This document shows, one piece after another, positions 1-29,110 of a stretch of 29,110 nt of DNA (the first letter of the stretch is position 1; each line of letters opens with the position of its first letter). The translations under genes were made by a program, and so were the position numbers. The notes beneath the pieces were generated by a model. The model was not told where the DNA came from. It worked only from the letters and a program-made list of their open reading frames with translations, and made no database searches. The stretch is from positions 1 through 29,110 of IMG/VR virus record IMGVR_UViG_3300031702_000458; one strand, given 5' to 3'. The DNA comes from a virus.

Positions 1-2
1 CT

Positions 3-368
3 TGTTCTAACGAACAGTTGCCGTCTTATGAAGAGATGTATGAAGAGTTCATGGAACTAGGTATTGATGAGATATATTGTACCTCTGTTAACGATGCGTT
101 TGCTATGTTCCAATGGGCAAAGCAACTGGGTATTCAAAACGTCAAGATGTTACCAGACGGTAACGGAGAGTTTGCGGAAGGACTTGGTTATCTTGTAAAG
201 AAGAACAACCTTGGTTTCGGTAAACGCTCGTGGAGATATGCATTGATCGTAGAAGATCTAAGCATTGAACGATGGTTTGAGGAAGAGGGTATCAGTGAGA
301 ACTGTCCGTCTGATCCATACCTGACCTCAAGACCCGAAGTGGTATTGGATGCCCTTCGAGGCAACTAA
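3..368 (+). CDS. Peroxiredoxin (Prx5/AhpC-TSA type), 5'-truncated by window edge
   Basis: Thiol peroxidase that reduces hydroperoxides through a peroxidatic cysteine, presumably cytoplasmic. The open frame enters from the left edge: the first full codon is TGT, giving C-S-N-E-Q-L-P-S-Y, which matches the region just after the peroxidatic Cys in Prx5-type proteins (family pattern TPTCS..xLP). Further family landmarks are D-E-I-Y-C-x-S-V-N-D-A-F, K-M-L-P-D-G-N-G-E-F and G-x-R-S-W-R-Y. Thus the true start lies outside the window; the TTG at 18 is not it. The C-terminal half is intact and ends just before a strong terminator. Peroxiredoxin or redoxin genes occur as accessory genes in marine phages; I infer a role against oxidative stress during infection. 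Confidence 0.88.
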   Translation, partial: CSNEQLPSYEEMYEEFMELGIDEIYCTSVNDAFAMFQWAKQLGIQNVKMLPDGNGEFAEGLGYLVKKNNLGFGKRSWRYALIVEDLSIERWFEEEGISENCPSDPYLTSRPEVVLDALRGN

Positions 369-375
369 CTAAAGC

Positions 376-400
376 ACCCCCGAAAGGGGGTTCTTTCTTT
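376..400 (+). terminator. Rho-independent terminator after the peroxiredoxin gene
   Basis: A perfect C5-GAAA-G5 hairpin (CCCCC GAAA GGGGG, 377-390) with a stable GNRA-type tetraloop is followed by a T-rich tract (TTCTTTCTTT). It sits 8 bases after the peroxiredoxin stop codon and 12 bases before the next gene, so it should separate the two transcripts unless there is read-through, because no good promoter is visible directly before panD. Confidence 0.85.
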
Positions 401-411
401 CTGGATATATT

Positions 412-789
412 ATGAATACTTATTTAAAGAGCAAGTTGCATGGAGCAACTGTCACCAATGCAGAACTACACTATGATGGTTCTGTCGCAATAGATGAAAT
501 CCTTCTGAACCTTGCAGACATTGCAGAGTTTGAACAGATCGATGTATACAATGTAACCAATGGTCAACGTTGGACAACATATGCTTTAAAGGCAGAACCT
601 AACTCTGGTATCATTTCTGTGAATGGTGCAGGGGCACGTCTATGTCAAGTAGGAGATATAGTGATCATATGTTGCTATAGCACAGACCACCTACAACCCA
701 CACCTAAACTGGTCTATCTTAAAGGAGACATTAATCTTATTGACAAAGTTTCGAAAAGCATTGACACACAGATGTCGGATGTGGTATAA
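412..789 (+). CDS. panD: Aspartate 1-decarboxylase (PanD) proenzyme
   Basis: Decarboxylates L-aspartate to beta-alanine, the precursor of pantothenate and coenzyme A. The 125 aa length matches the bacterial enzyme (126 aa in E. coli) and the alignment is nearly gapless. The self-processing site is present: Y-D-G23-S24, where Ser24 would become the pyruvoyl group. Lys8 and His10 (K-L-H-G-A-T-V-T), Arg53 and Tyr57 (N-V-T-N-G-Q-R-W-T-T-Y) correspond to E. coli Lys9, His11, Arg54 and Tyr58. The motif S-V-N-G-A-G-A-R and G-D-I-V-I-I close the beta-barrel core. No obvious damage, so I expect an active enzyme. It lies between a terminator and the gp44 promoter, and its last bases contain that promoter. 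Its place in a phage genome is unusual and suggests an auxiliary metabolic gene for CoA supply. Confidence 0.9.
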   Translation: MNTYLKSKLHGATVTNAELHYDGSVAIDEILLNLADIAEFEQIDVYNVTNGQRWTTYALKAEPNSGIISVNGAGARLCQVGDIVIICCYSTDHLQPTPKLVYLKGDINLIDKVSKSIDTQMSDVV

Positions 790-790
790 T
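761..790 (+). promoter_or_regulatory. Sigma70-type promoter for the gp44 operon
   Basis: TTGACA (761-766), 18-bp spacer, TATAAT (785-790): both boxes are perfect consensus. The -10 overlaps the stop of panD. Start of gp44 is 27 bases downstream with GGAG at 807-810. It probably drives gp44, mazG-like and the genes that follow. Confidence 0.85.
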
Positions 791-816
791 ACCTTATATT
801 AAATATGGAGTACTAA

Positions 817-1755
817 ATGAGTAATGAATTCCTCTGGGTCGAGAAGTACAGACCCCAACGTGTAGCAGACACTATTCTGCCATCCGAACTAAAGAACACA
901 TTCCAGAAGATCGTAGATGGTGGAGAGATCCCCAATATGTTATTCTCTGGTACCGCAGGTACAGGCAAGACTACTGTCGCACGAGCAATCTGTGAAGAGT
1001 TAGGTCTTGACTATATCGTCATCAACGGATCCGAAGAAGGTAACATTGATACCCTTCGTGGTAAGATCAAGCAGTTTGCTTCGTCCGTGTCCCTCTCTGG
1101 TGGTTACAAGGTTGTAATCCTAGATGAGGCAGACTACCTTAACCCCCAGTCAACCCAACCTGCTCTTCGTGGATTCATCGAAGAGTTTAGTAACAACTGT
1201 CGATTTATCCTTACTTGTAACTTCAAGAACCGAGTGATCGAACCACTTCACTCTCGTTGTTCTAATTACGAGTTTAACTTCTCTAAGACTGTCTTATCGC
1301 AATTGTGCGGTGACTTCATGGGTCGTATGCAGACCATCCTCACTGGAGAGGGTGTATCATTCAATCCCCAGACACTAGCAAGTCTGATTATGAAACACGC
1401 TCCTGATTGGAGACGTGTCCTTAATGAATGTCAACGTTACTCTATCTCAGGTCAATTGGAAACTACAGTTATCATAACTGACGCTAATGAGAACTACAGT
1501 TTACTCTTCAAAGCATTGAAGGGCAAGGACTTTAAGAAGATGCGGAGTTGGGTTGTTAATAATATGGACGTGGAACCTGCTTCCGTGTTCCGTGGTATCT
1601 ATGATGCCATGAATGAGTTTGTACAACCACAGAGTATCCCTCAGTTGGTTCTCATTCTCGCAGACTATCAGTACAAGAACTCGTTCGTGGCAGATCACGA
1701 ACTTAACTTAGTTGCTTGTATGACTGAGATCATGGCAAACGTAGAGGTAATATAA
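817..1755 (+). CDS. 44: Sliding clamp loader large subunit, gp44-like (RFC/AAA+ ATPase)
   Basis: ATPase that with gp62 opens and loads the gp45 sliding clamp onto primer-template DNA during phage replication. 312 aa, close to T4 gp44 (319 aa). It starts with the RFC box-like W-V-E-K-Y-R-P; Walker A G-T-A-G-T-G-K-T at residues 45-52; Walker B D-E-A-D at 103-106 (preceded by V-V-I-L); the arginine-finger motif S-R-C at 146-148; and a helical C-terminal collar domain. ATG 817 has a GGAG ribosome binding site 6 bases upstream. The stop overlaps the start of the next gene (TAATG). gp62 lies about 2.5 kb downstream, not adjacent as in T4, with four other genes in between; gp45 is not in the window. 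Confidence 0.95.
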   Translation: MSNEFLWVEKYRPQRVADTILPSELKNTFQKIVDGGEIPNMLFSGTAGTGKTTVARAICEELGLDYIVINGSEEGNIDTLRGKIKQFASSVSLSGGYKVVILDEADYLNPQSTQPALRGFIEEFSNNCRFILTCNFKNRVIEPLHSRCSNYEFNFSKTVLSQLCGDFMGRMQTILTGEGVSFNPQTLASLIMKHAPDWRRVLNECQRYSISGQLETTVIITDANENYSLLFKALKGKDFKKMRSWVVNNMDVEPASVFRGIYDAMNEFVQPQSIPQLVLILADYQYKNSFVADHELNLVACMTEIMANVEVI

Positions 1756-2147
1756 TGTATCAAGATGACGTAGAATTATTTATGAAACAAGGGTTGCAGG
1801 ACTACCCAGTAGTATCGTGTTTAGATGTCCCTACAATAACAAGTGATGTTGACCCACAGATCAATCTGTACATGGACTTGATCACCGAAGAGTACGAAGA
1901 GTTGAAAGAAGCATATGAGCAACAAGATGTTGTTGAAGTTGCAGACGCACTGGCAGACATGGTGTGGGTGATCATGGGAATGGCATCCTCTTTGGGTATG
2001 GACTTCAATGACATCTGGGAAGAAGTCAAGCGTTCCAATATGTCTAAGTTCACTAACAACATTATCATCCGTGATGGTAAGACTGGTAAGATCCTCAAAC
2101 CATCTACCTTCAGTGAACCTGATCTGGCACCTATCCTTGGTCTCTAA
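1755..2147 (+). CDS. MazG-like nucleotide pyrophosphohydrolase
   Basis: All-alpha NTP pyrophosphohydrolase of the MazG/HisE/dUTPase-2 superfamily. The 130 aa protein carries the typical metal-binding pattern E-E-Y-E-E-L-K-E-A (about residues 41-49) followed by a helix with D-A-L-A-D-M-V-W-V (about 64-72), i.e. the ExxE...ExxD arrangement. The C-terminal part (S-N-M-S-K-F ... K-P-S-T-F) resembles the phosphoribosyl-ATP pyrophosphohydrolase-like proteins seen in other phages. In phages such enzymes are thought to clean or rebalance nucleotide pools or to act on ppGpp; the substrate here cannot be told from sequence. It is translationally coupled to gp44 through TAATG. Confidence 0.85.
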   Translation: MYQDDVELFMKQGLQDYPVVSCLDVPTITSDVDPQINLYMDLITEEYEELKEAYEQQDVVEVADALADMVWVIMGMASSLGMDFNDIWEEVKRSNMSKFTNNIIIRDGKTGKILKPSTFSEPDLAPILGL

Positions 2148-3201
2148 GATATCACACTCGCCTGTACAACAGGACGAGATAACCAAGTCACTATCCGAGG
2201 CATTCGAATATGCCTTTGATGGTGTCTCTGAGTTTACCGTTCCTGATATGCCTAACATATGTGGATCCTTTAACATAGGACTCATAGTCGGGCCATCTGG
2301 ATCGGGCAAGTCTACATTGCTCAAGAGGTTTGGTGAAGAGAAGTTCCCAGAGTGGGAGGCAGATAAATGCATTGCCTCTCATTTTGATAACGAGGATGAT
2401 GCAACTACATTGATGGGTGCGGTTGGTCTCAACTCAGTTCCTACATGGTTTAGACCTTATCATGTATTGTCTGTTGGTGAGCAATACCGTGCTAACCTTT
2501 CGCGTAGACTAGTGAATGATGCGGTGATCGATGAGTTCACTTCGGTGGTCAATAGATCGGTTGCTAAGTCATGTGCCAATTCGGTTGCCAAACATATTCG
2601 TAGAGAAGGTATTAAGAACGTGGTCTTCTCTTCTTGTCACTATGACATCGAAGAATGGTTACAACCCGATTGGGTATTCGATACTGCGACAGGTGAGATC
2701 ACCTATAGGGGGTCACTTCATCGACCAATTAGGAGACCCGAAATCAAGTTGGACATTGTTCCATGTAGGGTCGAAGCGTGGACAGCGTTCAAAGACCATC
2801 ACTATCTAACACAAGATATAAATAGTTCTGCCAAACATTGGTTATGTTGGTGGGGAGATACAGTAGTAGGGTTTGCGAGTGCTATACCATTTCCCAGTGG
2901 AACAGTTAAGAACGCATTCCGAGGACACAGGACAGTAGTTCTACCTGACTACCAAGGATTGGGTATAGGTGTTAGACTCAGTGATGCTATCGCAGAGTTA
3001 CACCACGAAGAAGGTAAGAGATACTTTAGCAAGACTGCCCACCCTCGTATGGGAAAGTACAGGAATGAGTCTAGTCTTTGGAAACCGACTAGTAAGAATA
3101 TGAGTGAGAGGGCAGACATACCCTCTGACAACCTTGAAGACAGAAAGTGGATAGCACGAAAGTGCTTCTCCTACTCACATGAGTATATTGGTAATGAATA
3201 A
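2137..3201 (+). CDS. ABC-type ATPase fused to a GNAT (Mom-like) acyltransferase domain
   Basis: Two-domain protein. The N-terminal ABC-type ATPase has Walker A G-P-S-G-S-G-K-S-T at residues 52-60, a signature-like L-S-V-G-E-Q-Y motif, Walker B A-V-I-D-E-F and an H-loop S-S-C-H. The C-terminal domain is GNAT-like: an F-K-D-H-H-Y-L stretch, a central sheet, and the acyl-CoA loop Y-Q-G-L-G-I-G. No membrane segments are present, so it is not a transporter. The H-H-Y feature recalls Mu Mom and related GNATs that modify DNA bases, but the function is unproven. I prefer TTG 2137, overlapping the end of mazG by 11 bases, because the frame upstream only shadows the mazG gene; no strong ribosome binding site is visible, so the start is uncertain. 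Confidence 0.75.
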   Translation: MVSKISHSPVQQDEITKSLSEAFEYAFDGVSEFTVPDMPNICGSFNIGLIVGPSGSGKSTLLKRFGEEKFPEWEADKCIASHFDNEDDATTLMGAVGLNSVPTWFRPYHVLSVGEQYRANLSRRLVNDAVIDEFTSVVNRSVAKSCANSVAKHIRREGIKNVVFSSCHYDIEEWLQPDWVFDTATGEITYRGSLHRPIRRPEIKLDIVPCRVEAWTAFKDHHYLTQDINSSAKHWLCWWGDTVVGFASAIPFPSGTVKNAFRGHRTVVLPDYQGLGIGVRLSDAIAELHHEEGKRYFSKTAHPRMGKYRNESSLWKPTSKNMSERADIPSDNLEDRKWIARKCFSYSHEYIGNE

Positions 3202-3628
3202 GTGGAATGAAGCACATATGCGCACCGCAGAGAACTATGCGACACTCTCTTCGGCAGAGCGACTAAAGGTGGGATGTGTTATCGTAAAGGATAACCGTAT
3301 CATCTCAATAGGATACAATGGTATGCCTAGTGGGTGGGACAACACCTGCGAACATGAAGTGAAGACCGGAAACACAGGTTATGGTAGAAAACTAGTCACT
3401 AAGGACGAAGTTCTACACGCAGAAGCAAATGCGATAACAAAGGTTGCTATGTCCTCCGAATCATGTTATAATGGAGACATATACACAACTACTGCGCCTT
3501 GCTTAGAATGCGCCAAGTTGATATATCAAAGCGGTATTAGTAATGTATTCTATCGTACTCCGCACTTGCGCAGTGAAGATGGTATTAAGTTCCTTGACAA
3601 ATGTGATATAAATGTAATACAATTATGA
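3194..3628 (+). CDS. cd: Deoxycytidylate (dCMP) deaminase
   Basis: Converts dCMP to dUMP, feeding thymidylate synthesis; ThyX, which uses dUMP, is encoded further downstream. 144 aa. Zinc and catalytic residues are visible: H75-A-E77 and P-C103-L-E-C106, plus the family segment V-G-C-V-I-V near the N-terminus. A region rich in Cys and His (about residues 50-75) corresponds to the extra zinc or dCTP-binding insert of phage dCMP deaminases. I chose ATG 3194 because M-N-K-W-N begins like other family members; ATG 3179, five codons upstream, is the alternative. It overlaps the end of the ATPase-GNAT gene, so it is probably in the same operon. Confidence 0.9.
   Translation: MNKWNEAHMRTAENYATLSSAERLKVGCVIVKDNRIISIGYNGMPSGWDNTCEHEVKTGNTGYGRKLVTKDEVLHAEANAITKVAMSSESCYNGDIYTTTAPCLECAKLIYQSGISNVFYRTPHLRSEDGIKFLDKCDINVIQL
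3594..3623 (+). promoter_or_regulatory. Possible internal sigma70-like promoter
   Basis: TTGACA (3594-3599), 18-bp spacer, TACAAT (3618-3623), inside the end of the dCMP deaminase gene. Its -10 box ends one base before the next ATG (3625), so a transcript would start inside or at the beginning of that gene. Sequence is good but placement makes it uncertain. Confidence 0.35.
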
Positions 3629-4287
3629 CTACTAAGAATATGAACGGCAGTATTGATATGGGGCGAGAGGATAATATCCTATACTTCCCTAATAACATTG
3701 ATGTTCGTATGTGCCCAAAGAATGGAATGTCTACTCTCAAAGAAGCCTATCGAAGGGTCAAGTATCTTCCGGCAGACGAGAAACTTGCTTCTAGGATAGA
3801 AAATGTATCTAAGAAATCTGATATGTTCGACATCCCTTTCCGCAAGGGTTCTTATCGTATTGCAGTAAGGCGTGATCCGATTGATAGGTTCAAGTCTGCG
3901 TGTGAGTTTATCATGGACTCACGAGCATACTATATCAAGGAAGGTAAGTTTCTTCCTGATATTGCTTTAGAGTTAGATCAAGTGATTGATGATCTAGAAC
4001 AAGGTAAGTATAGAGACAATCACTTCTATACTCAGACCTACTATATGGGATTACCTCAAGAATATGATATGGTCTATCATATTGACGAGATGCCCAAGTT
4101 ACTTGCATTCCTACAAGATGCAACTGAGACTGATGACAAAGAGATAATACATATACATGAGAACAAGACCAAATTGAAGTTATACAACGGTGCGATTGAC
4201 TCCGAACATATGACTAAACTTCGTAATTTTTATTTAAAGGACTACATCAATGGTTGGTGCAAACAAGACTACTTTATCCCCTTTTGA
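3625..4287 (+). CDS. Sulfotransferase-like protein
   Basis: Probably transfers sulfate from PAPS to a carbohydrate or other acceptor. 220 aa. The N-terminal C-P-K-N-G-M-S-T-L-K (residues 30-39) fits the 5'-phosphosulfate binding loop of Golgi-type/Sulfotransfer_2 proteins, and R-D-P-I-D-R-F-K-S (83-91) fits the 3'-phosphate binding motif. A histidine/glutamate-rich middle and a C-terminal F-Y-x-K-D-Y-x...D helix are also typical of the family. Overlaps its neighbours at both ends. With the glycosyltransferases and sugar-nucleotide enzymes further on, it may alter host surface glycans or decorate a phage product. If the internal promoter at 3594 were used, translation would begin at Met6 or Met12. 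Acceptor unknown. Confidence 0.65.
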   Translation: MTTKNMNGSIDMGREDNILYFPNNIDVRMCPKNGMSTLKEAYRRVKYLPADEKLASRIENVSKKSDMFDIPFRKGSYRIAVRRDPIDRFKSACEFIMDSRAYYIKEGKFLPDIALELDQVIDDLEQGKYRDNHFYTQTYYMGLPQEYDMVYHIDEMPKLLAFLQDATETDDKEIIHIHENKTKLKLYNGAIDSEHMTKLRNFYLKDYINGWCKQDYFIPF

Positions 4288-4651
4288 CTTTCTCAAGAGT
4301 ATCAATGATACTAAGAAGAATATCATGGAGTTACCCGAACACGAAAAGATGTATGTACCATTTGTTACAAACAGAAGTCTCTCATACTTCCCAGACACAG
4401 TATTACTGGCAAATGAGATGAACCGATACCACCATATCGACAGTAAGTTACAATATCAGTTTCTTATAAATATAGTTAGGAAGCGCAAACGCTTCTCTAA
4501 ATGGGTGAAACCTGAAATAGAGAATGATATTGAATCGGTGAAAGAATACTATGGATATAGTAATGACAAAGCACGTCAAGTACTCAGTCTTCTTTCTTCC
4601 GAACAACTAACTATAATAAGAGATAAGGTGAGCAAAGGTGGAAGAAAATAA
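4250..4651 (+). CDS. 62: Clamp loader small subunit, gp62-like
   Basis: Partner of gp44 in the clamp loader complex. 133 aa, clearly shorter than T4 gp62 (187 aa) but of the size I associate with marine T4-like phages. Recognised by S-P-F-D-F-L-K-S-I-N-D near the N-terminus, the V-T-N-R-S-L-S-Y-F-P-D-T core, N-E-M-N-R-Y-H and K-R-K-R-F-S-K-W, followed by Y-Y-G-Y-S-N-D-K-A. It overlaps the sulfotransferase-like gene by 38 bases and lies just before regA, the same 62-regA neighbourhood as in T4. ATG 4250 is the only reasonable start before the conserved part. Confidence 0.88.
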   Translation: MVGANKTTLSPFDFLKSINDTKKNIMELPEHEKMYVPFVTNRSLSYFPDTVLLANEMNRYHHIDSKLQYQFLINIVRKRKRFSKWVKPEIENDIESVKEYYGYSNDKARQVLSLLSSEQLTIIRDKVSKGGRK

Positions 4652-4676
4652 TTTAGTAGAATGGAACTCTGGACTC

Positions 4677-5048
4677 ATGTTAGAGATTACTCTAGCAGAA
4701 CCCGATGACTTCTTAAAGGTCAAAGAGACACTAACAAGGATTGGTATCGCATCTAGACGTGATAACAAACTCTTTCAATCGTGTCATATCCTACACAAGC
4801 AAGGTCGGTACTTCATCGTACACTTCAAGGAATTGTTTATGTTGGATGGAAAGAAGTCTAATCTAGAGGTAGGTGACGTGCAACGTAGAAATACGATTGC
4901 TACCTTACTACAGGACTGGGGTCTAGTTGAGATACAGAATGGTGAGACTGCCAAAGATTGCGCACCTATGCGTACCATTAAGATAATAGGTTTCAAAGAG
5001 AAAGATCAGTGGGAGTTATGTCCCAAGTATAATATTGGCAACAAGTGA
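4677..5048 (+). CDS. regA: RegA translational repressor
   Basis: RNA-binding protein that represses translation of early phage mRNAs, including its own, by covering initiation regions. From ATG 4677 the product is 123 aa (T4 RegA 122 aa) and begins M-L-E-I-T-L, matching the T4 N-terminus. Shared blocks include D-F-L-K-V-K-E-T-L-T-R-x-G-I-A, Q-S-C-H-I-L, Y-x-I-V-H-F-K-E and L-x-D-W-G-L-x-E-I, ending with P-K-Y-x-I-G-N. A GTG at 4638 would add 13 residues and is less likely. It follows gp62, as in T4; early replication genes in this window are its probable targets, by analogy. Confidence 0.95.
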   Translation: MLEITLAEPDDFLKVKETLTRIGIASRRDNKLFQSCHILHKQGRYFIVHFKELFMLDGKKSNLEVGDVQRRNTIATLLQDWGLVEIQNGETAKDCAPMRTIKIIGFKEKDQWELCPKYNIGNK

Positions 5049-5055
5049 GACGTTT

Positions 5056-5595
5056 ATGTACGATATATTTAAAGATAGAGAAGACGATCTAGCAGATAAG
5101 CAATTCTTCTTTGGGAAACTTCCTTTCGAAGTAAGTGATGTGTATGACTGGAACAAACATATGGAGTTGCTTAATACGCATCCCGATAAGTTGATTGATT
5201 CCAATACCAACAAGTTCAGGATAGGGTTGAATTGCTTTCACGAGAGACCCTCTGCTCCTGACTTCGCACGTCATATCGAAAGCGAGATGCAAGAAGTATT
5301 CTCTATGCACAACGATAACGGTGGATCCATTACCAACATTGCCTTTACTGGCATAGGTAAGAACTCTGACTCATACCCTTGGCACAACGATACAATGGAC
5401 GTATTTTTAGTTCAGGTTTTGGCAAGCGTGGAGATGAGAGTAGAAGGGCACAACGATGACAAACCGTTCTGGTTCAATCCCGGAGACTATGTGTGGTTAC
5501 CTCGTGGTACACACCACCAGATAATACCGCACGACAGTAGAGTCTCGTTTAGTTTTGGCGTTGAAGGTTCACCTGACCCTGCGACTTACTTCTAA
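5056..5595 (+). CDS. Cupin/JmjC-like putative oxygenase
   Basis: About 179 aa from ATG 5056. The C-terminal half shows a double-stranded beta-helix pattern: P-W-H110-N-D112 as an HxD metal motif, then alternating strands (F-L-V-Q-V-L-A-S-V-E-M-R-V), F-N-P-G-D-Y-V-W-L-P-R, and T-H153-H154 as the candidate distal histidine, followed by S-F-S-F-G. This suggests a metal-dependent cupin or 2-oxoglutarate oxygenase acting on an unknown substrate. It starts eight bases after the regA stop; a TTG at 5035 would overlap regA and is less likely. No promoter is seen between them, so it probably ends the operon that starts with gp44. Confidence 0.6.
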   Translation: MYDIFKDREDDLADKQFFFGKLPFEVSDVYDWNKHMELLNTHPDKLIDSNTNKFRIGLNCFHERPSAPDFARHIESEMQEVFSMHNDNGGSITNIAFTGIGKNSDSYPWHNDTMDVFLVQVLASVEMRVEGHNDDKPFWFNPGDYVWLPRGTHHQIIPHDSRVSFSFGVEGSPDPATYF

Positions 5596-5696
5596 CACAC
5601 AACTATATGTACTAACTAGTTATAAGAGTTAGGTGCCATTCCGGTATTACATTTAGTTATAGGCGGTATCAGTTACATACCAAAGACGTTATGCGG

Positions 5697-5704
5697 TATA
5701 AATA
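5697..5704 (+). promoter_or_regulatory. T4-late-type promoter box (TATAAATA)
   Basis: Exact match to the T4 late promoter consensus in a non-coding gap, 47 bases before the small membrane protein gene and upstream of two glycosyltransferases. Expected start of transcription (about 5710) coincides with the first base of a perfect hairpin. Confidence 0.6.
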
Positions 5705-5709
5705 ATGAC

Positions 5710-5731
5710 GTAAGCAGAATGGTCTGCTTAC
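5710..5731 (+). other. Perfect hairpin at the predicted 5' end of a late transcript
   Basis: GTAAGCAGA (5710-5718), loop ATGG, TCTGCTTAC (5723-5731): a 9-bp perfect stem. It begins 6 bases after the TATAAATA box, so the mRNA would start with a stem-loop, which could protect it against 5'-end-dependent decay. There is no T tract, so it is not a standard terminator. The surrounding gap 5596-5750 holds nothing else I can identify. Confidence 0.55.
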
Positions 5732-5750
5732 TAATTGAGAGAACAAAAGC

Positions 5751-5852
5751 ATGAACAGCAAGATTGATCGCAGAGTCGAGAGATTCAGCACACCTATAGT
5801 AACAGTTATATTTTTCTACACAATGGTATTGGCACTGATACCTCTAGTATAA
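5751..5852 (+). CDS. Small membrane protein (33 aa)
   Basis: ATG at 5751 with a purine-rich GAGAGAAC stretch upstream opens a 33-codon frame: a basic N-terminal third (M-N-S-K-I-D-R-R-V-E-R-F) followed by one hydrophobic segment (T-P-I-V-T-V-I-F-F-Y-T-M-V-L-A-L-I-P-L-V), then TAA. This is the shape of an inner-membrane single-span peptide with the N-terminus inside. It lies directly downstream of the late-type promoter and hairpin. Function unknown; could be a lysis-related or envelope-modifying peptide, but there is no positive evidence. Confidence 0.55.
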   Translation: MNSKIDRRVERFSTPIVTVIFFYTMVLALIPLV

Positions 5853-5906
5853 GTAGTATTGAACAGAGGGGCAGTCTATGTCCCTCAAACCTTTAAGGAA
5901 TTTGTA

Positions 5907-6716
5907 ATGAACCTCATATACCAGTACTGGGATGGCCCAGTTAGAGAATCCTGCCAAGCAGGTGTTAATGCTATGAAGAAGTATGCCAAGTCTATTGGTG
6001 CTGAGTACCTCTTCGAAGAGAATCCTAATTGGTTGCGTTCTACTTTCAATTACGACTTCGGTAACTACTCCCCTCACTACGGTGCGTTCAAACCAGTTTA
6101 TGACAAGTCCTTCGACAAGTATGATAAGATCATGTTTGTGGATACGGATGTATTTCCTGTGGATGGTCTAAAAGAAAACATCTTTGATGAGTTCACTGGT
6201 GAGATTGGTATCTGTACAGAACCCGAACAGTCTCGTATCCGTACCATTACTCGTGGGCGTATCACACATGATACGGACGAACGATGGGGCGATATGCTGA
6301 AGAATATGTTCAACACACAAGTACCTCGTGATCGCTATGGTATTATCGCATACAACACTGGAGTTGTCTTGTATTCAAAAGAAGGACGAGTCAAGGCACG
6401 AGAGAAGTTTCAAGACTTCAATGAGTATGTACAGTTAGTAAGACGTATAGGATTGGATAGTTTCTATACTTGTGACCAACCTTACCTTCATGCCCAGATG
6501 TTTATCCATGATATGGATGTACAGAATATGGACAATGGATGGAATTCTTATGTACACTATGCTAAGATCAAGGGCAACCCTGAACTAGACTTGTGTGACT
6601 GGAGAACCAAAGATACTAAGATGGTACACGTCCAGTTGATGGGTGCTGATAGTAAAGATACAGCATGGCATTGGAACATAGTCAATATGCCTCAGAATAT
6701 GTGGAACCTAGATTAG
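5907..6716 (+). CDS. Glycosyltransferase, GT8-like (GT-A fold)
   Basis: Probable nucleotide-sugar glycosyltransferase. The 269 aa product from ATG 5907 (AAGGAATT upstream as ribosome binding site) carries the metal-binding D79-T-D81 in M-F-V-D-T-D-V-F-P, preceded by K-Y-D-K-I, as in GT8 and related GT-A enzymes; a later segment, Y-N-T-G-V-V-L-Y, and C-D-Q-P-Y-L-H also fit that group. It ends TAG, overlapping the GTG start of the next gene. Upstream TTG 5859 would extend it by 16 residues and is less likely. Together with its neighbour it may glycosylate the virion, host envelope or DNA; the target cannot be determined here. Confidence 0.72.
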   Translation: MNLIYQYWDGPVRESCQAGVNAMKKYAKSIGAEYLFEENPNWLRSTFNYDFGNYSPHYGAFKPVYDKSFDKYDKIMFVDTDVFPVDGLKENIFDEFTGEIGICTEPEQSRIRTITRGRITHDTDERWGDMLKNMFNTQVPRDRYGIIAYNTGVVLYSKEGRVKAREKFQDFNEYVQLVRRIGLDSFYTCDQPYLHAQMFIHDMDVQNMDNGWNSYVHYAKIKGNPELDLCDWRTKDTKMVHVQLMGADSKDTAWHWNIVNMPQNMWNLD

Positions 6717-7507
6717 TGATAGCATACCAGATTGTAATCAAGGGCAATGAAATCTCCGAAGCATATGCCAAGATCTCCCTAGAGTCTTTCCAACCTCTTG
6801 TAGACGCAGGTGTTATTTCTGAAATAAGAACCTTCGACGCGATAACCCCTGAGTCTGATAACTACCAAGAAAACTTGGATAGGTACACTTGGGCGAAGTC
6901 ACTTATGAGAGCAGATGTTCTGAGTGAAAACACCAAGGAGATGCATTCTCCCACGGAGATGGCAGGGATGTGTTCTCATTGGGAACTTATGCGTATGGCA
7001 AGCGAAGTAGACGAAGACTTCATTGTACTAGAACATGACTCATACTTCAATGGAGATGTAGGACAGTTTAGACAACTATGCGAGATGGATGTTCTCTATC
7101 GCAACATAGGATTGTTCATGGGGTGTTATAGTCTAGAGAGTAAAACCGCAGGGTGGATGTATAACGCATTGACTAATGCTGAGTTTCCTATTAACTGTGG
7201 CCCGTACTGTACTCTTCAGAGATTGTTTGCCACATACACTACAGATGTTCTGAAGAAACAAGACTTTCGAGGACGTGCTACTACTGTCATCCATCCTTGG
7301 GCGAGTTGTACCACTCTATACTTTGGTCGTAACGTACAGAGACCATTCAATAAACCAGATAAGAACGAAGACACTAACGAGTGGAGACTACCAAGCACTC
7401 AGGTGGTGTCTAAGTCTATGAAGGTTACCCAAGACCATCATGGTTACAAAGAAGGATATATAGAAGAACCTTGGACTAAGAACAAGAATCTCTTAGTTAT
7501 TGAATAA
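6716..7507 (+). CDS. Glycosyltransferase, GT25-like
   Basis: 263 aa if started at GTG 6716, which overlaps the previous stop (TAGTG). The N-terminus (A-Y-Q-I-V-I-K-G-N-E-I-S-E) resembles the start of GT25/LPS-type glycosyltransferases, followed by A-G-M-C-S-H-W-E-L-M (about 83-92) and D-F-I-V-L-E106-H-D108-S-Y-F, an ExD in the place of the family's EDD metal site. A later G-P-Y-C and H-P-W-A-S-C region may belong to the acceptor domain. Downstream, an AT-rich 6-bp inverted repeat (7504-7521) precedes the next promoter. The long frame upstream of GTG overlaps the GT8 gene and is likely a shadow. Confidence 0.62.
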   Translation: MIAYQIVIKGNEISEAYAKISLESFQPLVDAGVISEIRTFDAITPESDNYQENLDRYTWAKSLMRADVLSENTKEMHSPTEMAGMCSHWELMRMASEVDEDFIVLEHDSYFNGDVGQFRQLCEMDVLYRNIGLFMGCYSLESKTAGWMYNALTNAEFPINCGPYCTLQRLFATYTTDVLKKQDFRGRATTVIHPWASCTTLYFGRNVQRPFNKPDKNEDTNEWRLPSTQVVSKSMKVTQDHHGYKEGYIEEPWTKNKNLLVIE

Positions 7508-7512
7508 AGTAC

Positions 7513-7541
7513 TTGCTTTATCAGATTACCTATGGTATAAT
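7513..7541 (+). promoter_or_regulatory. Sigma70-type promoter for the dam gene
   Basis: TTGCTT (7513-7518), 17-bp spacer, TATAAT (7536-7541), followed by GGTACCCTATTGAG. The promoter at 27396-27424 has the same TTGCTT box and almost the same downstream bases (AGTACCCTATTGAG), so the two may be co-regulated. Confidence 0.75.
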
Positions 7542-7570
7542 GGTACCCTATTGAGCAATAGAGTTATATT

Positions 7571-8455
7571 ATGAAGTACAAAGATCTAAAGACTCCTCTG
7601 AGATATCCCGGTGGTAAGACTCGCGCAGTCAAGTTTCTATATGACGCGCCACAGATGCCTACTCGCAAGATCAAAGAATACCGTGAACCATTCCTTGGGG
7701 GTGGTTCTCCTGCTATCGCATTCTCCAAAGCAAACCCAGACACACCAGTGTGGGTCAACGACAAGTACTACAACCTGTACTGCTTCTGGACTACCCTACA
7801 GAAAGAAGGTCAAAGACTCGCAGACAAGTTAACTGATGTTAAGAACGAGTTGATGGATGCCGAAGATCCCCTTCAGTCTCACCTTGGTTACTATAAGGTT
7901 ATGCGTGAAGGTCTTGCTACAGCGACAGATCCATTTGAGATCGCGTGGATGTTCTATATTATGAATCGTTGTTCGTTCTCTGGTCTAGGTGAGTCTACTG
8001 GTTCGTTCAGTAAACTTGCGTGTTTCGATAAGTTCAAGCACAGTATAATCAGTAAACTACCAATGTATGCCGCTATAATGAAGAATTGGAAGATCACCAA
8101 CCTAGACTATGCTGAAGTACTGGAGGGTGCCGACCAAGATACATTCATCTTCGCAGATCCTCCATACGATATCAAGTCATTTATCTATGGCAATGGTGGA
8201 GATATGCACGACTCGTTCTGCCACAAGAGATTCCACGATGACATGACCGCATCTAGTGGAATGACTATGATTACCTACAACAGTAATGATCAACTCAAAC
8301 AGGCATACAGTGAGTGGGATCAAATGGAATGGGACTTGACCTATACTATGAACTCGACTCCTAAGTATGGTAAAGAACAAGCAATGCGTAAAGAACTACT
8401 ACTCCGCAACTACTCCTATCCCAACACCAATACCTTGGACGGATTCTTTAGTTGA
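7571..8455 (+). CDS. dam: DNA adenine methyltransferase (Dam/D12 class)
   Basis: N6-adenine methylase, most likely for GATC. 294 aa. Motifs in D12-class order: R-Y-P-G-G-K (residues 11-16, AdoMet side), E-P-F-L-G-G-G-S (39-46, motif I), an N-D-K-Y-Y-N acidic loop, and D-P-P-Y-D (196-200, catalytic motif IV). GATC is common in the surrounding sequence (for example three copies at about 9020-9050), so the phage does not avoid the site and may instead methylate it against host restriction. The protein ends T-L-D-G-F-F-S, resembling the clamp-binding tail of the polymerase encoded next. Own promoter just upstream. Confidence 0.92.
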   Translation: MKYKDLKTPLRYPGGKTRAVKFLYDAPQMPTRKIKEYREPFLGGGSPAIAFSKANPDTPVWVNDKYYNLYCFWTTLQKEGQRLADKLTDVKNELMDAEDPLQSHLGYYKVMREGLATATDPFEIAWMFYIMNRCSFSGLGESTGSFSKLACFDKFKHSIISKLPMYAAIMKNWKITNLDYAEVLEGADQDTFIFADPPYDIKSFIYGNGGDMHDSFCHKRFHDDMTASSGMTMITYNSNDQLKQAYSEWDQMEWDLTYTMNSTPKYGKEQAMRKELLLRNYSYPNTNTLDGFFS

Positions 8456-8480
8456 CAGGTGGTGTCGAATCTGTTATAAT
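8452..8480 (+). promoter_or_regulatory. Consensus sigma70-type promoter for DNA polymerase
   Basis: TTGACA (8452-8457), 17-bp spacer, TATAAT (8475-8480): perfect boxes and ideal spacing. The -35 overlaps the dam stop codon. The polymerase ATG follows 33 bases after the -10. Confidence 0.88.
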
Positions 8481-8513
8481 ACCTACATATAATATCAAAT
8501 ACCGAGTGAATAT

Positions 8514-10982
8514 ATGACCGAGTTTTATACGTCCGTGAATCGCGCAGGTAACTCTATCCTGTACCGTGGATACAAAGACGGCAAGTCCGTCAAGGTAAAA
8601 GTACCTTTCAAACCCACAATGTATGTTACCTCCCAGACCGCACCTAAGTCTGGGTGGACTGCGTTGGATGGCACACCTGTAGAACCAGTGACCTTCGACA
8701 CTATGAAGGAAGCAACCGAGTTCAACAAGATGTACGATAATGTTGCCAACTTCAAGGTCTATGGTAATGCCAACTATCAAGCACAGTTCATTGCCGAGGT
8801 CTTTCCTAACAAAGTTCCCTATGATGTTTCCCTAATCAAGACTTGTACCATCGATATCGAGGTGGCATCCGATGAAGGATTCCCCGAACCTCGCGAAGCA
8901 AAGTATCCTGTCATCTCTATTGCTATGTCAACCAACGATGGTGACTACTTTGTATGGGGTCTCAACGACTATACTGTTACTCGCGATGATGTTGTTTTCA
9001 TTAAATGTTCTTCCGAAGAAGATCTACTGATGAAGTGGATCGATCACTGGCAACACCATTATCCCGATGTCATCACTGGTTGGAACAGCATGGGATTCGA
9101 TATACCTTATATGGTCAATCGTATACGATCCAAGTTCGGTGAGACTACGGTCAAACGTCTGTCTCCGTGGGGTATGATTAGCGAACGCAACCATACTAAC
9201 TTCGGTCAACCGACCCAGACTTATATCCTTGGCGGTATCGAGCATCTTGATTACATGGAGATCTACAAGAAGTTCACCTACAAGTTACAGGAGTCTTACC
9301 GTCTTGACCACATCGCCTTTGTGGAACTTGGCGAGAACAAACTCTCCTATGAAGAGCATGGCAACCTCCATACTCTATACAAGGAAGACTACCAGAAGTT
9401 CATCGACTACAACATCAAAGATGTGGAGTTGGTCGAGAACCTCGACAAGAAGTTAGATCTGATCTCCCTAGTGTTGACTATGGCATATCGTGGCGGTTGT
9501 AACTACAGCGAGACGTTAGGTACCGTGGCAATCTGGGACTCGATCATCTTCCGTCTGCTGAACAAGCAGAAGGTTGCCGTACCCCCGAAGGTAGAGAAAC
9601 CCAAGACCTCATTTCCCGGTGGTTATGTTAAAGAACCACAGGTTGGATCTCACGACTGGGTAACATCCTTTGACTTGAACTCTCTGTATCCTATGATCAT
9701 TGTCCAGAACAATATGTCACCCGAAACTGTGATCGATGGTATCGAGTATGGCGTGTCCGTGGATAGTTTCCTTGATGGAGACAGCATGGTTAATCAGGGT
9801 GGTTACTCTTTGGCACCGACTGGTGTTAGGTTCTCCCATAATAAGGTTGGTGTGATTCCTACTATCATTAGTGAGTACTATGCCGAGCGTAGATTGATCA
9901 AGCAAGAGATGCTCAAGACCGAGCAGTTACACCAAGACAATCCTAGCAAGGAACTTGAGTACAAGATCACATCCCTCAACAACCAACAGATGGCAATCAA
10001 GATTCTTATGAACTCCCTCTATGGTGCGTTGGGTAACCGATGGTTCCGTTACTTTGATCAACGTGTTGCCGAATCTATTACACTCGCAGGTCAGTTGGCA
10101 ATCAAGTGGGCAGAACGTGCCGTCAACAATGAGATGCAGAAACTTCTCAAGACAGACGAGGACTATGTTGTCGCGATTGATACTGACTCCGTGTATATCC
10201 GTATGGGCGCATTGGTTGATCAGTTCTCCCCCAAGGATCCAGTCAAGTTCCTAGACAAGATCTGCTCCGAACACTTCGAGAAGATCCTCGTGTCTGCCTA
10301 CTCTGATATGGCAGAGGTGACTGGTGCTTACGTCAACCGTATGGAGATGGGTCGAGAGGTTATTGCCTCGCGTGGTATCTGGACTGCGAAGAAACGTTAC
10401 ATCCTATCCGTCCACAATAACGAGGGTGTCCAGTACAGCGAACCCAAACTCAAGATGATGGGTATCGAAGCAATCAAGTCTTCGACTCCTATGGTCTGCC
10501 GCGACAACTTCAAGGATATCTTCAAGTTGATCATCGAAGGATCCGAACTCGACATCCAGAACTTTATCAAGGACTTCAGGTCTAGGTTCCGACAGTTGCC
10601 GCCCGAAGACGTATCGTTCCCTCGTGGCATCAATGATATCAAGAAGTGGTATGACCGCAAGACTGTGTTCAAGAAGTCTACCCCGATCCATTGTCGAGGT
10701 GCGTTGTTCTTCAACAAGGCAATCAAAGACGCAGGTTTAAAGAAGTACGAACCTATCAAGAATGGCGAGAAGATCAAGTTCGTGTACATGAAGATGCCCA
10801 ATCCGATGAAGTCTAACGTGTTCGCATTTCCTATGCGACTGCCGCCTGAGTTAGGTATGCACAAGTATGTTGACTATGACTTTATGTTCGACAAGACATT
10901 CCTTGATCCATTGACCCCTATCCTAGATGCCGTTGGATGGGATGCCGAACCGCAAGCATCACTAGAGGACTTCTTCGGATGA
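8514..10982 (+). CDS. 43: Family B DNA polymerase, gp43-like, with 3'-5' exonuclease
   Basis: Replicative polymerase, 822 aa (T4 gp43 is 898). Exonuclease motifs: D114-I-E116 (Exo I), N-S-M-G-F-D196 (Exo II) and Y299-N-I-K-D303 (Exo III). Polymerase motifs: D387-L-N-S-L-Y-P (motif A), K496-I-L-M-N-S-L-Y-G (motif B) and D556-T-D558-S (motif C), all complete. It ends A-S-L-E-D-F-F-G, the type of C-terminal peptide by which T4/RB69 polymerase binds the gp45 sliding clamp. Expressed from its own consensus promoter; a ribosome binding site GAG lies in CCGAGTGAATAT. The stop overlaps the nuclease start (ATGA). No intein or intron is visible: the motifs run on without interruption. Confidence 0.97.
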
Positions 10983-11383
10983 AAAAGAATACAGTTAGGC
11001 AAGGTGAAGTATCTGAACAGATATTTGCTACTAAGTGTTTTGTGGAACATTCGTATATGGTGAGTCAACCAAACGGAACCGCAGACTATGACTTAGTTGT
11101 AGATGTTAATGATAGACTACTCAAAATCCAAGTTAAGTCATCTATCAAAGGTGACGGTAATTTCAATATATGTAAGGGAACTAATGCGGTCAAGTCCGGC
11201 AAACAGGGTAAGTATCCCTATCCGACAGAATCAGTAGACTTCTTTGCTGTGCATAATATCCCACAGGATGATTGGTATATTATACCAAGAGAGGTAACTG
11301 GTGATGCAATGAATATTCGCATTGCATTGAAGAGGGAAGGTAAGTATACTTGTTATAAAAATAACTGGGACTTCTTCGGGTGA
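10979..11383 (+). CDS. PD-(D/E)XK nuclease, Holliday-junction-resolvase-like
   Basis: 134 aa from ATG 10979, overlapping the polymerase stop (ATGA). Pattern of the PD-(D/E)XK fold: an N-terminal helix with G-E-V-S-E (conserved Glu), then [11 protein letters not shown] (catalytic Asp), and K-I-Q-V-K-S-S (Q/E-x-K). This matches small resolvase-like nucleases that accompany gp43 in marine T4-like phages. It may cut branched DNA or act in repair and recombination with UvsX. It ends N-N-W-D-F-F-G, much like the polymerase end, suggesting it too binds the clamp. The motif Asp and Lys are present, so activity is plausible. Confidence 0.75.
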
Positions 11384-11392
11384 TTTCTTCTC

Positions 11393-11422
11393 TTGACAAG
11401 GGCATACTTAGTGTGTTATAAT
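11393..11422 (+). promoter_or_regulatory. Consensus sigma70-type promoter, very close to the next start codon
   Basis: TTGACA (11393-11398), 18-bp spacer, TATAAT (11417-11422), then AGTACCT and ATG at 11430. Transcription would start at or next to the ATG, implying a leaderless mRNA. Confidence 0.85.
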
Positions 11423-11429
11423 AGTACCT

Positions 11430-12377
11430 ATGATTAAATACGAACTAACAATATTTCAGTCTCAGTTTGACAACAAGACTCATCGCAAGGTTGCTGTACA
11501 ATCTTGGGGTGAGTTCGTTGGTCTGCTAGAAGGACTGTCTAAGAATAAAGGTGAGAAAGGTGGTAGAAATTCTAGTCCTCTTATTACTCCTGCTATGTTT
11601 GAGTCTGGTACCACGCGTAGTAATGCTAATACTTTACGTTGGGGTGGTTGGTGCGCTGTTGACGTGGATGACCATGATTTTTCTTCTGATATCGAGGTAC
11701 TAAAGAATGAACTCATTGATAGATTTCGCGATATTGACTTCGTGTGTTACAGTACTGCTTCTTCTAGGGATACACACCTTAAATTTCGTCTGGTCTTCCG
11801 ACTTGATGAAACTATTGAAACTGATAGAATCAAACCCTTCTGGTTCGCATTTAATACTGCCATTGGCGAACTTGGTGATCCACAGACAAAAGATCTTGCT
11901 CGAATGTACTACATACCTGCGATATACCCTAATGCTAATAATTTCTTCTTTAGTCATTTGGGGGGTAATCCAGTTAATGTATCTGAAGTAATTGCTAAGT
12001 ATCCCTATGTAGAGAAGACTGGCAACTCATTCTTTGATCGGATGCCACCAGAGATGCAGAAGCAGGTAATAGAGCATCGTAAGAATGGACTAAATAATAC
12101 TGACTTCAATTGGAACTCATACAGAGATTGCCCATTCTGGCCAAAGCGACTGGGTATTGAGTACCAAACGATTAGCGGTGAGGGATGGTACTATAAGATG
12201 TACCAGATCATGGTCGCGGTTGCAGGTAGTGCGGTGTCTCGCGGATACCCTATCTCTGCTACACAGATTGCTGATCTCTGTAAAGAGTTTGACAATGAAA
12301 CAGGTAAGTGGTACGAGAATCGTCCTCTCGCAAGAGAAGCAGATCGTGCCCTAGAATACGTCTACAGGAACGGATAA
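11430..12377 (+). CDS. Putative primase/AEP-like replication protein
   Basis: 315 aa. The middle shows W-C-A-V-D78-V-D80-D81-H-D followed by F-V-C-Y-S-T-A-S-S ... K-F-R-L-V-F-R-L, which resembles the hDhD and downstream strand motifs of archaeo-eukaryotic primase/PrimPol and VirE_N-type domains. The C-terminal part is helical (W-Y-x-K-M-Y-Q-I-M-V-A-V-A-G, A-D-R-A-L-E-Y) like primase C-terminal regions. No DnaG-type gp61 primase is seen in the window, and gp41 helicase is nearby, so a priming role fits, but the histidine motif of AEPs is not clear. The ATG sits only 8 bases after the -10 box, with no ribosome binding site. Confidence 0.5.
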   Translation: MIKYELTIFQSQFDNKTHRKVAVQSWGEFVGLLEGLSKNKGEKGGRNSSPLITPAMFESGTTRSNANTLRWGGWCAVDVDDHDFSSDIEVLKNELIDRFRDIDFVCYSTASSRDTHLKFRLVFRLDETIETDRIKPFWFAFNTAIGELGDPQTKDLARMYYIPAIYPNANNFFFSHLGGNPVNVSEVIAKYPYVEKTGNSFFDRMPPEMQKQVIEHRKNGLNNTDFNWNSYRDCPFWPKRLGIEYQTISGEGWYYKMYQIMVAVAGSAVSRGYPISATQIADLCKEFDNETGKWYENRPLAREADRALEYVYRNG

Positions 12378-13318
12378 TGAAAATACTAGTAACAGGTGCG
12401 GCAGGATTTATTGGATCACAGTTGACCGCACGTCTTCGTGATCAAGGTTATACAGTCAAAGGATTAGACAACTACAACAACCATCTATACGAACCAGACC
12501 TCAAAGTCAAACGTGTTGATCACTTCGATATCGATGTGGTGCCATGTGACTTGAGGATGATTCCCGGTTCGGGGATTGCTCTGGATAAGTTGTTGATAGA
12601 CTTTGCGCCTACTCATATCATTCACCTTGGGGCACACGCAGGTGTTCGTGACTCGTTCGGTAAAGAGAAGCAGTACCATGCGAACAACATTGATGCTACC
12701 CAGAACCTCATTGATATCTGTAAGGAACATCTGCCAGACGTGCGTATCATCTATGCGTCAACCTCATGTGTCTACGCAGGTAGTGAACTACCGTGGACAG
12801 AGGGCAAGGAGTCTGGTAAGCAGTTGAACCCATACGGTTGGACTAAGTGGGCAAACGAATGTCAGATGCAGGGATCAGGACTCAACACAACTGGTCTAAG
12901 ATTCTTCACTGTATATGGCCCTTGGGGCAGACCCGACATGGCATTGTTTGACTTCACAAAGAATATACTTGCAGGTAACGAGATAACAGTGTATAATTAT
13001 GGTAATATGAAGCGCGACTTTACCTACATTGATGATATCCTTGGTGGTATTGAATGTATTCTATTTGCTGATTTACCGGCAGGTGAGATCTTTAACATTG
13101 GACGAGGACAACAAGTTGACCTTATGGACTTCGTTAGAGAGATCGAGAAGAACACTGGATGCGAAGCAAAGATCAACTATGCTCCACAGCATCCGGCAGA
13201 TACGTTAGAGACTTGGAGTAACTCCAGTAAACTAATGGCACTAGGTTACACCCCCACGACTAGCATTGCGGAAGGTGTAGCAAACTTTTATGAATGGTAT
13301 AAAGAGTATATGAACTAA
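12377..13318 (+). CDS. NAD-dependent sugar-nucleotide epimerase/dehydratase
   Basis: Extended short-chain dehydrogenase acting on a nucleotide sugar, best match UDP-glucuronate/UDP-glucose 4-epimerase type. 313 aa. N-terminal NAD-binding G-A-A-G-F-I-G (residues 7-13), the A-S-T-S-C-V-Y strand with catalytic Ser/Thr near 128-130, and Y153-G-W-T-K157 (YxxxK). The C-terminal part has T-Y-I-D-D and N-I-G-R-G as in UDP-sugar enzymes. Starts in TAATG with the previous gene and ends in TAATG with UDP-glucose dehydrogenase, so the two probably work in series, e.g. UDP-glucose to UDP-glucuronate to UDP-galacturonate (inference). Confidence 0.88.
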   Translation: MKILVTGAAGFIGSQLTARLRDQGYTVKGLDNYNNHLYEPDLKVKRVDHFDIDVVPCDLRMIPGSGIALDKLLIDFAPTHIIHLGAHAGVRDSFGKEKQYHANNIDATQNLIDICKEHLPDVRIIYASTSCVYAGSELPWTEGKESGKQLNPYGWTKWANECQMQGSGLNTTGLRFFTVYGPWGRPDMALFDFTKNILAGNEITVYNYGNMKRDFTYIDDILGGIECILFADLPAGEIFNIGRGQQVDLMDFVREIEKNTGCEAKINYAPQHPADTLETWSNSSKLMALGYTPTTSIAEGVANFYEWYKEYMN

Positions 13319-14331
13319 TGGCAGATGATTTTGATAAGTACGCACCTGTTAAACCAGATGTGAATGAAGCACCACCAACATCGATCAGCAAGACTAACAA
13401 ACTCAAAGTGGGTATTGTTGGTCATGGTTTCGTTGGTAAGGCAGTAGAGTACGCATTCTACCATGACTTGATAGAGTTCGTTATTGTAGATCCAAACTAT
13501 GGCACGACTATTGATGACTTGGTTAAGGCACAACCTACCATCTCATTCATCACCGCACCAACACCACAGAACTCCGACACTGGATTCGTGGATGCGTCTA
13601 TCGTAGAAGATGCGGTACTGAAGTTGATGAACCATACTGACTCACTTGTTATTGTGAAATCAACAGTAACACCTGATATCATTGATCGGTTGTACAACTC
13701 TATACCCGAAGGATCCTTTGATAGGTTCGCATACAATCCTGAGTTCCTGACTGAGAAGTCTGCCAACGAAGACTTTGTTAATGCCGAACATCATGTGGTT
13801 GGTGGAACACCTGCCGCGTGTAAGGATGTCATGGATTTCTATGAGTTCTTCAGTGGATGTAAGTCTACGAAGTTCTACCAGATGTCAGGGCCAGAGGCAT
13901 CGTTCGTGAAGTATGCGTCAAATGCGTATCTCGCAACCAAGTTGACATTCTTCAATCAGTTGAAGGATCTGGTCAGTTCATTTGATTGTAGTTACAATGT
14001 GGTGTCTCGCGCATTAGGTGCGGATGATCGTATTGGTATCAAGCACACCAGAGTTCCGGGCCCGGATAAGAAGAAGGGGTTTGGCGGTGCGTGTCTACCC
14101 AAAGACACAATGGCATTATATAAGTTTAGTCAAGCAAGGGGAGCAGAGTTCACTCTCTTGAATAATGTCTTGACAATCAACAACAAATACCGTATAATGT
14201 ATGAATTAGATGATAGAGAATTAGTAAATAATATAACGTTCGGAGAGAATGATAATGAGTATAATGGACAAAATGAAGAAGAACAGCAAGATCAAGACAA
14301 CGGAAGTACTGTCGAAGTCGGTGTTCTATAA
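13318..14331 (+). CDS. UDP-glucose/GDP-mannose 6-dehydrogenase family, short form
   Basis: Four-electron oxidation of a nucleotide sugar to its uronate. 337 aa. NAD-binding V-G-H-G-F-V-G at about 34-40; N-P-E-F-L-T-E-K (140-147) substrate loop; conserved Lys/Asn helix F-V-K-Y-A-S-N; and the catalytic cysteine in G-F-G-G-A-C259-L-P-K-D. After about residue 295 the sequence turns into an acidic, Gln/Asn/Glu-rich tail, so the usual C-terminal UDP-binding domain (about 100 aa in full-length enzymes) is missing. A 29-residue N-terminal extension precedes the Rossmann fold. The end of the gene holds the uvsX promoter and overlaps the uvsX start by 77 bases. Confidence 0.85.
   Translation: MADDFDKYAPVKPDVNEAPPTSISKTNKLKVGIVGHGFVGKAVEYAFYHDLIEFVIVDPNYGTTIDDLVKAQPTISFITAPTPQNSDTGFVDASIVEDAVLKLMNHTDSLVIVKSTVTPDIIDRLYNSIPEGSFDRFAYNPEFLTEKSANEDFVNAEHHVVGGTPAACKDVMDFYEFFSGCKSTKFYQMSGPEASFVKYASNAYLATKLTFFNQLKDLVSSFDCSYNVVSRALGADDRIGIKHTRVPGPDKKKGFGGACLPKDTMALYKFSQARGAEFTLLNNVLTINNKYRIMYELDDRELVNNITFGENDNEYNGQNEEEQQDQDNGSTVEVGVL
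14170..14198 (+). promoter_or_regulatory. Consensus sigma70-type promoter for uvsX
   Basis: TTGACA (14170-14175), 17-bp spacer, TATAAT (14193-14198), embedded in the 3' part of the dehydrogenase gene, 56 bases before the chosen uvsX start. Confidence 0.85.
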
Positions 14332-15304
14332 CGAGAAGGATCATGTAAAGACTGATACCCACATGGTAAATGTGGCACTCAGTGGATCTATGGACGGAGG
14401 TATTACTCCGGGAATGACGGTTCTGGCAGGGCCATCTAAACACTTTAAAACATCATTCGCATTGCTTATGGCAGGTGCGTACCTAAAGGAGTACAAAGAT
14501 GCGATTGTTCTATTCTACGATAGTGAGTTCGGTTCACCCCAGTCTTATTTCGAGCAGTTTGGAATTGACCCTGATAGGGTTCTTCACACTCCTATTGCTA
14601 ATATAGAAGAGTTGAAGTTTGACCTTGTGTCTCAGTTAGAGAACATCGAACGTAAAGACAACGTGATCATTGTAATCGATTCTATCGGTAACCTTGCGTC
14701 CAAGAAAGAACTAGATGATACTCTCGCAGAGAAGGGTGTGGCAGATATGTCTCGTGCCAAGTCTCTCAAGAGTCTGTTCCGTATGACTACACCATACTTG
14801 ACCATGAAGAACATTCCTCTTCTTGCGGTCAACCACACCTACAAAGAGATCGGTCTGTTTCCAAAGGACATCGTGGGTGGTGGTACTGGTATTACATACA
14901 GTGCGGATAACATTTGGATCCTTGGTCGTAGACAGACTAAGACTGGTACCGAGGTTACAGGTTATGACTTCATTATCAACGTAGAGAAGTCTCGCTATGT
15001 TAAAGAGAAGTCTAAGATTCCGATCTCTGTATCTTGGGATGGTGGTGTTGAGAAGAACTCTGGACTACTAGAAGTCGCACTGGCAGGTGGATATGTTATC
15101 AAACCAAGTAATGGTTGGTACTCTCGATGTCATGGCACCGAAGCAGAACAACAGAAGTTTCGTACCAAGCAAACACTGACAGATGAGTTCTGGGCACCTA
15201 TCTTCGAAGAGAGCGACTTCAAAGAATTTGTTCGAAAACAATACCAAATAGGGTTGCCAACTCAGTTAGATTGTGATATAATAGTGGAAAGTAACGATGA
15301 TTAA
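14255..15304 (+). CDS. uvsX: UvsX, RecA-like recombinase
   Basis: Strand-exchange protein of phage recombination, repair and recombination-dependent replication. 349 aa from ATG 14255, which has GGAG at 14242 with good spacing; ATG 14249 is too close to it. Walker A is G-P-S-K-H-F-K-T (residues 59-66), very like the T4 UvsX version; Walker B I-I-V-I-D-S-I-G-N-L; then a loop with the L2-type G-G-T-G-I-T-Y and W-I-L-G-R-R. Length is near T4 UvsX (391 aa) minus some N- and C-terminal parts. Transcribed from its own consensus promoter; overlaps the next gene by 8 bases. Confidence 0.95.
   Translation: MSIMDKMKKNSKIKTTEVLSKSVFYNEKDHVKTDTHMVNVALSGSMDGGITPGMTVLAGPSKHFKTSFALLMAGAYLKEYKDAIVLFYDSEFGSPQSYFEQFGIDPDRVLHTPIANIEELKFDLVSQLENIERKDNVIIVIDSIGNLASKKELDDTLAEKGVADMSRAKSLKSLFRMTTPYLTMKNIPLLAVNHTYKEIGLFPKDIVGGGTGITYSADNIWILGRRQTKTGTEVTGYDFIINVEKSRYVKEKSKIPISVSWDGGVEKNSGLLEVALAGGYVIKPSNGWYSRCHGTEAEQQKFRTKQTLTDEFWAPIFEESDFKEFVRKQYQIGLPTQLDCDIIVESNDD
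15254..15282 (+). promoter_or_regulatory. Sigma70-type promoter before the uvsX-41 spacer gene and gp41
   Basis: TTGCCA (15254-15259), 17-bp spacer, TATAAT (15277-15282) followed by AGTGG, inside the end of uvsX and 14 bases before ATG 15297. Confidence 0.65.
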
Positions 15305-15665
15305 TATAGACAAGGTATCAGAAGATATACATTATGAATTGATACCAGTTGAGTATGTTGATAACGATGCCGCGTGGGATGTAAGAATCCTGCGTGGCGA
15401 GTTCACCGAGACTGTGATACGGTTTGGAACTATCTCGTTTGATGGTGAGAGTGAGAACTTGAGGTTTGACTTCAGGGTTGTTGAATCACCGATTGATGCC
15501 ACATCCGAGGTTGTAGAGTTACAGGAGTTCGCGGCAGACATACTGGAAGATATAATTGAGAATGGTATTCGTGATGGCAAGGTAGTCACACGAGACAGAG
15601 ATAATGGAGAACAAATTGCAAGAGATACATCTGGAACAAACGATACTGAGGAACTTACTGACTAA
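15297..15665 (+). CDS. Hypothetical acidic protein between uvsX and 41
   Basis: 122 aa, not assigned to a family. The first 75 residues look like alternating beta strands (H-Y-E-L-I-P-V-E-Y, W-D-V-R-I-L, T-V-I-R-F-G-T-I-S-F), followed by an acidic helix (E-L-Q-E-F-A-A-D-I-L-E-D-I-I-E) and a polar, probably disordered tail. Strongly acidic overall. A gene of similar size commonly sits between uvsX and the gp41 helicase gene in marine T4-like phages as far as I recall, so it may take part in replication. Overlaps uvsX by 8 bases and gp41 by 62 bases; the tail is the overlapping part. Confidence 0.7.
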   Translation: MINIDKVSEDIHYELIPVEYVDNDAAWDVRILRGEFTETVIRFGTISFDGESENLRFDFRVVESPIDATSEVVELQEFAADILEDIIENGIRDGKVVTRDRDNGEQIARDTSGTNDTEELTD

Positions 15666-17016
15666 TGATGAGTACGCGAGGAAGGTTGCCGCTTTCCTCG
15701 ATACTGATTACTTTGAAGGTGTCTACAAAGGACTCTTCTCTGAGTTCACTAAGTTCATTGCTAAGTACAACAAACTTCCTACTATGGAAGCATTCAAGAT
15801 TGAGGTCGATGAAGGTGATCGACTCAACGATGAACAATACCGCCATGCCATTGAGATCCTTCCTAACATCTTTGAGAAGAAGGAAGAGAATCTTGAGTGG
15901 TTGCTCGAACGTACCGAGAAGTGGTGTCAAGACCGTGCGGTCTATAACTCTATCATGGAATCTATTCAGATCATTGATGGTAAGCACCAGACTCTATCCA
16001 AGAATGCCATACCTGAGATCCTAAGTAAAGCACTGGGTGTTACCTTTGATACTAACATTGGTCACGACTACCTAGAGAACATTGACGAACGATGGGATTA
16101 CTACACACGAGACGAAGAACACATACCGTTCGATCTGGATATGTTCAATCAGATCACCAAGGGTGGTTTGGTCAAGAAGTCTCTGAACATCGCACTGGCA
16201 GGTACAGGTGTTGGTAAGTCTCTGTTCATGTGTCACTGTGCCGCAGGTAACCTATCTATGGGTAAGAACGTACTCTATATCACTATGGAGATGTCCGAAG
16301 AGAAGGTCGCAGAACGTATTGATGCTAACTTACTTAATGTGGCAATCGATCAGTTAGAGAATCTATCCAAGAATGTGTTTACCTCTAAGGTTCAGGCAGT
16401 TGCCAAGAAGACCCAAGGTAAGTTGATCATTAAAGAATACCCGACTGGTCAGGCAAACGCGTCTCACTTCCGTGCGCTATTGAATGAGATGAAGTTGAAG
16501 AAGAACTTTATACCAGACGTGATATATATTGATTACCTGAACATATGTTCGTCTGCAAGGATGAAAGCAATGGGTGGTGCTATCAACTCTTATACATACA
16601 TTAAGAGTATTGCCGAAGAGATCCGTGGTCTGGCAGTAGAGTTTAACCTACCGATCATGTCTGCGACCCAGACTACTCGTGGTGGTTATGGTAATGATGA
16701 TGTTGGTCTAGAAGATACGTCCGAGTCGTTTGGTCTACCTGCTACGGCAGATCTAATGTTCGCATTGATATCTAATGAAGAACTGGCAAACAACAACCAG
16801 ATCCTTATTAAGCAGTTGAAGAATCGTTATAATGATGCGACTGGTGTCAACCAAAGGTTTGTCGTTGGTGTTGATCGTAACAAGATGCGTCTATATGATG
16901 TTGACCAGAACGACAACCCTATGAACAGAGAAGAGGATACTGGCCCAGTGTTCGACAACAGTAATTCAGGACAACGTATGAACGCAGAGAATAGGTTCGG
17001 AGAGTTTAAGATATGA
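15604..17016 (+). CDS. 41: Replicative DNA helicase, gp41-like (DnaB family)
   Basis: Hexameric 5'-3' helicase of the replisome. 470 aa, almost the same as T4 gp41 (475). An N-terminal helical domain (about 1-150) is followed by the RecA-like core: Walker A G-T-G-V-G-K-S (200-206), Y-I-T-M-E-M-S-E-E (motif H1a), D-V-I-Y-I-D-Y-L-N (Walker B) and the A-T-Q-T-T-R-G-G region. The C-terminus is polar and Asn-rich. The start is nested 62 bases inside the upstream gene; ATG 15604 has GAGATAATGGAG context. Stop overlaps the next start (ATGA). Confidence 0.96.
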   Translation: MENKLQEIHLEQTILRNLLTNDEYARKVAAFLDTDYFEGVYKGLFSEFTKFIAKYNKLPTMEAFKIEVDEGDRLNDEQYRHAIEILPNIFEKKEENLEWLLERTEKWCQDRAVYNSIMESIQIIDGKHQTLSKNAIPEILSKALGVTFDTNIGHDYLENIDERWDYYTRDEEHIPFDLDMFNQITKGGLVKKSLNIALAGTGVGKSLFMCHCAAGNLSMGKNVLYITMEMSEEKVAERIDANLLNVAIDQLENLSKNVFTSKVQAVAKKTQGKLIIKEYPTGQANASHFRALLNEMKLKKNFIPDVIYIDYLNICSSARMKAMGGAINSYTYIKSIAEEIRGLAVEFNLPIMSATQTTRGGYGNDDVGLEDTSESFGLPATADLMFALISNEELANNNQILIKQLKNRYNDATGVNQRFVVGVDRNKMRLYDVDQNDNPMNREEDTGPVFDNSNSGQRMNAENRFGEFKI

Positions 17017-17189
17017 GTCCAGAATGGCAAACTGTCTTCACCCTTGCAATGATGGGTGGCACATGGTGGTGGGGACACTACTACGGCAGAATTTCAGGGA
17101 TTAGAGATACGTTGTTATTCCTTGAAGAGCATGGTGACCTAACAATTACAGAAGAAATTATTGAAGTAGAGGACGAAGAAGATGAGTGA
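17013..17189 (+). CDS. Small conserved-type membrane-associated protein (58 aa)
   Basis: Reads from ATG 17013, overlapping the gp41 stop (ATGA), to TGA 17187-17189, overlapping the thyX start. The product has a short hydrophobic, Trp-rich segment (F-T-L-A-M-M-G-G-T-W-W-W-G-H-Y-Y-G) and a strongly acidic tail (E-E-I-I-E-V-E-D-E-E-D-E). The tight coupling on both sides supports it as a real gene. It could be a membrane-anchored peptide of the replication machinery; function unknown. Confidence 0.7.
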   Translation: MSPEWQTVFTLAMMGGTWWWGHYYGRISGIRDTLLFLEEHGDLTITEEIIEVEDEEDE

Positions 17190-17847
17190 AGTAAATCTAG
17201 TAGCACTGAGTAAACCCAATGTGGGCGCAAGTGGTTGTTGGGACGCAAACGAATTGATTGCGTATACAGCACGAGTAAGCAACCCTGCCAATCAGAACAA
17301 TCCTGATACAGCACCTAAGTTGTTACGTTACCTAATCAAACATGGGCATTGGTCACCGTTTGAGATGGTTCATATGACTCTTGAAATCAAAACAACTCGT
17401 GACATTAGCAGACAGATCCTACGTCACCGTTCGTTTTCATATCAAGAGTTCAGTCAACGATATGCCGAGTCCGAAGACTTTGTATCAAGGGAAGCACGAA
17501 TGCAAGACGCGAAGAATCGCCAAGCATCTATTGAGACCGATGATCCTACTTTAGCAGAGAACTGGTCTATTGCCCAAGCACGAGTTATCCGTACTGCCAA
17601 AGAGGTATATAACTGGGCACTAGATAATGGTATTGCAAAGGAACAGGCAAGAGCAGTATTACCCGAAGGAAACACAGAGACAACATTATACATGGCAGGG
17701 TCACTCCGATCATGGATACATTATTGTCAGTTGCGTATGGGTATAGAAACGCAGAAGGAACACCGCGAGGTGGCATTACAAGCATGGGAACATATTAAGA
17801 TACACTTCCCAGACATTGCGGAGGCGTGTGATGAAGCACATAACTAA
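17182..17847 (+). CDS. thyX: Flavin-dependent thymidylate synthase ThyX
   Basis: Makes dTMP from dUMP using FAD, NADPH and methylenetetrahydrofolate. 221 aa. The ThyX signature R-H-R-S-F-S-Y-Q-E-F-S-Q-R-Y (residues 81-94) is complete (RHRxxSxxxxSxR), along with H-W-S-P-F-E near 57 and the later L-P-E-G-N-x-E-T-T-L-Y and W-I-H-Y-C-Q-L-R. It completes the dCMP deaminase to dTMP route with the enzyme at 3194. GAAGAAG serves as the ribosome binding site. Confidence 0.96.
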   Translation: MSEVNLVALSKPNVGASGCWDANELIAYTARVSNPANQNNPDTAPKLLRYLIKHGHWSPFEMVHMTLEIKTTRDISRQILRHRSFSYQEFSQRYAESEDFVSREARMQDAKNRQASIETDDPTLAENWSIAQARVIRTAKEVYNWALDNGIAKEQARAVLPEGNTETTLYMAGSLRSWIHYCQLRMGIETQKEHREVALQAWEHIKIHFPDIAEACDEAHN

Positions 17848-18004
17848 AGTTGTCTTAGACGATGAAGGTAATCAATGCATAGAATTCTCAGATGAATTGA
17901 TGTTAGTGCTTGACTTACAGGTGGGTAATGTGTTACAATGGGACTTGTCTGAAGATAATCAATGGACATTAACTAAAATTAAGGAAACCGAAGAAAATGA
18001 GTGA
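17831..18004 (+). CDS. Small AbrB/MazE-like protein (57 aa)
   Basis: ATG 17831 has a strong GGAGG upstream and overlaps the thyX end. The sequence K-V-V-L-D-D-E-G-N ... I-E-F-S-D-E-L-M ... L-x-V-G-N-V-L-Q-W-D ... W-T-L-T-K fits the swapped-hairpin AbrB/MazE pattern (beta-hairpin, 'P-x-E-L-x-x-x-L-x-L-x-x-G-D-x-L'). Such proteins bind DNA as dimers, or are antitoxins; no toxin gene follows, so a regulator role is more likely. Assignment rests on pattern only. Confidence 0.5.
   Translation: MKHITKVVLDDEGNQCIEFSDELMLVLDLQVGNVLQWDLSEDNQWTLTKIKETEENE
17910..17939 (+). promoter_or_regulatory. Probable sigma70-type promoter
   Basis: TTGACT (17910-17915), 18-bp spacer, TACAAT (17934-17939), one mismatch in each box. 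Inside the AbrB-like gene, 57 bases before ATG 17997; could drive the genes from 17997 onward. Confidence 0.5.
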
Positions 18005-18275
18005 ACTGAAGAAAGGTGATATCGTCACCGTAATGACAAGCGTAGGTGAGTATATTGCGCGATTAGAACGTATTGAAGCAGGATCAGTCAATGTGTCAGA
18101 CCCACGATTAATCGTGCGTGGCGAAGAGGGTAAGATTGGTTTTGGTCGAGGTGTGTGTATGTCTGCCATTGAGAAACCTAAGAACCTAACTTTCCAAGAT
18201 GTATTGTTTGTAGTACCTACGAACGAGTCATTCGAGAAAGCATGGATTGAAGCAACTTCAGGTATCATCATCTAA
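17997..18275 (+). CDS. Small Sm/SH3-like beta-barrel protein (92 aa)
   Basis: Begins K-K-G-D-I-V-T-V-M-T-S-V-G-E-Y-I-A-R-L-E-R-I-E-A-G-S-V..., i.e. five short beta strands in the Sm-fold pattern (barrel strand, G-E-Y-I-A-R, V-x-V-S-D-P-R-L-I-V). The C-terminal 40 residues have F-Q-D-V-L-F-V-V-P-T-N-E-S-F. Possible RNA-binding or regulatory protein, but I do not recognise a named family with certainty. Overlaps the previous stop and the next start (TAATG). Confidence 0.5.
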   Translation: MSELKKGDIVTVMTSVGEYIARLERIEAGSVNVSDPRLIVRGEEGKIGFGRGVCMSAIEKPKNLTFQDVLFVVPTNESFEKAWIEATSGIII

Positions 18276-18952
18276 TGTCGGAAATTACTATACGCAATGT
18301 GAAACTCCTTGAGACTCTTAACAGTTTCAGTGATGAGTTCTTCTCGAAGGAAGAGTACAACCATCCTCCAAGTCAGATGTATAGTTCCGTAGAAGATATG
18401 AACAAGGGTGAGTACTACTGTGACAGAGAATATCTGGAAGAGTGTCTTGCCCTACCTGAGACTGTGGGTGTGCCGGTACGTCACTTTGCCCAACCAATCT
18501 CTAGGATGGTAAGAGAACATCCCAACAAAGAAGATTGGAAGGGTTTCATGGCGAAGGTCAAGTATGACTTCGCGGCAGAGATAGGTGCGCACACTAGTGC
18601 GTTACTATCTTACTACCCTCCCGGTGGGTTCGTGGGTTGGCACACTAATGCAGATGCTACAGCATATCAAGTACTATTTACTTGGTCAACTGGTAATGGT
18701 TACTTCCGTTACTACGACAAAGCAAATGATAAGATTGTAACTATACAGGACGTAGCAGGGTGGCAAGCACGTCACTACTACTTTGGCCCTGAGTATGAAC
18801 CTGAGAATCATTGTTGGCATAGTGCCTATGCAGGAGATAACCGCATAACACTAGCATACAAGTTTCCCGGACATGGAAAACATGATCCTCGTGACCAACA
18901 GGCACGAGACTTACGCGATTTATTAATTGAGGAAATTGAAAGTGTTGATTAA
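18275..18952 (+). CDS. 2-oxoglutarate/Fe(II)-dependent oxygenase
   Basis: 225 aa protein with the double-stranded beta-helix signature of prolyl-4-hydroxylase-like oxygenases: L-S-Y-Y-P-P-G-G-F-V-G-W-H123-T-N-A-D127, F-T-W-S-T-G-N-G-Y-F-R-Y, and the distal H182 in C-W-H-S-A-Y with R190 (N-R-I-T-L-A-Y-K-F) as the 2OG-binding Arg. The proximal metal motif reads H-T-N-A-D, so the second ligand may be Asn125 or Asp127. Related proteins are frequent in T4-like marine phages; substrate unknown. Not the same family as the cupin-like gene at 5056. Confidence 0.78.
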   Translation: MSEITIRNVKLLETLNSFSDEFFSKEEYNHPPSQMYSSVEDMNKGEYYCDREYLEECLALPETVGVPVRHFAQPISRMVREHPNKEDWKGFMAKVKYDFAAEIGAHTSALLSYYPPGGFVGWHTNADATAYQVLFTWSTGNGYFRYYDKANDKIVTIQDVAGWQARHYYFGPEYEPENHCWHSAYAGDNRITLAYKFPGHGKHDPRDQQARDLRDLLIEEIESVD

Positions 18953-19205
18953 CAAACTATTACCAGAAGACCAGAAACGAGTTGTAAATGCGATCAAAGA
19001 GATATCAGACAGTATGACACGCATTGACGCAGAGAAGGACTTGATCAAAGACATTGTTCTGGTGACCTTCGAGAACCATGAGATCGACAAGAAGCATATT
19101 CGCAAACTTGCCGCTATATATCATAAAGCAAACATGGATGAAGTCCGTACTGAGTTCGATGACCTAGAGTCGTTGTACGAGACGTTATTCAGTAAGGAGA
19201 AGTAA
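18942..19205 (+). CDS. DsbA-like dsDNA-binding transcription regulator
   Basis: 87 aa if started at GTG 18942 (AGGA 8 bases upstream). Highly charged, helical: L-P-E-D-Q-K-R-V-V-N-A-I-K-E-I-S-D-S-M ... E-K-D-L-I-K-D-I-V ... K-K-H-I-R-K-L-A-x-I-Y-H-K-x-N. The I-Y-H-K-x-N element, size (T4 DsbA 89 aa) and D-L-I-K-D-I pattern fit the T4 late-transcription-associated dsDNA-binding protein DsbA. TTG starts at 18927, 18936 or 18945 are alternatives. Overlaps the end of the oxygenase by 11 bases. Confidence 0.55.
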   Translation: MLINKLLPEDQKRVVNAIKEISDSMTRIDAEKDLIKDIVLVTFENHEIDKKHIRKLAAIYHKANMDEVRTEFDDLESLYETLFSKEK

Positions 19206-19206
19206 G

Positions 19207-19668
19207 ATGGGACATTATGATGAACAAAGAGATGAACCAATCTTATCGGCAGGGATCTCTGCTCAAGAGTTGGCAATGATGTCGCCCGGGATGGGGTCAG
19301 TTGATAAAGGTATGATCTATGCGCATACTAACTATAGTACTGATCCTGCCGCATTCAAGGTAACGATTCCGGCAACGGAATCAGGCACACCCCCTATTGA
19401 GTACAAGTTCAACGAAGGTAACCTGATAAACCAGTTCAGGAACTATATCGACTCCACCTATGATGCTCACTACTGTACCTCTGGTATTCAGTCTAGTGAA
19501 GTAATCATTGACCGTGGTCGTGGTATGGGTTTCTTCCTTGGTAATGTGGATAAGTATTCTTCTCGTTATGGCAACAAGGGTGAGGTGGCAGATCATCGTA
19601 AGGATCTTATGAAGGTATTACATTACGCATTACTCGCACTACATACCCACGACCTTGAAAATGATTAA
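19207..19668 (+). CDS. DUF3310-like protein
   Basis: 153 aa, with an unassigned N-terminal half. The C-terminal half, F-F-L-G-N-V-D-K-Y-S-S-R-Y-G-N-K-G-E followed by D-L-M-K-V-L-H-Y-A-L, follows the DUF3310 pattern (GNxxKYxxRxxxKG ... DLxKAxxYL) shared with T7 gp1.7-type nucleotide kinases. The upstream Gly/Met-rich section (about 10-45) looks disordered. Ribosome binding site AAGGAGAAGTAAG directly before ATG. Stop overlaps the next start (TAATG). A nucleotide-related function is plausible but not shown. Confidence 0.55.
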   Translation: MGHYDEQRDEPILSAGISAQELAMMSPGMGSVDKGMIYAHTNYSTDPAAFKVTIPATESGTPPIEYKFNEGNLINQFRNYIDSTYDAHYCTSGIQSSEVIIDRGRGMGFFLGNVDKYSSRYGNKGEVADHRKDLMKVLHYALLALHTHDLEND

Positions 19669-20468
19669 TGGCATATACCGACAACATCATGGTCTTCAAC
19701 GGAGATTCATTTACCTATGGTGATGAACTAAAAGGATATGAGGACAATCAGCAAGATCCACATACCTTTGCGTATAAGTTAGCGCAGGATCACTTTGATA
19801 AGAAGTATCTGAATCTCGCAACAAATGGTTCATCGAACTCTAAGATCTTTCGAACGACCCTAGACTTCATACATAAGACTAACAAAGATATTGGTTTGTT
19901 GTGTATCATGTGGACGAACTGGGGTCGGTTCGAACTGTGCGAGAACTTCGCATTACCTTCTGATCAAGAGATCCTTATCCCCCAAGAATCTAACATGAAC
20001 CAGATCATTCCTTCTCAGAGGTCAGGTAGTTTTCAATGGGACAACAAGGCAGAGGATGGTGGTCTGGAACGTGCTGAGATTCTAAAAGCATATACCGAGA
20101 ATGTATTAACCATGCATACCCAGATAATGCAGGGGTTGACCTACATGGAACACATACAATGGTTGTGTGACTATATGGGTATCAAATTACTAATGGGTGT
20201 TGTGCATGGTGATATGTATCTGAACTACCTACATACTCTGAAGGGTGATGGGTACGAAGACTACAAGGTTGCAGTATCGACTAAGATGCGTAGACTGAGA
20301 CATGAAAATCGTATCGGGTTAGGTCATTATCACGCATTGTGGAATATCTCAAAGGATAAATATACACTGAGACCTAATGGTCACGCAGACGAAGATGCCC
20401 ATACAGACTTTGCAGAAATGCTTTTTTCAATAACAGAAGAGAAGAACTTTATTAATGCTATTAACTAA
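19668..20468 (+). CDS. SGNH/GDSL-type hydrolase-like protein (copy 1)
   Basis: 266 aa. N-terminal N-G-D-S-F-T-Y-G-D-E-L carries the GDS nucleophile block; N-L-A-T-N-G-S-S-N is block II/III-like (Gly and Asn of the oxyanion hole); M-W-T-N-W follows; the C-terminus has N-G-H-A-D-E-D-A-H as the Asp/His block. All four blocks are recognisable, so it may be an active esterase or lipase-type enzyme. No signal peptide, hence probably cytoplasmic. Paralogous to the next gene, with which it overlaps by 14 bases. It may deacetylate a sugar, given the glycan-related genes elsewhere, but that is inference. Confidence 0.72.
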   Translation: MAYTDNIMVFNGDSFTYGDELKGYEDNQQDPHTFAYKLAQDHFDKKYLNLATNGSSNSKIFRTTLDFIHKTNKDIGLLCIMWTNWGRFELCENFALPSDQEILIPQESNMNQIIPSQRSGSFQWDNKAEDGGLERAEILKAYTENVLTMHTQIMQGLTYMEHIQWLCDYMGIKLLMGVVHGDMYLNYLHTLKGDGYEDYKVAVSTKMRRLRHENRIGLGHYHALWNISKDKYTLRPNGHADEDAHTDFAEMLFSITEEKNFINAIN

Positions 20469-21222
20469 TGGTTGCAGTTTCGTCTGGGGAGATGAACTAG
20501 AAGGTTACGATGACAGTCCTCCCTCGCACGGACATCTAACCTTCACTGCTATTCTGGCAGGTCATTTGGGTGTTCCTTATATGAACCTTGCCACCTGTGG
20601 TGGATGTAACCAGAAGATCTTTCGTGATACAGTAGACTGGTTATCAAAAGAAGAGAAACCTAGTCACGTTGTTGTGATCTGGTCTGCATGGCAACGCGAT
20701 GAAGTAGCAGAGAATCATCCTGTTGGTTATGAGCAAGAGATGAAGATCAAACGATATGAATGTATGACTCAGATCTCTCCTTCGCGTACCAACAGCGTTA
20801 AACCAGAATTGTTTGATCTACTAGAACAATACTATGATGTGCATGATACTATCCGTACAGGGATGATAAGAACATTAACATATATGACGGCACTACAGAC
20901 TATGTGTGATGCTATGGACATTAAGTTAGTGCAGGGAGTGTTTCACGAAAGGATGTGGCAGAACTATCTCGACTTTATGAAACCTCGATACAGTAAGTCT
21001 AAAGAACCTTGGACTGAGTGGATGAATCATATCCAAAGAGAGATAGAAGGATTACACGACAGGTGTAGATTAGGATTAGGTCGATACAAAGATCTGTTCT
21101 CGCTAGGAAAAGAACAGTACCAGATTAAAGACCACGGTCACCCAGACGAAGACACGCAAGTTCACTATGCGGATCTATTACTACATATATTTAATACTCA
21201 ATTCGAGGTCGAAGATGATTAA
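20455..21222 (+). CDS. SGNH/GDSL-type hydrolase-like protein (copy 2)
   Basis: 255 aa, paralogue of the gene before it. Shared landmarks: N-G-C-S-F-V-W-G-D-E-L-E-G-Y-D-D (Cys replaces Asp of GDS, Ser is kept), M-N-L-A-T-C-G-G-C-N, V-V-I-W-S-A-W, a long middle helix T-L-T-Y-M-T-A-L-Q, and H-G-H-P-D-E-D-T-Q-V-H-Y-A-D at the C-terminus. The tandem duplication with diverged nucleophile surroundings suggests two related substrates or a partner pair. ATG 20455 lies inside the end of copy 1. Confidence 0.7.
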   Translation: MLLTNGCSFVWGDELEGYDDSPPSHGHLTFTAILAGHLGVPYMNLATCGGCNQKIFRDTVDWLSKEEKPSHVVVIWSAWQRDEVAENHPVGYEQEMKIKRYECMTQISPSRTNSVKPELFDLLEQYYDVHDTIRTGMIRTLTYMTALQTMCDAMDIKLVQGVFHERMWQNYLDFMKPRYSKSKEPWTEWMNHIQREIEGLHDRCRLGLGRYKDLFSLGKEQYQIKDHGHPDEDTQVHYADLLLHIFNTQFEVEDD

Positions 21223-21439
21223 TACCGAAGCATTACTTAATATGTTGAAAGAGGGTACCGTGCGTATCAAGTATGGTCACTGGAAGTCTGGTGAAGAACT
21301 TGTTTGTGATGCGACAACGAATCATAGTATACCATTCAAACAACACAAGGACAATGCTACTATTGTCGTGTACGATCTCGTTAATGATAAATGGGAAGAC
21401 ATTCGTGTTTCCACAATAAGTTCTTTCGAACCCCTATAA
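21215..21439 (+). CDS. Small DUF2693/WYL_2-like protein (74 aa)
   Basis: Sequence M-I-N-T-E-A-L-L-N-M-L-K-E-G-T-V-R-I-K-Y followed by V-V-Y-D-L-V-N-D-K-W-E-D-I-R-V-S-T-I fits the phage WYL_2 (DUF2693) family, an SH3-like barrel: first a short helix with basic strand, last a W-x-x-x-R strand. Family function is unknown, perhaps nucleic-acid binding or transcription control. ATG 21215 overlaps the SGNH gene end by 8 bases, with GAGGTCGAAG as ribosome binding site. Last gene before the curli-like block. Confidence 0.55.
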   Translation: MINTEALLNMLKEGTVRIKYGHWKSGEELVCDATTNHSIPFKQHKDNATIVVYDLVNDKWEDIRVSTISSFEPL

Positions 21440-21470
21440 TAAAGAAACTCCAAGTATAAGTCGCTTCTTG

Positions 21471-21478
21471 TATAAATA
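21471..21478 (+). promoter_or_regulatory. T4-late-type promoter box (TATAAATA) before the curli-like block
   Basis: Exact TATAAATA in the 70-base gap before the first membrane protein gene; start of that gene is 31 bases downstream. No sigma70-type promoter is seen here or in the next 5 kb, so the curli-like block is probably a late transcript. Confidence 0.65.
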
Positions 21479-21509
21479 GATTTGTTAGTCTACTTTACAG
21501 GAATATACT

Positions 21510-21788
21510 TTGGAGTTTTTATCATTCATAGGAGACGTAGGTTTCCCTATAGCGTCTGCCTTGGCAGGAGGATTCTTCGTATTCCTCACCCTCAAGTTTA
21601 TTCTTGCAGGTGTGCTTGATGACATTAAGACACAACGTATGTTTGCTATGGCACTTGATAATAGAATCAAGACCATGAACAATGAACTCGTTCGCATTGA
21701 TGTTTTGATGTCACACGCGTTTCATATTAAACCAGACATGGATCGTATTGCCAGAGCAGACGGTCAGAAAGATGCGAGGAAAGATTAA
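21510..21788 (+). CDS. Small membrane protein with C-terminal coiled coil (copy 1)
   Basis: 92 aa from TTG 21510 (CAGGA 9 bases upstream). One hydrophobic span near the N-terminus (V-G-F-P-I-A-S-A-L-A-G-G-F-F-V-F-L-T-L) followed by a cytoplasmic-looking helix with D-N-R-I-K-T-M-N-N-E-L-V-R-I-D. It is similar in layout to the protein at 21979 (G-F-P-I ... D-R-V-R-M-L-D-N-D-L-I-R-L), reminiscent of YvrJ-type or holin-like proteins. Could be a holin, or an inner-membrane partner of the CsgG/CsgF pair; neither is proven. First gene after the late-type promoter. Confidence 0.6.
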   Translation: MEFLSFIGDVGFPIASALAGGFFVFLTLKFILAGVLDDIKTQRMFAMALDNRIKTMNNELVRIDVLMSHAFHIKPDMDRIARADGQKDARKD

Positions 21789-21979
21789 TGTCAGATATTG
21801 ATAACTTAGGTTCTTTGTGGGTTGGTTACCACATCAAACAGAATGGTAAAGACTTTAGAGTTGGTGGTGACCAACAAACAACAACTGATGAGATACTAGG
21901 TCGGTTGTTTAACATAGGTGATACCTTCACAGTGAATGAAGAAGGTACCCTGATACATATAGGTAGCAAGACAGAATAA
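21788..21979 (+). CDS. Hypothetical protein (63 aa) within the curli-like block
   Basis: Coupled on both sides by TAATG overlaps, so a real gene. Soluble, beta-rich look: W-V-G-Y-H-I-K-Q-N-G-K-D-F-R-V-G-G ... G-D-T-F-T-V-N-E-E-G-T-L-I-H-I-G. No signal peptide, no membrane segment, no family recognised. Confidence 0.6.
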   Translation: MSDIDNLGSLWVGYHIKQNGKDFRVGGDQQTTTDEILGRLFNIGDTFTVNEEGTLIHIGSKTE

Positions 21980-22299
21980 TGGAAGAATTAGCAACCGCGA
22001 TAGGGCAGTATGGTTTCCCGATAATTGCCGCAGGTGGTCTTGGATACTTCATATTATATATTTGGAGATGGGTGACTGAGGAAGTTGATCCAGTCATATC
22101 CGAATCTCATATGACATTAATTGCACTCATAGACAGAGTTAGAATGTTGGACAACGACTTGATCCGACTACAAACGAAACTCAATATGATACTGCAACAA
22201 CAAGAAGAGAAAGGCGAGAGATATGATAAAGTTGGCACAGAACTTGCTTCTACTAGTGATACTAGTAACGATAGTACAGAAAGCGACAGCACAGGATAG
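21979..22299 (+). CDS. Small membrane protein with coiled coil (copy 2)
   Basis: 106 aa. One membrane span (Y-G-F-P-I-I-A-A-G-G-L-G-Y-F-I-L-Y-I-W) then a helical region (L-I-A-L-I-D-R-V-R-M-L-D-N-D-L-I-R-L-Q-T-K-L) and a Ser/Thr/Asp-rich tail, which is the part that overlaps the csgF start. Same layout as the protein at 21510: G-F-P-I before the span and a D-x-R-x-x-x-x-x-N-x-L-x-R-x motif after it, so the two are probably paralogues. Role inferred to be envelope-related. Confidence 0.6.
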   Translation: MEELATAIGQYGFPIIAAGGLGYFILYIWRWVTEEVDPVISESHMTLIALIDRVRMLDNDLIRLQTKLNMILQQQEEKGERYDKVGTELASTSDTSNDSTESDSTG

Positions 22300-22669
22300 T
22301 TACGAGTTTAACACTCCTACATTTAGTGGGATAGGATACTCTGCACACATCTTGACGCAAGAGCAGATGAAGCAAAGAAACAAAGAGACAGAAAGAGATC
22401 GGGAAGAATCACGACTAAGAGAAATAGAAAGAGATTTTGAGAATAGCAACTCACAACGTTTTCTAAACAACTTCGAGTCTAGAGTATATGCTCAGTTGTC
22501 TAAGCAGTTGGTTGAATCATTGTTTGGGGAAGATCCTCAGTCAGATGGTACATTCAACTTAGGGGATGATGTTGTAACGTACTCCAGTGATGGTGTTACT
22601 ATTACATTGACTATTACTTCACCGGACGGTACTACTACTACGATAGTAATACCAGTAGGTGGGATATAA
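22223..22669 (+). CDS. csgF: CsgF-like curli assembly protein
   Basis: In curli systems CsgF caps the CsgG pore outside the cell and couples secretion to nucleation of fibres. 148 aa: signal peptide (L-L-L-L-V-I-L-V-T-I-V-Q-K-A-T-A, cleavage near residue 23), then the pore-inserting N-terminus D-S-Y-E-F-N-T-P-T-F-S-G, comparable to the F-R-N-P-N-F-G-G of E. coli CsgF. A charged helical insert (R-D-R-E-E-S-R-L-R-E) is followed by the family end: L-x-x-Q-L-V-E-S-L-F-G and I-T-L-T-I-T-S-P-D-G-T-T-T-T-I-V-I-P. Lies directly before csgG and overlaps the preceding gene by 77 bases. Confidence 0.88.
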   Translation: MIKLAQNLLLLVILVTIVQKATAQDSYEFNTPTFSGIGYSAHILTQEQMKQRNKETERDREESRLREIERDFENSNSQRFLNNFESRVYAQLSKQLVESLFGEDPQSDGTFNLGDDVVTYSSDGVTITLTITSPDGTTTTIVIPVGGI

Positions 22670-22675
22670 TAAGTT

Positions 22676-23434
22676 ATGGGAAAATTAGGGTTACTTCTGG
22701 TGGCAATAATGGCGAGTGGTTGTGCAACTTTGCATACCCCACCTAATGTCGATCCAGAGAATTATCAACCAGTAACACAGGAAAAGAGTAACTACTACTC
22801 TGATCCACCAGAACGAGGGAAGGTCTATGCGGCAGTATATAGTTATGCCGACTTGACTGGACAACGTGCGCAAGGGACGCAGACTCTCTCTACTGCCGTA
22901 ACGCAGGGGGGAGCAAACTACCTCATTAGTGCTTTGTCAGACTATAGTGATAGATCATGGTTTAGAGTTGTAGAACGAACTGCTGTAGATAATATCCTTC
23001 GGGAAAGACAGATAGTAAGGTCAACGCGTCAAGCGGCAACTCTAGATACGAAACTTCCTGCGATGTTATATGCAGGAGTTATATTTGATGGTGGTATCAT
23101 TGGTTATGATGCAAACGTACAGACAGGTGGTCAGGGAGCAAGAATCTTTGGTCTTGGGATGGCAGAAAAATATTCCCATCATCTTGTTACTGTATCATTG
23201 AGAGTCATTAGTGTAACAACTTCGGAGGTACTGCTTACTGTAATTACTGAGAAGAACATAGTTAGTTATGGAGATAATATTACTGGAATGAGATTCTTTG
23301 ATCTCGATAGGGAAGTGCTTGAAATAGAGAATGGTATGAATGTCAACGAGGCATCATCATATGCCGTGCGCAAGGCGATAGAAAAGTCTGTTCACGATAT
23401 TGTCCAACAGGGCATTAAACGTAATGTGTGGTAA
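22676..23434 (+). CDS. csgG: CsgG-like curli secretion channel lipoprotein
   Basis: CsgG forms a nonameric outer-membrane pore through which curlin subunits are exported. 252 aa (E. coli precursor 277). Lipoprotein signal with lipobox M-A-S-G-C16. Alignment with E. coli is easy: V-Y-A-A-V-Y-S-Y-A-D-L-T-G-Q, L-S-T-A-V-T-Q-G, S-R/D-S-W-F-R-V-V-E-R, N-I-L-R-E-R-Q-I-V-R, I-I-G-Y-D-A-N-V-Q-T-G-G-Q-G-A-R and V-S-L-R-V-I-S-V-T-T. The constriction residues of E. coli (Tyr51, Asn55, Phe56 of the mature protein) are Gln66, Thr70 and Leu71 here. The C-terminal tail of E. coli (after W-D-L-Q) is missing. No damage; expected to be a functional pore. Confidence 0.93.
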   Translation: MGKLGLLLVAIMASGCATLHTPPNVDPENYQPVTQEKSNYYSDPPERGKVYAAVYSYADLTGQRAQGTQTLSTAVTQGGANYLISALSDYSDRSWFRVVERTAVDNILRERQIVRSTRQAATLDTKLPAMLYAGVIFDGGIIGYDANVQTGGQGARIFGLGMAEKYSHHLVTVSLRVISVTTSEVLLTVITEKNIVSYGDNITGMRFFDLDREVLEIENGMNVNEASSYAVRKAIEKSVHDIVQQGIKRNVW

Positions 23435-23460
23435 CGAGTACCGCACGAAGGAGAAATAAG

Positions 23461-24171
23461 ATGAGAATGCAAAAAGGTATTCTCTTTGTTATGGGTTCAT
23501 TGGTTATTGGTTTGGGGCACACACCCCTATACGCAGACCAATCAGTGTACATCGATCAGGTAGCAGGTGATAATCTGACTCTAACTATCAACCAGAATAG
23601 CGGTGACGGTAACAGTATCGGAGATCCAACCGCAGTTGGTGACTCGCAATACTTCGCGATAGACGGAGATAGTCAGACAATTACTGTAGATCAAATAGGT
23701 AGTAGCAATACGCTTACAGGCAGTATTTTATATACTGATACATTTGAGTTTGATTTGTCACAGACTGGTAGTACTAACACATTTGCTATTGAGCAAGAGG
23801 GCGGTAGTAACGGTTCTATTGTTGCAGACTTTGTTGGTAGCAATAACGATGTAATTATAGACGCAGGACTCGTAACTAGTTCTGAGTATATGAATTTGGA
23901 CTTAGATGTTACTGGTGACTACAACGTGTTCGACTGGACTATCGATGCTGATGGTGTATTGAACAACGTTACCGTTGCAGGTGACTACAACGACTTCGAG
24001 ATTGACCAGAATGGTTATGGTACTAGTATAGATTACCATGAAGTAATTATGAATATGGTCGGTGACAACAATGTGGTCGATATCATACAGGAAACTACAT
24101 TAAATGCATCACATATTGACCTCGACCTCAGTGGTGATAATCAGGTTATTACTATTACTCAGTCTGACTAA
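23461..24171 (+). CDS. Secreted curlin-repeat-like protein (probable fibre subunit)
   Basis: 236 aa. A strong ribosome binding site (AAGGAG) precedes ATG 23461. Signal peptide ends near L-Y-A-D (about residue 25). The mature protein is a run of degenerate repeats with the curlin logic of Q-x-G-x-x-N-x-x-x-I-x-Q: e.g. V-D-Q-I-G-S-S-N-T-L, L-S-Q-T-G-S-T-N-T-F-A-I-E-Q, V-G-S-N-N-D-V-I-I, V-G-D-N-N-V-V-D-I-I-Q, L-S-G-D-N-Q-V-I-T-I-T-Q; about six to eight are visible. It is acidic and Cys-free. As the likely cargo of the CsgG/CsgF pair, it may form a surface amyloid fibre. It resembles CsgA/CsgB only by repeat logic; no separate nucleator is seen. Confidence 0.78.
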   Translation: MRMQKGILFVMGSLVIGLGHTPLYADQSVYIDQVAGDNLTLTINQNSGDGNSIGDPTAVGDSQYFAIDGDSQTITVDQIGSSNTLTGSILYTDTFEFDLSQTGSTNTFAIEQEGGSNGSIVADFVGSNNDVIIDAGLVTSSEYMNLDLDVTGDYNVFDWTIDADGVLNNVTVAGDYNDFEIDQNGYGTSIDYHEVIMNMVGDNNVVDIIQETTLNASHIDLDLSGDNQVITITQSD

Positions 24172-25162
24172 TGTCACATATGCGAGTATAGGTACTGTAA
24201 CTGAACTAGAAGGAAGTGGGATTATAGCAAGGGAGAATTTAGAACTCCCTGCTGATCTCACTGCCTCCGTTGAGATGGATGATGAAATACAAACTGGGAT
24301 GGGTTCTGTAGGAATTACCTTCGATGATGATACTCAGGTAATGATCGGAGAACACTCCGAACTGTACATTGATGATTTTGTATATGATCCTTCGGATGAC
24401 TCAGGTTCACTGGGTCTTCTAGTAACGATGGGTACTGTTAAGTACACGTCTGGGGCACTCGCCCATGCCAATACAGATTCAGTAGATATCCAAACCCCCT
24501 CCGCATCCATTGCGGTGAGGGGTACCTCTTTCAGTATGACCGTAAACGAGATCGGAGATTCTCTTATCGTATTGCTTCCTAACTTAGATGGCACGGTAGG
24601 AGAGATCTCAGTCGATACGGCAGTCGGTCAGGTTATATTGAATAAAGCATTCCAGTTGACCCATGCTAAGAACAGAGAATTACCCCCATCTAAACCTATC
24701 ATCATTAGTATTGATGCCAACATGATCAACAACCTAATGTTGATTTCGCCACCACCTGCACTTCAACAACAGATGATTGATGAGCAGACGGATGCCTTGT
24801 CCGAAGACTTACTAGATGATTCTTTCCTAGATGAGGATGAACTAGAAGAAGATGTACTGGAGTTCGATGAACTAGAGATCAATGAGTTACTGGTGGATCT
24901 ACTTGCCAATGCTCTAACTGATCCTCTGGCAGAAGTAGAGGACGGACGAGAGACAGGGTTCAACCAAACGACTGGTGTATATACATTCATTACCGATGGT
25001 GGCAGTATAGGTCGCGTAGTCAGATACGGTAACTCTTCGGTAGTAGATATCAAATATGCAGTACCTAGTGGTAGTAGTATTAATCTCAGTCAACAAGATA
25101 TAAGAGTTGAGATATATACTAATGACGAATCAGCAAATAATGTTAACATAACCCAAGACTGA
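24104..25162 (+). CDS. Secreted FecR-domain protein
   Basis: 352 aa with an N-terminal signal peptide (I-I-R-L-L-L-L-L-S-L-T-N-V-T-Y-A) encoded in the same 68 bases as the last curlin repeats. Residues about 35-165 form a FecR domain (I-Q-T-G-x-x-S-V-G-I-T-F-D-D-D-T-Q-V, M-G-T-V-K-Y, V-D-I-Q-T-P-S-A-S-I-A-V-R-G-T). Then a long acidic region (about 225-265, runs of D/E/L) and a C-terminal beta-rich part. The FecR domain here is not paired with a TonB receptor or sigma factor; as a periplasmic sensor-like protein it may pass signals to the cyclase encoded next. Start could also be GTG 24131 or 24134, both still inside the upstream gene. Confidence 0.82.
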   Translation: MHHILTSTSVVIIRLLLLLSLTNVTYASIGTVTELEGSGIIARENLELPADLTASVEMDDEIQTGMGSVGITFDDDTQVMIGEHSELYIDDFVYDPSDDSGSLGLLVTMGTVKYTSGALAHANTDSVDIQTPSASIAVRGTSFSMTVNEIGDSLIVLLPNLDGTVGEISVDTAVGQVILNKAFQLTHAKNRELPPSKPIIISIDANMINNLMLISPPPALQQQMIDEQTDALSEDLLDDSFLDEDELEEDVLEFDELEINELLVDLLANALTDPLAEVEDGRETGFNQTTGVYTFITDGGSIGRVVRYGNSSVVDIKYAVPSGSSINLSQQDIRVEIYTNDESANNVNITQD

Positions 25163-25172
25163 GGCAATGACA

Positions 25173-26978
25173 ATGAAGTTTTTGTGGAGTCCCTTATGGG
25201 CATTACTAACTACCATTCTTCTTTTCGGAATAAGTCAATCCAATCCTAAGTTCCTACAGATGGTCGAACTCAAGTGGTTTGACATTATGATGTTGGACGA
25301 ACCAGTTCGATCAGATGAAACCGTGCTGATTAACATAGGCGAGGAATCGCTGATCAACCACGGACAGTTTCCCTTTCCGCGAAACGTATATGGAGATTTA
25401 ATTGACCGTCTTCGACTTGCAGATGCAGGTGTCATTGTTTTCAATATGAGTTTCCCAGAGAAAGATCGGACAGGACAAGATGCTAAGTTCATTAGTGCCA
25501 TGTCCCAAGGTGTTGTACTCTCTCACTTCCCAGACTGGAGACCAAGACGGTCAGTCTACACAACTGGCATTGCTGAGATAGGAGAACGTGCAGGACAGTT
25601 CGTTCCTCAGTACCGTGGCATTATCGGTAACCTACCAGAGTACGAGAAGTCTGCGTCTGGTATTGGTCTTGCCAATACGCTACCAGAGATCGATGGTGTG
25701 GTACGGAGACTACCTTTGGTGTCCGAGTCCAATGAGATCCTCTATCCCAGTATCCTACTAGAGATTATGAAAGTCTACTCAGGCACCAACACATACTCAA
25801 TCAAGAGTAATGTCGCAGGTATCCAAGCAATCAAGGTACGCAAGTTCAAGAAGATCTTGACGAGTCCAGACGGACAGATCTGGATCAATCCTAACATTAC
25901 CCACGAAACATATGAAATGGATGATGCATTTACTGGTCTTGCAGGTAAAACGGTGTTTGTTGGCGTAACTGCTAACGGACTCGCAAACCCTGTACCTACC
26001 GCCAATGGAGGTCGCTACGCGCACGAGGTTACGGCCTCAGCGTATTCAAGTTTAAGGATGGGGTATGACATCAACCAACCGTACTATAGTGACTTTGTTC
26101 GTGACTATTCTGTTCTAGTCATTGGATTGCTGATAGTATTACTGTCGTGGTTTAGATTTGGTGGTCTGGCAGTACTATTAATACCAATATCCGTTGTATA
26201 TGCAACTCAGGCAGACTTCCTCTATAGTCCTATCAATGGCGCATTGTTCGGTCTATTGGTTGCACTCCATGTATATGGTGTTAAGTACGTCCAAGAGTTC
26301 ATGGCAAAGATGCAGATCAAGAAACAGTTCGGGACATACCTGTCGCCTGATATGGTAATGATGCTACAGAAAGATCCTACCCTATTAAAACTTGGGGGTG
26401 AGAGAAAGGAGATGACTTTTCTCTTTATGGACATTGTGGGGTTCACTCCTATCAGTGAGTACTACAAGAACAACGATGATCCCGAAGGTCTGGTGTTACT
26501 AGTCAATGAGTTCCTAGATGCAATGACACAGATCATCCTGAACAATGGTGGCACCATCGACAAATATATGGGCGATTGTATAATGGCATTCTGGAATGCT
26601 CCGTTGCCGTGTGCTAACCACGCAGAGATGGCAGTCAAGTCTGCAATAGAAATAGAGAGTAAGACGAATGAACTTAAAGCAGTTTACAAAGAAAGAGGTC
26701 TTCCAGATATCAACGTTGGGACTGGTGTTAATACCGGCAATTGTATTGTTGGCAATATGGGCAGTGATTCTAGATTCGACTATTCGGTTATTGGGGATGC
26801 CGTTAACCTTGCGGCAAGACTCGAAGCAACTGCCGCACGACACGAGTATCTAGAGTATAAGACTATTATAAGTAGTATGACTAAAGACCAGTTACCCAAA
26901 GACTTCCCTACAACTAAGATAGGGGAGATCACAGTCAAAGGCAAGGAAGATGTAATCACCATCTACTCGCCATACTAA
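25173..26978 (+). CDS. CHASE2-domain class III adenylate cyclase
   Basis: Makes cAMP; inner-membrane receptor. About 601 aa from ATG 25173 (GAGG with 8-base spacing; ATG 25167 is too close). One N-terminal membrane span, then a periplasmic CHASE2 domain (roughly 30-300: W-F-D-I-M-M, V-I-N/L-I-N-I-G-E, F-P-F-P-R), then three spans (about 310-370), then a C-terminal class III cyclase catalytic domain. Metal-binding D420 (F-M-D-I-V-G-F-T) and D468 (K-Y-M-G-D), adenine-selecting K464 and D536 (F-D-Y-S-V-I-G-D), and N545/R549 (A-V-N-L-A-A-R) are all present, so it should be active and ATP-specific. It follows the FecR gene closely, probably same operon. Such enzymes are rare in phage genomes. Confidence 0.92.
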   Translation: MKFLWSPLWALLTTILLFGISQSNPKFLQMVELKWFDIMMLDEPVRSDETVLINIGEESLINHGQFPFPRNVYGDLIDRLRLADAGVIVFNMSFPEKDRTGQDAKFISAMSQGVVLSHFPDWRPRRSVYTTGIAEIGERAGQFVPQYRGIIGNLPEYEKSASGIGLANTLPEIDGVVRRLPLVSESNEILYPSILLEIMKVYSGTNTYSIKSNVAGIQAIKVRKFKKILTSPDGQIWINPNITHETYEMDDAFTGLAGKTVFVGVTANGLANPVPTANGGRYAHEVTASAYSSLRMGYDINQPYYSDFVRDYSVLVIGLLIVLLSWFRFGGLAVLLIPISVVYATQADFLYSPINGALFGLLVALHVYGVKYVQEFMAKMQIKKQFGTYLSPDMVMMLQKDPTLLKLGGERKEMTFLFMDIVGFTPISEYYKNNDDPEGLVLLVNEFLDAMTQIILNNGGTIDKYMGDCIMAFWNAPLPCANHAEMAVKSAIEIESKTNELKAVYKERGLPDINVGTGVNTGNCIVGNMGSDSRFDYSVIGDAVNLAARLEATAARHEYLEYKTIISSMTKDQLPKDFPTTKIGEITVKGKEDVITIYSPY

Positions 26979-27040
26979 TCCCACTACCTTGGGATGCAAC
27001 CTGAGTATGTTCCCAAACTGCTCCCCTTCAAAGAAACTTC

Positions 27041-27069
27041 TTGACAGATCCTCACTTCCGTGTTATAAT
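27041..27069 (+). promoter_or_regulatory. Consensus sigma70-type promoter with no clear gene behind it
   Basis: TTGACA (27041-27046), 17-bp spacer, TATAAT (27064-27069). The next safe gene begins only at 27207, after a second promoter. A 30-codon frame (ATG 27077 to TAA 27169) lies in between without a ribosome binding site; a small RNA is also possible. Confidence 0.75.
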
Positions 27070-27108
27070 AAGTCTAATGTCCCGACCCCAGAGTATATAC
27101 CTTAAAGT

Positions 27109-27116
27109 TATAAATA
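27109..27116 (+). promoter_or_regulatory. T4-late-type box (TATAAATA)
   Basis: Exact TATAAATA between the two sigma70-type promoters of this intergenic region, 98 bases before the small membrane protein. Would allow late transcription of the genes at the right end; uncertain because the same octamer also occurs inside coding regions (2817, 4465). Confidence 0.4.
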
Positions 27117-27152
27117 TACTTACCCTTATGACAAAGTGGTCTAAATTAACGC

Positions 27153-27181
27153 TTGACATTCGACCATAACTATGGGATAAT
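27153..27181 (+). promoter_or_regulatory. Sigma70-type promoter before the 27207 gene
   Basis: TTGACA (27153-27158), 17-bp spacer, GATAAT (27176-27181) followed by AGTAACTGG. The gene starts 26 bases later with GAGGAGAAG as ribosome binding site. Confidence 0.8.
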
Positions 27182-27206
27182 AGTAACTGGAATCGAGGAG
27201 AAGAAG

Positions 27207-27377
27207 ATGTTTATATTACAATTAATAGGATCGGCACTCATAGTAAGTATCGTATGTTATGTTGGTATCTATGGTAGCATAATTGCTGTAGAAGATAATG
27301 ACGTTCGCAAGAAACAGTACCGCGCAGGTACACACGACTACTACGGTAATGAGATACAAAGTGACCAAGATTCTTGA
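27207..27377 (+). CDS. Small membrane protein (56 aa)
   Basis: ATG 27207 with strong GAGGAG upstream. One membrane span at the N-terminus (F-I-L-Q-L-I-G-S-A-L-I-V-S-I-V-C-Y-V-G-I-Y) followed by a polar tail (N-D-V-R-K-K-Q-Y-R-A-G-T-H-D-Y-Y-G-N-E). Early expression from the promoter just before it. The longer frame beginning at TTG 27153 would place the start inside the -35 box and is rejected. Unknown function. Confidence 0.65.
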   Translation: MFILQLIGSALIVSIVCYVGIYGSIIAVEDNDVRKKQYRAGTHDYYGNEIQSDQDS

Positions 27378-27386
27378 TCTGGTCAC
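27361..27386 (+). other. Imperfect long hairpin over the end of the 27207 gene
   Basis: GTGACCAAGAT, loop TCTTG, ATCTGGTCAC: ten base pairs with one bulged A. It spans the stop codon (27375-27377) and lies directly before the next promoter. No T tract follows, so it is more likely an RNA end-stabilising structure or operator-like dyad than a classic terminator. Confidence 0.45.
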
Positions 27387-27395
27387 CGGAAAGAC

Positions 27396-27424
27396 TTGCT
27401 TTTATTATGAATGTATGAGATAAT
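27396..27424 (+). promoter_or_regulatory. Sigma70-type promoter before the 27454 gene
   Basis: TTGCTT (27396-27401), 17-bp spacer, GATAAT (27419-27424), then AGTACCCTATTGAG, nearly identical to the initiation region of the dam promoter (7513-7541). Confidence 0.75.
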
Positions 27425-27453
27425 AGTACCCTATTGAGATGAGAGAGAAGATG

Positions 27454-27690
27454 ATGAGTGTAGAGAAAACTGTGACAATCACCACCCCCCAGAGGCAACT
27501 GACGAATGCCGAAGCAATTGCGATGTTCCGCAACCGCAAAGCACCGATAGTGGTGTATGTATTGCGAAACGTTGTCAACGATCAGTTGATCAACTGTAAA
27601 CCATTCGACACTATGGTCGATGCTCTTAACTATCGTATGACTTATCTTGAGCGTGATGTTGCTTGGGTTGACCAAATGGAGGTGAAGTAA
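27454..27690 (+). CDS. Hypothetical small protein (about 78 aa)
   Basis: Start chosen at ATG 27454 with a GAGAGAGAAG ribosome binding site; ATG 27439 or 27451 are possible. Soluble; contains L-T-N-A-E-A-I-A-M-F-R-N-R-K-A-P-I-V-V-Y-V-L-R-N and a helix D-T-M-V-D-A-L-N-Y-R-M-T-Y-L-E-R-D. Overlaps the next gene (TAATG). No family recognised. Probably an early protein in view of the promoter. Confidence 0.6.
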   Translation: MSVEKTVTITTPQRQLTNAEAIAMFRNRKAPIVVYVLRNVVNDQLINCKPFDTMVDALNYRMTYLERDVAWVDQMEVK

Positions 27691-28172
27691 TGAAGTATGT
27701 TGTACAGACACAAATTCGTGAGAACTATGGTGCCCACGACTGGGACAGTCATAAGGGTGTATGCCCACAGTACTGGAAGTACAAGGGTGGCAACACCTAT
27801 ATATTCCCTGATGTGTCTATTGCTGTCGCATCCAATAAAGATGATGAGTTCTATACTATCATCCAAAACAACCTTACCTCTGCTGATGATTACTATGAAG
27901 AGTACATCGTTGGCGAGGAACTCGTCGATGATTCGGATACCACACCTATTTGTGAGGACTGGGAAACACCCATCATATGTAATATAGTTAACGGTGCTAT
28001 CCACTGCACTACTGACTCTACTCCTCAACATCGTCTCTGGTCTGAAGATGCTAGGAAGAAAGAGACCTTTGTTATGCTTAAAGGTGTCAAAGAAGATTAC
28101 ACTCTACGTTATCATCTTCTTGATGGTAGAGTACTTAACTGGAAAGGAGGAGAAATATGTCTCGCGGCATAA
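27690..28172 (+). CDS. Hypothetical protein (160 aa)
   Basis: Starts K-Y-V-V-Q-T-Q-I-R-E-N-Y-G-A-H-D-W-D and C-P-Q-Y-W-K-Y-K-G-G-N-T-Y, a beginning I associate with small proteins of large phages, but without a known function. The middle is acidic (D-D-Y-Y-E-E-Y-I-V-G-E-E-L-V-D-D), the end has V-L-N-W-K-G-G. No signal peptide or membrane span. Overlaps both neighbours. Confidence 0.68.
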   Translation: MKYVVQTQIRENYGAHDWDSHKGVCPQYWKYKGGNTYIFPDVSIAVASNKDDEFYTIIQNNLTSADDYYEEYIVGEELVDDSDTTPICEDWETPIICNIVNGAIHCTTDSTPQHRLWSEDARKKETFVMLKGVKEDYTLRYHLLDGRVLNWKGGEICLAA

Positions 28173-28462
28173 ACGATGTAACCCCTGCTGAGTGGGATGC
28201 TGTAGCACCCAGACAGCACCGTGATCACAATGCGATCATACTAAAGGAGACCACTGACTGGTCGAACCTTGATTACACCCCTCAGAACCACACCTATGCT
28301 ATCAACCAGTACACTGGTAAGTTAGTCGCTATGTGGTCAGAGAAAACAGGTGAGTTCAAACGATTCACCAAACCCTTGTCGTTCAGTAAGTCCAAACGTA
28401 CCTTCGATAAGATAACCCATAGTGCGGCAAAACCGTACCGAGAACAGGTAGAAGCAGAATGA
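28157..28462 (+). CDS. Hypothetical protein (101 aa)
   Basis: ATG 28157 lies behind a very strong ribosome binding site (GGAAAGGAGGAGAAAT). Basic C-terminal half (R-F-T-K-P-L-S-F-S-K-S-K-R-T-F-D-K) and a Trp/Tyr-containing N-terminal half; could bind nucleic acid, but no family is recognised. Overlaps the 3' end of the previous gene by 16 bases and the next gene by four (ATGA). Confidence 0.65.
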   Translation: MSRGINDVTPAEWDAVAPRQHRDHNAIILKETTDWSNLDYTPQNHTYAINQYTGKLVAMWSEKTGEFKRFTKPLSFSKSKRTFDKITHSAAKPYREQVEAE

Positions 28463-28743
28463 CACAAGTTATTACACTAGACATGGATCAGGTAGATCTG
28501 GTTGTTGCCAAGGAAATGGTATTATTAATTAAGTACTTCACGCGAGATCTAGAATCACTTCGAGCAGGTAAGAAGGTTCTGCCAACCTTTGACTCAGATC
28601 CCGACTTGGAAGCAGTTCACATACAAGAACACTTAGATGCGTTTAAACTTGTACTTGAGTGGGTAGGTGATCCAAAGGTGCTTGAAGAGCAACAGGCAGA
28701 TATGTTGAATAGCGAACGACTTGGAGAGTTACTTAATGGATGA
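28459..28743 (+). CDS. Hypothetical helical acidic protein (94 aa)
   Basis: Helical throughout: D-Q-V-D-L-V-V-A-K-E-M-V-L-L-I-K-Y-F-T-R-D-L-E-S-L and H-I-Q-E-H-L-D-A-F-K-L-V-L-E-W-V-G. Acidic, no membrane span. Start overlaps the previous stop (ATGA). Unknown function. Confidence 0.65.
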   Translation: MTQVITLDMDQVDLVVAKEMVLLIKYFTRDLESLRAGKKVLPTFDSDPDLEAVHIQEHLDAFKLVLEWVGDPKVLEEQQADMLNSERLGELLNG

Positions 28744-28933
28744 TAAGATGTTTTTAAAGATGATTGACGAAGAAATTACTGCGTTGACTCTTGAGATTAA
28801 AGACTGTGTTGATTCTCTGATAGCAGTGAAAGGTCTTCAGATAGGAACCCTTCAGAAACTAAGGGCACGAGTAATCGAACTACAGGTGGAGTCTGCCCCA
28901 GTTTATGGTCAAATTTTAGGTCACGGCATATGA
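28736..28933 (+). CDS. Hypothetical small helical protein (65 aa)
   Basis: ATG 28736 with GGAGAG 9 bases upstream. Coiled-coil-like: D-E-E-I-T-A-L-T-L-E-I-K-D-C-V-D-S-L-I-A-V-K and L-Q-K-L-R-A-R-V-I-E-L-Q. Overlaps its neighbours. No family recognised. Confidence 0.6.
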   Translation: MDDKMFLKMIDEEITALTLEIKDCVDSLIAVKGLQIGTLQKLRARVIELQVESAPVYGQILGHGI

Positions 28934-29110
28934 AGCACGGTAATATGACGTGTTACCCTTCGGGGCGTAAGAAGTCCTACAATGCTTGGTCTACCAAGAA
29001 GAAGAAGGTAGAGTGGAAAGACTCCGTTCTACCTGCGTCTACCAACTTTGTACGCGACACAAAACACTACCCAAGTGTTTCTAATAATGTACAATGTACA
29101 GTTAATGAAA
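28930..29110 (+). CDS. Basic hypothetical protein, 3'-truncated by window edge
   Basis: ATG 28930 overlaps the previous stop (ATGA) and the frame stays open to the last base, about 60 codons. Strongly basic and polar: G-R-K-K-S-Y-N-A-W-S-T-K-K-K-K-V-E-W-K. Its end is outside the window, so length and function are unknown; possible nucleic-acid-binding protein. Confidence 0.55.
   Translation, partial: MKHGNMTCYPSGRKKSYNAWSTKKKKVEWKDSVLPASTNFVRDTKHYPSVSNNVQCTVNE

Follow-up and report, generated by a model that had tools for sequence, protein, structure and literature searches.

The window, a 29,110-base virus record from a T4-like myophage, carries at positions 21471-26978 a cassette that, judged from its sequence, is on balance probably a phage-borne type VIII (curli) secretion module, with which the infected cell would make an anchored curli-type fibre late in infection. 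Three features of a type VIII system are present, namely a CsgG lipoprotein pore homologue, a CsgF partner and a curlin-repeat subunit with a signal peptide. The cassette itself was already known. Wittmers et al. 2022 (PMC9599517) described CsgF, CsgG, CsgA/B, FecR and cyclase genes in myoviral and podoviral pelagiphages worldwide, and the module has also been described by Zaragoza-Solas et al. 2020 (PMC7029224) and Buchholz et al. 2022 (PMC9004378). Because the module was published earlier, in PMC9599517 and in the isolated phages HTVC008M and Melnitz, the window cassette is a new example of it, and by sequence comparison a divergent one.

An earlier note on this DNA had tentatively placed CsgG and CsgF genes in some pelagiphages, which was right according to PMC9599517 and the HTVC008M and Melnitz records; its view that the complete cassette, cargo and cyclase included, deserved notice all the same has been overtaken by these sources, which contain the whole module. 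The note had listed CsgF, CsgG, curlin-repeat, FecR and CHASE2-cyclase genes as a continuous series that follows a late-type promoter, and gene order and Pfam matches above the cut-off for all five bore this out; it missed the first two genes of the operon, which encode the small membrane proteins A and B. Its proposal of a phage-made curli-type pore and cargo, expressed late, is supported by the family profiles, the gene order and the position of the promoter. Additions of this analysis are the A/B pair as cassette members, the curlin-like tail of the FecR protein and the TATAAATA element before the first gene. Phages of the most abundant marine bacteria supply a secretion system that their hosts reportedly lack, and the question of why they do so now comes down to a few genes amenable to expression, given the late promoter, the A/B pair and the FecR protein with its curlin tail. 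The results also suggest that the published labels “iron regulator” and “histidine kinase” are worth revisiting.

Phage backbone, gene order and late promoter

The window phage, with a GC content of approximately 42%, is nearest in its backbone to Phage C48C1; the two polymerases share 69% identity. The gp44-, gp43-, UvsX- and gp41-like genes reported previously were detected, in a replication block syntenic with Phage C48C1. The C48C1 record names no host, and no paper on this phage was found. C48C1 (OQ984149, L010:21176-22833) is syntenic with the window up to a DUF6071-like gene, which is followed there by small ORFs and a Hydrolase_2 cell-wall hydrolase; from its sequence, this locus is a near-empty cassette site. 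Directly before the cassette the window has two tandem paralogous genes with weak DUF6071 matches (19668-21222), where C48C1 has one. Elsewhere in the window (2008-3201), a single ORF joins an ABC-type ATPase domain to a GNAT acetyltransferase domain.

The earlier note had also raised the concern that phage and bacterial DNA were joined by mis-assembly, to be judged from reads over the junctions. Both junctions are crossed within single contigs of three related assemblies, L001, L003 (approximately 97%) and L004 (95%), with 95-98% identity overall; thus the cassette is not a chimera, and mis-assembly was rejected. A bacterial origin of the DNA was likewise rejected, since the phage CsgG sequences form one side of a branch with 98/98 support and the backbone is T4-like.

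The order A-B-csgF-csgG-curlin-fecR-cyclase (Table 1) was searched for in phage and bacterial genomes, as had been suggested, and the same order was found in approximately 150 viral loci. csgF starts before gene B ends, and as the cassette genes overlap or abut, their coupling is plausible. The TATAAATA element occurs five times in the window, always on the + strand, versus 1.8 expected. The copy seen previously as a late-type promoter does precede the first gene. In 61 of 116 loci the 150 nt preceding gene A contain the element, in most cases within the final 50 nt, versus approximately 1.5 expected from a background of 0.013 per 150 nt per locus. It hardly ever precedes B, csgG, the first curlin or fecR; upstream of the csgF start it occurs in 19 of 111 loci, partly where the A/B arrangement differs. 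This placement points to one late operon led by A.

Table 1. Features of the cassette and its flanking promoter elements in the window.
Feature	Position	Strand	Remarks
T4-type late promoter element TATAAATA	21471..21478	+	Heads operon, approximately 40 bases before first gene
Gene A, 92-aa membrane protein, predicted TM stretch, phrog_18771, TTG start	21510..21788	+	Paralogue of gene B
Small ORF, 63 aa, between A and B	21788..21979	+	Possible gene, no significant family match
Gene B, 106-aa membrane protein, phrog_18771	21979..22299	+	Paralogue of gene A; coiled-coil-like region after a hydrophobic stretch; weak likeness to holins
CsgF homologue with signal peptide	22223..22669	+	Pfam CsgF E=4e-17
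CsgG homologue, putative outer-membrane lipoprotein pore	22676..23434	+	Pfam CsgG E=3e-42
Curlin-repeat cargo with signal peptide	23461..24171	+	Pfam Curlin_rpt E=3e-8
FecR-domain protein, signal peptide, acidic linker, curlin-like C-terminal repeat	24104..25162	+	Pfam FecR E=3e-8
CHASE2 sensor and class III adenylate cyclase	25167..26978	+	Pfam CHASE2 E=1e-33, Guanylate_cyc E=6e-20
Next late promoter element TATAAATA	27109..27116	+	Downstream of cassette

Proteins encoded by the cassette

The CsgG protein matches the profile of the solved CsgG with E=8.5e-73, has a lipobox-like N-terminus (MASGC) and is 39.5% identical to the isolate phages HTVC008M/Melnitz by tblastn. In the CsgG tree the window joins L094, L016 and L091 (100/99), and this clade lies inside the all-phage side (98/98 support). 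Under the name Salmonella phage S.Kent 1-2-1, a record of 1,499 bases (OR851715.1) has a csgG-like gene with 35.5% identity to the window; it is possibly host DNA deposited as phage. As previously claimed, CsgE was not found in the window; nor was it found in seven long viral records, HTVC008M or Melnitz, while the E. coli control was detected. It was also not found in the one Erythrobacter genome searched, which argues that CsgE is not universal among curli systems.

The curlin ORF is also open from GTG 23428; its start is probably ATG 23461, behind AAGGAG. The cargo matches the NCBIfam CsgA profile (7.5e-5), and its repeats are above the Pfam cut-off but degenerate. They are kept across loci, with invariant Gln and Gly columns. 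The AF2 model is all-strand and repetitive (pLDDT 88, pTM 0.83), and Foldseek returned no significant match for it. The cargo was not matched by tblastn in known phages because the repeats diverge; profiles recover the curlins. Of the 84 loci that combine csgF, csgG, fecR and cyclase (F, G, R and Y), most carry two curlin genes (69) and the rest a single one (15); the window, L094, L016 and L091 all have a single curlin (4/4).

On the linkage counts, which come from two independent scans, one with CsgG and one with A/B, genes A and B are members of the curli cassette. The pair is present in 68 of 74 CsgG loci (the near-copies of the window left out), and the six others are all truncated by a contig end, on one side or both. 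Conversely, CsgG is present in 60 of 79 A/B loci and other cassette genes in 13 more; the remaining six, all short or cut stretches, show no cassette genes. A and B remain beside the cassette where it is inverted (L122, L136, L147, L154, L160), and every record searched whole has exactly two A/B copies (10/10). Gene A has a conserved C-terminal tail, DGxxDAR(K/R)D, and gene B is 61% identical to its Melnitz counterpart. The order B-F-A-G, with gene A between csgF and csgG, was observed in L018, L020, L024-L026, L035, L037, L038, L073 and L086-L089. A general alphaproteobacterial protein was rejected as an identity for A/B, as the pair is absent from 289 alphaproteobacterial genomes (0/289); it was found in the positive control, four MAGs that contain phage cassettes (4/4). 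The “histidine kinase” of Wittmers et al. 2022 (PMC9599517) is probably the A/B pair, given its position. Pfam and further profile searches found no kinase domain in A/B (92-106 aa).

The AF2 model of the FecR protein has a confident FecR domain (approximately residues 30-200), a low-confidence linker and a separate C-terminal beta region (279-352). Of 101 phage FecR proteins, 90 end in [IVL]x[IVL]xQ followed by 0-3 residues, a pattern framed after the tails had been viewed. Among the other ORFs of these loci with 120 aa or more, 4 of 1608 end in this strand, which is also the terminal strand in curlins (C1, 58/103; C2, 45/66). When the last 12 residues were shuffled, the pattern arose in a mean of 2 and a maximum of 9 of 49 sequences, versus 44 observed. 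Gln 351 is invariant in 51 sequences while the neighbouring residues vary, and where two such strands lie near the end, their spacing is 21 or 22 residues in 59 of 71 proteins, approximately one curlin repeat. Profile alignments of the tail with curlins gave E=4e-5 and 1e-3, versus 0.016-0.9 for controls (tail with CsgF or CsgG, 0.03-0.4; FecR domain with first curlin, 0.016), these values being pairwise and not database-calibrated.

By Foldseek, the FecR domain resembles the anchoring domain of MpAFP (5ix9; probability 1.00, rmsd 1.0 A over 61 columns, 36% identity), which was also its only PDB profile match (E=0.02). A folded retention domain keeps RTX adhesins on the cell surface (PMC12077191). 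The curlin-like terminal strand and the likeness to this domain together make a role as fibre anchor, by sequence and model, likelier for the FecR protein than one in iron regulation. Because the FecR protein ends in a curlin-like repeat, the claim of the earlier note that a separate nucleator is missing may be wrong. In alphaproteobacterial relatives it is mainly the FecR domain that is matched (profile approximately 20-200), often in large proteins, and all four relatives scanned with Pfam have RTX repeats. A CHASE2 cyclase is near such relatives in 4 of 20 loci (L285, L292, L296, L299), and the two of these scanned have RTX repeats; a general pairing of FecR-type adhesins with CHASE2 sensors is possible.

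In the cyclase, 1 + 3 predicted TM segments frame the CHASE2 domain. The class III cyclase residues D422, K466, D470, N547 and R551 are present in the window, and across aligned sequences D, K and D occur in 77/77 and R in 75/75. In 27 sequences the second motif is a D...S variant; the window keeps N547 and R551. The adenine-specifying Thr/Asp position is Ser in the window. Judged by alignment, the catalytic residues are intact. The cyclase is 33-42% identical to those of isolate phages.

Possible roles of the cassette

The sequence shows the identity, order and linkage of the genes, the late promoter and the intact catalytic residues; fibre formation, anchoring, sensing and a benefit to the phage are inferences. 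The cassette would be transcribed late as a single operon, from A through to the cyclase. CsgG would serve as the pore through the outer membrane and CsgF would sit at its external face, and the curlin would pass by Sec to the periplasm and out through CsgG, where it would polymerise. The tail of the FecR protein may enter the pore or join the fibre while its folded domain stays behind, and so would anchor or nucleate the fibre. In E. coli the anchoring and nucleating part is CsgB. The CHASE2 domain of the cyclase may read the state of FecR across the inner membrane and so raise a cAMP signal, and A/B would be inner-membrane partners, perhaps holin-like. The infected cell, or what is left of it, would then carry a coat of fibre around the moment of lysis. 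A fuller proposal, which is possible but doubtful, is that FecR combines an RTX-adhesin-type retention domain with a curlin repeat, plugs CsgG, nucleates the fibre and reports its growth to the cyclase, while A/B couple the module to the inner membrane at lysis. Several points count against the fibre explanation. No clumping was seen with Melnitz (Buchholz et al. 2022, PMC9004378), CsgE is absent, the cargo repeats are degenerate and without a significant Foldseek match, and the FecR domain also matches PupR. In addition, with late expression a fibre would have to form in the short time that remains before the cell lyses.

The main rival is a lysis-related pore, which builds on the pinholin proposal of Buchholz et al. 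2022 (PMC9004378). Here the cassette would time lysis or permeabilise the envelope, with holin-like A/B, CsgG/F as an ungated outer-membrane pore and the curlin as a plug or by-product. The late promoter and the lack of a CsgE gate are in its favour, as is a match of 15 of 44 A/B members to the holin family phrog_4898, although this match is weak (best 6e-5). The C48C1 endolysin lies near where the cassette would sit, and a similar cell-wall hydrolase directly follows the cassette in L016:13479-14006 and L104:11127-11690; however, the hydrolase is found in only 12 viral loci and is mostly non-adjacent. This explanation is unlikely, and leaves unaccounted for the conserved curlin genes (two in most complete cassettes), the curlin tail of FecR and the intact cyclase.

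Wittmers et al. 2022 (PMC9599517) would have FecR and the cyclase as a regulatory pair that senses iron or envelope state and tunes curli expression. This reading stands because the FecR fold also matches PupR-type anti-sigma signalling domains, and FecR and CHASE2 sensors recur together (PMC5192318; bacterial loci above). However, neither a sigma factor gene nor CsgD is in the cassette, the FecR protein has an N-terminal signal peptide and a curlin-like tail with no anti-sigma domain found in it, and its bacterial relatives include RTX proteins, so that we consider a regulatory pair improbable. An uptake pore for large nutrients during infection, formed by CsgG/F, was proposed by Zaragoza-Solas et al. 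2020 (PMC7029224), who reported such pores to be lacking in SAR11 hosts. Late expression, conserved cargo genes and signal peptides point instead to export, and uptake seems very improbable.

Comparison with known systems

The module of pelagiphages (HTVC008M, Melnitz and HTVC023P-type podophages; PMC7029224, PMC9004378, PMC9599517) has the same content and order, A-B-CsgF-CsgG-curlin-FecR-(curlin)-cyclase; HTVC008M and Melnitz have the cassette order of the window plus a second curlin. The window differs in its one curlin, in a CsgG of approximately 40% identity and in forming its own clade with L094, L016 and L091. Phage-type cassettes were also observed in bacterial bins (L170, L171, L174, L182, L185, L202, L219, L229) assigned to Rhodobacteraceae, Flavobacteriaceae, Pelagibacter, Sphingobacteriales and Pirellulales, and these are probably phage contigs in the bins.

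Alphaproteobacterial curli operons (Erythrobacter, Hyphomonas and others) share CsgF, CsgG and curlins with the phage cassette, and their CsgG is approximately 40% identical. Up to 10 kb on each side of 72 bacterial curli loci, neither A/B nor FecR was found, and the cyclase gave one weak match (L230). Joint inheritance of FecR and the cyclase with a bacterial curli operon was thus rejected, as no such operon is among the 72 loci. The E. coli csgBAC-csgDEFG system has the CsgG pore, CsgF and curlin repeats in common with the phage cassette, which is without CsgE, CsgD, CsgC and a separate CsgB and adds FecR, the cyclase and A/B. RTX adhesins are exported by type I secretion. Their retention domains (MpAFP, 5ix9) have the FecR-type fold in common with the phage FecR protein, which, in contrast, is short and carries a signal peptide and a curlin-like tail.

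Follow-up and report, generated by a model that had tools for sequence, protein, structure and literature searches.

A CHASE2-adenylate cyclase closing a curli-type operon with a T4-type late promoter element in a marine phage

The curli-type operon and its phage setting

The window, i.e., the whole stretch of DNA that was analysed, is a virus record of 29,110 bases (IMGVR_UViG_3300031702_000458) with an even composition throughout. On its plus strand lie, in this order, genes for the curli assembly chaperone CsgF (22223..22669; PF10614, E 4e-17), the outer-membrane curli pore CsgG (22676..23434; PF03783, E 2.7e-42), a curlin-repeat protein resembling the fibre subunits CsgA/B (23428..24171; PF07012 in two stretches, E 2.8e-8), a FecR-domain protein (24104..25162; PF04773, E 2.9e-8) and a CHASE2-class III adenylate cyclase (25167..26978). 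The FecR-domain protein has a hydrophobic, signal-like N-terminus and is predicted to be periplasmic. These Pfam matches bear out the original prediction, which had placed the cyclase beside a FecR protein and a curlin secretion system.

The operon opens with two paralogous small single-span membrane proteins, also on the plus strand, of 92 aa (21510..21788; start codon uncertain; conserved in related loci) and 106 aa (21979..22299). Both matched phrog_18771 (E 4.6e-28 and 1.2e-28, respectively) and showed no kinase domain in Pfam, so that a histidine-kinase identity is not supported for either. The paralogues have a coiled-coil-like tail and stand at the operon head in nearly all relatives (in L048 and L051, one of them sits after csgF, not before it); the C-terminal end of the first carries a conserved DGxxDARRD-type motif.

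Directly before these two genes lies TATAAATA (21471..21478, plus strand), a T4-type late promoter -10 element. Of 40 related loci, 25 have it at this relative position, in the matching 280-base interval, whereas a first-order Markov null gives a mean of 1.0 and a maximum of 4. A control for register, spanning about 8 kb, gave one sharp peak, at the operon head (23/40), with no more than 7/38 in any other interval; the 40 loci are mutually related and hence non-independent, but the peak is still position-specific. Downstream of the cyclase, a perfect sigma-70 consensus promoter (27041..27069, plus strand; 12/12 match) marks the start of the next transcription unit. Within 150 bases, the segment 27041-27181 combines a further TATAAATA (27109) with two strong promoters of the sigma-70 type. 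For the Melnitz phage, 15 late promoters were given and TATAAAT was used; the available part of that paper contains no statement on a late promoter at the Melnitz curli operon (PMC9004378). No riboswitch or other known RNA was found in the window.

The genes upstream of the operon are T4-like and include the clamp loader, DNA polymerase, a UvsX-like recombinase, a DnaB-type helicase, primase and thymidylate synthase. The nearest phage polymerase is that of Phage C48C1 (Kyanoviridae; 69%), for which no host is recorded and on which the literature offered nothing decisive; its record was absent among the cyclase-bearing phage records (50,697 records searched). The contig is thus that of a marine T4-like (Kyanoviridae-type) phage. 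Its GC content is 43%, versus 35% in the HTVC008M stretch. Between primase and recombinase, the segment 12308-14331 encodes a nucleotide-sugar epimerase and a UDP-glucose dehydrogenase, possible surface-sugar genes whose order C48C1 shares, and an ORF at 2008-3201 matches both an ABC-type ATPase and a GNAT acetyltransferase (phrog_11143).

The CHASE2-cyclase

The cyclase ORF is intact and encodes 603 aa. It had been predicted at 25173-26978; the gene and its CHASE2 and cyclase domains stand, with 25173 being the second Met of an ORF that opens at 25167. Homologues begin with "MK", and 25173 may be the true start codon. In Pfam, CHASE2 (PF05226) covers residues 16-319 (E 1e-33; 117.4 bits versus a cut-off of 26.3) and Guanylate_cyc (PF00211) residues 414-598 (E 5.7e-20), while the phage family phrog_35576 was matched over the full length of the protein. 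Hydropathy peaks occur at residues 5-23, about 308-329 and about 331-352; the fourth span corresponds to a helix (356-388) seen in the AlphaFold model only. The spans fit the usual 1+3 CHASE2 topology, with the sensor between an N-terminal span and three further ones, in agreement with the sensor domain and four membrane spans of the original prediction.

The AlphaFold model (mean pLDDT 83, pTM 0.60) was built from an alignment without the Melnitz row, and loop 530-537 has low confidence in it. In Foldseek, the cyclase domain matched CyaB (3r5g; TM 0.79 by target length) and also CyaC. The metal-binding aspartates are D422 and D470, the adenine-selecting lysine is K466, and N547 and R551 form the transition-state pair. 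The alignment of 81 viral sequences shows no variation at D422, K466, D470 and R551, and N547 is retained in 80 of them. Of the complete residue set that had been claimed, only the adenine-selecting Asp did not hold: when aligned with CyaB (3r5g) and CyaC (1wc0/1wc1), the protein has Ser540 opposite their Thr at this position, Asp538 lying two residues before it. Adenine selection was judged by Lys with either Thr/Ser (class IIIb) or Asp (class IIIa); with Ser540 at the Thr position of CyaB and CyaC, the enzyme therefore looks like class IIIb, a pattern that, together with Lys466, would still favour ATP. From these residues we infer that the phage cyclase converts ATP into cAMP.

Values of dN/dS between 0.04 and 0.25 in five of six close cyclase pairs, those with informative synonymous distances, point to purifying selection; one of the five (L025/L026) is near synonymous saturation, and the sixth is uninformative, its two members being nearly identical. 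The gene apparently encodes a full-length, functional enzyme in a real phage genome.

Viral and bacterial relatives

The cyclase matched nine of the 50,697 phage records, six of which span 80% or more of its length (two records of the pelagiphage HTVC008M and four Melnitz methylophages), and at least 599 stretches in IMG/VR. All viral homologue loci that extend far enough upstream show the gene order CsgF-CsgG-curlin-FecR-(second curlin)-cyclase. Most of them have the second curlin gene between FecR and the cyclase; it is absent from the window and from L035, L041, L061 and L070. This cluster is also present in HTVC008M and Melnitz, whose annotations include the cyclase. Curli genes were reported in pelagimyophages (PMC7029224), and a 2022 paper described FecR and adenylate cyclase as part of the type VIII secretion (curli) cluster of pelagiphages, both podo- and myoviruses, noted the alphaproteobacterial affinity of this cluster and detected viral curli proteins at every one of the 65 GOV2.0 stations (PMC9599517).

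In our tree, which also includes 46 bacterial cyclases, the 20 viral ones fall into a separate, fully supported clade. Five bacterial rows join them in the next larger starred set (support 97, SH-aLRT only); by the drawn tree, these are the marine alphaproteobacterial loci L092, L114, L122, L129 and L143. The search for a bacterial donor by phylogeny, suggested in the original prediction, thus leads to marine alphaproteobacteria as the nearest relatives. In all five, the gene directly upstream of the cyclase encodes a cyclic-nucleotide-binding domain fused to an HlyD adaptor (L092:8276-9991, L114:1500-3215, L122:8233-9957, L129:8229-9956 and L143:2747-4474). In these nearest cousins the cyclase is flanked by two cyclic-nucleotide-binding proteins amid type I secretion genes. 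L092 shows the order outer-membrane efflux protein, C39-type ABC transporter, cyclic-nucleotide-binding HlyD fusion, CHASE2-cyclase and cyclic-nucleotide-binding protein, and its other strand carries HlyD, ABC and FecR-RTX genes; the last of these holds the only FecR domain found in this 1.4-Mb genome, about 8 kb from the CHASE2-cyclase. Judging by these neighbourhoods, the fusion protein and the cyclase possibly form a cAMP-gated type I secretion system.

Across the bacterial relatives, a set in which Bradyrhizobium is over-represented, the gene immediately upstream of the cyclase carries a FecR domain in 23 and HlyD_3 in 14 of 51 loci; where at least 5 kb of upstream DNA was available, FecR was found nearby in 35 of 58 and FecR or HlyD in 41. 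Among the FecR proteins examined near bacterial cyclases are adhesins of the RTX and cadherin types. The BiofilmReg operon of Burkholderia joins a LysM-FecR protein to a histidine kinase that bears CHASE2 (PMC5192318). On the evidence of gene neighbourhood, bacteria have long paired FecR with the CHASE2-cyclase, often in association with surface proteins. No curli genes were found near 80 bacterial CHASE2-cyclases, CsgF was absent from the genomes of 14 close bacterial cousins, and neither FecR nor cyclase lay near csgFG in the three loci examined in alphaproteobacterial genomes with CsgF. Within the loci examined here, the link of the pair to curli occurs in phages only.

Possible roles and comparison with known systems

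In the reading that we prefer, and to which we give an even chance, the cyclase would act as a late-made envelope sensor. A membrane class IIIb adenylate cyclase with a periplasmic CHASE2 sensor would be the last product of a late-transcribed operon running from the two small membrane proteins through CsgF, CsgG, curlin and FecR. The infected cell would export a curli-like fibre during virion production, the periplasmic FecR-domain protein would serve as partner or ligand of CHASE2, and the cyclase would convert the state of export or of the envelope into cAMP. Gene neighbourhood suggests the binding of FecR by CHASE2, and the second curlin gene that separates the two in most viral loci speaks against it. 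That the authors of the Melnitz paper noticed no clumping of cells in infected cultures (PMC9004378), and that the Melnitz operon persists with an altered cyclase site, likewise tell against this reading. Cyclic-nucleotide-binding domains (PF00027) were absent from eight related phage records, of which two are full (HTVC008M and Melnitz-3) and six perhaps incomplete; any cAMP would therefore have to act on a host receptor. The literature on cAMP receptors in SAR11 gave nothing decisive. The FecR/CHASE2-cyclase pair would have come from alphaproteobacteria, where its neighbours are surface-adhesin loci and, in many cases, type I secretion genes, and would have been joined to type VIII (curli) secretion in the phage lineage. 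The position of the bacterial relatives, next to type I secretion genes and adhesins with a FecR domain, lends independent support to the coupling to surface assembly proposed in the original prediction.

A broader, more tentative possibility is that FecR and the CHASE2-cyclase constitute a general bacterial export-sensing unit, in which a FecR surface protein would report its own secretion through CHASE2 to cAMP, with feedback on the secretion machine through the cyclic-nucleotide-binding HlyD adaptors of marine alphaproteobacteria. Phages would then have joined this unit to curli, giving late fibres and a cAMP signal.

Three other readings appear unlikely. The first is an early host takeover in which cAMP, with no involvement of fibre export, would reset the catabolite control, motility or biofilm state of the host to the phage's advantage. 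The intact active site is compatible with it, and cAMP-CRP governs metabolism and biofilm in gammaproteobacteria. However, a T4-type late promoter that occupies a set position in most relatives speaks against host catabolite control being seized early in infection, and the cyclase is always accompanied by curli and FecR genes in the loci with enough DNA. The broad catabolite-control reset that had been predicted, if taken as early in infection, is therefore a poor fit, and late expression would suit a role in virion production or release better than one in early host takeover.

The late promoter also agrees with the regulation of lysis, in which CsgG would work as a gated channel or in the manner of a pinholin, while the cyclase and the small membrane proteins would adjust when the cell lyses; a lysis role was proposed for CsgGF, with the cyclase not included, in the Melnitz paper (PMC9004378). 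The two single-span proteins at the operon head suit this explanation, as do a weak holin-family match for one of them (phrog_4898, E 0.008) and a weak YvrJ match in five members of their family, but the holin-like matches are not significant. The module also contains a curlin-repeat fibre subunit, which is superfluous for a lysis pore, and we consider this explanation improbable.

There is similarly little likelihood that the domain yields another cyclic nucleotide (e.g., cGMP) or is a non-catalytic sensor relic. The guanylyl cyclase Cya2 is among the nearest folds in Foldseek, but its structure has Glu and Gly where the phage enzyme has Lys466 and Ser540, the adenylyl pattern of CyaB and CyaC. 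Among the homologues, only the Melnitz cyclase (L083) has a changed site, with Asp at the adenine position and Ser for the catalytic Asn; its operon has still been kept, so catalysis may be dispensable in some lineages. Against a relic stand the catalytic residues, retained in at least 80 of 81 sequences, and purifying selection. Finally, that the cyclase belongs to a bacterial chromosome segment or a chimera, as its bacterial-type domains might suggest, has next to no probability and is ruled out by the T4-like replication genes upstream, the full-length homologues that lie close to baseplate and tail genes in complete phage genomes, the fully supported viral clade apart from bacteria and the even composition of the window, so that the phage setting of the original prediction holds.

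The late-made envelope sensor thus remains our preferred reading. Curli clusters in phages have a wide distribution in the ocean, and the late promoter, together with a FecR/CHASE2-cyclase pair shared with bacterial adhesin loci, leaves fewer possible roles for them and raises the question of whether cAMP is under the control of FecR or fibre export. The cyclase is real and interesting but is not a new kind of system: gene and setting are already in print (PMC9599517, PMC7029224, PMC9004378; HTVC008M annotation), novelty is not supported, and our additions, on timing and origin, are modest.

With CyaB of P. aeruginosa (3r5g) and CyaC of Arthrospira (1wc0), the phage cyclase shares the fold, the metal Asp pair, Lys, Asn and Arg; it differs in having Ser540 in place of Thr and an attached CHASE2 membrane sensor. 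As in the bacterial pairs of FecR and CHASE2 sensor (the alphaproteobacterial loci and Burkholderia BiofilmReg), a FecR-domain protein adjoins a CHASE2 protein, but the bacterial pairs are joined to type I secretion genes and RTX/cadherin adhesins, or involve a histidine kinase, whereas the phage pair is joined to curli genes. Also among the closest known systems is the pelagiphage type VIII secretion cluster (HTVC008M, KC465899; Melnitz, MZ577095-98), which has its gene order in common with the window and full-length cyclase homologues of 41.5% (HTVC008M) and 33% (Melnitz) identity. The window differs from it in GC content (35-37% in the HTVC008M and Melnitz systems), in the missing second curlin gene and in its small non-kinase membrane proteins (Pfam), where the 2022 paper lists a histidine kinase before CsgF for the podovirus clusters (PMC9599517).
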